Below are positions 1 through 64,000 of a stretch of 64,000 nt of DNA, one piece after another. Below the pieces are notes generated by a model, which had not been told where the DNA came from, did no database searches, and worked only from the letters and a program-made list of their open reading frames with translations. Made by a program: the position numbers and the translations under genes. Numbering within the stretch: the first letter of the stretch is position 1; each line of letters opens with the position of its first letter. Source of the DNA: Tetrapyrgos nigripes (Eukaryota; Basidiomycota; Agaricomycetes; Agaricales; Campanellaceae); contig JAACJM010000042.1 of the NCBI GenBank assembly GCA_013368315.1, positions 372,001 to 436,000 on the forward strand. Reading direction: 5' to 3'.

Positions 1-163
1 CCCAGTACTGTCAGAAATCCCTCAGGACATGAGTACGGGTAAACCGGAGTGAGTGCAGATGAAGTTGTATCCTTCCCTTGTACATTTTTTGATTTCTACG
101 CAGCTGTAGACCGCTGCTCAATGCTATTGGGATAATTGAGTGCTGTCAACAGAACTTAATCCG

Positions 164-1224
164 AAGGAGACAGTATGAAGAAATTCCTTCACCAACTGCC
201 GCGCCGTCATCGTCGGTGCCGATCAAAGCCCGCACCCCAGACCCAGATAAAGTGTTGACACAGGTAGTGGATGGTATTTCTGGAGTCATTGCCGTTTTCG
301 GTCCCCTGGCCACAGCTGCAGTGCCAACCTCTAAGTCTGGAGAAGAGAGTGTTAGTTCTACATCGAGGTAAGTCCAACATCTTTGTTCAAAGGCTCAAGC
401 ACACTTTCAAACAGAAAAATTATACTCAAATCGTACTTAAAATTCATGACAGTAAACCACCTCTCCAAACCATCTCAGGCTCAGGTTCGATACGTTCCCG
501 AGTCCAACAACCTCACTACATCCGCCAGTCACTGAAGTTGCTAGATCATCGTCGTCGTCACCTAAACTCAAGATTATCCTTCCTTCAGTGGCTGGTAGTC
601 TTGTACTACTGGCCATCATATTCATGATCATGTCCCGCTGTTATCACTGTACAACGAAATGGCCTCGATCAATGACCATATCACACGTCGTGGGGGATCC
701 TGCTGAGCATCCCACGTCAGGTCCCAACATAATCCATCCCTACGATCTAAAGACTGATGATCAATTTCTTCAATCGCGCATTTCTGAACCCTTCCCTGGA
801 GAATCCACTCAGGCCCGCCCAAACAATTTGGACAGCACTATCTTTGGGAGGAGGGGTATCTTTGAGCGGCTTCTTTAGCGAAATGGAACCAATCACTCCG
901 AGCTTCCACAACCTTATGAGCTCAAGGTAGATCAACCAAGCTGCTGCGTTGACATCGGAGACCCAGCTGCATCGTGCTTCCATCGTTTCATCTCCTTCCA
1001 TTTCTCAACCACAGCTCCGGTCCTCTTCCGAATCTCTGATAGCACGCTCTGTTGCTCAGACGGTGTCTATGACACGGCAAATACGATTTCGAGAGGAAGC
1101 AAACACGTTTCGTAGTCAAGCATCTGGGTATGAAAGAGATTTTGTGCGAGATGAGGAGATGCAGGTCAATTCGGACAGGGCTAGAGGCTTAACAGATGAT
1201 CTCCCACCTAGCTATAGGATTTGA
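164..1224 (+). pseudogene. Single-pass membrane protein gene, decayed copy 1
   Basis: I do not recognise a named family. A frame in phase with codon start 252 encodes a proline/serine-rich stretch and then a segment around VVDGISGVIAVF. It joins across a clean intron (368-478, GTAAGT..CAG) to a Ser-rich stem and a membrane helix at 582-645 (PSVAGSLVLLAIIFMIM). A cytoplasmic tail follows, with LRISEPFPGESTQ-like text in the copies and ELPQPYELKVD near 905-935. The tail ends at 1224 in GLTDDLPPSYRI, a PPxY-like end I know from fungal single-pass plasma-membrane proteins. The reading frame breaks near 860-950: bases are missing compared with the copy at 15.5 kb. The gene may begin left of the window. 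Two related copies lie at 15.5 and 20.9 kb. Surface sensor or anchor protein is inference. Confidence 0.6.
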
Positions 1225-1575
1225 TGTGCACATAGTCGAGGGTGTGAATTATCATATTGATGCTGTACTCGTTACTCCTTCTCCGTCATTATAATCGCGC
1301 AATCCTTGCAAGTGACACCATTCGTTTATACAATCTACGTTACCAGAACTTATATCTGGATCTGCAGCGTTTAACAATATCTGAAAGAAAGTTTGCAGAT
1401 CTCGTAGTCAGGATAGGCGTATATAAAGAGAATCAAACAACATACCACCATAAACCCTTCCCAAATCTTCGGATACCAACCGGAACAACATAGCAAATGG
1501 GTATTGCCATGTTGAGGTTTGCATAATCAGGCACTGTTGGCCACAGATCCAGCAATGTTTCCTGTCGCGCAGAAA
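1225..1575. repeat. 3' flank shared with copy 3 (21440-21830)
   Basis: This non-coding stretch aligns by eye over its full length with the stretch after copy 3. The shared text runs from the GATTTGATGTGCAC-like start to the GCAATGTTTCCTGT-like end. The duplication unit therefore included downstream DNA and was not a processed copy. Confidence 0.65.
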
Positions 1576-2282
1576 GCTCGGTCTCGTCAGGCGGTAACCA
1601 CAGACACGTTTGTTATCGCCAGAAATGGAAGGAGGTAGAAGAGTGTCAGGACCCATCGGGGTTATGATGAACAGTTGCCTCGAAGACTAGTACAGGAGGA
1701 AGGAAGGAGCAAGACACTCAAGAGAGGGATAGGGTGATGATCAGCGATAGAACACAAACAGAGAGTATAAAACGTACTCAAAGTCATCCAAGGCGAGAGC
1801 CAAGGGGCCCACTTCAACAGTCGACAAAATCACCGACACAATGTCCCGACGCTATCAACGAACAACGACTCGAAGACCCAAGGACATCTAGAACAAATCT
1901 AGCGTCTGCCTAACCTTCATAAACTGCGACGAAGGCATATGCTTTGCTTGGAGGCCTTGGGGACGTCGTAGACACTACTCGTCGAAACCAAGCGCATGAG
2001 TTTTGCTTGCGCCCGTATGGGAGGAGTCGTCATTTGTCACCAGAGAAAGACTCCGATTTCGCCCCGAATGGTCATCAGTTGGATGGGTGCGAGGCAATCG
2101 TTGTAGAGCATGAAGGGCCATGTTTGAAGGCGCATCCCTGGAAAAAGCTGGACGAGGGGTACAGTTAATAAGAAATACAGCATGCCGATAGTATGAAGAC
2201 GACTCACCACAATAAATCCTAATGACGTCGTGGAGTCTACCTCATATCCCTAGTTCACGACGACTCAACGTGGACCAAAGAG
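1576..2282. other. No gene recognised
   Basis: Only short frames are present on both strands. The sequence 1944-2290 and 2876-3010 was contiguous before the hAT insertion at 2291. A minus-strand frame (WLPRHRPLQEQAIRYVSSL) crosses that junction but is too short to name. Confidence 0.3.
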
Positions 2283-2290
2283 CTCTAGAC

Positions 2291-2867
2291 TAGGGCTCCT
2301 GGCGGATCGGATTTGACTCGGATGCGGATGCATCCGCTCGGATTTGGCGAGTCAAACATCCTAATCCGCATCTGCGGATAGCATCCAACAATCCGCCAGA
2401 TTAATCCGCGGATGGTAGCCGCCCATGCTGTGTCGCAATACTGAGTCTTTTTCTACATTTTTTTTGATCCTTTTAATGTAATTTTGTCTATTACTATGCT
2501 TCGATGTACTGTACTTACAGTAATTACTGGATTTCTCAAATACAGAGTCTTTTGGCGTGCAAACAATAGAGGTTCTCACGCCAACTAGACCATTGTTGGT
2601 GTCTGTATTTGGACCATATCCTGTTGTTCTAAAGCACATGTTGCTTTCGGAGATACAAAAATCAAGAATGACATGTATAGTACCTTGGGGACTGACCTAA
2701 ATAAGGTAACAGCAGCCGTTGGACAACACCTTCCCACGCCATTAATCCATCCGCAGATAATCCTCGGATTGGTCGGATATTGAGCTCTCAGAGAGGCCAT
2801 CCACCATCCGAATCCGAGTGGTTATCGCTCGGATTGTCGGATGCCATCCGATCCGCCAGGAGCCCTA
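2291..2867. mobile_element. hAT-type MITE, 577 bp, 8-bp target duplication
   Basis: The ends are perfect 22-bp inverted repeats starting TAGGGCTCCTGGCGGATC. They are flanked by identical CTCTAGAC octamers at 2283-2290 and 2868-2875. The interior has no gene but many short GGATG/CATCC and CGGAT motifs near both ends, typical of hAT transposase binding regions. The 8-bp duplication and the TAGGG end place it in the hAT superfamily. The perfect ends and duplication suggest a fairly recent insertion. The element at 55628 is a relative with the same TAGGGCTCCT end and nearly the same length. Confidence 0.92.
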
Positions 2868-3009
2868 CTCTAGACCAACGACGAGCAATACGGTCAACAA
2901 AAGAACCTATGAGACGAATCCCAGTGCCTCGAGATCCTCCCAAACTAGAGACGTAGCGTATGGCTTGTTCTTGAAGGGGTCGGTGACGTGGAAGCCACCG
3001 AATGTCCAA

Positions 3010-4112
3010 TACCATCCAACAAGCATCAGGTAGCGTCCTGGTACATTATTCCGGAGTTGAGAACCTCGTAGATGGTGTCAAAGAGGGAGGAAATTGATGT
3101 TTTTGTTGCTCAAGGTTCCGAGGTTTCGCTGAGTCGGAGACCGTTGAGCGTTCCGAAGCAGACTGTATACATGAAAGTCCGAAAGAAAAATGGAAGGGTA
3201 GCGAAGTATGATATCAGCCGAGAACATACAAAGAGAGAATATTTAACGCGCACCATCGTTGAAACGTCAGGCCTGAAAACTCATGAAGGCTACCAAACCC
3301 ATACACCCGTTACTATCCAACACCAAGCCTACCCTTGAAATCACCACACCGTAGGACCCCATCTTCGCCCTCCAATTGTAGTGAGTTGGGAAACTAATTA
3401 ATTACTCATTATAATCGATTACTAATATATTAATTACCAATTCCAATTAATTACTGGATTTTGAGTAATCGTAATGTAATTGGTTGGAGCCTTAGTTGTT
3501 GACCATGAGATGTCCGAGCATCACCCCCATCCCTGACGGTGTCCGGATCCATTGCATGACTTGGTCTACCGTCTTCACTGCTGTTATCCCTGGCGTTGGT
3601 CGTAACCGCTCTCTTTGCTGCTACAAATTTGATTTGTGTACGTTTTCTTCTGACGGACGGTGTAGTTGTACACCTGCAAACATTAACAGTCTGGAATATA
3701 CGGTGATTCGCACAGAGACTCACTTTACGCCCTTCTCTAGACATCTAGGACAAGACCTGCCCTCTGGTTGAGGATGGCACAAAGCTCGGCGCGCCTTGCA
3801 GTAGTCGCATGCTGGTAGTTTCTTCCTCGGTCTGGTAACAATCCTCAGGATCTCAGTGCTTGTATCCTCCTAGAGCATTGTAGATGCAAATCTTGCGGAA
3901 AGAGAGGCGAGGAGTTTGAAAAGTTGGTAGGCGAATGAAGGTGTGTAACGTGTTGGGTCTAATGCAAATCTGACAAAGCGAGCCACTGTAGTGTTTCTAG
4001 ACTTGGGAGAGGCTCTTACAGGGGTCACCATCGGGGGTAAGGCCTTAAGGCCCAGTGAAAAATGACCCTGACGAGATCCGACTGAATATCAAAATTTCCG
4101 AGGAGATACAAG
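3010..4112. other. No gene recognised; AT-rich patch at 3380-3485
   Basis: Short frames only. The patch at 3380-3485 is rich in AATTAATTAC/GTAATTA-like words in both orientations and may be the remains of a small inverted-repeat element, but I see no clear ends. Confidence 0.25.
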
Positions 4113-4114
4113 TA

Positions 4115-4379
4115 CTGTCCCATTTCGTTCAATTCGCGAGAGTATCGTGACCGTGAGATGCCCTCGCGAATTTTTTGACCGCAAAAACTGCGGCGTGAGC
4201 AGTGACTCGAGCTTTTTTCCGCGAAATTTCGCGAAATTTGACAGAGAAATTGCCGGTTTTGGAAGGTATCTTGGTAGAGATTTCGCGCATGGCTTTTTGT
4301 GATGCGTGACGGCCGATTTTTTTCGCGAATTTTGGGGGGTACGTGACGCGTGACTCGCGAATTGAACGAAATGGGACAG
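4115..4379. mobile_element. TA-flanked foldback MITE, 265 bp
   Basis: Perfect terminal inverted repeats of about 26 bp (CTGTCCCATTTCGTTCAATT...) are bounded by TA at 4113-4114 and 4380-4381. A TA duplication fits the Tc1/mariner-pogo group. The interior is full of CGCGAA/TTCGCG words and has no credible gene. Confidence 0.8.
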
Positions 4380-4449
4380 TACACCACCAACCTGCCGGGA
4401 TCTCCTAAATATATGCCCTGAGATACAATCCCAATATCACTGCATAATA

Positions 4450-5548
4450 GGGACCTTCAAAGCTGAAGGTAGAAGTTAGCGCCCGTATTTTGTTTTCGGT
4501 CTGTCACAATTAGTCACATCTAGTCACATAGTAGTCACAGCAGGCCGCGCGTCGTCATGTAGCATAGGTAGCCAATTGATTATTTCATTTCATTTCACGT
4601 CATGTATCATCCTCTACTACTCTACTCGTATTTCTTTCTCTAATAATGACTACTTGGACCACAGATCAGACCTGGGCCCTCATAGCAGAGTTCAAAAAGC
4701 CTACAAACTTCAAGGTTCTATAGGGACCAAAGGAAGGAGAGGTATGTATAGAAGATTTTCCTATTATTAGTGCGGCGTCTGCCAACAGTCTGACTGTATT
4801 ACTTGTATAGAACACCTCCGGCGAGAAGGAGATTACTGTCTTTGGCCGAATGGCAGAGGCACTTGAGCCTGAAAAGTTCAGGGCTGATAGAAAGAGGACA
4901 CTGACTGTATTAAGAGCAATGGATTAATTGGGTAAAATTGCGGGTAAGGGCATGCATAAGGTAGGCCCTTTCATATTGCCCATGTACGTTGAGTTTCCGT
5001 GGCATAACGGGATGGATAGTAGTGTAGAAAGTTATCGATTATATGAAGGGGGTGTGGGCCAGTGGTGAAGCGTGGTGAAAACGAGTCTGGTGAGGTCAAA
5101 GATGCTAGACTACACACCATCCAGTAAAGATAGTCAATGAAAAATGGATGTGTATTTCAATTTCTGAGAAAAGTACTGTAGAGTGTAGATCATTTTGTAG
5201 CATTGAATCAGAGCTATGATCAATATACATGCGAAGAAGAGACAGCGCATTAGAGCTCTCTATAAACTTGGAAAAGGAATGGAGTACCATATGAGAATAG
5301 GGGCACATATTCTCTATTACCGTATGCCTGGAGAAAATCGGAAAAAAATTTAGACAAGATGATTGAGACAAACGGGGAAAATCGAGACAAACTCAACATA
5401 GCCACACGTGGAAACGCAGTGTTAAGAACTCGTCCTCATTCTTCAGCCTCGTAATGTATGATAATCTATGGTACTTTACAATGTGGTAAGCAAAAAACCG
5501 AAAATGAAATACGGACGCTAACTTCTACTGTCCAACTTTGAAGGTCCC
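4450..5548. mobile_element. TA-flanked DNA transposon, 1.1 kb, with a SANT-like gene remnant
   Basis: Imperfect inverted repeats of about 50 bp are seen at the two ends: GGGACCTTCAAAGCTGAAGG on the left and the complement of CCAACTTTGAAGGTCCC on the right. TA dinucleotides lie at 4448-4449 and 5549-5550. No transposase is visible inside. The only coding signal is a broken Myb/SANT-like gene at 4646-4927. A partner DNA-binding gene without a transposase suggests a deletion derivative of a PIF/Harbinger-like element, although the 3-bp TWA duplication usual for that group is not evident. Confidence 0.7.
4646..4927 (+). pseudogene. Myb/SANT-like DNA-binding protein, broken
   Basis: From the ATG at 4646 the frame reads MTTWTTDQTWALIAEFKKP, meets an in-frame TAG near 4724, and continues to a GTATGT donor at 4742. 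The next exon starts after ACTTGTATAG and reads NTSGEKEITVFGRMAEALEP, then stops at TAA 4925-4927. The W..D....LIAE...P.NF..L start and the N-T-S-G second exon fit a basidiomycete SANT/trihelix-like family that I recall from transposon-rich loci. Two stop codons make it non-functional. Confidence 0.55.
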
Positions 5549-5550
5549 TA

Positions 5551-5961
5551 ATCATCACTCGGCAGTCCCGTCATTACAAGTCCTATTTATCGGACAAGTC
5601 TTATTGTGAGCTCAAATGGCCTCATTTTTCGGCCCACTACTTATGGTGAGGCTGGATAGCGAAATAACTGGTGAAAGGCCAGTGGGATGGCAAAGCCTGC
5701 TACCCACATGCCAGTGGGCAGCTGGCTCTCTGAGCCCATTTACATCAGAAGAGTCTCAAAACCTCACAAGCTCACACCACTGAGATTCTCCTCATTTCAC
5801 GCATTAACATCCTGACACTGCCCTATATTATCCACATTTTTGCACAACTCCTCATTGAAACTCAGAGCCTTGTTACCTAACTACAACAAGTAGAAACACA
5901 TATTCCCCCTCATCAACACTTGTGATGCATCCCAAGTTTAGTGAAAATTGTTCTAGCAGAA
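5551..5961. other. Spacer between two elements, no gene seen
   Basis: No open frame of useful length and no repeat structure that I can define. Confidence 0.3.
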
Positions 5962-6131
5962 TAGCCAGTTTGCGTTCTCGACTACGTGCGAAAATGGCAC
6001 GTGCGTTAACGCCTAAGGCGAAAATTTGCGTTGCGCCAAACAACCCGTGTAGTCCTCGTTTTCCTCTCAATAAAGACCTTTGTTAGCTTGTACATCTCGA
6101 AAAACTTGAAATATTACGACTCATTATCACC

Positions 6132-7373
6132 ATGGAAGTGCTCCTCCTAGAACAACGACGGCAATTCCAGCAACTTCTTCTGCAAGTTCTGGATGTCATG
6201 GAAGAAAACGAGAAGGACAGAGAAGGTGCTACTCGGCCTGGAGGGCCAGTGGACTTGGAGAAGCTGTCAGATACTGTCTGGTTGGTACAGTTCCGGTACG
6301 CTATCAGCTCTGATCAATGGTAGTATCTCATTCAAGTATTCTGCAGATTCACGAGAAAAGAAGTGCACCAACTTGCAACGACCCTTGACCTGCCCCCCGT
6401 CATACGCTGTGAAGAGAACCAGATTAAAGAGGAGCGAGTTACAGCTCTATGCATGCTCCTTCGACGCCTCGCATACCCAGCTCGTTTGTCTGACATACAA
6501 ATGCAGTTGGGTTGGGAGCGCAGTCGGTTTTCTCGAATCACACGAACCACAGCTGTAACGATATACAACCGCTGGAAACATCTACTCCGTTTTGACCCCA
6601 CACGCTTGACTCCGGTGGTCCTGGAGCAGTTTGCCCTGACCATTCAGGAGAAAGGTTGTCCTCTCAGAGTCGTGTCAGCAATCATCGATGGGACTCTTCG
6701 TCGGGTTGCTAGGCCTGTCAGGAACCAATGCATTCTGTACAACAGCTGGAAACGAGTCCATGCTCTCAAGTTCCACTGTCTGATTACTCCCGATGGGATT
6801 GTCATCCATGTCTATGGACCGATGGAAGGCCGCCGCCACGACAAAACCTTGTATAAAGAGAGCGGTCTTGCTCGGCTTCTGGATGAGCATTTTTGGACCC
6901 CAGACGGACGAAATCTCTTCGTGTATGGAGACCCTGCATATGGTGTCGGAGACCACTTGATGTCTCCGTTCAAAGGGGCTAGTGTATCACAGGATCAGAG
7001 AAGGTGGAATACAGCAATGAGCCGCATTCGGGAACCTGTGGAGTGGTTGTTCAGTGAGATGTCGAAGCAGTTTGGATATCTAAACTATGCACAAAATCAG
7101 AAGGTACTGCTATCTCCCTGTGGACTATTCTATCTCGTTGGACTTCTACTCTGTAATGCACATACTATCCTCCACTATCCACAAATCCCACAGTACTTTC
7201 AATGTCCACCGCCGTCCCTACAAGAATACTTTCACGGCGGACCAGTTGACGATGCTGACTTGGAGGAATGGGCTATGCGTGCTGCAGCTGAATCACCATG
7301 GGGTGAAATGGATGTACAAGAATCTGAAGACGAAGACGACCCTCGTTGGTGGACTGGAGAGGTCGATGAGTAG
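6132..7373 (+). CDS. PIF/Harbinger transposase (DDE_Tnp_4 type)
   Basis: Two exons, 6132-6295 and 6347-7373, give 396 aa. The ATG sits in CACCATGG, and the intron GTACGC..CTGCAG restores the frame VQFRFTRKEVHQLA. The N-terminal third is the usual helical region (QLGWERSRFSRITRTT). The catalytic core follows: IIDGTLRRVARP (first Asp), LKFHCLITPDG, GRRHDKTLY, FVYGDPAYG (second Asp) and SRIREPVEWLF (Glu). The C-terminus is acidic (ESEDEDDP). It would cut and paste the element by binding the long inverted repeats. No lesion is visible, so activity is possible. The convergent SANT-like gene ends 46 bp downstream, as in two-gene Harbinger elements. Confidence 0.9.
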
Positions 7374-7419
7374 ATTAGTTCAGTATCATAGGGACCAAAA
7401 CTGTTGTAGTGTACTCACC

Positions 7420-8620
7420 TCAAATCTTCCTCAAAAGCGCATCAAGTAACTTTGATTGCCCATTTGCATTTTCCTTCTGCTGTGTGTCGACCATGGTGTT
7501 AACGGCATTAACCAATTGACTGACTGACTCGGCGACTTTGTCATTCGACTCCACCACCTTCGTCAAGAGGGCTTCGGTCTGCTCCTGCCTCTTCGACTCG
7601 CGTTCTTGGGCCTCTTGGACGGCAGAATCATTATTGTCGAGATGTTGTTGAATAGCATCCTTGACAGACGTAGCAACACTGGTGCAGACTCGCTTGCGCT
7701 TTGGTTCAAGATTTTCCTTGTTGTCGGAATCAGAGTCCGAGTCGGATTCCACACGCCGACTAGAAAAAAATCTATCAACAAGTGGGAAAAATAAAAGAAA
7801 AAAAAAAAAACCGAACCGTCGTTGCCCTTGACGCTCTCGTACAGTGGCATTCCCAACAGCAACGTCAGTGAGCCCTTCCCGGGGCACCATACCCTTCATG
7901 GAGGCTTCTCGCAACTCCAGCCCTGCATTAGCCTCATTCTGGACCTTCTGTTGTGCCTTAGCGCTCAACGACTTGACATTTGACTGGTTCTCGATGAAGA
8001 GGGAATATATCTCCGCCATAAGCTAAATATACATGGAAAATGAGCGTGGTATACATTTAAAGAAACAAATAATACCTGGACATGGCCCGTCACCTCCTCA
8101 TTGGTTCCTGTCTTCTGAAGAGACTCTGACTCACCACGCTGTAACCCTTTTAGATATATTACCCTCAGAAGAGAGAGTAGTAACTCACCTGGTGGGCTTC
8201 GATGAGCCGGTTAAACCGTCTCTTGCACAATTCGCCTGAGCGTTGGATTGGTGTCTTCTTCGTTCCATCCTCCGACTGAGACTGCAGTAGATCATGAGAC
8301 ACCTCCTCCCACTTCTGACCAGACTTTCCCTTCGCTTCAAACGGCCATACTTTGTTGACTTGCTGGATTAGCGCGCGGTCTCGCCAAGGTAACCAATTGC
8401 TAGATTGACGGTTTCCTGCCTTTGAGTTGGTACCAATGTCTTCAAGTTGGCTATCCCCATCGAGGTCCGCTTCATCAGCAGAAGTGTGCTCATCCTCGGT
8501 CCCAGATCTTTTGTCACCAGAGCTCTCAGCTTGGCTAGACGGTGAACTTTCAGGTTCTGGAGACTCAGACGACTCAGGTTCTTGTGGGATCTGTGCAGTC
8601 TGGCGTTGAGTATGAGGCAT
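7420..8620 (-). CDS. Myb/SANT-like accessory protein of the Harbinger-type element
   Basis: The minus-strand model has exons 8189-8620, 8135-8146, 8076-8114, 7817-8022 and 7420-7759. The total is 1029 nt, 342 aa, and every junction is in frame. The 12-nt exon at 8135-8146 may be skipped without changing frame. After a Ser/Glu-rich leader, the trihelix/SANT-like domain spans about residues 75-145 (NWLPWRDRALIQQVNKVWPF ... CKRRFNRLIEAHQ). A basic patch KRKRVC, an SDSDSD run and a C-terminal coiled region follow. In PIF/Harbinger systems this partner carries the transposase into the nucleus and binds the ends. The poly-T tract at 7790-7810 (minus strand) lies in the last intron. Intact as read. 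Confidence 0.78.
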
Positions 8621-8949
8621 GTTGCAGTATGTAGCGGTACAAGATGCTACGTGGTAGGTCTACGCGCGTTGTTTGGCGCAACGCAAATTTTTGCCTTAGG
8701 CGTTAACGCACGTGCCATTTTCGCACGTAGTCGAGAACGCAAACTGGCTAATCTGACCTCTTACCAGACCACGCTGGCTCAACAGCTTTGAAATTTGTAT
8801 GTGGACACATCTGTACAACTTTCCATTCCCAACTCCCTCAGTTTTGCCAGTGACCTAATAGCAGCAAGGCGTTAGTTCCTGTCAGCCCAGAGAGATAAAA
8901 ACGTACTTACTACCACATCAATGAGTTCCCCTTCAAGAATTGTTACAAT

Positions 8950-9473
8950 CAAGAGGTGTGCAGATGGTTATGGCCAGACCAGACATTCCTTTTGGGTTTT
9001 AAGGTCAGCCAGACCTCCCCTCCTCCCCCCTCCTTCCTAAAAAGGAAAGAGATAAGATAAAATTTCGCTTACAAATCATCAAATCAAGTCACTTTTCCTT
9101 CCAGATCACCTTATAGACCCTCTACTGACCTAAAGACACAACAAAGGAGTGATAAATACTAATGTGGGATCCATTTTCTTGAGGTAGCAAATATTGTTCA
9201 AAATAAATTCATGATGTCAGACCACTGATGACATCACTATTGTGAGAACTATATACCATTTCAGCGGGATTCCACCTAAATAAGGCATATCAGGCATGTC
9301 TTCTACCTGTTTTTACCTCCCAAGTGTATTTCTGATACTTTGAAGCAGAGATCACTCCAGAAATTTGGTCTATACACTCTCTAGAGCACAATGTATTTTT
9401 TTGGTTATAAGCCCTCTCCAGACCCCCTCCCCCCCAAGGTCCAGTCTCAGGTAGACCAGCTGCACACCTCTTG
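8950..9473. mobile_element. hAT-like non-autonomous element, 524 bp, copy A
   Basis: The ends are CAAGAGGTGTGCAGATGG and the complement of GCTGCACACCTCTTG. The flanking octamers GTTACAAT and GTTACGAC agree at 6 of 8 positions, compatible with an old hAT duplication. The body is closely similar by eye to 28672-29197. It has a C-rich CTCC tract near each end and no gene. Confidence 0.7.
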
Positions 9474-9656
9474 GTTACGACAGTGAGAAGTGTTTCGTAC
9501 CAAAAATATTCACCCCAAAGGCACATGTCATTTCTTGACAACCCATTCACTAGTGCTGCTCTAACAGTGAGATGTGACAAGACAGGGCCAGAAGGCAAAT
9601 TTGGCCCTATGATTTGATGCAAATCTCCTGTGCAAACACTATAAAGGCTAGTCAGA

Positions 9657-10880
9657 ACAGTCAATAATAAGAAAGTCAGTCACATATGGTTGATCCTCCC
9701 CATATACGAAGGCAATGGTAGGTTCCACACACAACGTCAGATTACTGTGTGCCTTCAGGAGCTTGAAATGAATCTTCAGTTGGTTTTGGCTGCTGGAACA
9801 AATGGCCCATGAGTTCAAGAAGAGGTCATCGAGTAGCTTCTCATGAGCATCCATGGCTTCTACTGAGATGGGAACAACTTTGCAAAGACTGTCTCTGATG
9901 ACCTAGGTGTGATGAGAGAATTCCTTGACAGGATTGAGAAAGTCCTGGCCACCCACCATCCTGATCATTTTCCAACCTCTCTGCTCATACTTCTGAATTG
10001 CCACAAGGTGTACATTATCCATGAACAGTTTGAAGACCAGCTTGACTTTTTCACAATATGTGGCATGGAGATATAACAACACCACATAGTTGTATGTGAT
10101 AAAGTTCATAACACAGGGTGTTTAGGTGCAGGAATATTAGCACATATATTTAATAATAGTCAAACTGACACTTACAGGAATGGAAACCCATGGTAGCTGC
10201 AATTGGCGAACCTTCACATGCAATCAACTGGATAATCTCTGTCCATTGTGTGAAAATTTTGAAGAAATCAAAAACACCAGTAATAGGAGCAGATGGATAG
10301 GCATTGTTGAGCTGCCACTTATCAACTCTAAGATTGACCTCCAGCTTCACTTCCTGATTACACTGGGGCCTGAATCTATATCCACAACTCTCCAAAAACA
10401 AGGCCAATGTAGTGGTGTAATACTCCAGGATGTAAAGGTCTAGGTCTCTGTCGTGCTGGATTGATTCCCTATTCCCTGCAAGAAGTGTTCATATTCCCCA
10501 TGCAACCACCAGAAAAAAGGTGATTCAAGACAGCCCCATGAAGATCCTTAATGTCCAACAGGCCTTCTGTTCAAATGTCATGCATCCTAGCACTGTGAAG
10601 CAGAGCTTGACAGTCCTCTGTAAATGGTGAACAATGAATGCCAGTTGTATGCTGACTGGAGACCATATCCTGGATAAGCTGCATTGCTTTGGCCTTGCAC
10701 TCATCTTTGGAAACCTGAATGTCCACATGACTAGGCCCTGCTTTGGGTTCAGGTGTAACAGAAATAGGTAACACAGCATCACCGGAACAGTTTAACACAC
10801 AAGAATATGCAGAGGATAGGGAATGCACACTTACGTCTGACTGTGCAAATGACAACACTGGAACAGGGGGCAATGGAGCA
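9657..10880 (-). pseudogene. Uncharacterised multi-exon gene remnant
   Basis: I do not recognise the family. Reading down the minus strand: PPVPVLSFAQSDVSVHSLSS (10571-10873), then LALFLESCGYRFRPQCNQEV..GVFDFFKIFTQWTEIIQLI (10150-10407). MNFITYNYVVLLYLHATYC..FLNPVKEFSHHT (9903-10109) then runs in the same frame, through a TAG at 9903-9905, into VIRDSLCKVVPISVEAMDAHEKLLDDLFLNSW..DFLIIDCSD. The TAG is the C-to-T form of CAG. Joints between the pieces are not clean. Composition is CpG-poor, like the rest of 8.9-14.8 kb. It is probably a TE-associated gene. Confidence 0.4.
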
Positions 10881-11020
10881 CTTGTGGCAGCAATGGCTAC
10901 AGTCCTTGAGTGAACATCAATATAAAAGGAAAGAAGAGCTCACATGAGGGGAATGAGTACTGCTGTGGTAACACATCAGGAAGAGCACTGGGTTTTACGA
11001 GGCCTTTAGGCTGAGTTAAC

Positions 11021-11886
11021 TTAGGTCGACCTCAAAAACTTTTCCACAGGTTCAAACTCCCACCCCTGTTCATTGGCGCTTAGCAAGCGCTCATCGGTCG
11101 AGAACATCATGATGTCACGGCTTCCTTGGACGAACGCATAACCAAGGGTACATCTTGCCTTCCTCTTGAGGGCCTCATAGCTTGCCACACGAAGCGATGG
11201 CACTTTTCCCCACTCACAAGAGGAAGCTGTCATGAGCAAGGTGGCCAGCTCAGGCAAGTAAACCCTATGGCAAGCATCATAAACATCCCTGCCCAGCACA
11301 ACATGGATGTTGTGTGGACAATAATCTGTTAAAGTGAAAGCAATGGGGGTAGTGAGGGGTATCAAATGAGACATGAAAGTGACTGGTAGTGACTGCAGGG
11401 TGCCAGCATCATAACTTGGGAAAGGAAATCCTTGTTGCCAAGCATAGGAAGAGGATAGCAGAGAACTTGTAAGACAAGAATCACAGGCAAAACTGGTGAG
11501 TACGATGGTGTGGATGAAGACCTGGACAGATACCATGGTACTGAGGAGGGTGGGGTGAATGAAAAGAAGGGGTAAAGGAAACAAGACATAGAATGATGAC
11601 AGGGGTCGTGTCATAAAAGGGCACCTGCAGTGTATGAGCTGGACAGGGTAGAGTAAAGTGCACTGCAGGCTGAAATAAACTGCACTTTGCAGGCACCAGC
11701 TAAATGTAAAATTGGATTGCTATGTAGAAACCCACTACTTACAGTAGCAGGAATATTTGTAATACCCCAATATAGTAGTTTCACGTGGTTCACTGTTTTC
11801 TTGACTCTGACTCTGTGTGACTCACTGTCAGTGTCAGACTCAAATTTCCTCAAGACTCTGCGTTGACTTGGCATCAACATTTCCAT
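11021..11886 (-). CDS. Uncharacterised protein gene, CpG-poor block
   Basis: Not a family I can name. A first exon from the ATG near 11880 (MLMPSQRRVLRKFESDTDSE ... GITNIPAT) ends at a GTAAGT donor near 11742. The main exon downstream reads AFTLTDYCPHNIHVVLGRDV ... LPELATLLMTASSCEWGKVP ... EQGWEFEPVEKFLRST and stops at 11021. Its upstream part (hydrophobic, from MTRPLSSFYVLFP) is probably intron or 5' noise. The late part has ordinary globular composition and no stop. Exact splice sites are uncertain. Confidence 0.4.
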
Positions 11887-12363
11887 ACTTGCATATCATC
11901 TTTTAATACATCTATTTTATTTCTCCATACAATGTTGAATGAAGCCCCTTCTGAGAACAGCAGTCAAGATGCTTCTGCAAGCTCCACCTATCACTCCATT
12001 GACATCATAGCTGAGAATCCTAGACCTGTGCTCCCTCCTCCAAAATTGTCTTGCAAAGAGTTGCTCACAGCAGGCCACATGGCTGTCTGAAAGGTGCAGC
12101 TGGGACACTGTCATGCATTATCTTCAAGTCAACATGTAATCAAGTTCAAATGCGTCCCCATTCCCTTATAATTGCCAGCTCTACCATCTGCAGTCTCCAC
12201 AGCTGGCATCTGCATCCCAATGGGCAATCTATCCTCAGCAATCTCCCTGCTCCATACTGGTGATGACCCTGGAGCCTTGAGGCAACACATGTTAGCAGAA
12301 TTTACTTCTCGTAGTACCTATAATCACTTGTACATATGAAGCAGGTGTGGCATGTACAAGGCC

Positions 12364-12947
12364 TAAGGCATGACACAGATGCTGGATTTTTGCAGATATC
12401 TGCAGATATCTGGGAAAAAACCTGCTGGATGGATGTTACATAATCATCTGCCATCTGCAGATGCGGATGCAGGCAGATACTGGATTGGATTTCTGAGAAT
12501 CAAAAAGTACCAGATATCTGGACACTCAGAAAAAATTGTGGCTGAAACATCATTTGGTCAATTAAAAATGGTGTTTCATGCCATACCAGTTAGCTCTATA
12601 AACAAGAAATCTTCCATCAGTTGAATAGAAGTTATTTTTCCAAGAATATGTATATGTTGGTGCATACTATCAGTCAAAATCAATCAAAATGTAGCTATTT
12701 TCGCACTTTTTGCTCCATTTTGCTGAATATTTCATTGGTATAAATATTTATAAATATGTAAAACATTGTAAATCTGTAGATTTGAGTGATACAATGTATA
12801 ATACCTGCAGATACCTGCAGGTTGGATTCCGTGGATACAGGTATCTGTGGCACCAGTTTTTGGTGGATACGGATTTGACTTTTCGAAATCAAAAATCCAG
12901 CTGGATCAGATGCTGGATATCTGCAGATGTATCCGTGTCATGCCTTA
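12364..12947. mobile_element. hAT-type MITE, 584 bp, 8-bp target duplication
   Basis: The ends are TAAGGCATGACAC and its complement, flanked by identical ACAAGGCC octamers at 12356-12363 and 12948-12955. Subterminal regions are crowded with CAGATATCTG, GCTGGAT and CTGCAGAT words. No gene inside. It is similar in length and layout to the elements at 2291 and 55628 but has different end sequences. Confidence 0.9.
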
Positions 12948-13093
12948 ACAAGGCCAGCATCTATCATGTCCATAAAGTACATATTATTAATTTGAAAACT
13001 TCTTTATATCCTCCCTGAAATCATACAAGAAAATCTATAGTACAAATCAATTGACTTCTTTTTAATCCACTATATTAATGTAGGATACAAAAA

Positions 13094-14640
13094 TCAGACT
13101 AACAGATTATTTTTCTTTTCCTTTTTTACCAGATCTGACAAGAGAATCACAAACTTCAGATTCGATGCCATTGTTGGATTGCCACAACTGGTGTAGTATC
13201 CAGCTGTATAGCTGACCAAGCACACACTCCCCACTGGAATTTCCTCGTTCACCAATGGAAGAGAAGATATATTCTTCCAGTCATCAGGAGCACAGTGAAA
13301 ACCATTCACACAGTTGGTTTTCCTTGGACAATTGTCACAATGATTGGAACTGTCGTGTAAATTGTAAGTCTGTTTTTTTATTATGAAATCAAGCAGGAAC
13401 TTATTCAGGTCTGCAGCTTTGAATAATGATCAGTTACAAGAGTTTCAGACATCAAGTCAATTTGTTGCAATTCTCCCCATTCATCTTCAGTGACTGAAGT
13501 GACAAATATAATTTTGTAGTTAGATAGAGTTTCACATGCCACATGGAGAAGGAAGAGCAGGAAGAGAAGAAAGAGAAGGATTCACTCACTGTCTGACATC
13601 ACAGTGCATAGAGTTGAAAAACAAAAAATGCCGTTGTGATATCCATACACCACAAAGCCAGCTTTTTCAAACATATAGCAGAGGAAACTAGATGTCAATT
13701 GGTGCTCTTGGCTAAACAGCAGCAGCTCAACTTTCTTGCAACCTGATCCTGTCAATTTGTTTTCTGGAGTTAGGACATGGGAAGCAATTATAAGACTGGT
13801 AGACACAAATACTGCAATACCTGAAGTTGCTCTAGGTTTCGGTGGAGTGAGTATTATTTTGCCACCTTTTCCAGAGTTTAAGAGCTCTGTTCTGAAGATA
13901 TTTAGATTCACTCTGGCAGGGTTCCATACTTGCTTATATGACTCAAATTTCAAAGTGAGAGCCGTCAACCTGAGGCAATATCAGCATCTGGCAATTTCTG
14001 TCATGATCTAACTCACTTTCAGGCTTCTCCTGAAAAGGTACCTGTTGCCTCAGCCTGCAAAGAGGAGAACTTGGAGACTCTTAGGCCATTGTAGGCCTGG
14101 CACTGGGTGCAAACACTCGTAATTCCTTGGATATACAGAGGAATTACACAAGACTTACACTAGTACACTCAATATGTAAGTCCACTTGACTTACTGAAGT
14201 ATTACCAAGGACCACTGTGAAACTTCATACCTTACAATAGTCATATATAATTGTTCCATTTTTCTTGGTCTCTGGTAATACTTCAGTAAGTCAAGTGGAC
14301 TTTCATATTGAGTGTACCAGTGTAAGTCTTATGTAATTCCTCTGTATATCCAAGGAATTACAAGTGTTTGCACCCAGTGTGGTTATAAGAGTGTAAGCTG
14401 GCCCATGCTAATCCAGCAAATTAGATCAAACTGAAAGATGTAACTGCACACTTACAGTAAGTTTGGACAGTTGCTGTACATGTTGTCCTTCCAGTCTAGA
14501 TAATCGTCTTAGTATTCCTTTTTTCAAGCTCCATCCTGTGACTGGAGTCTTTGCACAGGCCAATGGTGATTCAGCAGTAGAACTTGACTTTGCTTTTTCT
14601 TTGCCTTTGTACGAATCTTTTGCTCTAGAGTAGAAAATTA
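13094..14640 (-). pseudogene. Uncharacterised gene remnants carrying a CACTG foldback
   Basis: Minus-strand coding pieces: AKDSYKGKEKAKSSSTAESP..LSRLEGQHVQQLSKLT (about 14458-14640) ends at a GTAAGTG donor. ALTLKFESYKQVWNPARVNL..LLFSQEHQLTSSFLCYMFEK spans 13582-13968, and NEEIPVGSVCLVSYTAGYYT lies near 13200. The 279-bp foldback at 14101 sits between the first two pieces, probably in an intron. I cannot name the protein. Composition is CpG-poor. Confidence 0.35.
14101..14379. mobile_element. CACTG foldback MITE, 279 bp, copy A
   Basis: A near-perfect hairpin begins CACTGGGTGCAAACACT and ends with the complement. The 3-bp duplication TGG lies at 14098-14100 and 14380-14382. CACTG ends with a 3-bp duplication fit the CACTA/EnSpm group. 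It has the same length as the copy at 29772 and shares its terminal 13 bases with the giant element at 44929. Confidence 0.92.
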
Positions 14641-14799
14641 GTAAGTAGAAGAAATCAAGCAAGTTAGATTTACTCAATCACTTCTCATGTGCTGTTTACT
14701 CAACGTTAAAAAAAATAAAAATCAAGTAGGTTAACACACACAGTTTAAGTTTCTTGGTATCTGGTGCTGGGCTAAGGTCACTGTTGATCCAAGATTACG

Positions 14800-15440
14800 A
14801 GGCCGAATGAAATGAGGGTGAGTTCTTTACACCCTCTTTCCGCGTGCAAATTCTCCCAAGTTCACCCGTCCGTTCCTTCCTGTGCGGCACAGTTGACTGG
14901 ACTTTTCGCCTGTTGGTTTTCGGCCTTTCTTTTTTATTTTGTTTCCGAGCACTTGCAACCAACTTGCAGCTCCTATGTACTCCTTTTCCTACATGACGCT
15001 AACTCAACTTACGTTTACGCTTATGAACCTAACAATTCATTGAACATTTGCTTGCTACTTTCTTGCTTTCTTTCTTTCTTTTCTCTCATCTCTTTTCATT
15101 CTTGTTCTCATTCTTCAAGTTGTCAATTCAATCTCAACATCTCACATTCTCATTCACATTCTATCTATCCATTACAACTCCAGCACAAATTTTCCCATGT
15201 GTACACTTGTATCTTTTGTATGACTACTGCACTTACTGTACTTGCACCCCTTCAATTGCAAATTACTTCAATGCTATGATATGGTCGGGAGAAGAGACAC
15301 TGGCTTTGAATCAGATCCAGTGAAGAGGGAGGAGGGGATAACTAACATAGTGAGGGGGCTTTCATGCAATGAAGTTAACAAAATAATATGTACTTGTACA
15401 ACTTAGTACTTGTCTGGGGGGTTTTAGTACAAAGAAGGCA
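14800..15440. other. Pyrimidine-rich stretch, no gene supported
   Basis: Long T/C runs (15050-15120) give an open frame of 155 codons, but its composition is that of a pyrimidine tract and not of a protein. A 22-nt word starting TACGAGG at 14797 recurs at 40141. Confidence 0.3.
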
Positions 15441-15504
15441 AATAAAATAATGTGTAGACGGTCTCGTATCTGCCACGCTTCAGCGCTGGGCCACAACCAC
15501 TTCA

Positions 15505-15860
15505 TTGATGATCAAGTCCTTCAATTGCGCATTTCTGAACCCTTCCCTCGAGAATCCACTCAGACTCACCCAAACGATTTGGACAGCACTATTGTTGGGA
15601 TGTTGGGAGGAGGGATATCTTTGAGTGGCTTCTTTGGCGAAATGGAATCAATCCCCCCGAGCTTCCACAACCTTATGAGCTCAAGGTAGATCTGTTACCT
15701 CTTGCAAACCAAGATGCTGCTTTGGCTTTGGCATTGGAGACCCAGAATATTTGTGTTTCCATCGCTTCATCTTCTTTCATTTCTCGAGCACAGCCCCGAT
15801 CCTGTTCCGAATCTTCGATAGCACCCTCTGTCGCTCAGACAGAGTCTATAGGGCAAATAT
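15505..15860 (+). pseudogene. Single-pass membrane protein gene, tail fragment, copy 2
   Basis: Only the cytoplasmic tail is left. It reads LRISEPFPRESTQTHPNDLD..LSGFFGE in one frame. It then shifts to NPPELPQPYELKVD and LLPLANQDAALALALETQ in a second frame, ending at a stop near 15858. The second frame is longer and better preserved than in copy 1 and shows what the tail looked like. The membrane helix and the PPSY end are missing. Confidence 0.55.
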
Positions 15861-16269
15861 GACTTCGAGATGAGGAGGAGGATTCTATTACCGCGGCATA
15901 GGTCCAAGTGCTGAAACACCGGGTTCCGGGAAGCACCCCGAAGTACATAATCGACAATCCGCCGCATGGACGGCGAAGACTATATAGGAGATAGATAGCC
16001 GCCAAATACTGAAATGTACCAAGTAGGAATATCAGACTACGAACCAGAACAAAAAGTCTAAGTACTAGTACAGCTATTAAGTTGCCATGAGAAATTAAAT
16101 CCAAATTCCACCGGTGATTGCTTCATCGCCTGTATTTCGCTGGCACAAATAGAGGTGTTGCATCAAAAACGTTGAGCACGTTAGAGACATATTTTGCTGT
16201 GAGCGAGAAAGCCGGTCTGAAGGACGGAAAGTTGGCAAGCAATTAATTGTCATTTTCGGGGATTGGCAT

Positions 16270-16545
16270 CTACGGACTCGGAGAGAGGTCGTAAAAATCT
16301 GAAAGGTAGATATCCCGAAGATCAACCACAGGAGGATGCAAGCACTGTGGCATGGCATGCACTGGAGTTTCTGGTACTGTTCTGCAGAAACGACAAACCC
16401 GGTCTATAGCATCGACTATATCTCTGTGATTATCCACCCACCGGAGTTGTTCAATTACCAGGGGATGATCACCACTCAGCAATTTTGAAAATGCTTTCCT
16501 ATGAAGAGGATTCTTGACGTCGATGAGATATTGCCTCATACACAA
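16270..16545 (-). pseudogene. Non-LTR retrotransposon ORF2 C-terminus, remnant
   Basis: The frame reads QYLIDVKNPLHRKAFSKLLS, GDHPLVIEQLRWVDNHRDI and then RVCRFCRTVPETPVHAMPQC. The last is the Cys-rich C-x2-C..H..C block that ends fungal LINE (Tad-like) ORF2 proteins, and the HRKA..LL.SDH.LAVERLR lead-in fits the same family. Reverse transcriptase and endonuclease parts are absent, so this is a scrap. Confidence 0.5.
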
Positions 16546-16559
16546 ACTCTGATATGCTT

Positions 16560-18790
16560 GCCCGAAATCCAGGGGCGGGTAAGTATCTCGGGCTCCTTCA
16601 TCGAGTGAACGAACAGATCAGATTCAGGCTTTTGGTCTTGCAAGTAAATTCCTAGCAGGTAGTAGGTACTGTGAGAACTGAAAAATATACAATTTTATTT
16701 GAAAGATCTTCAATAAACGAAGTACAGTAAGTATTCCATCAACGAGGGCTGAGTACTATAACATGTTCCAGTCCTCTATAGACATTAGCTTCCTTAATGT
16801 AGATGTATGTAGATCAGTCATTTTTCGTATCATACTGCTATTGGTAATATTAATGTACTTGCCTGTATCCTCAGCGGTGGTAGGACTTTTGGGCGGATTG
16901 ACGACGGACCTATGAACCGCCAGCTTGTCTTGCTCGAGGTCTTATCATCCCGGGAACAATGATGTAGTTAGACCTACATCGGGACACTTCTCGGACCCCG
17001 GCGTACATATCAACTCTTGGTCCTAGCCCGGGTAATAGACTCCTCCTCCTCCGGCGGATCACGGAGGCACGGAAATTGCGTAGAAATCTGTAACTGCGTC
17101 TGGACCCGAGGAGTGCAACATGTGAGATTGCAAATATCGGTGTTCTAGTAGTATGCTTACTATGGCTGGTGCATATCTCCAGGATCGTTATACTCTGAGA
17201 CCAGGTCTGCACTTTTAGACAAAGTTTTGACAAAGGTTGGCAATAAAGGTATCAACGAGGCCGAGAAGGAGTGCAGTAGCCATTGCACTGGGATAAGAAG
17301 CTGATGGGCCATAGTCACAAGGTGGAATAGAATAGGCCATTTTCTTGTAGGTAGTAGGCTGATGTGTTAGTGATGGAGGAATGAGGAAGGAAGGATCCAG
17401 ACAAGCTTTTGACAAGCTTTTAAGGGAATAGGCTTCATTGACGATGACCTGTCCAATGACTCGTCGAGAATAGCCACGGATGCGAAGTAAGCAAAGCAAG
17501 AGTCAAGTGACTGAGTAGAGAGACAAGTAACCGAGTAGTCTTCCTTCAGAATCGTGCAATATGTGTTACAAGTAATTCAAGGCTAGGTTCCCGTTTTGAA
17601 GTTTTTGTCTCTCCAGGCTGTACGCAGTCAAGAAGCTCTGTATTGCAGATATTGCAGCATGCCAGGAGAGTAGTAAGAGCTAGGTTGACGTTTGAGTATT
17701 TCACGGAGGCAGAGGAGGAAAGTAAAACGATTTGCGATGTTGCGCTGGTGATGATACTGGAGCAAAAGAAGCAGATTTTTACAAGTCCAATTTCACACGC
17801 CAAAACGACGCCCAAAATTCCAGCCGTTCTGTCGAACTGCAGCCGGAGTTTTAAAAAAGGCTGGGACCGAGCCTAGCGAGACTTCATCTCAGCCTAACGC
17901 CGACCTATAGAAGCAATGGTACTGTAGCAATCAGGTAGACTACGGGCATACCATGGTAGTGTGAGTATATGGATCTCTGACTCTGGAGAAGTAGGCTTTA
18001 CTTATCGCACTCGCATCAGAACTTTGGGTTAGGGACCAATAAGTATACCTGAGTGCGGTTAAATCTGATCCTCGTAAATATTTATGGAATGCTTAGCGTA
18101 CTGGCTTTCAGTCAGAAATCGAGAAAGGCCGAGTCTCAGTAACCTTACGATGACTTTAGCGATGCAGCCGGAGCTGAGGGGCCTAGATCACTAGCTAAAA
18201 ATATTGGACAATCCATCAACTTCAACCTACTTAGTCGCTTGCGGTCCCTTTCACCGACTTCTTTCATGCCCGGTGCAGCCCGAGAAAGCCTTTAGCTCAC
18301 TAAATCACCAGCGTCTTCCTTCAAGCCTGAGCTCGTCCCATGTATCTTCAAGCTCTCAATCTATGACCACGCAATAGTACCAATTCAACCACGTTATTAA
18401 AGGTCTAATTCCAGCTCCTTATACGAGGGACCATCGCTGCGTGTGGCACGATAACGAGGCCCAAATGTGTGGATTTTATGGGATAAATGTAGTGGCCTCT
18501 CCTCAATGCAAATGGCTCAAATTTCCAGTACAGGGGAGCCTAGCTGGTACCTGGCGGCTGGTCAGCTATTTTGGGTTGCTGCAAGTACCTAGAACCCGTT
18601 CGAGAAACTCTGGGTTTTACTGATATGCTGTGATCAATGTTCCGAGATTGAATTCAGAGAGCTAAGGATGGCTTTACTTGGGATATCGCTCTAATCGTTT
18701 CGCTCACAGTTTGAGGAGTAAATGTATCGCTGGATCTTTGGTACACACCTCACTTGTATGGTCACGATATCATAATGCGTCCATTTAGGA
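16560..18790. other. Intergenic, no gene recognised
   Basis: Several frames of 60-107 codons exist on the minus strand (16910-17233, 17215-17499, 17546-17815), but none shows a motif, splice support or typical coding composition. The sequence has ordinary CpG content. Confidence 0.3.
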
Positions 18791-18801
18791 GAAAAGACAA
18801 G

Positions 18802-18809
18802 TATAAAAG
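18802..18809 (+). promoter_or_regulatory. TATA box of the chitosanase gene
   Basis: TATAAAAG lies 83-90 nt before the ATG at 18892, followed by a TC-rich leader (CATCTTGAGCTCCTCTAATC). The spacing suits a fungal TATA promoter. Confidence 0.65.
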
Positions 18810-18891
18810 TGAGCGGGAGAGAAAGGTAGCTCATCATCTTGAGCTCCTCTAATCCTCCAGCGCTCACATCCAGTGTTCATCTATTCACAAT

Positions 18892-20452
18892 ATGATGATG
18901 AAAGCATCCTTTGTCTTCCTTGCTCTTTCTATGGCAGCATCCGTCTCTGCTGTGGGTTGATTCACTTTTCAAGTTGGGATTGGTTTATTGACTAATATTT
19001 GTGTACAGGCCCCTGCTCAGGATCTTCCGACAGTTCATCCTATGAACAGCACAATCGCAAAACGAGCTGCAGCCTTCCAAGCTGCGTCTGACATCGACGT
19101 GGCTCAAATCCTGGCAGCTGTCAAAGCTGCTACAAAGGATCCACTAGCACAATTCTTGTCAGATGCAGAGGGAGGGCAGAAGGTCACAATTTTTGGTGAT
19201 TTCATGGTGAATAATCCCAAAGCCATGTCTTTCATAGCGGATATGGATGTTGATTGTGATGGTTCTGCTGTATGCTCCTTTCTCCAAAGTCATCCGACCG
19301 GGTTCATGCTAAGTTTATTTATCCTGACCTTGAATGATGGTGTTCATTTAGACTTGTGTAAGTCCCAAGAACAACTCGAGCGATTGAACAGTTTTCACTT
19401 ATGTATTTCTTCCTGTAGGGAAGCTCCACTGACCAGAGCGCCACAGCTTTTGGTGACCTCAATGCTATGAAAGTACCATTCTACGTTATCCCGGAAACTT
19501 TCCTTGGTACGAAAGACTCTGGATTTGTGAAAGCTAATTCACTCGGAGCAATCATCTGTGGTGGGAAGATGTTTTATGCGATAATGGGTGATACAAAGTA
19601 AGACACTTTCCGTTGAATCTGGCCTCTAGTTATCGTATTTGCTCATCCGTCTCTCAGTGGTAGTAATCCTCAAGTTATAGGCGAAGGGTCTATCCTTCTG
19701 GCCCAGACTTGCTTTCCAAATGATAATATCGGTCCTGATAATGGCCACGATCCCCTGGATGTTGCATGTAAGTATCATCATCCGATTTATCTTGCAGCAC
19801 CCTCATGTCCTTTTCCATTGCGACGTCTAGACATTGTTTTTGGAGACAAAGTTCCGAGTGGAGTTGGTAAAGAGACCATTGATATACAGGCTCTGAAAAC
19901 TCTCGGTGACACTACTCTCCGCGCATTCCAGACGAGCTTGTCCTCCGGCACGCAATCCCAATCCCAATGCGCCCGTAGCTACACCGTCCGTTCGGAAGAT
20001 TTCTGTGACGGGATTTCTGCCGCTCAACATACCTCCACCTTCCAGCTCGCCAATGCCAATCAAGGCGTTATCAATGCTGATTGTAGTAATCTCGCAGTTG
20101 GAATGGTTCGTGCTCCTCTTCAAGTCTCTTTAGTCTAGCTTATAATTACTCTTCACGTTAACTTACTTTACCTTTGACTTGATCTTTCTAGCCCCTCTGC
20201 CTCGGCGATGTCGGCAAAGACTGTTCTACTGTCACCGTCGTTAAATCTGGTGATTCATGCGCAACTATTGCGGATAAGGCTGGAATTCCTCTCAATACGT
20301 TACTTCATAACAACCCGAATGTTGACGCTGGTTGCAGTAATATTTACCCTGGAGAAGTATGTCTTGGACTCTTGACTCGGAGTTTAAGTTGATCTCTGAC
20401 TTTCCTTTGTTTGCAGGTTCTGTGCACTTCTGGTCAATTGTTCAATTATTGA
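18892..20452 (+). CDS. Secreted GH75 chitosanase with C-terminal LysM repeats
   Basis: Eight exons: 18892-18951, 19009-19269, 19352-19357, 19419-19597, 19658-19767, 19831-20105, 20192-20356 and 20417-20452. Together they give 363 aa, all in frame. Exon 1 is exactly a 20-residue signal peptide (MMMKASFVFLALSMAASVSA). The catalytic part matches fungal GH75 endo-chitosanases: DVDCDG, TAFGDLNAMKVPFYVIPETF, GKMFYAIMGDTNG, GEGSILLAQTCFP, YIVFGDKVPSGVG. GH75 enzymes cut chitosan. After about residue 240 come two LysM-like units (YTVRSEDFCDGIS..; TVVKSGDSCATIADKAGI..NNP), which bind chitin-type glycans outside the cell. Exon 3 is only 6 nt (ACTTGT, Thr-Cys); without it the frame is kept but a Cys is lost. 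Its role is likely wall remodelling or feeding on fungal or insect wall polymer. Confidence 0.9.
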
Positions 20453-20459
20453 AGGACTC

Positions 20460-20880
20460 AGGGGAAACGGTCGAGTTGAAATTTCATAGGATACGGCCTT
20501 AAGTATAAGTACTATGAATTATATTTGAAGATAGATAGGGAATGTGATGGACGTCTTCAATGCTTGAAGTGAATATAGTCTCTCAGAAACAAATGACCGA
20601 TTTCTCAGACTTTATATAGGCTCGAAACATCTGAACGCGAGATGCAGCGCCTTAACAAGTTCCGTAGCGGTAGCCTACGATCAGAGTCTTCGGATCTCAC
20701 ACTGATGCTCTTTATCAGAGAGAAAGAAGAGTGTAAAACTCTGTTCTCACGGTTTCACTTAGTTTTAGGTTGGTTTGGTTGGGATATGGGCTAAAGCCGT
20801 GAAGGCTTTGGACCCTGAAGAGACTCCCTAAGGTATTCGTGGTTGGCTGCGATTCCTGTTGTTGAACGAGTGAGCGACGC
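20460..20880. other. 3' flank of the chitosanase gene, no gene seen
   Basis: The probable 3' UTR is followed by sequence leading into membrane-protein copy 3. No other feature seen. Confidence 0.3.
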
Positions 20881-21830
20881 ATCCAGCATCGCGGATACCC
20901 ACAGAGAAAGGAGCTCCGAGTCCCTGGAGAATCCAATCCGGCTCGCCCAAACGATTTGGACAGCACTATCGTTCAGTGGGAGGAGGGGCACCTTTTGAGT
21001 GGCTTCTTTGGCGAAATGAATGAATGAAATCACCCCGAGCTTCCACGATCTTATGAGCTCAAGGTAGATACCTCTTGCAAACCAAGATGATGATGCTGCT
21101 GCTTTGGGATGGGGGACCCAGCCTAATATTAATATTAATCATCTTTCCATCGCTTCATCTCCTTCCATTTCTGGACCACGGCCCTGAATCCGATCCTCTT
21201 CTGAATCTTCGAAAGCACGCTCTGGCGTTCAGATGGAGTCTACGGCACGGCAAATGATACGACTTTGAGAGGAAGCAGACGCGTTGCGCAGTCAGGTATC
21301 TGGGGGGGTATGAAAGGAATTTTTGTGCGAGATGAGGAGATGAGCAGACTAAGGGTTCGTATCCGGATGTTGAAGATGCAGGTCAATTCGGATTGGGCTA
21401 GAGGCTTAACAGATGATTCCCTGCCTAGCTATAGGGCTTGATGTGCACGTAGTCAAGGGTATGGATTATCATATTATTGCTGTATTCGTTACTCCTTTTC
21501 CATTACTATCTATCATCTATCTATATAACCGCGCTTCAAGTGACACCATTCGTTTATACAATCTCCGTTATCACTGGCAGGACATACTTACCACCGGATT
21601 CGCAGCGTTTTACGATATCTGAAATAAACCCTGCAGATCTCGCAGTCAGGATAGGCGTATGTGAAGAGAATCTAAACAACATACCACCATAAACCCTTCC
21701 CAAGAGTCTTCGGATACTACCAACGAGTCGGAACACCACAGCAAATGGGTAATAGGTATCGCCATTTTGAGGTTTGCATAATCAGGCATCGGCCACGGAT
21801 CCAGCAATGTTTCCTGTAGCGCAGAAAGTC
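20880..21830 (+). pseudogene. Single-pass membrane protein gene, copy 3 with 3' flank
   Basis: It aligns with 790-1575. The pieces SLENPIRLAQTIWTALSF-type text (shifted frame), LSGFFGEMNE, the coiled tail region and the end GLTDDSLPSYRA near 21440 are recognisable. Frame breaks occur at about 20960, 21030 and 21090, with an extra GGGGG run near 21303. Clearly a pseudogene. The shared 3' flank continues to about 21830. Confidence 0.6.
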
Positions 21831-22014
21831 GTGTCCTCAGTGACGTTGTGACGTGACTAAGAGTCTACAGGCAGGACGCGTGGTGACGCTCTGACTCAGA
21901 CGACATGCTTCCTTTCCTCTAAGCTGTAAACAACGCTCACCTCCACACACGACTACACGTATGGAAGACTAATCAATACTAATGATGTTCTCTCTCTGTG
22001 TATGTAGTGCACTA

Positions 22015-22461
22015 CTGTAGAATTACGACCACATGTTCATGGGGTGTTACGCGTTACGCGTACACTTTCCCAGAGCCTGGTTCGGGACCCAAAGTTACGC
22101 GTTACGCGGCCGCCTAGTAGTCATACCACTTCAGTATGTAATAGTAACTCTTCATTTTTTTTCTGTCTACCACTCCAACGACAACCATGCAGGACCACAA
22201 GAAATGGTCAGACGCCACTGTCACCGACATTTTTCATTTCCGAACCCGCTAAAAAGGCCATTTTGCCACCCGGACATGTCAGCGGTGAGCTGGCGATTTT
22301 AACACTGTCACATGTCATAGACTTCTCAATCAGAACGATTTACGGCGTTAGCCGACGGAAAAAATTGTGATTTTCGGGCTGTATGGAAAACGTTACATTC
22401 GAAGTTCAGACGCATGACCCCCATGTTACGCGTTCCGGAACATGCGGTCGTAATTCTACAG
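22015..22461. mobile_element. TA-flanked MITE, 447 bp
   Basis: Inverted ends CTGTAGAATTACGACC(A/G)CATG are flanked by TA at 22013-22014 and 22462-22463. GTTACGCGTTACGCG words repeat inside both ends. Mariner-like by its TA target. No gene. Confidence 0.8.
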
Positions 22462-22629
22462 TACTCTCAGGATACATATTACGCATTCTATCCCGTATCT
22501 CATCAATCTGTGGCTAGCAACTTTCAATTTTCTTTTGTTTACAAGGGGGGGGAGAGTCGGGGACTGCGTGCGCACTCGCAACGGAGCGGTGTATACACAC
22601 AAACACACAAACAAACAATACATTATTAT

Positions 22630-22668
22630 CTGCACAGCAGCCCGGGGCTCGATTCCACGCGATGGAAT
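22630..22668 (+). repeat. Short tRNA-3'-half-like repeat (also 25964-26003, minus)
   Basis: Two copies share CAGCAGCCC(G/A)GGGCTCGATTCC followed by CGCGATGGAAT. GGCTCGATTCC differs at one position from the RNA polymerase III B-box consensus. No A box is seen upstream. It may be the relic of a tRNA-derived SINE. Confidence 0.3.
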
Positions 22669-22919
22669 CAGCGTCACTAAGGCTATTCCTCTAGGTCTGT
22701 TACACAAAGGGCTTTTCTGATTTCCAGCTATTCTACAGTAGTATACTCCAAGAGTCTCCTGTCCTCAGTGATGTTGTAACGTGACTAAGAGGCAGGACGC
22801 GTGGTGACGCTCTGACTCAGACCACACCCTTCCTCTCATGTTCTAAGCTGTAATTGTCAACTCTTCCTTCCTCAAAGTCCCCAGGGATTTCTACACCCAC
22901 ACTACACCTGAATTACACG

Positions 22920-24554
22920 ATGGCCCACCTAGACCCCCTCCCATACCCCCACCTCCACACCCTCATCGAAATAATAACCCGTCGTGCTCCCCGTCCGCTT
23001 GTCTTTCACGGAACACCCGAAGAAAACCCAAGGGAGTGGTTGGCGTGTTTAGAGGACCAGCTGGAGGCCAGTTACTCAGTTTCCCTTGGTGGGCTTTCTG
23101 TCTCTTCTTCACGGGCAGGAACAGTCCCTTTCCCTACGGCTTCCCAGACACCTCGTTCCCGTCAATCCCCAGCACAGTCCCAACCACACTCACGATCCCA
23201 GTCCCTAACGTCATCGCCATCACACTCGCGAGTGCGGTCTATAACGTCCGAGGATCAAGACAGCTCATCAGACTTTTTCCACATCTCCTCATTCCCTTCA
23301 TCTCCATCCCCACTCTCACCAACATCATATCGTTCCCTCTCACCCGCTTCTCCAATCTTGCCAACCCCGACCACGTCAGTCACGTCTACGTCCTCGAGAA
23401 CAAACACACGCACACGTCTCTCAATTCCCCTCTCCCAATGGCCCTACGTCGCCGTCTCGTTCCTGCGCGGAGAGATTCTGAGCGAGGTTATGAGAGGGGT
23501 TATGGAGCATTTCGCTTTTGGCGATACCAATACTGTTGCGAATATGAAAGGCGTTGTATGGGATGACCAAACGAAGAGTTGGAGTAGGGAAAGAGAGACT
23601 AGTACGAGTAGGAAACAGAGGTTGGCGAGGGAGTGGGACAAGTTTGGCGAGGTGGTTTGTGAGTTGCATGGTGAATTTTGTTTGGCTTTTTGGCTTTTCT
23701 TCCCTCTAATAATCCCCGATTTCGGTTCCCTTTGTCTTACAGAACGCGTCAAAGACCTCTTGTTAGCACAAGACACCAAAAAAACAAAAACGAAATCCAA
23801 GCTCGACATTATTGACATAGGAACTGCATACCTCCAAGCAGCCTCTGAGTCCCGGTTATTAGAGGAGTTGGGTGTGCCTAGGCCGGTCCCTCCAATTCCA
23901 ATTCAGCCTGTTTCTTCGAGCTCTGCAGTATCTGCGGTATCTGTTTCGTCTCTGTCTGCCAAGGGTCAACGACCTTGCCCGTTACCTATACAACTTCCAA
24001 CCCCAAATCCAAGTCTAAGCCCAAGAAGACCGGACCAGGCAGAGCAAGCAGCCCCAGACCCAGACCCAGAGATTGAGTCAGAGTCTTCATTGTCCACTCC
24101 GACCTCAGGGTTCTCGTATACGAGTTCTATATCCCGTACGTTTACTTTCTCTTACTCTTCACTTCAATTCCCCACCTCGTTTTCATTTTTCTTCCTTATC
24201 GAAAATGGCAAACTAACATCCGTATACACAGGTTCCTTCGGCTCATGGCTCTCCCTCCATTCACCCTCTTCCCTTTCTTTCTCCTCTCACCCTCACTCGC
24301 GGTCAAATTCGTTAGCTTCGACGACACCGTCGACGTTGGCTTCAGCGTCACCTTTCATATTACCTTCTACGTTACCTTCCACGTTGCCCTCAGCTCTGGG
24401 CTCTCCAGCGTCTGAGTCAGAGTCTACTTTGCCTATGACACCCAATATGCCTATGACGCCTATGACGCCTACGACACCTATGACTCCGTCTGCGCATTTG
24501 ATATTTCCGACGCAGGATATAGGTGTAGATGTGGGTATAGGGGAAGGTGGTGAA

Positions 24555-24587
<33 letters not shown>

Positions 24588-25307
24588 GCAGGTATGGGTG
24601 CTGGTGAAGGTGAAGGTGCGGATAGGGATATGGCTTTGGGTATGGATATGGGTATGGGTACGGATACGGCTACGACTACGACTACGACTACACTCTCTAC
24701 GAGTACGACTACATCTACACCTTCCCAGACCGAAGAGGATGACATAGACACCCTCATCTCCCGTGCCTGTGCCTCTTCGTTACAATCCCAATCCCAATCA
24801 CAATCACAATCACAATCACAATCACAATCTTCCTCTCAGTCCCAGTCTCAGTCCTCTAAATTCCCCCTAGTATCTCACCTATCCCACCTATCCTTAAAGG
24901 AGACATTACCCCTACCGCTACCCTCGCTGGGTTCTATGGCTTCTTTGGCGCTTACACTTACGTTGGGTGTGGGTGTGGGTGTTGGGGTTGGTGTTGGTGC
25001 GTTTTATGGAGATGGAGGGAGCTGGATGAAGGGGGATGGGGATGGGGGGACGAAGGGGGGTAGGGATAATCATAAGGATAGGGAGAGGCAGAGGCAGAAG
25101 GGTAAAGAGTCGTGGTTAGATCTCCTTATTGAGTCTCCTCGTGACGAAGATGGAGATGGAGATGGAGAGCGTAAAGATGGGTATAGAGATAGAGATAGAG
25201 ATAGAGATAGAGACAGAGAAGGGGGAAGAGGAAGAGGAAAGGGTGAGTCGACGTATATGTATACGTATAGAGATGTTGGAGTTGGGACTGGGACTAGGAC
25301 TGGGTAG
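22920..25307 (+). CDS. Uncharacterised low-complexity protein with a C-terminal hydrophobic segment
   Basis: Exons 22920-23670, 23743-24135 and 24232-25307 give 739 aa. Both introns (72 and 96 nt) are multiples of three, so unspliced RNA also stays open. The start is the first ATG (MAHLDPLPYPHLHTLIEII). Two ordered parts are seen: residues 1-50 (RPLVFHGTPEENPREWLACL) and about 175-290 (QWPYVAVSFLRGEIL..KQRLAREWDKFGEVVCELHE), the latter with a faint gag-like feel. The rest is simple sequence: Ser/Pro, (MG)n at 24555-24600, (SQ)n at 24780-24845, and (RD)n at 25187-25220. TLTLGVGVGVGVGVGAFYG near 24957-25013 could span a membrane. I do not know its function. It might be a fast-evolving or domesticated gene. 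Confidence 0.6.
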
Positions 25308-26400
25308 ACGGGGATTGGGACTGGGCTTGGCAGAGATTGAGAGATTGAGAGATTGACGGAGAGAATGAAGAAGGACAAGAACAAGGACTGAGTGAAGAAA
25401 GGAAGTATGTAGGTGCCTGTGCCTGTGTCTGCGTCAGTGCCTGTGTCAGTGTCAATGTCGGTGTTGTCGATGTCGTCGGTGTCACTGGAGTGGGCTTGGA
25501 CGTGTTTACGTATGTAATTTGCAGTTGTCCGCGTTTTTGTTTATAATTTTGATTTCTTTCTTTCCGTGTCTGCTCTCTACTCTTTTTGCTTTCTGCTCTC
25601 TTGCTTCCGTCTTCCCTCTTCTCTCAATCCGCTAAGCGCTTTGCTCTGCTCACCTCACCTACATGTATGTATCTTAATTTAGTCTATGTACTGTACCCCA
25701 CCGCCTTGTATAATAATATATAGCCGTGTATATACTGTACTTACCAGAGGTTAAATTCATTCATCACGAAGAGCTCCGAACACAAACACTCATATATACA
25801 TAGATACTTATGTGCATCATTGCATACATGTGCATGTCCAGCACAGTGTCTCTCATGGGTGTCCCTTATATATGGTTGTCTCGTTATCCGAGCTGGACTG
25901 TGGACAGAAACAAGCGCCAACGAAAAAAAATGACAATACCAAACCAAAAGCGATATATTCCAGCAATATATTCCATCGCGGGGAATCGAGCCCTGGGCTG
26001 CTGTGGACCGAGTTTAAAAATAGATAGATAGATTGGATACACCGCGCATAGATAGATATCAATGAAAGACGGCAATGTTAGCCATTACACACGATGGAGA
26101 TGCTTTACAATAAGTGCATGTTTATTGGGCATTTTGGGCATTGTTAAATCTCGAATATTTGCAAGAGTTTTTGCAGTCGCCGACCTACTCCATATGGGAC
26201 CGTTTTGTAGCCGACCTTCTATATGGAGTAGGTCCAGCGCTGAGCAAATACACGAGATTTTTGCTCACTCGAAACTGTGTCAAAATATACACTAACCCCC
26301 GCCGTGTGTGTGCCATGGATACGACGACAACCTTCTATTCCTCTTCGCTCGCGTGTATGATCGATCGGGTGGATGTATTCGGATGCAAACAAGAGAAATT
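25308..26400. other. 3' flank and spacer, no gene seen
   Basis: A GTGTCAGTGCCTGTG-like simple run occupies 25400-25500 and a T/C-rich stretch 25550-25640. The remainder has only short frames. Confidence 0.3.
26175..26252. repeat. Palindromic motif shared with 63150-63230
   Basis: CTACTCCATATGGGACCG and TATATGGAGTAGGTCC form an inverted pair around a 20-nt loop, followed by GCGCTGAGCA. The site at 63 kb has the same layout. Probably the core of a small dispersed element. Confidence 0.5.
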
Positions 26401-26404
26401 ATGA

Positions 26405-26447
26405 TGTCCTTCTTAGCTCAGTTGGTAGAGCGCGTCACTAGTACTCA
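26405..26447 (+). other. tRNA 5'-half-like sequence (A box, Thr-like AGT loop)
   Basis: CTTAGCTCAGTTGGTAGAGC is a perfect tRNA D-arm/A box, followed by GCGTCACTAGTAC, which resembles the anticodon arm of a tRNA-Thr(AGT). No matching 3' half, B box or acceptor strand follows within 200 nt. It is either a relic or the head of a SINE. It sits exactly where the CpG-poor block starts. Confidence 0.35.
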
Positions 26448-26449
26448 TG

Positions 26450-28671
26450 TAGGAAGTTCTTTCTTTCTTTCAATGTTCCCGACCTCCACCTCATATCTTA
26501 TGGTGCGTAGTCATCGCGGTCTTGATGCTGACATCTAGTTGGTGTACAGATTGCGAAGCCTCATCAAGTTTTTATGAGGTCCTTCCTGGCGCCTTTCATC
26601 CCTCCAATTGCCCATCCTCACTCCCTCCACTGTACACACCCCTGCTGCATTGTCTCTCTTTGTCACAGGTGTCTCAGTATCTATGACTTCTGCTGGTGAC
26701 ATCAGCATTCTGGATACCCAAACCTGAGCCTTTCCAGCGTCTGCCCATCCTTCCGGGTTCCATCATCCATGAGGTCTAAGCCGTCAAAAACAGGCTCAGA
26801 CAACTGGACTGCAGGGGGGGGGTATGCTCACCTGCAGGGCTTTCGGATTGCCTCACTTTCTTTCCCTGTTGCTTGTCTTTCCAGTGCAGCACCCATGCCT
26901 GCTCAGTCTCCACCACCATCTTCACCACTGCTGTTGATATTCAGCCTTATGTCTACAGCATCCCTTTCTCTCCCCCATCTATTTATTTTGTATCTTTTCT
27001 CTCCATGTTGTTTTGTTGGTTGTATGTACTTGTAGTAGTACTTAATGTAATTACTTGAGCCCCTCTTACTAACCTTTCTTTCAGCATATGCTTACTTCCT
27101 CCAATGGTCCTATCCCTTTTTGCATTGATACAACTGTTGAAATACGTTGGGGCACGAAAAGCAGGGGGAAAGAATGTTTGACCTTGTATTGGTACCAGAG
27201 GTAAACGAGTAAAGATACAGCCTATGCAACTACTGTATTTATACTCCGTAAATGGCTAAAATACCGCAAATAAACTCCTATTGACCCCCCCTATATGTTG
27301 AGGGGCCGTATTCAGCTTGCTATGGCAAAAATCCAAATCCAACAACAACATCACACCATCTCTGCACCTTCACGTCAAGACATCGTCATACTGTCTCTGT
27401 GTCATACCAGCACTTCAGTGCGGTAGACATCCTACCCTGCCTGCGAGGACAACTGGCCCTACTACACTGTTGCTTGCCCCGCAGTTATCCAGTCATTGGA
27501 TCCACGTAGTAGCTCCTTGTAGCATTACAGTGCAGTGTATAAATTCATTCATTCGGCAAGGAATATGACGAGGTCAGCCATTCAAGTCAGCTAGAAGGAA
27601 TGGATAGGTCATCTTCTTTGGTGTTTTGTTTTTTTTTGTTGGGAGCAAGAGTACTAGTTTTTTGGTCCCTGAATAGTCAGTACTACTAGTCCATGGTTAC
27701 TTGTTTAATCCCAGTGAAAAGTCAATGGAAGAGCGAACACCAGCGAATGTCCAAAAGACACTCAGTCTGACTCGCCTGTGTTTGCTCTTGTTACAAAATT
27801 GTGCACCGCCCATTATCTGCATTGAGTCAAACTGAGTCTGAGCAAGTGTTTTTTGGAAGATTTTGAGTATACTGTACTATTTCGAAGAAGTGTTCAGTCA
27901 CACATAACGGCGATGAGTGAACTGTTCAATTTTCAGTTTGTCATGCATAACGCACATAGAATGAACTGAGTGACCAACTACCCATTTCTGGGCTATTTTG
28001 AGGCCCAAAAAATGGAAAAACTGTGTCATACGGCTATTGGCTACTACAATCTGTAAGCTACTTGCCTTAAGTGGGCCAGCCAAGCTCTCGCTGGCATGTA
28101 CAAATCCAATGGGCATTATTTTTTTCATTCCTCATTAGAAAAAGTAAAAGTACAGAACTTAATGCACTCATCATCTGGCCTGTGGCCAACTCCTCATGTG
28201 CTAGTAGTTACTAGTAAGAGGATATAGTAAAAGTATGTGTCATCATATTCTTCTGAGGGAACTTTGCTGAAATATGTGAAAGAAAAAACAAGAGAGAAAA
28301 AAGAGATGAAGGAGACAGAGAGTCCAAAATTAGATTAATGATGTCATAGTTCAATGGGATGATAGAGACCTCATTGAACTGTTAGATAAGCTAGAGGGCC
28401 ACAAAACAATTGATTCGATGCAGCAAAGTAAATACAAGTACATGACTTGGAGGCTACAGAGATTACAGAGATTAGTTCTAAATTCTAAACTGAGGAGTCT
28501 GAGTCCTGACTCAACACCAGAGCCAAAGAGGGTAGTGTCAAACAAAGCCAAACCACCACTTAAATGGCGAAAAAGGTCCAATAAAGTACGAACCTCATTA
28601 CATTCAGATTTGTAATTTACAGTAAGTTTTGTCATTGGTGTTGTCTTGCAGCATTGTACCCCAGTCCTTTG
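26450..28671. other. CpG-poor block, no gene named
   Basis: Only weak coding pieces are present. The best is plus-strand 28350-28617 (LIELLDKLEGHKTIDSMQQS..PPLKWRKRSNKVRTSLHSDL), which ends in a proper stop but has no recognisable domain. A word at 28062-28100 (CCAGCGAGAGCTTGGCTGG, minus strand) recurs at 58090 and may be an element end. Confidence 0.3.
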
Positions 28672-29197
28672 CAAGAGGTGTGCAGATGGGTATGGCCAGA
28701 CCAGATGTTCCTTTTGGGTCTTAAGGTCAGTCAGACCTCCCCCCCTCCCTCCCTCCTTCCTAGAAAGGAAAGAGATAAGATAAAATTTCGCTTATAAATC
28801 ATCAAATCAAGTCACTTTTCCCTCCAGACCACCTTATAGACCCTCTACTGACCTAAAGACATAACAAAGGAGTGATAAATGCTAATGTAGGATCCATTTT
28901 CTTGAGGTAGCAAATATTTTTCAAAGAAAAGTTCATGATGTCAGACCACTGACGACATCACTATCATGAGAACTATATACCATTTCAGTGGAATTCCACC
29001 TAAATAAGGCATATCAGGCATGTCTTCTACCTGTTTTTACCCTACAAGTGTATTTCTGATACTTTGAAGCAGAGATGACTCCAGAAATTTGGTCTATATA
29101 CTCTCTAGGGCATGATGTACTTTTGGGTCATAAGCCCTCTCCAGACCCCCTCCCCCCCCAAGGTCTGGTCTCAGGTAGACCAGCAGCACACCTCTTG
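28672..29197. mobile_element. hAT-like non-autonomous element, 526 bp, copy B
   Basis: Same ends and body as 8950-9473. The flanking octamers do not match, so the insertion is old or one edge was rearranged; its right end abuts the probable LTR directly. Confidence 0.7.
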
Positions 29198-29627
29198 TGT
29201 CACAAAGAGGCGAGCGCCTAGATAGCGATAACGAGGAGCTATGGGCTCGACTCAACTAACAAGCAACAGTAAGAACTAGAACTATAGTGCTCATTAGCAA
29301 AGGTGAAAAGAGACTATAACAAAGGGGAATACACACCTGGTCCCAACAACGAAGAGGTCAAGATGGGAAACCAGGTGTCAGGCTACAAGGTATATATGTA
29401 AAGGGAAAGCTGTGGAGTAAAGCTGTAACGGAAGCTGTACCAGTGGCTATACGATAAGCTGTATCAGAGAAATGAAAGGTCCGGTGCATAGCATGTGGAA
29501 CGTGAGTCATAAGGTGTAAAGGTCTGAGGAGTGGTATGGAGATCCAAGGATGCGGAGATAGAAGGAAATAAATAGTACCAAATATAGACTTCATGACATC
29601 TTGGTCCTTTGAGTTCCACACTGACAG
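29198..29627 (-). mobile_element. Probable solo LTR (copia-like)
   Basis: The segment begins TGTCA and ends TGACA, the TG..CA form of an LTR. Read on the minus strand it starts TGTCAGTGTGGAACTCAAAG and continues with GGACCAAGATGTCATGAAG, a style I associate with fungal copia LTRs. No internal polyprotein lies nearby and no 5-bp duplication is seen. Confidence 0.45.
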
Positions 29628-29771
29628 CCTGCAAATCAGTTCACTTTGACTTTACATACATAAGTAGTAATATCTGTATGAACTGGGCCATAAATGAGCT
29701 TAAAATGAACTGAACTCCTTGACTGTCATGTGTCATCATGGGCACTGAACTGAGTGAACTGTAGTGAACCA

Positions 29772-30050
29772 CACTGGGTGCAAACAATTGTAATTCCTTG
29801 GATATACAGAGGAATTACACAAGACTTACACTAGTACACTCAATATGTAAGTCCACTTGACTTACTGAAGTATTACCAAAGACCACTGTGAGACTTCATG
29901 CCTTACAATAGTCATATATAATTGTTCTATTTTTCTTGGTCTCTGGTAATACTTCAGTAAGTCAAGTGGACTTACATATTGAGTGTACCAGTGTAAGTCT
30001 TATGTAATTCCTCTGTATATCCAAGGAATTACAAGTGTTTGCACCCAGTG
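29772..30050. mobile_element. CACTG foldback MITE, 279 bp, copy B
   Basis: Same structure and length as the copy at 14101, with only scattered differences. A CCA duplication lies at 29769-29771 and 30051-30053. The two sites prove mobility of the family. Confidence 0.92.
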
Positions 30051-30726
30051 CCACCTGTCACATGACATCCCCCCTGAACACTTCTTCAAAATAGTACAGT
30101 ATTCACTCTCGTTCACTCTCTTCCATTTGGATTGAATAGGGTGCACCTAATTCTGCACCTGCTTTGGTTCGCTCTGACTCGCTCTGGTTCATATAGTTAT
30201 GAATGAAATGTTCATTGTGATTCGCTACAGTACAATTTGGTACAGTACATGGCATACATAGTAGAAATACACTGCAATAAAATGCATTCTCCTGCATCCA
30301 TTGCCATAATCCCTTCTACACTGACGTCTTCTCCAAAATGCCTGAAAAAGTCTGTGTACATAGGTTCTGTGTCAGGAAAGGCATCATGCAGAATTTCCAG
30401 AAGAGAATGTACTAACGTGGACAATCACAAAGTGGAAAATAGCTGCACAAGAAGTCCATCAGTACTGTGACAATACAGTGGCGCATCCAAGACGCACTGG
30501 GAGCCCAGATATCCATACAAATTCACCTAATGCAAAAGGCAGGTTAGAGAAAGAAGATAATGCGACACGGAAGACTCACTGAACAATGAGAAACCTACTT
30601 GCCCTTCTCATTTCCTTCCCCTCACTCTCACATAGACATGTAACACCTTTGCAGATCACAATGACGTTGGCCAGGGAGTTTGCCAAGGGGGTCCGAAATG
30701 TTTGTTCTTACATGTCCAGTGACTCG
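30051..30726. other. Spacer, no gene seen
   Basis: Short frames only, CpG-poor until about 30600. Confidence 0.3.
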
Positions 30727-30741
30727 TAGGGATAACCACTG

Positions 30742-31389
30742 TAGGGCTTCGCGCCGTCCCAGTATCCATACGGTTATACGGGTACCATATCGTATAGCAA
30801 GTTTGAGGGGGAAAATACGGGATTGTACGGTACGGGTATAGCCCGTATATCACTGTCTCCTTTACGGCCGTCATACAGGTTAGTACGGTGTACGGGTCGG
30901 TCAAGCCCCGGCTACAACTTTTCCCTTGATTTTACCCCTTTTCGTCATGTTTTTTGTCATTCTTGTACATGAAGCGGTCGGAACAAGGTGAAAAATCCAA
31001 GCCTGAAGGGTACATCCACGCAAATCCTAATGAAAAAAGGTGCTGATGGGCTGTTGTTCAGATGTCGGTGAGTCTAAAGGCGAGTGAAAAAATTTCACCA
31101 AGCTATCGCAACGTGCACAACGTCAGATTCTGACCTCCGGCCTAGTTCAACAGGTTTTAAAGACAAGACAAAGCCGCTAAAGGGTGTGTATCTTGTAGTA
31201 TTTCCCTCAGCTGCACCAGTATGGACCCCGTAACCCGTATTACTGCCGTACCCGTACCCGTACCTGTCCAGTACCGTACAGGCTTCTGGATGAACCCTGA
31301 GTACAAATATGAGTATGGGTATACCGTATCAGTACTGAGCCAGTAAAATTAACGGGCGTACCAGTATTACTGGACGGTGCGAAGCCCTA
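30742..31389. mobile_element. hAT-type MITE, 648 bp, nested
   Basis: Ends TAGGGCTTCGC(G/A)CCGTCC are inverted, with identical AACCACTG octamers at 30734-30741 and 31390-31397. The interior is full of CGTACGG/CCGTACC words. No gene. It is inserted only 15 bp inside the left end of the outer element. Confidence 0.9.
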
Positions 31390-32229
31390 AACCACTGCAC
31401 TGTTACGGACACGGTTGGTCCGTATCCGTACCGTAGCCTCAGCCCCAGGATCGTTGACAGTACGAACGATACAGAATATCAATACGCCCCGTTACATACG
31501 ATACGGTCCGTTTGGCTGTTGAAAAGTTTTTCTTGTTCTTTGGACTTTGCAGTGAACAGACAAGGAATGATCATCATTTAAATCACAAGTTCACCAGCAA
31601 AATGTCCCGAGAATCACCAGATGTGAATAATACCCGGTCTTTCGCTATAATTGTCATCGCGCTGTCCTGTCCATCCTATCCAGGTTATAGCGCAAGATGG
31701 CCAATACATCACCCAAATCTTGCTACCACTGAAAAACAAGAAATGTGATCCGATAGTGAAGAATGTAACACATCTAGACAAAGTTATCGAGCTATAAGAA
31801 TATATCACGCTGATACAACGCTGATACAACACGATAAGGAAAATATATCGGTAGGTATCACGTACGCAGAAATATAACACGTTTGGAAATTTATATCACA
31901 TCTTGGGCTTTATAATGGTGATATGACGCAAACGGGGAATCATATTGATGCTGTATCCCAGTCATATCTCCCAAGACGCAATGAGAGCAGATACCACGTA
32001 TTGTTGATGCATTCAAGATGCTGTCAGCTCAATTCTGATAAAATATAGAAATTATTATGGGGTCAACTTGAAGATACCCTGACTTGCAAAACATGTATTA
32101 TAGCGAAGTTCTGATGGTTAGGACAGCGAGATGGGAAATGAATTGCAGTATAACGCGATATATCTCAGAGAAATCTAAATTGTATCTGAGTAGTGATTCT
32201 CAGGACATTTTGCTGGTGTTTAAACTCAC

Positions 32230-32550
32230 CTAACGCAATCGTACTTGTGCTCCCCGCAGCTTGAACACACCTTAACACCATCAAAAGCCAATAGGCATTT
32301 GTTGGGTATAGGGCAAGACCTACGCATGAGAGGGATAATATGGCTAGACATGAGGCATAGATGAGTCGACGGCCGACGTAGTCTGCCAGGGCGTCGAAGA
32401 ACATTGGCGCTGTACAGCGCGTGCCAATCGGAAAAGATAGAGAGATGAAAAATTCTGTTGCGCTGGAGTCCATCTCACTTACCTATGCCTTGAAAGACCA
32501 TATACATCGTTACCTGGCGTTTCCAAGCAACTACAGATGAGTCATAGGGG
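32230..32550 (-). pseudogene. MFS transporter gene fragment (helices 2-4)
   Basis: Two exons on the minus strand: about 32483-32550 (VAWKRQVTMYMVFQGI) and 32230-32409 (APMFFDALADYVGRRLIYAS, CLAILSLSCVGLALYPTNAY, WLLMVLRCVQAAGSTSTIAL). The intron is GTAAGT..TACAG and a further donor GTGAGT follows at 32229. ALADYVGRR is the D-x(3)-GRR loop of drug:H+ antiporters (DHA1). The remaining helices are not found on either side, so this is a captured or leftover piece. Confidence 0.7.
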
Positions 32551-33269
32551 AAAACAAAGAAACAACACTAGTACTCGCATCTGGATGATCCAATGATGGA
32601 CGGTATCCAAGATATGATGTAGAAAAAACTTGCACCCTGTTTAAAAACTTTGTAAATATGTGAAATTTCCTTTTTAAGAGTGATCATCCTCTTGCAAGTT
32701 GCAACAAACTCTTTTCAGGTGCTCACTGGCTGCCCATCCTAATTTTTTATCCCCAGGACCAGTGGGAGTTAGACCACGGTCAGTAACTCACTCCGTATGG
32801 GATACACCATTGATTTAGATTATAGATTATACGGTGTCAAGTCGGTATAATTTATACCGACGAGACACCAACGATTTGTCGTACCTTTTTAGACTGATGA
32901 CGTCACCCTATTCTGAGCCCGAGGCTCCAAGGTTCGACCTCGAGTTCCAGTGAGCCCAAGCCCTACGAAGCCGAGTCCGGCCAAGTTTTACTGGCGATGA
33001 TTTGCCTCACTTTTGCGCAGCGATGCATTTGTGGGTTCACTAACACCGACAAAGATATATGTGACAATGATTATTGACTGATAATCGATAATCGCCGATA
33101 TTACCCTCATGGGCAGGTATTCGTAACGCTCTGTAGCGTACGTAGTTCTGCGGTCAATACGGATACCTAACCGTACCGTGAGTCCTTGTTGAGGAGGCCT
33201 CACGGATAGCATCTGGATACGGGACTGTATCCGTATCCATCGTGGTACGGACACGGTGGCCATCCCTAC

Positions 33270-36134
33270 TAGTGAAGAGACTTATCGTACTCGCAGTTTT
33301 TGATTAACATACCACATTGAGTATGCATATGTGTGGCTGACAGCACTCATGTTTTCTTGCATGTTTCAGAGACCTCGGTCCTAGCGATCTTCGGCGTTCC
33401 TTGTTTCCGTAAGTCCGCAGCGCTTGAGCAGTTTGGTGAAGTTTCAAGTACTAATAGACATTTGTGTTATCGCAACACTGACTCAGCATCAGCAAGGAAT
33501 CATCACACTACGAAGAATCGGTTGTTGTTATCGTCCGACGAGATCATCATCAGTGCGTGGCTATAGACGGCCCTGCCAGTGGTTTGCACCTTTCCCTTGA
33601 GGTCGTTTCGAGATCCACTGCGATTCCAATTCGCGTGTGGATGAATCGAGGCTCGGTATGTAGTAGCTTCTACAAGGCTCGGTCCCGATCCCGGTAAATT
33701 CGTTGGTCTTCAATCTACCAGTCAGCAAGCATTCTTGAATGTCACGATTGAGGTTATGCCATGCAGCATACACATGGAAAGTTCATAATGTCAGTCTGCT
33801 TTCCGAGCATGAGCCTACGATTGAGGATACGGCAGGCAGCATATGACAGATGGAATATTCATAATGTTAGTGTGCTTTCTGAGCATGAGCCTTCTAGGCC
33901 TCCGGCCCGGGAGAGGAACTTTAAGCTGAACAAGTGTTACAAATTAGTACACGGCGCGAAAATCAAGTTGAGAAGAATTCCCCCTTCAAGGGGCTCTCGG
34001 TTCCGACAAGGTCTCGAGGTTTGTCAGTGGTATTGTCAAGGCACTGGTATACTACTGACGGTGCATGCAGTACACGAGCCACGCGTACCAAAAGCGTACG
34101 TATGCGCCCCTGGAAGGAAAATGGATCCGCTGCCAGATCTGGCTGAAGATCAATGGCCACCTAGTGTCACCTACTAGTACGACACCGGGACGGGATGTGC
34201 TGTCCTTTCTAGAAGTGTCAGCAGATGTCTGAGATTCTGGGTAGTACGAAATAGATATCTAAGCACATGTACTTGTTAGCATTGTAGGCATCCACGCGAT
34301 GCCAGTGGCTACTGGTAAGTAGCACGCAACAAGCACGGAACGAGCAGCAGCTCCCCGATACATCGATATATCTCATATCTAGACCTCGGTTACGACAAGG
34401 TCTCTCCGTCGGTCATCGACGCTCTTGAAGGCTGAAGGTCTTCTTTCTGTCTCAGGAAAAATTCTAATCAAAGTACGTATCATTGGTTGATTTTCGCTAA
34501 TAGCTTAAAACTCACTTCAAGACTCAAGACTACCTGAGCGACTCGATTAGATGTACTAATGCTAGAACTTTGGCTTTCTTGACTGCTATTATTATCGCTC
34601 GGCTTACTTACCGACATCAAGGTCTATAGTGGCCGCTGGATAAATCTGGATAACTCCGGAAGCAGAATATCGACGAAGACGAAGCCTGTCAAGGTCGTTG
34701 TCAACCGTCTCCGAATTCCAGACTCAGCTTACTACGTAGATTTCCAGTTCCTTGGGGTGGCATTCCTAAATGCAACAAGGTATTATATAAGACATATTCG
34801 ACGATTTTTTCGGATAGTTTGCCCCATAGTACTAGTACCTGTAGGTACGCATCAACCAGAGCAATGGCTCACAGAGGCCAATTAGATATCAATCAAACCG
34901 TACCAGTCAACTTGAACCCGCGGACCGCTCGTGTGCTAAGATATCTGCATCAGCAGCCCCATTTGCCACTCGTCTGATGCTTAGTATGAGTCATGTCGAA
35001 ATTCGCGTTTGTTGAATGTTCAGTAGTAAGCAGAGCCGATACGTAGTAAGTACAGCCTGCAACGTTTACCCTGTGATCTTGTGGCAGTCGTCATGTATAA
35101 TTTTATAACCCAAAAACCCAAAAAGAGCGGTGTCGCCACCGGGGTACTTTTCCCCGGTCTGACTTTTGAGTCTCTCATTGTCCGAAAGAAGTTCTGATCA
35201 AGAATCACCTACTTTTGAGTATCCCTGTGAGAACCTTAGAAGTCCAGGAAAGATTGGGTTCGTGTAGTAATCTCACGAGCATTTGCTATCATATAGCTAA
35301 TGAGCATGGGCCAATGAATCGAGGCCTATAGGTGGCAACTGGTACACGCTTTGATTACCGACGAGTGCGGCGAACTAGACAAACAGCCGTGGATCTTGAG
35401 CAAGAGTTGTAGGCGAGAAGGAGATAAGCCAAGAAGGACAGACGCTGGAGTTCGGGAGAAAGATGACTGTCTGATGTCTTGCCGAGGCCCGAGGGCCTAG
35501 ACCCTCGCTTTTTTGCTCCGGAGGACCATCACATGATCATTCTACCTTTTCTTTCCCAACCGCGCCGACGGAGAAACTGAACCCTACCGAGACAGCACCG
35601 GCGTCAAATGGTCCTAACGCCTCCCGTGTGCTATACGCCTTGTAAGTCTCCGAGTACTCAATGGAGGTGACCGTAACCGAAAGACCCAAAGTAGGTCCGC
35701 AGGCGGCAACATCAGACAGATTGTCGTTCCTTGTACACGCCGAGATCAGCTGTATGTGTATGTTCGGCAAGAAGTTTTCATTTTTCTGTGGCGTTTGCAT
35801 TCATTAAAGAAATTGTAATTTCTGTAGATATACACAATTCCAAATCAGAAGAGCAGAAAATCGGTGTTCTTCGAGCTGGCACCTCAACTATCCATAATAT
35901 GCATCAGGCCATTTTATTTTATCTTTATTTTCCTTGCGTTGCCTCAGTCTTCCCGTCACCTGTTGGGAAAGATGTCATTCGGAATGGCGGATCCAACCAT
36001 ATACGATACGACAGCCTGCGCATCTCTCCGTCTAAAGCGGTGTCTCGGGGGAGATTTCATTCCAGCGTGGTATCGAAATCTCGCATATTCTCGGTTTGAT
36101 TTCAGGCCCACGATGATGTATGCGTATGCGTTTG
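33270..36134. other. Mostly non-coding; one ~73-bp tandem duplication
   Basis: No gene supported. The segment with TTCATAATGT and GAGCATGAGCCT occurs twice in a row, at about 33765-33820 and 33838-33895. A possible coding stretch at 33900-34177 has no recognisable domain. Confidence 0.35.
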
Positions 36135-36142
36135 TATATAAA
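36135..36142 (+). promoter_or_regulatory. TATA box of the oxidase gene
   Basis: TATATAAA lies about 102 nt before the ATG at 36244. Confidence 0.55.
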
Positions 36143-36243
36143 CGGCGTTGAAGGAGGTATGATTGGAGTCCACTCCTTCGAGTCTGCTTCGACGTCCCCA
36201 TTCTCAATCCTCTTCTTCCTTCGTACTATTGCTTACTAGTACG

Positions 36244-39200
36244 ATGCCGAGTACGCTTATACACGAGATACTCTCCTTCTTATCACTCTCTGCCGCCCTT
36301 GGACCGATATCCGTTGTGGCTTCAACGTCGAGTACTGCATATTCGCAGACTCCCTGGTCCACAGTTTCCTCGTCTTTACTGCACACCTTCAACACCACCG
36401 TCGATGGACGACTCTCCCAGGGCTTTCCATTCGCAGCACCTTGCGCGATGATGTCAAACGATTCTTCAAACTCCACAGGTACCACACCAACTTGTGATCA
36501 AATCCAAGCAGGATATTTAGATGAAGGTACGAGACCCGGGATGATTCTTCGTGTTATCACTCGTTCCTCGGGCTTATCACCAGTGAATGACTAACTGACT
36601 GATCGACTGCTGCTTGCTTTTAGAGTTCCGCACAAACAACTTTGGAGCCTACACTAATCCCCAATGGGAGACTTGTCAGACGACCGGAGACCAATGTCTT
36701 TTGGACTGGAGAGATCCGAAAAGTTTGGCGCCTGTATTACCTCCGAATCAATGCAAGCCAGGAAGTGTTCCGTCTTATTTTGTGAGTATTGGACCGTGTT
36801 CAGAAGATACTGTTCGAGTACATTCTTACTACTTGCTGACGCTGATGCTCGGCCAGATCGACGTTGAATCAGAAAAGGACGTCCAAGCTGCGTACGACTT
36901 TTCTCGACGAACAGAGATACCGCTCGTCATCAAGAATACTGGGGTACGTGTTGTTTCTACTCTGTTTCCTGCTGAAACGGATACTAACCCGTAATCTCCG
37001 ACAGCACGACTACGTGGGGCGTAGTAGCGCTCCTAACTCATTAGCTCTCTGGGTAAATCATCGCTTTGTTCATTGAATACGATCCCGAAGAGTTCTGATA
37101 CATCATATCATGTTACAGACACATAACCTTAGAAACGTAAGTTGAGGAACTACTGGACAGACGAGGAAACTCGTCCATTCTCGCTATCCCTATACTCATC
37201 CTCATTCCCGATGTCGTATACATTCCTCTGCTTGTTTGAAAACGGGAATCTAAGCTAACTGACTTAACTTTCTACCCTGCGTCCTTAGATTTCGTATTCT
37301 CCCGAGTTCATACCAGAGGGATGTACAAAGGATGAGGCTAAACCAGGAGTTACGCTTGGGGTAAGTGTACACATCTGCCCTCTTGATTTAAAGCCACCTT
37401 GCCATCACTAGTGCGGCCCGTCGTTGCGAGACGTATCTTGTGCCGTGCCGTGTCTTCATCTTGACGCCTTGTATCTCCATTCAACTCTGGACTTGGACTG
37501 ATTGCTTTCCCTTTTCCCGAGCAGGCCGGTGTTCAGTGGTTTGAAGCCTACGCTTTTGCTGAGGCAAATAATATTACGCTCGTTGGAGGTACATATGAAC
37601 GTATTCGTCCTTTCTTTCTTTTCTTGACGATTTTCTTTCCGTTCCAGGCAGTGATCGTAGTGTGGGTGCGAGCGGAGGATGGTTGCAGGTTCGTATTGAC
37701 TTATAGAGCCTCGACATGAGCGACCGGTCCTTACAAGTTTACATTAGGGTGGAGGCCACAGCATGTTATCCAACACGATGGGATTAGGAGTTGATAGGGT
37801 TGTAAGTTTAAAACTTTGAATCATTATCGTGGATCATTTTTACTCACAACTCGCCACCAACCCTGACAGCTTCAGTTCAAGGTTGTAACCCCCGATGGCC
37901 AGTATCGAATTGCCAATGAGTGCCAAAACGAAGATCTGTTCTTTGCCCTCCGAGGCGGTAAGTGCTTCACTTCCGAGGAATGACGAAGGAAAGGGCGATT
38001 GGCACCTTCCTACTTCATTTCTATCTTTTGCTTCGCTGGTGCCTAGCTAACTTCGTCTCTTTTGGTCCATTTCCTTCTGATCGTAGGCGGAGGAGGTACC
38101 TTTGGTGTAGTCCTCGAATCCACCACACTCGCATCTCCTCAAACATCCTTACATGTCGTGGTCCTTACCCTTCCCCCAAACACCGAAAACTCGAAGACCG
38201 GCAAGGCAGGTAAACCCCATCCATCTCAGACTAAACAAATGTGGTCCATCATGATTCAAAACGGACTGAGATGGGCACAAGAAGGATGGGGTGGCGTTGC
38301 GTCATCTAGCGCTGTGATCTATATCATCCCCGGGCATTTGATGAGCAAGGAGGATGCGGCGAGATCCATGGAGCCGTTGATTGAATTAGGAAAAGGGGTG
38401 AGGAAGGATTGGGAGGCGGCCAATCCGAATGCGAATAGTACGACAGGCCCTCAGGTGGTCCTAACAGACTTCCCTAGCTGGGGAACGTTTTTCGATTGGT
38501 TTGCTTCTGAGAATGTTGCTGTGAGTGCTCTCCCTTCATCTGTCAAGTACTGGCTTATAATTGACTATATCTGATTCATCGTTCCTTTCTTGTCATTCAA
38601 CTCAGTCTGTAGGAGTCAACGTCGCTCTCGCCTCTCGTTTGATCCCTAAGGACAACTTTTCAACCTCTCAAAAACAAATCCAGCTCGTAGACAATCTAGT
38701 CAACGCCAACTCGATGACAGACAATCTCCTCTTCCTAATCGACGCGCCTTCGTCTTATCCCGATCCAAACAAGACGACGAGTGTAACCGAAACGTGGAGA
38801 GATAGCATCTATCATGTTACAATGATATCGACCTGGAACTGGAATTCTACCATGGAAGAGAAGAAGGCGAAGTATAGAAACGTCCGGAATGCAATAGAGG
38901 GCTTGAGGAGGGATACGCCGGACGGTGCATATTCGGTAAGTTCCTTTCTTTTCTTCCATGTTATTTATTCTATGGGCGCTGATTCTCTTCCCTTTTAGAA
39001 CGAAGCCGATGTATATGAACCGAATCATGAAGGTACGGTGATATGTTTTCCGTGACAGCCAAGGCCGTCCAACTTCTAACGACCCACTTTAGTGTCGTTC
39101 TGGGGTGCTAACTATGAAAGACTTCTTGAGATTAAGAACAAGTAGTGAGTATCTCATACCGGCTCTACTCCGAGCTCAGCTCTATGTTTTCGTTTCGAGA

Positions 39201-39379
39201 AGGGTGCGTTTCTGATGATCTTGTCGCCTTCACAGTGACCCCGACCACCTCTTAAATTGCTGGCATTGTGGTGAGTTGAAGTTCTCTCTAGTCAGCTGCT
39301 ATATCTAATCTTCATCCTTTCTGTAGTTGGCTGGAAGCAAGAGCTATCGCAATACTCCTGTTATTTCCGAGACATATGA
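36244..39379 (+). CDS. Secreted FAD-linked oxidase, berberine-bridge-enzyme type
   Basis: Sixteen exons: 36244-36526, 36624-36781, 36857-36943, 37005-37052, 37119-37136, 37289-37360, 37525-37588, 37648-37688, 37748-37801, 37876-37957, 38087-38520, 38606-38935, 38999-39032, 39093-39144, 39236-39270 and 39327-39379. They give 614 aa in one frame. After a hydrophobic signal (about residues 8-25) comes the FAD-binding half: DVQAAYDFSRRTEIPLVIKN, HDYVGRSS (the His that usually binds FAD covalently), GWLQGGGHSMLSN, LFFALRGGGGGTFGVV. The C-terminus has the BBE motif YDPDHLLNCWHCVGWK. The second flavin-linking Cys of plant BBEs is not seen in the usual place. It probably oxidises a secreted sugar or secondary metabolite; the substrate cannot be read. 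Exon 5 is only 18 nt. Confidence 0.92.
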
Positions 39380-40334
39380 CGAAACGAGTCAATGTGTAGC
39401 TATTATCCATGTACTTTTAGACGTGTATATCTAGGACAATGGCGAGAAATTCCGTAGACATACTAACACCCATTCGTCCGCTGTCATCTCTACAAGCGCC
39501 TGCCCGGTGCATCATCTCGTCAGAGTCCTCCTCGCCAGTGTTTACGAGACTGTGCGTTCTAATGTTCCTCGTTTGATGATCGTATGGCTATCTGACATCC
39601 TGAAGCTATACATGTCATAATATAGTGCAGGCTCACCCTGGGCTCAGTGAATGAAGCTCTCCCTCCAACCGACCCATATTTGCCTAATCCTGGGCAAAGT
39701 GTCCCTTCAACTACTAACGTGGGTCCGAGTCAATTTGAGGGAGCCTTGTCACGTCAAGAAATCTGGATATGAGAGAGAAAGGGTGATAAAGGTCATAGCG
39801 TCAGTCCAGTTACTTGGGTCAAGCAGCCAAGGTCTACACACCAGATTGAGCTCTTCACCTTTCTCGGTCTCGCCTGTCACTACTACTGCCACTTTTGCGG
39901 CTACCATCGGCATATCTAGGACCATTACCATCTTAAAAGACGCTTGAGGATAGAATGACGCCTTGAGAAGCAATATGAGCTGGTCGGCTAACATTTGGGA
40001 TATAGAATCAATTGCCATGGTACTGGAAAATTGAAAAATGATCAATTTTGCTATCTTTGATTTAGGTACCGACGGTGTCAATCTTACTGATGAGTAACTA
40101 GAAGGTATGTGTAAAGCGTATTGTATTTTTCGCCAGCTTTACGAGGTCGAATGAAATGAGGTTGAGTTCGACTTCTGCTTGTGGCTATGCTTAAACGGTC
40201 CCGTCTATCCGTCCGATAAACGGGTTTGGACCGATTTTATCCGTGTGGCTGTGTATTTTTCTTTGTCTTTGTATCTACCTTTCCTTTCTCTTCTCACTCG
40301 TACTCAACTCTTACTAACTGGTTCTCCTTTCCAG

Positions 40335-40880
40335 TTATATGACCTCGGCCCAGAATTAAACCTCAACTCTACCTTCCCCTACGGCTGGGAGCCCGACGTC
40401 GACGGCTTCCGCGGCCACATCTTCGTCTCTTCAACAAACATTGCATCTACAGGCCCTGATGGTCAAACCTACCCCTCCACCTCCGAACTCCTTGTCCTAA
40501 CCATAAAAGGCGCCTCTGGATCGGTGGAGGCCCAACAATGAAGAAAAAGACAGATTAAGCGACATTTTGTTATTTTCATGTTGTTGTGCTAGAGTAGGAC
40601 CGACTTGCAGTACGGTTTGTCCGTTGGGCTTAATAATACAGAAGGGAGTTTTGTGTGTAGACAGGGATGTCTGGAGGTGTCGACAGAGGAAAGTTTGTTT
40701 CGTAGTGTTGGGTCAGTGAGTTGATTTCTTTGTTTAGCTCTGTCTGTCTCTTTGTCTCTTTTCCATTGACACATCATCCGCAGAACCTCTACAACAACCT
40801 AACCCTTCTCTACCCCCACTCAACAATCTGGATTACCGGCCACTCTCTCTTGGTGAAGCTCTTGCTTAACACTCTTTCCA
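40335..40880 (+). pseudogene. Atg15-like class 3 lipase, frameshifted remnant
   Basis: Pieces in order but in different frames: LYDLGPELNLNSTFPYGWEP and DVDGFRGHIFVSS (one frame), DRLSDILLFSCCCARVGPT (second), CLEVSTEESLFRSVG (third), then NLYNNLTLLYPHSTIWITGH after an intron. The nucleophile elbow GHSLGG of Atg15 lipases is altered to GHSLLVK by a frame change, and nothing of the catalytic Asp/His region follows. Atg15 breaks down autophagic bodies in the vacuole; this copy cannot. It is presumably a second copy of that gene. Confidence 0.65.
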
Positions 40881-40999
40881 CCAAATTTGGTCAACTGACT
40901 TGGAGAGTCATCATGATGAGGGTTTTGAGACGGATATAAGGGTTTCAGGCGAAAGGGCGGGACTTTGAATACATGTCTCATGTCTTTTAGACAATTGGG

Positions 41000-42130
41000 T
41001 TTGTCTCTTTTTCTCTTTCTCGTGCCTTCTTTTTCTTCATCTGTCCGTTTATCTTGCTAGCTAACCAAATCTCCATCTACAGATGATTCTATGAGTATAG
41101 CACATTGGCACCATTATGACACTATGATACTCCTAAGGTCCAAGTCTGAGTTTTGGTGTGAAGGAATAATGGGAGGAACAATGGGATTGGGTACAGATGT
41201 ATTGTAACAACATCGGATAGGGATGGGATGGGTTAGGAGGTATGAGCCAGCCATGATCCTCAAATCAAAGAGTTCAATATGTCAGGAATTGGCTGGACAT
41301 TTAAGGAGATAGGATGAGATGTTAGTAAATAGGATAAACAGAACACCTGTACACTATATTGTACTGTAGTATCTTAACTTCATTAAGATGTTCAGGATTC
41401 AGGATCAGGTTCTTGTTTCAGACTGCAGGATTGTTAACATGGTCCAACCAGTGGGTGCTAGCTATTCAGCCTGAAGTAAACCTGTGGCCTCGTCTTCACC
41501 ACGCACAGCGTTGGCCCACATCCCTTTCATACCAGTTCAAGCCAGTTACAAGTAATTTTAAAATACTGATGCAACAAATGCTCATGTAAATACTAACAAA
41601 TATCTACCTTGATATACTGGGAGATTAATGAAACACTACTCACCATGTGCCAGTGGTTCTGAATGCTAGTGGACAGTGAAACTAGGAAATGATGATAAAT
41701 CTAGTTGCTCATATCCTCTGGAAGTTTGTGGAAAGTTTCAAGTGACCTGGAAATGAACAGCAGCAGCTCAAGGATGCACAACCATCACTAGAGAAACAAA
41801 GCAGCAAAATTCATAAGAAATAAGAGGATCCTGAAAGCCCTCGTAAACACCCCAGAAACCGTGTAATAAGCAAGTACTAGAGTGAGACACAGTCTCTCAA
41901 CATTGCATAGCAAAATTCGGGACAAACAGTGCAAGATACTCCCCTCCACACATGTGCAACAGCAAGAGAGTGGTACCCCTTCTGAGACACAGCACACTTT
42001 TGAAGAGGAGCAATGTGTATATTGCAGACTATGATGTTCAAAGTATGGCAGCCAAAGTGTTAAAAAAATAAAATTCCGATGTTATGAGTCTGAATGTTAT
42101 TGAGGCTCGTTCTTTATGGTACCTTTTTTT
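41000..42130. other. Start of the mobile block, no gene named
   Basis: CpG becomes rare here. At 42050 AAAGTGTTAAAAAAATAAAA with a TATGGC lead marks an element end that recurs at 58.9 kb. Confidence 0.3.
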
Positions 42131-42138
42131 TCATTATT

Positions 42139-42560
42139 TAAGCGGTGGTTTGGCTTTGTTTGGCATCACTGCATCCACCTGGGCTCCTGTATCCCATTAA
42201 GCGGTGGTTTGGCTTTGTTTGGCATCGCTGCGTCAACCTGGGCTCCTGTATCTGTTAAGCAGTGGTTTGGCTTTGTTTGGCAGCACCACATCTCAATCTG
42301 GGCTCCTGTGTCCCATTAAGCAGTGGTTTGGCTTTTTTTGCAGCATCACGTCAACCTGTCTCAACCTGGGCTCCTGTGTCCTGTTAAGCGGTGGTTTGGC
42401 TTTGTTTTGCAGCACCACATCAACCTGGGCTCCTGTTCCTGTTAAATGGTGGTTTGACTCTGTTTGGCAGCACTGTGTCTATGTGGGCTCAGCCTCCACT
42501 TCCTTTTAAGCAGCGGCAGCATCTATCTGGGTTCTACCTTCATTTAAGTAGTGGCTTGTT
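42139..42560. repeat. Minisatellite, about seven units of 57-68 bp
   Basis: Units start AAGC(G/A)GTGGTTTGGCTTTG and end CTGGGCTCCTGT. Starts lie near 42139, 42198, 42256, 42317, 42385, 42443 and 42507. The units drift in length and sequence toward the right. Confidence 0.85.
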
Positions 42561-42789
42561 TGCATCCAGCCTGGTCAACTCATCTGTTTCTGTTCATGCT
42601 TGTGTCAAGAAATTTTCATTGCCAGTACCCCCTACTTTGGCATTACAATGTTACAGTACTACTCATTCACTCACTAATTTCCATTTGACCCATCTTTGTG
42701 TTTGTCTCCAACTCCATTTCCATCCAGTTGCCAACCCTTCTCTTGAGTCTCTTACCTCGCACTTCTTTCATTTTGTCTTCCTCCTTCGA

Positions 42790-43930
42790 TGCAGCTTCTA
42801 TGGCCTGCAATGTGATTCTTGTCAGATGCAGCTAATACCTTTGCATTTGACTGTCTTACCTTGTCTGTGAAGAGCCTGTTCACCAAGGTGATTGAGCACA
42901 ACACGACACATGTCTTGTACTGTTGGTTGTATCTCTTTCCCATTGGCACCAACATCACCATAAACTGTACTTCTACTACATCACCACGTCTGAATTTGGT
43001 GGGCTGCACGTTGGTGAACCTGTTATTGGAAAAGGAAAGTGATTCAGACTATTGAAACAATTGATATGTAAGACAGTGACTCACTTCCATTCTCCATCTT
43101 CCATCTCTCTCATTTCTGAGTACTTGACCCTATTTTCCTCCATATGTGTGTAATCAGTTCCCACCAGCTTTTCTAGTATCTTGTTGGGGTCCACCTCCCT
43201 TGTGAGGTCCAGAGCAGGCTGAAAGGGTGTGAGTGTGCGAGACATGAAGTACCTGTTGGACAGATGCAGCACCAGTCCCTCATAGTACCTGTTGTTGATC
43301 GCGTCATTCTCCAACACTGCTTTTTCATCTACATTGCATTTGAGGTAGCTCTCGATTTTTTTGATGCCCTCTAGAGCCTTGGTGAACTCTTCAATGTTCA
43401 TGCTGCTTAGCATTATACCCCGTTTCAACTGTGGAGTTCTCACTTTTCTGTTGTCTATGTCAGTGTCCCATGCAGACAGGCGTGAAGGGAGGAAAAATGG
43501 AAAAGTGGTGCGGATTTATATATGAGAAGGACATATATATGTAGAGAGAGAGAGAGAGAGAGAGAGAGATGTAGGCGCTATTTGAGAAGCACTGTTTCAC
43601 TCACTTTCCTAGGACTTTGGTGAATGGTGGTAAATCCTTGGTGACAATGATGCCTTGGATCGACACCACTAGTTCCTCAGGTTGAGGACCTGTTTTCACC
43701 ATTCTCCAGGCTTGTGGGACACCTGCATACACTGCTGTGTACATGTCTTTCCAGTCTTCATCCTGTATGTTCCCATTATATCCATGACCATGCTGATTCA
43801 ATCACATTGTGAACGTACCTCAGCAAATTTGGCTGCATTGTCTGTTGCATATGCGGCATTTCATCTCTTCTCAATGAATGTCTTCAGGAATGTCTCTGTC
43901 TTGTAATGACTCTGCTGCTACACTCACAAG
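42790..43930 (-). pseudogene. Uncharacterised TE-associated gene, minus strand
   Basis: Four coding pieces follow in order. TETFLKTFIEKR (stop) NAAYATDNAAKFAE lies near 43830-43910. DEDWKDMYTAVYAGVPQAWR..DLPPFTKVLGK lies at 43604-43770. QLKRGIMLSSMNIEEFTKAL..NRYFMSRTLTPFQPALDLTR..REMEDGEW (43087-43425) ends at a GTGAGT donor. RFTNVQPTKFRRGDVVEVQF..YKTCVVLCSITLVNRLFTD lies at 42850-43020. The last block (P..FR.GD.VE.Q......K....L.S..L....FT) is one I recall from repeated hypothetical proteins of mushroom genomes. Function unknown. At least one in-frame stop is present. Confidence 0.45.
43541..43570. repeat. (GA)n microsatellite
   Basis: About 13 GA units, inside a spacer between two exons of the minus-strand gene. 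Confidence 0.85.
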
Positions 43931-44861
43931 CTTCTGGAATGTTGTAGTGATTGTTCATGGTGGAGAGAGAGTAAGTTGGTCTTTTTCTCCCATGTCTGTC
44001 TGTGATATACCTTGATCCTCCCCGTTTCTGTCTCTATTTGTGGCTTCTTTATCTGCTGCTTCTTTTTTGATCTTGGCTGTCTAAGTCTCTGTTACCTGTT
44101 GAGTTCTTCACAACCAGTGGTCTTTGTATGTTCACCTTCCCTTCCTCTTGTTGTATTTTTGAAGCAGTTTTATATTGCCAGGCATCATAATGAGTGCTCG
44201 CAATGTATAGGCAGTGAGTATGGTTGCTCTCTTGATGTTCACAACTCTGCCTGAATTGTGGTGTCTGTGGGTCCTTCTTTGTCATACTCTTTATGTGCTG
44301 CTCCTTATTGCTAATTCGTCTCTGCTAGCTTGTTCCGCCTATTGCACATAGTTGTCTTACGGTCATTTGGTTTTGACTGTTCCCTATCCCCATTTCTTTT
44401 TGTTTTTTCCTTCTTCTTCAATAGTGATCTGTAGCTCACCTCACCCAAGCCTCATGTGTTGTTATTATTATTTTTTGCTTTGACTCCATAATTGTTGGTC
44501 TTTCTTTTATGTATGCTTGGTCTTGGTGATCTGCCACTGTATGTTCAAATGTGTCTAGTCAATTTCCTGAGATATACATTTGTGCCACATCCAGCTTTCC
44601 TTTCTCTCTTTCTCACCTCTCTTTCTGTTCTCTCTTGATTTTTTCTCTTTCTTTTTTTCACCTTTGTTCTGTCTAGTGGTCAGAAAAAAGAAGTAGTCCT
44701 ACAAAGGCTGATATGTCAAGGTTCACCAGGCATAAGTCCAAATCCAAGGAGGAGTCCCCTGTCCACAAACCCAAAGCACTTCTTCCCTTCAATGATTCCT
44801 TCCCCTCTTTTTTGAATCCTGAATATTGATTTCACACCTTTCTGTCTGTGTTCTTCCACAG

Positions 44862-44928
44862 TCCCCATTTACAATGGGGTTCCAGATGGCAAAGCCTCTA
44901 AGCAAGGGTTTTTTTCTGGTGCGGATGA
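44862..44928 (+). pseudogene. 5' part of an exon split by the giant foldback element
   Basis: After a TTCCACAG acceptor the frame reads PIYNGVPDGKASKQGFFSGA and reaches GAT GA at the element edge. With the element and one TGA removed it runs on without a break into the piece at 53871-54090. I do not recognise the protein. A possible upstream exon is MSRFTRHKSKSKEESPVHKP at about 44717-44822. Confidence 0.55.
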
Positions 44929-45749
44929 CACTGGGTGCAAATACTTGTAAATCCTCTGCTTTACTGAGGTTTTACAAGAGTATTACACCAAGCCAATCAA
45001 TATGTAAGACTCCTTGTCATACATTAGTATTACAAGAGACAGAAAAAATTAGAACAACCTTGTATGACCATTGTAAGTCACAAAGAAATACCATGGACTT
45101 TCAGTGTGACTTGCTGTCACTGTATACCCTTGGTGGATATACTGTGGAATTACACAGGAATTTCAGAGTGACTTTTTGTCACAATATGTCATGTAGTAAG
45201 ACACATAGGAAATACTGGAGTATTTCAGTGTGACAGATAATCACAGTATGACAAACAGTAAGGCAAGAGAGATTTACAAAGGACTTACAAGGAAGCAAAA
45301 TCTGCAGGAAATTTACAAAGTGACAATCAAGTCACAGTAATACACTTGTAAGACTAGCTGTATTATGAAGGAATTACAAGAAACATTTGCTACAAACACA
45401 GGTAAATCCTCAGCCTTACTGGAGTATTACAAGAGTATTATGGAGAACCAATCAATATGTAAGTTGGCTTGACTTACAAGTGTATTACAAAATAGACAAA
45501 AAATGAGGACTATTCTGAAAGACCATTGTAAGCTGCAAGGACATACCATGGACTTTCAGTGTGAGGCTTTGTCACAGTATAGCATTGAAGAGCATACTTT
45601 TTTGTCACAGTATGTCTTGTAAAACAGAACTGAAATACCAGGGTATTTCAGTGTGAGATAATGTCACAGTAAGACAATTTGTAAACCAAGTAAAATTTAC
45701 AGAGGACTTACCAGAAGGTAGAACTTGAAAATCTTGGGTAAGACTGCTC
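44929..45749 (+). repeat. Left 821-bp terminal arm of the giant element
   Basis: It matches 53047-53867 in reverse complement along its length with few differences (for example TTGGGTAAGACTG against TTGGATAAGACTG). Many short GTAATAC, TTACAAG and GTGACAG words repeat inside, typical of CACTA subterminal regions. Confidence 0.9.
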
Positions 45750-45791
45750 GATCGTTACTGCAAGCACCAGGGTTCGAAGGTTGGGGCAGTC

Positions 45792-46844
45792 TTGGAGATA
45801 CAGGAGAAATTGCGGATGGTTCAAGGGATGTCTGATCAGGATTGGAAAGGTGGTCTGGCTGCATTTTTGGAGATGTTGGATAACGCAGATAAGGAAGAGG
45901 ATGAAGCAGTTGTCAGGGGAAAGAAAAACTCAGATGAGTCTTCGAATGATAATAACATTCCCCTCCCACTCAATGATCCATCCTTTCCAAACAAGAAGGC
46001 GGCCAAGGACGATGACACAGAATACCCCTGGTCCAGTGGCAATCTGTTGTCTGCGGTTGCTATGGACGATCTTTCCCCTATCTGTTGTCAGACTTTATGT
46101 CTCCTCTCCAAAAACCTCGAGGATCCGAAGAAGGCTCTTCATTCTCTCCTATCATCCCCCCTTTGCCTGGATCTTCCTGAATCCGAGCTCAAAGCTATTT
46201 TGCTCAGCAAACCAGTCAACCTTGATGTGGTTTTCACCTCTTTGTACTCTAACATGTACACGGAGGATCGAATGGAAGATCTTGCAGACGGAATTCAGAT
46301 CAGATTTGGGAATCAGGTACCATCAAAGCAGATCACCGACTCCAATGAATGGGGTGTTGTATGGCACAAAGTCAGGACTGCTTATGCTCGCATTTTCCTC
46401 ACCTTGAGGCAGACGTCAAGGCCTATGGGGAATACATTCACCAGCAGTTGGCATCTGTCAAGAAACCCTTCTACTCCAGGGTCATTCATTTTGACAAAGC
46501 AGTCCACTTCCAAGTCGCCAATTCCCGCTCCATCCGTTTCATTGATTTCAGCCTTTTCTCTGATCTCAGAGAATCCCATATCAGCGACACAGGATCACGT
46601 CAAAGAGGCTCCCCAAAAATCGAATCGTACGACACCTACCAAGTCCAGAGTCCCCTGCAACAATTGGAACATGGGATTTTGCACAGCTTCTGCGAGCACT
46701 TGCACTCGCCTACATATTTGCAATGTTTGCGATCTTCCTGGCCATAAAGGTCCTAAATGCCCCCTCCTTCCTAACAAATCTACACCTCCCTCTTCTACAC
46801 TTCCCTCTAAACCTCCCCCATCCAATGTTCCTGCCCATCAATAA
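45792..46844 (+). pseudogene. Zinc-finger protein ORF of the recombinase cassette, two frame changes
   Basis: It starts MEIQEKLRMVQGMSDQDWKG and is acidic to about residue 80. A helical part follows, ending NEWGVVWHKVRTAYARIF. There a base is missing and the continuing protein (PHLEADVKAYGEYIHQQLAS .. KPFYSRVIHFDKAVHFQVAN) lies in the next frame. The first frame resumes near 46540 with SENPISATQDHVKEAPQKSN, and ends in a Cys-rich finger: CNNWNMGFC..C..LHIC and CDLPGHKGPKC. CCCH plus CCHC fingers of this type occur next to tyrosine recombinase genes in mushroom genomes. A nucleic-acid-binding role is inference. As read, it is disabled. Confidence 0.6.
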
Positions 46845-47024
46845 TTCTCCTTTCTTTCTCATATTTTTTATTCTTGATGCCCGCATTTTGATATGGACTT
46901 TCTCTTCTAATTTCTTCATGTTTCTTTATTCTATTTTGGCCCTCTTTCATGATTTTTATGTTTGCCTGATGGCTGCAGCGACAATTGCTAGACCCCCTTG
47001 ATGGACGCTGGGGGTTATATTTAA

Positions 47025-48017
47025 ATGATCTCCATTTCACCAAACTCCAGGCAGCCTGTTCGTGAGCCCTGGAGTTTGGAGAAGTTAATTCACGAACGTT
47101 CTATTTGCCTGGGTTTTTCAATTGATACTTCTTCTTCTTCTTCTTATTCTTCTGCTTTAAATTCCTACCTTACATTCTGCAAGATCCACAATTTCCCCAT
47201 TTCCCCTACTCCTGAGAACCTCAGCATGTATGCTGTCTTTATGTCCTCCCACATTAGTCTCCGATCCGTCAACAACTACCTCTCCAGTATTGCCAGTGAA
47301 CTTGAGGTACATTACCCCGAGGTCCGTCAAGCCTGGAATTCGTCCCTGGTCACACGCACGATGACCGGTTGTCTACGACGATGGGGTTCTCCTGTCAAAA
47401 GAAAGCTTCCCCTATCTCATGACCAACTCCACATCATCATCAATTCCCTCTCCTCTTCCCAATCCCACGATGACTTCCTCTTTAAAGCGATGGTATTGAC
47501 AGGCTTGCATGGTTTGCTTCGTTTGGGGGAGATCACAGATCCCACAAACAAGCGTTTAATCAATCGCCGCAAAACCATGATGTGGCATTCCGTTGATATT
47601 ACCAATCCCAACCAGTACTCCTTTTTCTTGCCAGGACATAAAGCAGACCATCTCTTCGAGGGTAACCTTGTCATTGTCCAATCCACCAACCGTCCATCCA
47701 ACCCCACTCCACATTTCCTTTCTTATCTCGATTCACAAGACGAACTCTTTCCACTGTGTCCAGAACTTTGGATCCTATCTAACGGCAAGATCCCAACGCG
47801 AGATTGGTTCATCAAGTGATTAAAGATGCTTCTTCCTGATGCGAATATCTCTGGTCATTCGATGCGTGCTGGAGGAGCCACTTCAATGGCACAAGCTGGG
47901 GTTGCGCTGCACCTAATCCAGGCGGCAGGACGTTGGAGCTCTCATACATTCGAGATTTATATTTGTAAGAATCCAGTTGTCCTTCATTCTTTTCTTTTTG
48001 GACAACTGGCTCATTAA
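47025..48017 (+). pseudogene. Tyrosine recombinase, one in-frame stop
   Basis: The N-terminal half (residues 1-120) resembles a SAM-like core-binding domain (YSSALNSYLTFCKIHNFPIS .. RSVNNYLSSIASEL). The catalytic half has the box I Arg (TGLHGLLRLGEITDP), a Lys in FFLPGHKADH, box II GHSMRAGGATSMAQAG (His-x2-Arg), GRWSSHTFEIY with the Tyr nucleophile, and KNPV. A TGA at 47817-47819 lies in frame between DWFIK and LKMLLPDANISG, where relatives usually carry Arg, so CGA to TGA decay is likely. The ORF otherwise runs to 48017 (330 codons). This enzyme class cuts and rejoins DNA through Tyr, as in Cryptons. It is in the same orientation as the zinc-finger ORF. Confidence 0.75.
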
Positions 48018-48205
48018 AGTTCATGTTCACCCCTCTGTTGCTGTTTCAGGGCATTGGGCTTTTCTTTATTTTTTTCCTTGTCATCATTTTTGTGGTTGTT
48101 TACATTTAACCTCTTCTGATTATCGTCCCAACTCCACTTTGATCCTTTCCAAAATTAAAAAAAAAAAATCTTTCCCTTCCCTTCCCTCCCTCTTCTTAGC
48201 TCCAT

Positions 48206-48324
48206 AGCCCTCTTCTTCATCCCAATGTCATTTCTTGTATGGGCGGCCTCTTGGGGTCGTTGCAATCCACCTATTATTCCATGTCTGATGTCCTCTGACT
48301 CACGTTAGAAGACGCAGCAATTAG
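48206..48324. repeat. 119-bp direct repeat, copy 1
   Basis: Starts AGCCCTCTTCTTCATCCC and ends GCAGCAATTAG; copy 2 is at 48836-48954 in the same orientation with about six differences. It lies 189 nt after the recombinase ORF. Confidence 0.85.
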
Positions 48325-48615
48325 TCGTGGTTAATGTTTACTTTAATATAGTCTAATTGTGAGTACTTCACAGAGTCTCGCATCCCCCACTCCTCTCAGT
48401 CTCCATCCTTTCCTATCCTCCATCTTGGTTCGTACATCTCATTGAGATCGGGCCCTCCTTACTAGCAGTTTATGATCTGATCACAATTCAGTGAAACTGC
48501 TAGTCTCCTAACATCCACACATCTTCCTCTCACATCCGTCCCAAACATCCTTGTGCCACACGTTGCATCTATTTCATATTCTCCTTCACTTACTTATATA
48601 CTTTCCCTTCTTACT

Positions 48616-48684
48616 ATATTTTCCCTTAGTTTATCTCTCGAGTGAGCAGCGAGTGAACGAGAGAGATAAACTAAGGGAAAATAT
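48616..48684. repeat. Hairpin with a 24-bp perfect stem
   Basis: ATATTTTCCCTTAGTTTATC and the next four bases pair with 48661-48684 around a 21-nt loop (48640-48660) that holds AGTGAGCAGCGAGTGAACGA. It sits midway between the two 119-bp repeats. Confidence 0.85.
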
Positions 48685-48835
48685 CCCTTCCCACCCTCTT
48701 TTCAAATTCTTACCTGAGTAGAGGCAAACTTTTCTTGACGAGAGGCGTTCTCCCATGTGGTTTACTCCCGCAGGTTTTTACTGTTACCCTACTACGGACA
48801 TTGTAGTATACTTAACTTACTAAAATGTTGTAGTA

Positions 48836-48954
48836 AGCCCTCTTCTTCATCCCAATGTCATTTCTTGTACGGGCGGCCTCTCGGGGTCGTTGCAATCCAC
48901 CTATTATTTCATGTCTGATGTCCTCTGACTCGCGTTAGAAGATGCAGCAATTAG
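48836..48954. repeat. 119-bp direct repeat, copy 2
   Basis: Second copy; its last base is the right edge of the recombinase cassette inside the giant element. Confidence 0.85.
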
Positions 48955-49363
48955 ACTGAATTTACAGAGGGACATCTGTGTCAGAGTAATACCCTAGAAA
49001 GACTTGTGATTTTACAAGGGAATTACAAGATGCAGGTTTTAAAAGTCTATCTCGTAAGTCTCTGGGAAAAACCTGCATGCTAAATGGAGAATATACAGTG
49101 TGACAGACTGGTCACAGTAAGACACTTGTAAGTCACAAGACATTACAATGACTTTACTGAAAAGTGACTATTTTGTAAGTCATCATGTATATCCAATGGA
49201 CTTACAAGAGACTTGTTGGATGGATTTGCAGTGCATGTCAATTAAGTAATACAGAAGGGCTTACTGAAAATTTACAGGATGTAATACAATGAATTCATTC
49301 AACCAGGTTAATTAAATTTTACTAAATATAAATAGACAGCTCAGGCTGGACAGGAAAAGGGCA

Positions 49364-52300
49364 GACTACTGTGTCTGCCTTGTCATCTTTGTCTGCTCAG
49401 TCTGTTACATCTGCCCCATCTGCCCCATCTGCCTGTCTGCCTTGTCTATGCCTTGTCTGCCTTGTCTGCTCTGTCTGCTCTGTCTGCCTTGTCTGCTTCG
49501 TCTGCCTTGTCTGCCCTGTCTGCTCCATCTGCCTTGTCTGCCCTGTCTGCCTTTTCTGCCTTGTCTGCCCTGTCTGCCCCATCTGCCTTGTCTGCTTCGT
49601 CTGCCTTGTCTGCCTTGTCTGCCTTGTCTGCCTTGTCTGCTTTGTCTGCCTTGTCTGCTCTGTCTGGCTTGTCTGCCCTGTCTGCCTTGTCTGCTCCATC
49701 GCTTTGTCTGCCTTGTCTGCCTTGCCTGCCTTGTCTGCTTCATCTGTGTTGTCTGCCTTGTTTGCCCCATCTGCCCTGTCTGCCTTGTCTGCCCCATCTG
49801 CTCCATCTGCCTTGTCTGCCTTGTCTGCTCTGTCCACCTTGTCTGCCTTGTCTGCTCTGTCTGCCTTGTCTGCCTTGTCTGCCTTGTCTGCTCTGTCTGC
49901 CTTGTCTGCCTTGTCTGCCTTGTCTGCTCTGTCTGCCTTGTCTGCCTTGTCTGCCTTGTCTGCCTTGTCTGCCTTGTGTGCCTCGTCTGCCTTGTCTGCT
50001 CCATCTGCCTCGTCTGCCTCGTCTGCCTCATCTGCTCTGTCTGCCTTGTCTACCTTGTCTGCTCTGTCTGCCTTGTCTGCCTTGTCTGCCTTGTCTGCTC
50101 CGTCAGGCACAGATGAGGCAGACGGCGCAGATGAGGCAGATGGCACAGACGAGGCAGACGGCACAGACAAGGCAGATGGCGCAGATGAGGCAGATGGCGC
50201 AGACGAGGCAGATGGCACAGATGAGGCAGACGGCGCAGACGAGGCAGATGGCGTAGACGAGGCAGACGGCGCAGACGAGGCAGACGGCACAGACGAGGCA
50301 GACAGTGCAGATGGAGCAGACGGTGCAGATGAGGCAGACGGCACAGACGAGGCAGACAGCACAGACGAGGCAGACAGAGCAGACAGAGCAGACGAGGCAG
50401 ACAGAGCAGACAAGGCAGACAGAGCAGACAGAGCAGATGAGGCAGATGGAGCAGACAGAGCAGACGAAGCAGACGGTGCAGACGAGGCAGACAGAGCAGA
50501 CAGAGCAGACGAGGCAGACAGAGCAGACGAGGCAGACAGAGCAGACAGAGCAGACGAGGCAGATGGAGCAGACAGAGCAGACGAAGCAGACAGTGCAGAC
50601 GAGGCAGACAGAGCAGACAGAGCAGACAAGGCAGACAGTGCAGCCGAGGCAGACAGTGCAGACAAGGCAGACAGCGCAGACGGAGCAGACGGTGCAGACA
50701 GAGCAGACGGCACAGACAGAGCAGACGGCGCAGACAGAGCAGTTGGCGCAGACGAGGCAGACGGCACAGATGAGGCAGACGGCACAGATGAGGCAGACGG
50801 CACAGACAAGGCAGACGGCGCAGACAAGGCAGACAGCACAGACAAGGCAGACAGAGCAGACGAGACAGACGGAGCAGACAGAGCAGACGAGGCAGACGGT
50901 GCAGACAAGGCAGACAGCGCAGACGAGGCAGACAGCGCAGACAAGGCAGACAGCGCAGACAGAGCAGACGGCGCAGACAGAGCAGACGAGGCAGATGGCA
51001 CAGAAGAGGCAGACAGTGCAGACGAGGCAGATGGCACAGACAAGGCTGACGGCACAGACAAGGCCGACGGCACAGACAAGGCCGACGGCACAGACAAGGC
51101 CGACGGCACAGACAAGGCCGACGGCACAGACAAGGCCGACGGCACAGACAAGGCCGACGGCACAGACAAGGCCGACGGCACAGACAAGGCCGACGGCACA
51201 GACAAGGCCGACGGCACAGACAAGGCCGACGGCACAGACAAGGCCGACGGCACAGACAAGGCCGACGGCACAGACAAGGCCGACGGCACAGACAAGGCCG
51301 ACGGCACAGACAAGGCCGACGGCACAGACAAGGCCGACGGCACAGACAAGGCCGACGGCACAGACAAGGCCGACGGCACAGACAAGGCCGACGGCACAGA
51401 CAAGGCCGACGGCACAGACAAGGCCGACGGCACAGACAAGGCCGACGGCACAGACAAGGCCGACGGCACAGACAAGGCCGACGGCACAGACAAGGCCGAC
51501 GGCACAGACAAGGCCGACGGCACAGACAAGGCCGACGGCACAGACAAGGCCGACGGCACAGACAAGGCCGACGGCACAGACAAGGCCGACAGAGCAGACG
51601 AGGCAGACGGAGCAGACGAGGAAGATGGAGCAGACGAGGCAGACAGAGCAGACGAGGCAGACGAAGCAGATGGCACAGACGAGGCAGATGGAGCAGACAG
51701 CGCAGACGAGGCAGACGGTGCAGACGAGGCAGATGGAGCAGACAGTGCAGATAAGGCAGACGGTGCAGACGAGGCAGACAGAGCAGATGAGGCAGACAAG
51801 GCAGACAGAGCAGATGGCGCAGACAAGGCAGACAGAGCAGACGGCGCAGATAAGGCAGACGGAGCAGACGGTGTAGATGAGGCAGACGGAGCAGACGGCG
51901 CAGACAAGGCAGACAGAGCAGATGGCGCAGACAAGGCAGACGGAGCAGACGGTGTAGACGAGGCAGACGGAGCAGACGGCGCAGACAAGGCAGACAGAGC
52001 AGATGGCGCAGACAAGGCAGACGGAGCAGACGGTGCAGACAAGGCAGACGGAGCAGACAGTGCAGATGAGGCAGACAGAGCAGACGGCGCAGACGAGGCA
52101 GATGGAGCAGATGGCGCAGACGAGGCAGACGGAGCAGACAGCGCAGACGAGGCAGACGGAGCAGACAGCGCAGACAAGGCAGATGGAGCAGACGGCGCAG
52201 ATGAGGCAGACGGCGCAGACGAGGCAGACCGCGTAGGCGAGGCAGACAGTGCAGACGAGGCAGACAGAGCAGACGGCGCAGACGAGGCAGACTGAGCAGA

Positions 52301-52621
52301 CGGCGCAGACGAGGCAGACGGAGCAGACAGTGCAGACGAGGCAGACGGAGCAGATGGCGCAGATGAGGCAGACAGCACAGATGAGGCAGACGGCGCAGAC
52401 GAGGCCAAGACAAGGCAGACAAGGCAGACAGGGCAGATGGGGCAGACAGGGCAGACAGGGCAGACAAGGCAGATGGGGCAGACAGGGCAGACAAGGCAGA
52501 CAGAGCAGACAAGGCAGACGGAGCAGAGATAAACCAGACAGGGCGAACAAAGCAGACAAGGCAGATAGGGCAGATGGCACAGATGTAACAGACTGAGCAG
52601 ACAAAGATGACAAGGCAGACA
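49364..52621. repeat. Palindromic satellite of 9/18-bp units, 3.26 kb
   Basis: The left arm (49364-50103) is TGTCTGCCT repeated with variants. At about 50104 it switches to the complementary form (GCAGACGAGGCAGACGGC) and runs to 52621. Because the unit is a multiple of three and lacks stops, several frames on both strands stay open for 500-1000 codons. I do not regard these as genes: they have no start context, no domain and no splice sites. The right arm is over three times longer than the left. Confidence 0.95.
51046..51590. repeat. Homogeneous 18-bp tandem array, about 30 copies
   Basis: The unit GGCACAGACAAGGCCGAC repeats with no visible change, unlike the mixed units on either side. This points to recent local expansion within the right arm. 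Confidence 0.95.
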
Positions 52622-53046
52622 CAGTAGTCTGCCCTTTTCCTGTCCAGCCTGAGCTATCTATTTATATTTAGTAAAATTTAATTAACCTGGTTGAATGAAT
52701 TCATTGTATTACATCCTGTAAATTTTCAGTAAGCCCTTCTGTATTGCTTAATTGACATGCACTGCAAATCCATCCAACAAGTCTCTTGTAAGTCCATTGG
52801 ATATACATGATGACTTACAAAATAGTCACTTTTCAGTAAAGTCATTGTAATGTCTTGTGAATTACAAGTGTCTTACTGTGACCAGTCTGTCACACTGTAT
52901 ATTCTCCATTTAGCATGCAGGCTTTTCCCAGAGACTTACGAGATAGACTTTTAAAACCTGCATCTTGTAATTCCCTTGTAAAATCACAAGTCTTTCTAGG
53001 GTATTACTGTGACACAGATATCCCTCTGTAAATTCAGTGTAAATAT

Positions 53047-53867
53047 GAGCAGTCTTATCCAAGATTTTCAAGTTCTACCTTCTGGTAAGTCCTCTGTAAA
53101 TTTTACTTGGTTTACAAATTGTCTTACTGTGACATTATCTCACACTGAAATACCCTGGTATTTCAGTTCTGTTTTACAAGACATACTGTGACAAAAAAGT
53201 ATGCTCTTCAATGCTATACTGTGACAAAGCCTCACACTGAAAGTCCATGGTATGTCCTTGCAGCTTACAATGGTCTTTCAGAATAGTCCTCATTTTTTGT
53301 CTATTTTGTAATACACTTGTAAGTCAAGCCAACTTACATATTGATTGGTTCTCCATAATACTCTTGTAATACTCCAGTAAGGCTGAGGATTTACCTGTGT
53401 TTGTAGCAAATGTTTCTTGTAATTCCTTCATAATACAGCTAGTCTTACAAGTGTATTACTGTGACTTGATTGTCACTTTGTAAATTTCCTGCAGATTTTG
53501 CTTCCTTGTAAGTCCTTTGTAAATCTCTCTTGCCTTACTGTTTGTCATACTGTGATTATCTGTCACACTGAAATACTCCAGTATTTCCTATGTGTCTTAC
53601 TACATGACATATTGTGACAAAAAGTCACTCTGAAATTCCTGTGTAATTCCACAGTATATCCACCAAGGGTATACAGTGACAGCAAGTCACACTGAAAGTC
53701 CATGGTATTTCTTTGTGACTTACAATGGTCATACAAGGTTGTTCTAATTTTTTCTGTCTCTTGTAATACTAATGTATGACAAGGAGTCTTACATATTGAT
53801 TGGCTTGGTGTAATACTCTTGTAAAACCTCAGTAAAGCAGAGGATTTACAAGTGTTTGCACCCAGTG
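53047..53867 (-). repeat. Right 821-bp terminal arm of the giant element
   Basis: Inverted copy of 44929-45749. In the intact right side it is joined to the inner arm by the 8 nt GTAAATAT (53039-53046); on the left this spot is taken by the 3.2-kb cassette. Confidence 0.9.
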
Positions 53868-53870
53868 TGA

Positions 53871-54090
53871 CTGGAAAAAGTTGATGTCCTTGTCACAGTT
53901 TGAGACTGTAGGTGGTGAAATACCTAAAGGTCACATTTGCACTGTAGGATTCACCATTTCCCATTGGGATAATTTTCTGAAGCACCTTAACTTGTCCTAC
54001 ATCATCATTCTTGCTTGCCCAGATATGGAGAAGGATGTTCCTGATCTTGCTGACTCTGGTGTTGAGATTGAATCCTCTCAGGCTGTTTAA
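53871..54090 (+). pseudogene. 3' part of the exon split by the giant element
   Basis: It continues the frame from 44928: DWKKLMSLSQFETVGGEIPK, GHICTVGFTISHWDN, LACPDMEKDVPDLADSG, ending at a TAA at 54088-54090. Protein family unknown. The piece MASYLLEAQRVKRILVYPVN (54426-54623) may belong to a following exon. Confidence 0.5.
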
Positions 54091-55627
54091 GACATACATA
54101 TGAGTCCTGCAGCACCTCATGTCAATCGATTTTCAGTTTTTGTGTGCCACTCTCACTAGCTTATCTAATAGTTTAATGAGCCCTCTATCATCCTGTTAAG
54201 TTATGACATCATCAATTCAAATCATTGGATAGTAAATCTAGCTTATATAATAGTTTAACAATGCCCCTAGCATATCATTAAACTATGACATCATATTCTT
54301 TGATCTGATATCACCTCTATGTTGACTGTCTGTTGGAAACTCTTGTGGATGGTGGTACATTGTTTTGTTTGGAAAACAGGGACCCAGTACTTCCTTAGCT
54401 CTACCAAGTACCTCAGCATGGACTGGTGGCTTCTTACTTGCTGGAAGCCCAACGAGTCAAGAGGATCCTGGTCTACCCTGTGAACAGAGGGGATAAGGAT
54501 CTGGCAAAGGAATTTGATGACTATGCCACCAAGCACTTACATGTCCCAAAAGGTCCTGATTCTGTGATGGCTGCTATAGGTGTGCACTTTTATTATTGGT
54601 TGTATGTCCAAAAACCTCACTAACAGTTATTGCATTGGTTATGTCAGGGCAATTCAAGTTTTTGCCAGGAGACATTCCGTTTTCCAGGGATTTGTCCAAA
54701 GTTGGAGGCAGGGTAGAGAATTCAGACATGTTACAGTTTTATATCACCAATGTGTGTGTTATCATTTATCTCTTTCTATACTGGCCTCTGATCATGTCTT
54801 ACCCCTAAATATGGCAGTTTACATGAAGACGAGGATGTAGTAACTGCCATGGCCAATTTGCAAGACTGTTTCTTGGGTCCTCGCAATACTTGAATGGAAG
54901 CGGGGGTTGAGTTTGAGAGGGACAAGGCATGAGCCATTCAGGTTCAAGGTGGCCATGCATATTCCATTGTGATGAGCATGCAGAAGCCTCACAATGTTGC
55001 AGGGCCCTGTGTCAGTTCCAAATTTACTGGGGATGACAGTGATGATCCTAACTCCCAGCTGCGACAAGATTTGTTGAAGGTGTGTCTAGTGTATATGTTT
55101 ATCACACTACCCTTCTCTGTTTCACAAAGACTACCACCACCAGTGGAATCAACATATTTAGGGCTATCACACCTGACCTGTATGATATCTTTGACAACTG
55201 CACAGACCTTCACAATACTCCTTGTATGGGCTGTGACAGGAACTGTATTTGGTCAGGTTGTCAATGAAATCTTGCTACACCTGTCTCAGCTGAATTTACC
55301 CAATTGATTTTGATTTGAGCCTTACCTTTTGGTTACACAGTCGATGGTCTTGAGGAGCTTGGTCCACTTTTTGGTGCAAAACATTGGGATAGAGGTGACT
55401 CTGTTCCAAAGTTTATGAAGATTTCCGCATTTCCAGATTATTGTGTCAGGGAATGCCTGTTATGATCAGAACAAACCAGGCAACAGAACTTTGTATTATG
55501 AAGGGCCAGGAGGGTGAGGTCTATGGTTGGACATCAAAACTGGGATCGAAGAGCCAACAAATGTTAGACACACTATTCATAAAGCTGAAGAAGCCACCAA
55601 TGGATGTGTGCCTGGATGGATTGCCAA

Positions 55628-56207
55628 TAGGGCTCCTATTAAATCAGATTGTGTTGGATTCAGATGCCATCCGCTCAGATGGGTGGTCTGCAAATCCCAA
55701 TCCACATCCAACAGATGATTGCTGGATGAGTTCTGCTTCCCTTATATAGTATATCTATGATCACATGACATACAGATAAGATAAACAACATAGTGGTAGC
55801 CAAGTAATGCAAAAGAGTAACAGAAAATAAACTGAGGATATGAGCTGGAGAGAATAGAAAAGTATGTGTCTAGGTTTCAGACCTGACACCGTGCCTTCAA
55901 TATTGGAGTGCCAGCATTCACAAAGCACTCAAACCAGTCAGCACTATGAAGGATTAATGCTGTCTGTTGAAGCCACACATACTACTGGTTGCGGCTGTTA
56001 TCTATTTTTGTGTATTTCTCTACTCAGGAATAGTACTATATAGTATTTCTGAAACTTCCAGTGTTGGGCTTTCCATCTGCAGATTACCGTCAGATTGGTC
56101 AGATGCTATCTGTCAGATGGAGGAGGAGGAGGAGCACCATCCACATCCAAATCTGAAGCAGCAATCACTCAGATGGCACCAGATCATCCAATCCACTAGG
56201 AGCCCTA
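55628..56207. mobile_element. hAT-type MITE, 580 bp, inside the helicase gene
   Basis: Ends TAGGGCTCCTA in inverted orientation; octamers ATTGCCAA (55620-55627) and GTTGCCAA (56208-56215) match at 7 of 8. Removal rejoins LDGLP to RNVVPL in frame. Inner words such as CAGATGCCATCC resemble those of 2291-2867. Confidence 0.9.
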
Positions 56208-56322
56208 GTTGCCAAGGAATGTTGTTCCATTGACTTGCACTACTATACCTACAGTTATCACATTGCCAGATGGTTCTCTCTTGACGTTAAGTAGAAGCCA
56301 AATGGAAGTACTGCCTTGTTTT

Positions 56323-56705
56323 CTGTGTTGTGGTTAAGCCTTAAGCCTTAATTAACTTAAGGCCTTAAATAATTAACAATTTAAGCCCTAAAATCATCAG
56401 ATTTTCACCTTAAGGCTTAATTAAGACTTAGTTATTTGACTGTGACCCTGCATTTGGGGAGTCTGGGCTTCAAAATAATACCATATGTCTTATTACAAGT
56501 GCACACATAGTCAGATGAGAGGATGGAAGATCACATAGCTTTGGAGTATCAGGAGAAAGCTTTGATAGTGAAGAAGTGTAGACAATTTTTTGTTAGTCCA
56601 CCCTTAACTTGCCCTTAACTTGCACTTAATTAAGAACCATTATTAACTATTTAAGCCCTAACTTGTCTGAGTGGTCTTAATTAAGGCCTTAACCACACAA
56701 CACTG
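56323..56705. mobile_element. hAT-type MITE, 383 bp, inside the helicase gene
   Basis: Ends CTGTGTTGTGGTTAAGCC and complement of CAGTGTTGTGTGGTTAAGG; identical CTTGTTTT octamers at 56315-56322 and 56706-56713. The interior is AT-rich with many TTAAGGC/GCCTTAA and TTAATTAA words. Removal rejoins LPCF to AMTDYASQG in frame. Confidence 0.9.
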
Positions 56706-58066
56706 CTTGTTTTGCCATGACTGATTATGCTTCACAAGGCAAGACAAGGGAATACAATCCAGTTGATGTTAACAACTGCAGAGACTACCATGGTATATAC
56801 ACTGCATTGTCAAGAAGTTCTACTGCAGCTGGTACAATTGTTCTTCAGGGATTCAATCCCAAAAAAATTACTGGAGGACTTTAGGGTGCTTTGAAACAGG
56901 AGTTTCAGGAATTAGAACTGTTGGACAACATCACAGCCAAATGGTATCATGGTAACCTCCATAAGAGTGTGTACAGTGAATGTCAGAATGAGATTGTCAC
57001 TAATTTACTCAAATGGAAAGGTGAACACTACTGTCTTCCTAATGTTCACAGTGCAATTAAGTGTGGTCCCAAGTGTCCATTCAAGCAGCAGGACATAGAA
57101 GAAGTAGCCTAGAAAATCATAGAGGCTGAGAAAAAGAAGAAGGGAGATGGCAGTGAGGCTGAGCAAACAGGAAAGAGAAGATGGTGCTCCAGTGGCATAG
57201 ACAGTAACAAACCACCCACCAAATGCACCAGAACGACTGGCAACAACCAGATGCAAATAGGACCAGTCTGGAGTGAGAACAGTTGTCCATATGACACTGT
57301 AGTAACCATTCTGTATTCAATGTGGAAGTTAGATCACACGAGATGGGTGCTTAACCCCAACCCTATGACAAATGACATGTTATTGGTGATGTCAGATGGA
57401 TTCAGCGAAGTGAGCAACAGTAACAAATCACTGGAACAAGTGTGGGATGAGCTACAAATAAGCTTACAGTGCCATTGCCCAAACTCTTTTCCTTGGGGAG
57501 AGTATGTATTGGTTCATTCTGTGCTTGATGTTATACTAGAATGTTCAACAACAGTCATGTCTGGTATCTATATCTGCAGAGCTTCCCATATTTCCAATCG
57601 ACCACTGAACAATCTCTCAAGCCTTCTCTTGTTACAGTCTAGAGGGTACACATCAATCAACAAATGGGTGAGCACTCCAAACGCTGTTCTGTACCTGACA
57701 CAGCATGCTTGTGACAACAGACAGTGCCAAGAAATATTGGAGATAGACTACAGACTAATTCAAGCCCCTTGGATGTTAGCATTTGATCTGTCTGGCAGTG
57801 CAAGGTCAATAAACATTGACACTGAAATTTACGTGATCATCGCAGATACAAGGAGAAAATACATGCTGAGAGGTGTGATATACCATGGAAACAGGCATTT
57901 CACTGCAAGGATATTGGATGAAAGTTTCAGGGTCTGGTTTCATGACAGGGCCCTCAGTAAGAAAGCTATTTTCAGAGGAGATTTAAGAATGCGCGGTCTC
58001 AACATGTCTCAGTGTCAAGGAAAGGTCGCTGTTTGTGCCTTCTACACAGCGAGTACGGATGATTAA

Positions 58067-58890
58067 AAAAGGGGCTCTGGACTCATACACGCCAGTGAGA
58101 GCTTTGCTGGCCCACTAAGGCAAGTTTCTCAGAGTTGTCTGACTTCTCCAATTTCTATCCTGTCAAAAGTTCTCTGACTTTTGCGAGCTAATTTCCCACT
58201 AATTTCTGATCTGAGCTGAATCTGAGCCTTTTAGTTCCTAAAATGACTCATATGACTTTTTGTATGTTTTAAAACGTAAGCTAGGAATATAATTAGTGTC
58301 TGGGAGTGTCTGAGAGCTGTATAAGTTCTTCAAAAGCGCCTTGAGGAGGACGCGACTCCATGACAGCGCATGAGATCACAGCCACATGTGACCAGAAATC
58401 GCCCACATGCATGTGACATATGAGGCTTGTCATGACTTGCGCTGGCACATCTCTCTTCCTCTCCACATCGTCAACAGCGTCAATACGTTCTGTTTTTCTT
58501 GCTGACCGTACACATCCCCTCTCCTTCTCAGTTATAATGTGTGCGCTGGCGACTATTATTCCTCACTGCTGCTGCCCTGCATCCCCAAGCTATGGGGGCT
58601 ATAGGTTGGATATCTTCAGGAGAATAGGTAGGGAATAGGGATGATGAGCGAAGCTGCAAGGGTACAATTTGGCTGGATAACTTTTATAGGGTTATCGTGT
58701 ATATAGACCTATATAGTGAGCAAGGGGACAACTGGTGCCGTCAAACAGGTATGTATCCTGGAAATACTACGCTGTTTAGTATACCTAAAGTCAATGAAGT
58801 AATTTTCTACAATAATCGGACAAAGACTCATAAGTCAGACAACTCTAATATTGAAGTCGGAGAAAGAGTCATTGAAAGTCGGGTTTTATT
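58067..58890. other. Spacer, no gene seen
   Basis: At 58088-58115 lies a copy of the CCAGYGAGAGCTT..CTGGCCCACT word also found at 28062. The remainder has short frames only. Confidence 0.3.
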
Positions 58891-58894
58891 TTTT

Positions 58895-58952
58895 TAACAC
58901 TTTGACCGCCATATCACAGTGTCAAAGTGTTAAAAAAAATAAATTCCGAGTT
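58895..58952. repeat. Back-to-back element ends (AACACTTTG motif)
   Basis: TTATTTTTTTAACACTTTGA at 58896 faces TCAAAGTGTTAAAAAAAATA at 58921. A third copy lies at 59962 and a fourth at 42050. After 58952 the words CCGAGTT and CCGAGTTTCAGA repeat many times. They look like the ends of small related transposons lying tail to tail; target duplications are unclear. Confidence 0.45.
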
Positions 58953-59559
58953 GGCTAGACTTGTCCGAGTTGTAGATTGAGTGATGTCCGAGTTTCAGAA
59001 CGAGCTGTCTGAACTGGACAGACAATTATCCGAGTTTCAGAGACAATCCGAGCTGCAGAGGTAGTTTTCCGACTTTGCATATGCCTACCCAGAACGAGTT
59101 GTCCCAGGACCCAGTTTCAGACGTGTTTTCCGAGTTCGAGCTTACTGAGTTTCGCAGCTGACCAAGAATATTGCCCTTCAAGGCTCCTGGGCTTCTGAAT
59201 ATCCTTTAAATGCGTCTCTAGGGCAATCCGCTTTGTTCAATTGTCGAAAAGGGATTTTGGGACGATGGGAAGTAGACGCGTCTCGCCGCGTAATCACGTG
59301 CGCAACATGTGATGTGAAATGTCCTCATTGCCGTCGCTTTGGCTTGGCTTTGGCTCCCACGTAACATCGTCGCTCTTGCCTTTCTCCATAATTTCTGAAC
59401 CGGGAATGCTCTATGGCTAACGTACTCGTATATGCAAACTTCTTCAACATCTGCATGGAAGACTGGACACTTAATATAGCCCTTTGCAGGTCCTCAATGC
59501 GGACATTGAAGTTTCCCCAGTACCTCTTCTTTTTGTTATATTTCACCATGTCAACGTTC

Positions 59560-60044
59560 CCAACGACTCTCTCAGCGCTCTCAACACCACGACCTAAACA
59601 ACGTCCATCAATGCTTTCTCACCACTCTCTCCTACCTCAACAACGTCAATCCCAGCAATACCGATCCAACAGAGGATTCAAAAGACTATACTCCCCAAGC
59701 CCTTGTACCAACGCTTTAGAAGGTGTAAGTGATATCTATTAGCTGGCTACCGGTACGCTGCACTCTCATCTGCTATCAGGACAGTATTACTTTTTCTGAG
59801 TACCGTTGTGGAGAAGGAGGACGAGGAACTGAGAAATCAGTCAACTTCAGAAGTCGGAAAACTTGTACTCGGAAAACTTTTCAACTCGGTAGGCTTGCTT
59901 TGGAACGCGGACATCACTCAACGCGCAACTCGGAGACATCTTATCAAACTCGGAATTTATTTTTTTAACACTTTGAACAACATAGCGGACACGAGTTTGA
60001 AGTACAGCAAAGAGGACTCAAGCGACAAGTGTACACACACTTGA
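59560..60044 (+). pseudogene. Uncharacterised two-exon gene remnant
   Basis: The first piece reads HHDLNNVHQCFLTTLSYLNN and DSKDYTPQALVPTL, then a TAG. After a GTAAGT..CTATCAG intron a second piece reads VEKEDEELRNQSTSEVGKLV and RRHLIKLGIYFFNTLNNIAD, to the stop at 60044. The composition is protein-like but I cannot name it. The AACACTTTG motif lies within its last part, so gene and repeat overlap. Confidence 0.3.
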
Positions 60045-60167
60045 CCCGTCTGACCATCCGACAGTTCGATAGCCGCCCTTCCCTTCACTCACCAATCAAT
60101 TACCAGTACGGCAGGACGATGTTCCTCATTCCTTTCCTCGGCAACATAGCCACCATTCCCCTTCCAA

Positions 60168-61658
60168 TCATATAGGCCGTCGGGACCTATTCCCTCTCTG
60201 AACTTCCTGCAAAATCTTTGGCACCCACTCCTCCACCCACCCTTGCTCATTCAGATGATCTCGCGCCAGGCGGTACCCACCACCACAGACCTCCCACCTG
60301 GCGCCAAGCTTCGCCCCGAATCGTTTGCATGCCAAGATGACAGGATATACGAGGGTTACCGTAAGTAGATCCCGCATGCTAGGGTTGGACAGAGCTCTTG
60401 AGTAGCGATTGTCAGGCTTGACAGATACCCTGTTGTCTCTATATACAACATTGACCTGAACATCAACTTTTTTTGAGCCCTTGATACATATGGCGCGATG
60501 GATAGATTGAGATATAAAATCGAGATCCCAGCCGTATACGACCTGGTAAGCGCCTATTAGCAATATACTATGAAGCGACATTGACGTCAAGTGGGAGACG
60601 CACCTTTCGGTAACAAAACTCTTTCAGAGCATCTTCATAAGCGCAATAGTCCTCCGCCCACTGTCGAATACTCTTGGACGATCGCAAAGCCTCTGCACTG
60701 TGAAATTGTTGCGGAATGCCCGATACATCTTCTACTCCAGAACCTTTCACGACCCAAGGTGGTAAGCCTTGACGTATTCGACGTGACCACATGCTCCTCC
60801 ATAGCCTCTTCTCACTCCTGGATGCCTCACGTCTTCTCCACCATGACCCTGACCCTGACCATCCTTTCTCTTCAACTTCGAGTACATCCCGCCCGCGGTA
60901 GGCAGGCTCATCATCCGCCACTGTCCAGTGTGTCACCTTACACTCAAGGTAATCATTCAGGGATACGAGGAAGTCAAAGTCGGTCACTGTCCCGTGGCCA
61001 TGTTCTGAGCCATATTCAAAATGTGTTCCTTTGCAGTTTATGTAGACTTTGGGAGGAGTAGCCGATTGTTGGAGAAGGAATCGATACAAGGCCTCAGCTG
61101 TCAGGTTTAGAAAGAGGGTTAGGTCTAATATCTACGCCGAGGTGTGTCTGGTACTCACGATCGGTGTTTAGGTGACTATCATGCGACACGATATTCTCTT
61201 CGTAGTCAACTCTTTCCCATTCTGCACGGTACGGAGCAAAGTTTGGTGGAGGCTCGTCTATTTCGCTGAACGCTGGGAGGTGATTGTCGTTGCCCGAATC
61301 TTCAGCATCCTCAAAGTTGACAACGACCGGACTGTCGACATCAGTACTACTAGTAATAGTAGCGGTTGGAGACCGAGGTATGTGGATGAGTTGAGGGGTA
61401 AGCGTCGCTCTTAAACCAGTCGACGCCATTTCCAGTGGGTTTACGCTAGGCGGGAAGGGGAAAGTGTCAAGATTAGGCCCCAGGCTAGGAGATATATAGA
61501 TAGTCGCTTTAAATGCGCCTGTAAGTACTTCTTCTCTGCCAAAAGGTTCCGACGCCACTGAGTCTTGATACCCGGGAAAGGCAGGTATGTAACCAAATCG
61601 ACTCCTCAATGACACTGTGACCGTTGCCCTTCTTGTTCCAAGATCCGCAATGTTTCCC
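60168..61658 (-). CDS. Conserved basidiomycete protein of unknown function, 5' end uncertain
   Basis: Minus-strand exons 61159-61658, 60604-61096 and 60168-60542; both junctions keep the frame. From N to C: FGYIPAFPGYQDSVASEPFG, a beta-rich part (VLTGAFKATIYISP, TGLRATLTPQLIHIP), an acidic linker, PPPNFAPYRAEWERVDYEEN, EALYRFLLQQSATPPKVYIN, DFDFLVSLNDYLE, PAYRGRDVLEVEE, IRQWAEDYCA, VVYGWDLDFISQSIHRAI, RALSNPSMRDLLTVTLVYPV and ARWEVCGGGYRLARDH. I recall a single-copy family in mushroom genomes with this order; its job is not known to me. LLTVTLVYPVILACKRFG may be a membrane segment. A CTTAG acceptor at 61659 suggests one more 5' exon. Confidence 0.7.
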
Positions 61659-63497
61659 CTAAGTCAATGGAAAATCTTCACTGCATCAAAATCAACATCA
61701 AGAATCCATCGCTGTCTCTATCGCTGACGGAAAACTTGAACACAGCTAAGCATGCTGCATTGCGCCGGGGGTTCCAATGTGCCGTACTGTCCCATGAGAA
61801 GAGCAGGGCGTCAGTATACCTAATAATACCAAAATCGAGCTCAGACCGGATCCTTTGTGTGGGTTGAGTGAGGGAAAAGCTAGATGAGGCTTCTGCGGCG
61901 TTGAATGGACAATTGTCAGCAACAACGCTTTAAATACCTTCTATATTCTCGCTGCACATGATCATTGGGCAGCATGATGTCTAGAACTCAATGCAATCCC
62001 CCCGATGGCCTTGGTTTCGTGAGTAAGTAGCATTAGGCAGCAAGAAAAGCATCAGTTATCGTAAGATGAGAGACGATGATGATCTTACACCACGTCCTCA
62101 GGCTCTTGAACAGTATCCATTGTGCATCAGTGGCGTTTTTGCGTGTATAATATTGAGAGCGGCGTTGTCCTTAAACCCGTCCATAAGCGAAAGCCAGTAG
62201 ACTAGAAGTATGCTTACCCGCTAAGATACGTGGGCACGGTGATTGCGGGAATGGAATTGGATTAATCTTGTAAGCACCATAGCGTCAAGAAAAATGATGT
62301 CAGGACTGAATCAATATATGGCCAGAACCGTTGAAAATGAAAGCACACGCACTAAGTAATATGGACGACAATCGTAGTAATTTTCTAGCGGGAGTCCTGG
62401 TCGGTGCTGATGGATGAAAACTACTGAAAGAATTTGAATTAACTCTCAGGAAGCCTATTGAGTCAAATGGACGCCATCTCAGTCCGAATTCTGACCGCCC
62501 TAACCGCGAGGATGATAATTCACTGGCGGCTCGCCGCTCTAGTGCCAGTTGAAAATGAGTCAGTACGTACTACCAGGCACTACGCACTGATATCACACTA
62601 TTTTCATCAGAAGACTTGAAGAGTATTCCAATGACTGCGATTTCGCCCGAAAGAGACCCTGATCACATGGAGGGTATCTGAGGGTATCTGAGCCAATGAA
62701 AAGCTCATTCACAGGTGAATGAGCTTGGATGTCAGCGCCCATAATGCTGCATACAGACGCGGTAGGTTGCTCACCAACTGACGTGTTTGTAAACAACGGA
62801 TTCCCAAACATTGGGACTCTCTGTACCTTGGAATGCTCTGACGAGGTCATATTCGTCATACGAACTTAATGTGATATGCAGGCCTGAGGTTTTCGTAAGG
62901 TCTGAGCGAGGTGAGATTTGTCGTAGAGTAACATTGACATTGAGTTTAGTTCTTTTGGTTCAGAAATCAGAGTCCGGCCAAGTCTAGACCCAGTCCAACC
63001 AGCACGTGAAGCGACGCGTTCCGGAACGAGCACGTGGATAGAACGTGAAGAGACGCGTCTCTCGAAGTTAGCACCTTGGGCGGCGTTGCATATTTCCAGA
63101 GATCTCTGTGCAAACTTAAATTTCGGATTTTTCAGTGCCATTTTTGCTCGCCCGGGTCTACTCTATATGGGACCGACTTAAGGCCGAACAGCCATATGGA
63201 GTAGCTCCGGCGCCGAGCATAAATTCGTCATTCCTGTTTGCCCAAAAGATCTTTCCAAATATGCATTGCCGCCCAAGGTGTAGCCGAACGATAATCGTGG
63301 ACATTCGAGCTCATTGTGCTCCAGATTTAAAAGGCAATTCTTACTGGAAAATACTTATCAGAGCCTACAAATACAAAGTCGTTGCAGTGGCGAGTCTTTG
63401 GTATTTACACAATACTTAACGGTGAATATGATAACAGTCTGGTCTGATTTACCACTGCGTGTTCTGATGTCCTTCTCGGCTTCAACTTATTGAACTG
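61659..63497. other. Intergenic, one small palindromic repeat
   Basis: It should contain the missing 5' exon of the minus-strand gene (61.7-61.9 kb) but I cannot place it. The motif at 63150-63230 is the partner of 26175-26252. Confidence 0.3.
63150..63230. repeat. Palindromic motif, second copy
   Basis: CTACTCTATATGGGACCG pairs with CCATATGGAGTAGCTCC, followed by GCGCCGAGCATAAA. Same layout as at 26.2 kb. Confidence 0.5.
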
Positions 63498-64000
63498 TTA
63501 ATCTTCCCCACCATCTTCATCTTCCCTTTTCTGCTCTGTTTCTTTGGCTTTCTTGATGCGATTCACAGCCAAAAGGGCACCTCCAGCAACGGCAGCTGCT
63601 GCTCCAAGACCTAAAATCACTGGTGAAGCTATGACTGCCGTAGCGCCGAAAGATTGGAAAGCAGAGAACAACCCCCCGGTCGCACCTCCGTAGAAGACGG
63701 ACTGGATTGCAGCAGCAACAGACCCTGCGTCCATTGAAGTCATTAGTGACTCTAGAGAGGATTTCGTACGATAAAAACGCACCTGCAGCAACCCCACTAG
63801 AGGTGAACCCAATTGCATTAACCGCAGCGACCCCAATAGAAGGTACAACAGCAAGTCCACCGCCTGCAACGAGGCTTCTCCCTACAGCATTCCGTAGTCG
63901 GCGTGCGTCTTCATCATTGTCATCTACAATGAGCGAGTGGTACGTCGATGGGTATTTTCCGATCCAGGTCCCAGAAGCCCGAAGATAGTCGGAAATGAAG
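63498..64000 (-). CDS. Ifi-6-16/ISG12-like hydrophobic protein, partial at window edge
   Basis: Two minus-strand exons are visible, 63783-64000 (open to the right) and 63498-63724; the intron GTGCGT..GACGCAG joins GVAA to GSVAAAIQ. The family signature is clear: GVAAVNAIGFTSSGVAAGSV, AAAIQSVFYGGATGGLFSAF and QSFGATAVIASPVILGLGAA, with small-residue membrane helices and a charged tail (KKAKETEQKREDEDGGED). The upstream part is SGTWIGKYPSTYHSLIVDDN. Such proteins in animals sit in mitochondrial or ER membranes; the fungal role is not established. The first exon lies beyond 64000. Confidence 0.8.

What the first reader, a model, noticed from the sequence alone, without database searches (positions are those of the whole stretch)
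44929..53867. 8.9-kb foldback transposon with CACTG ends inside an ORF
Seen: 13-bp inverted ends, TGA duplication, equal 821-bp outer arms, and a host frame that closes when the element is removed. Known: CACTG ends with a 3-bp duplication fit CACTA/EnSpm. No CACTA transposase is present, yet the element carries a recombinase and a large satellite. I know of no described element with this combination.
Basis: partly seen in the sequence, partly recalled or inferred. Interest (0 to 1): 0.85.

Follow-up and report, generated by a model that had tools for sequence, protein, structure and literature searches.

The report
CACTA foldback transposon with nested recombinase
This mushroom DNA carries one copy of a large family of palindromic 'cut-and-paste' jumping elements; the odd recombinase gene inside it is a second, unrelated jumping element that landed in one arm.

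Summary
The element is real: 44929-53867 has inverted ends CACTGGGTGCAAA, a TGA duplication and near-identical 821-bp outer arms (2 mismatches). The exact terminus occurs 269+263 times in the genome, against 0+1 for a reversed control. Matching 3-bp flanks were found in 27 of 28 tabulated pairs. A paralogous locus (C70) holds the site without the element and with one TGA.

The puzzling combination dissolves. The recombinase block (45750-48954) is a separate tyrosine-recombinase element nested in the left arm. It has its own copies and ends elsewhere. Twelve arms of 10 other foldback copies run uninterrupted there, and at C86 the nesting is reversed.

Best reading: a non-autonomous CACTA/EnSpm foldback element of a mushroom, probably Tetrapyrgos nigripes, moved in trans by a Tnp2-type transposase; 279-bp MITEs share its ends. 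Unusual features: long arms that mostly stay alike within a copy, an inverted 9-bp satellite core, and one locus (C79) where the satellite runs into a Tnp2 gene. The mobiliser is not proven. New variant of a known kind.

The parts
44926..44928 (.). target site duplication TGA, left copy
   Evidence: sequence; matching TGA at 53868-53870; one TGA in the C70 paralog
44929..45749 (+). outer left arm, beginning CACTGGGTGCAAA
   Evidence: inverted repeat with 53047-53867; motif enrichment was measured on the right arm, 52592-53867
45750..48324 (+). nested tyrosine-recombinase element, 5'-truncated inside its ORF1, intact 3' end ...GCAGCAATTAG
   Evidence: other copies at C89, C83, C5, C22 and elsewhere; termini
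45792..46844 (+). ORF1 of the nested element, Cys/His-rich stretch near the C end (my reading)
   Evidence: no Pfam match; homolog in L037 also none
47025..48017 (+). tyrosine recombinase reading frame with one in-frame TGA at 47817-47819
   Evidence: the part before the TGA has no Pfam match at E 0.1; the uninterrupted relative in L032 matches PF00589 at E 1.6e-4, below the curated cut-off; database homolog P0052 is above it
48325..48954 (+). 630-bp short version of the same element, in tandem (TCGTGG...CAATTAG)
   Evidence: solo copies at C63, C209, C216, C115
48955..49434 (+). inner left arm, resumed after the nested insertion (8 bp of arm missing)
49428..50098 (+). left half of the satellite, 9-bp unit TCTGCCTTG
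50106..52527 (+). right half of the satellite, period 18 (2 x 9), unit GGCGCAGACGAGGCAGAC, inverted relative to the left half
   Evidence: 74-79% complementary to the left half in the pairs listed
52559..53042 (-). inner right arm
   Evidence: inverted repeat with 48951-49434
53047..53867 (-). outer right arm, ending CACCCAGTG
53868..53870 (.). target site duplication TGA, right copy
44862..44925 (+). left part of the interrupted host exon
   Evidence: open frame in register with 53871-54090; same frame in the C70 paralog
53871..54090 (+). right part of the interrupted host exon, to its stop
   Evidence: C70 paralog 89% identical over 520 bp of query
14101..14379 (.). 279-bp MITE with the same termini, duplication TGG
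29772..30050 (.). 279-bp MITE with the same termini, duplication CCA

Best explanation
The element is a non-autonomous CACTA/EnSpm-type foldback transposon: two inverted arms of about 1.3 kb around an inverted 9-bp satellite core. SHOWN: boundaries, 3-bp target duplication, empty site in paralogs, a large family with the same ends, MITE relatives, and independence of the recombinase. INFERRED: a Tnp2-type transposase made elsewhere in the genome binds the CACTGG termini and the CTTGTAA / GTCACAGTA repeats in the arms, cuts the element out and pastes it with a 3-bp stagger. INFERRED from shared private changes: the two arms of one copy correct each other (conversion or template switching across the palindrome), and the satellite grows and shrinks as a tandem array. 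The recombinase is a second mobile element, a tyrosine-recombinase (YR) element in which I found no reverse transcriptase, that inserted into the left arm later. The C79 locus suggests, without proving it, that the arm-plus-satellite module is or was joined to the 5' end of a Tnp2 transposon.
For: Termini: 269+263 exact matches, control 0+1. TSD: 27 of 28 tabulated pairs, plus C86 by eye. Empty sites: both host flanks lie next to each other in C70 with one TGA and no element; the C86 copy 304665-313347 interrupts a recombinase-element ORF with TCA duplicated, and the uninterrupted window copy of that ORF reads across the point (compared by eye). Nesting: 12 arms of 10 other copies run through the 45750 site, the two query blocks lying 4 bp apart; the 16-bp site sequence is intact at 79+78 places; the recombinase element has its own ends, fuller copies and 630-bp solos. 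Repeated motifs in the arm: CTTGTAA 13 times against a best count of 6 in 100 shuffles; GTCACAGTA 6 against 4. Arms: left-right mismatches 1-2 in 5 of 7 copies; a 19-bp deletion and one substitution shared by both window arms are absent from 28 other arms; the matches are 825 bp in both arms of C27 and 820 bp in both of C201, against 843 in most rows. C79: a family end at 40331, then array, then a Tnp2 gene with no terminal repeat between array and gene.
Against: No transposase in this copy. Of 45 long pairs checked, one (C96) holds a Tnp2 or Plavaka match from the listed rows (the Plavaka list is cut off), and that one lies in a nested different CACTA element with its own ends. C79: its arm was not read (only 37000-39050 and the last bases were fetched), the inner-arm 16-mer is not listed there, and its left end was not found: 7 probes of 45 bp between 30.5 and 35.9 kb show no arm. 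That the array is in frame with the gene weighs little, since such an array is open in all three frames. A 221-bp probe upstream of the 83%-identical C86 transposase shows no array; the 69% sisters C268/C277 have ordinary coding where C79 has the array. Arm agreement fails in 2 of 7 copies (C281 7 mismatches, C204 10). One of 28 pairs (C31) has different flanks. The C70 paralog is diverged and 18 bp shorter just left of the site: the left flank aligns only up to about 44890.
Confidence: 0.87

Rival explanations
1. One composite transposon: the recombinase is a working part of the foldback element.
For: The block lies wholly inside the element; a composite of a tyrosine-recombinase element with a DDE element is known (MarCry-1_FO in Fusarium oxysporum; passages of PMC3212892).
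Against: The block has its own dispersed copies and termini; 12 arms of 10 other copies lack it at this site; at C86 the nesting is reversed; the window recombinase frame has a stop and ORF1 is truncated.
Confidence: 0.03
2. A foldback of another superfamily (for example Mutator-like or Harbinger-like) that happens to have CACTG ends.
For: Most foldback elements seem to be Mutator-like (passage of PMC4079207); Harbinger-like elements also make 3-bp duplications (abstract of PMC2213677 in the listing).
Against: Tetris-type duplications are 8-10 bp, here 3 bp; the target triplets vary; ends fit the 5'-CAC..GTG-3' and 3-bp rule used for EnSpm of rust fungi (PMC12730594 passages); C79 puts a family end beside a Tnp2 gene.
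Confidence: 0.07
3. C79 is only an accident: a Tnp2 element nested in a foldback satellite lost its own 5' end by deletion, so it is no clue to the mobiliser.
For: Sisters C268/C277 carry upstream coding that C79 lacks; no array seen 5' of the C86 relative; no left arm found; C79's right arm unread and its inner-arm word not listed; C96 shows that Tnp2 elements do nest in these satellites.
Against: No terminal repeat lies between gene and array: the two CAGTG words in L111 (1480, 1840) fall in coding shared with P0121 and with C268.
Confidence: 0.5
4. Assembly artefact at the palindrome.
For: Palindromes and satellites are hard to assemble; no read data here.
Against: No N in the window; many copies elsewhere with matching duplications; the window arms differ at 2 sites.
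Confidence: 0.02

Closest known systems
Tetris / DAIBAM (Drosophila virilis group; PMC4079207, passages seen)
   Same: non-autonomous foldback, tandem repeats inside, a MITE sharing the outer ends, autonomous partner not found, signs of homogenisation within a copy
   Different: 8-10 bp duplications; about 220-bp repeats inside the TIR rather than a 9-bp inverted core; animal
Galileo (P superfamily; PMC3573991, passages seen)
   Same: long TIRs up to 1,250 bp, tandem repeats inside TIRs of one subfamily, copies made almost only of TIR
   Different: 7-bp duplications, P-type transposase
CACTA/EnSpm and Plavaka of fungi (PMC12730594, passages seen)
   Same: EnSpm: 5'-CAC..GTG-3' ends and 3-bp duplications
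   Different: the word foldback does not occur in that paper (0 in the listing); Plavaka ends are TGT (A) or CATCA (B), so Plavaka does not fit
Crypton and Ngaro/DIRS elements (PMC3212892, PMC3783388; passages seen), for the nested block
   Same: tyrosine recombinase; no reverse transcriptase found (as Cryptons)
   Different: no GCR1_C match, no 6-bp terminal direct repeat that I could see; a Cys/His-rich ORF1 that looks gag-like (my reading)

Membership tests
CACTA/EnSpm | CACTA/CACTG terminal inverted repeats | tested here: met
   CACTGGGTGCAAA at both ends; 532 exact termini in the genome
CACTA/EnSpm | 3-bp target duplication | tested here: met
   27 of 28 tabulated pairs; empty sites at C70 and C86
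CACTA/EnSpm | subterminal repeated motifs (feature recalled) | tested here: met
   CTTGTAA 13 vs a maximum of 6 in 100 shuffles
CACTA/EnSpm | Tnp2-type transposase encoded by the element or a family member | tested here: inconclusive
   no PF02992 or Plavaka match listed inside the window copy; C79 has PF02992 beside the array and a family end, but arm and left end are unread
CACTA/EnSpm | mobilisation by Tnp2 | not testable with these tools
   needs a transposition assay
Foldback elements (structural class) | long inverted arms, internal tandem repeats | tested here: met
   arms about 1.3 kb each and inverted satellite halves
Mutator-like foldback | duplication of about 8-11 bp (8-10 for Tetris; range recalled) | tested here: not met
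   3 bp
Crypton (nested block) | tyrosine recombinase without reverse transcriptase | tested here: met
   L032 protein matches PF00589 weakly (E 1.6e-4, below cut-off), P0052 above it; ORF1 of L037 no Pfam match; the C83 copy spans about 3.3 kb from 5' to 3' end
CryptonF (nested block) | GCR1_C domain | tested here: not met
   not among the Pfam matches of the L032 or L037 proteins
Ngaro/DIRS (nested block) | reverse transcriptase between gag-like ORF and recombinase | tested here: not met
   in L032 ORF1 ends about 180 bp before the recombinase frame (coordinates)

The most novel reading that the evidence does not exclude
The satellite was born as an in-frame Ser-Ala-Leu/Pro codon repeat at the front of a Tnp2 transposase gene; foldback copies are inverted duplications of that 5' end (arm + repeat), multiplied in trans, with the two arms kept alike by arm-to-arm correction that a nested insertion blocks (in the window the outer arm differs at 2 of 821 sites, the compared part beyond the nested insertion at 7 of 414).
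Probability: 0.25. Interest if true: 0.65.

Novelty: new variant of a known kind. Interest (0 to 1): 0.45.

Why it matters
Foldback elements seem mostly Mutator-like, with exceptions such as Galileo (passages). A well-populated CACTA foldback family with a satellite core, MITE relatives and empty sites in one mushroom genome would be a clean system to ask how foldbacks arise, how palindromic arms stay alike, and whether satellites can start as transposase coding repeats. It also shows how nesting can mimic a new type of element.

Tried and rejected
Nested Tnp2 in C96 as the autonomous partner: rejected, it has its own ends CACTGGAGGCGAGC / CACTTGAGGCGAGC and a TCA duplication. Its C27 relative, L069, was fetched but not analysed. 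Plavaka as partner: 163 matches in the genome, of the listed ones none inside the 45 long pairs checked; published Plavaka ends differ. CAGTG words in L111 as the end of a nested element: rejected, both lie in coding shared with relatives. Helitron for the nested block (TC start, TTAG end): not pursued, flanks are not A/T-fixed. Rfam and tRNA scans of the window: nothing. C31:20956-39320 as one element: flanks differ. C204 and C281 speak against complete arm agreement. Papers: nine searches; none of the titles and abstracts listed describes a CACTA foldback of a fungus, but the library is open-access only. Passages of five papers were seen; none was read whole.

Full report
WHAT IS THERE. The element spans 44929-53867. 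It starts CACTGGGTGCAAA, ends with the complement, and is flanked by TGA on both sides. The outer arms (821 bp) differ at 2 sites. An inner arm block, 48951-49434 against 52559-53042, is 98% complementary. Between the inner arms lies a satellite that is itself inverted: 9-bp TCTGCCTTG units on the left, units of period 18 (2 x 9) in the opposite sense on the right. The left arm is split by 3.2 kb carrying a Cys/His-rich ORF1 and a tyrosine recombinase frame with one stop. No N is present in the window.

THE GENOME. The window is part of a 98.5-Mb, 587-contig genome. A database protein named Tetrapyrgos nigripes D9758_014209 (272 aa) is found letter for letter in a G000 locus; Tetrapyrgos belongs to the Agaricales. 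The species name rests on this one protein.

A FAMILY WITH EXACT ENDS. The 821-bp arm finds 38 other long matches (40 of 604 candidates were scored, so a lower bound). The 13-bp terminus occurs 269+263 times; the reversed control 0 and 1. The 100 listed places (C2-C31) form 23 short pairs (19 of 279 bp, 3 of 269, 1 of 169) and 16 long pairs of 3.2-28 kb; 22 ends stay unpaired. The arm-internal 16-mer occurs 79+78 times, so roughly 80 long copies. Of 28 pairs whose flanks were tabulated (19 fetched loci, 3 in the window), 27 have identical 3-bp flanks; C31 does not. The C86 pair, printed in the same call, also matches.

EMPTY SITES. The two host flanks match C70:157130-157346 and 157367-157904. 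The C70 sequence has the host exon with a single TGA and no element; just left of the site it is diverged and 18 bp shorter, the rest of the left flank and the right flank align well. The joined window exon and the C70 exon read in the same frame. Independently, C86:304665-313347 is a foldback inside ORF1 of a recombinase element, with TCA duplicated; the window's recombinase copy reads across that point (by eye).

THE RECOMBINASE IS A SEPARATE ELEMENT. Its DNA has other copies, with pieces at about 68 to 98% identity. Fuller copies begin TCGTGGTTAATG and end GCAGCAATTAG, with no target duplication that I could see; 630-bp solo versions have the same 3' end and, in three of the four solos shown, the same 5' end. 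The window copy is cut off inside ORF1 and followed head-to-tail by a 630-bp unit; 8 bp of the arm are missing at the junction. Twelve arms of ten other foldback copies are uninterrupted there. The recombinase has 735 database relatives at E 0.001; P0052 passes the PF00589 cut-off, the L032 protein scores below it, and the window frame up to its stop has no Pfam match. No reverse transcriptase match appeared in the proteins scanned.

WHAT MOVES IT. Ends and duplication fit EnSpm/CACTA (rule as given in passages of PMC12730594); the arm is rich in short repeats, as CACTA subterminal regions are (recalled). The window copy has no transposase. PF02992 has 117 matches in the genome. Of 45 long pairs checked against the listed Tnp2 and Plavaka rows, only C96 holds one, inside a nested CACTA element with different ends. 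C79 is the lead: a family end at 40331; then 1.28 kb that was not read, about the length of an arm; then a short array; then a coding exon in frame with the array, related to the N-terminal part of the Tnp2 protein P0121 (51% over 97 residues); then, in another frame, the PF02992 part (E 1.2e-11), presumably after an intron. A nested element's end between array and gene is excluded: both CAGTG words there lie in coding shared with P0121 or with the sister gene C268. But the inner-arm word is not listed in C79, its left end was not found, the array was not seen 5' of the C86 relative, the sisters have coding instead of the array, and such an array is open in every frame. So 'C79 is the transposase-bearing form' and 'C79 is a deletion accident' both stand.

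ARMS KEPT ALIKE. Left-right mismatches in the outer block: window 2, C21 2, C106 1, C196 1, C96 2, C281 7, C204 10; between copies the medians are 7-10. In 4 of 7 the partner arm is strictly the nearest; C96 ties; C281 and C204 are not. The window arms share a 19-bp deletion and a substitution absent from 28 other arms. In C27 and C201 the matches are short by the same amount in both arms; in C281 they differ, 841 and 843. Inner block, first 420 alignment columns: C21 0, C106 0, C196 1, window 7, C281 10; five pairs could be compared, C204 and C96 lacked one side. In the window the stretch beyond the nested insertion is more diverged than the outer stretch (7/414 vs 2/821, Fisher p 0.008). One case; suggestive only. 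The 28 arms are a part of some 157.

VERDICT. A real, non-autonomous CACTA-type foldback element with a nested recombinase element. The combination that looked unprecedented is nesting; the CACTA foldback with a satellite core is a new variant of a known kind, as far as nine searches of an open-access library go.

Noticed in passing
window 14101-14379 and 29772-30050: Two 279-bp MITEs with the same CACTGGGTGCAAA ends and 3-bp duplications TGG and CCA; about 74% like the first 105-112 bp of the foldback arm.
   Followed up: yes
G000:C96:175439-199366 (L066-L068): 23.9-kb foldback copy with a 15.9-kb different CACTA element (Tnp2, ends CACTGGAGGCGAGC / CACTTGAGGCGAGC, TCA duplication) nested in its satellite.
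   Followed up: partly
L111 (C79:37000-39050): 9-bp satellite running into the N-terminal coding exon of a Tnp2 transposase gene.
   Followed up: partly
L044, L045, L046, L048 and window 48325-48954: 630-bp short versions of the recombinase element dispersed alone, ending CAATTAG like the fuller copies, without a target duplication that I could see.
   Followed up: partly
window 6363-7373: DDE_Tnp_4 transposase-like ORF.
   Followed up: no
window 42138-42475: 59-bp tandem array, 5.6 copies.
   Followed up: no
window 54156-54216: Dispersed motif of about 61 bp with 15 further matches in the genome at 80-86% identity, one of them at window 28334-28394.
   Followed up: no
G000: 163 Plavaka transposase matches, a lower bound, many in long open frames.
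   Followed up: no
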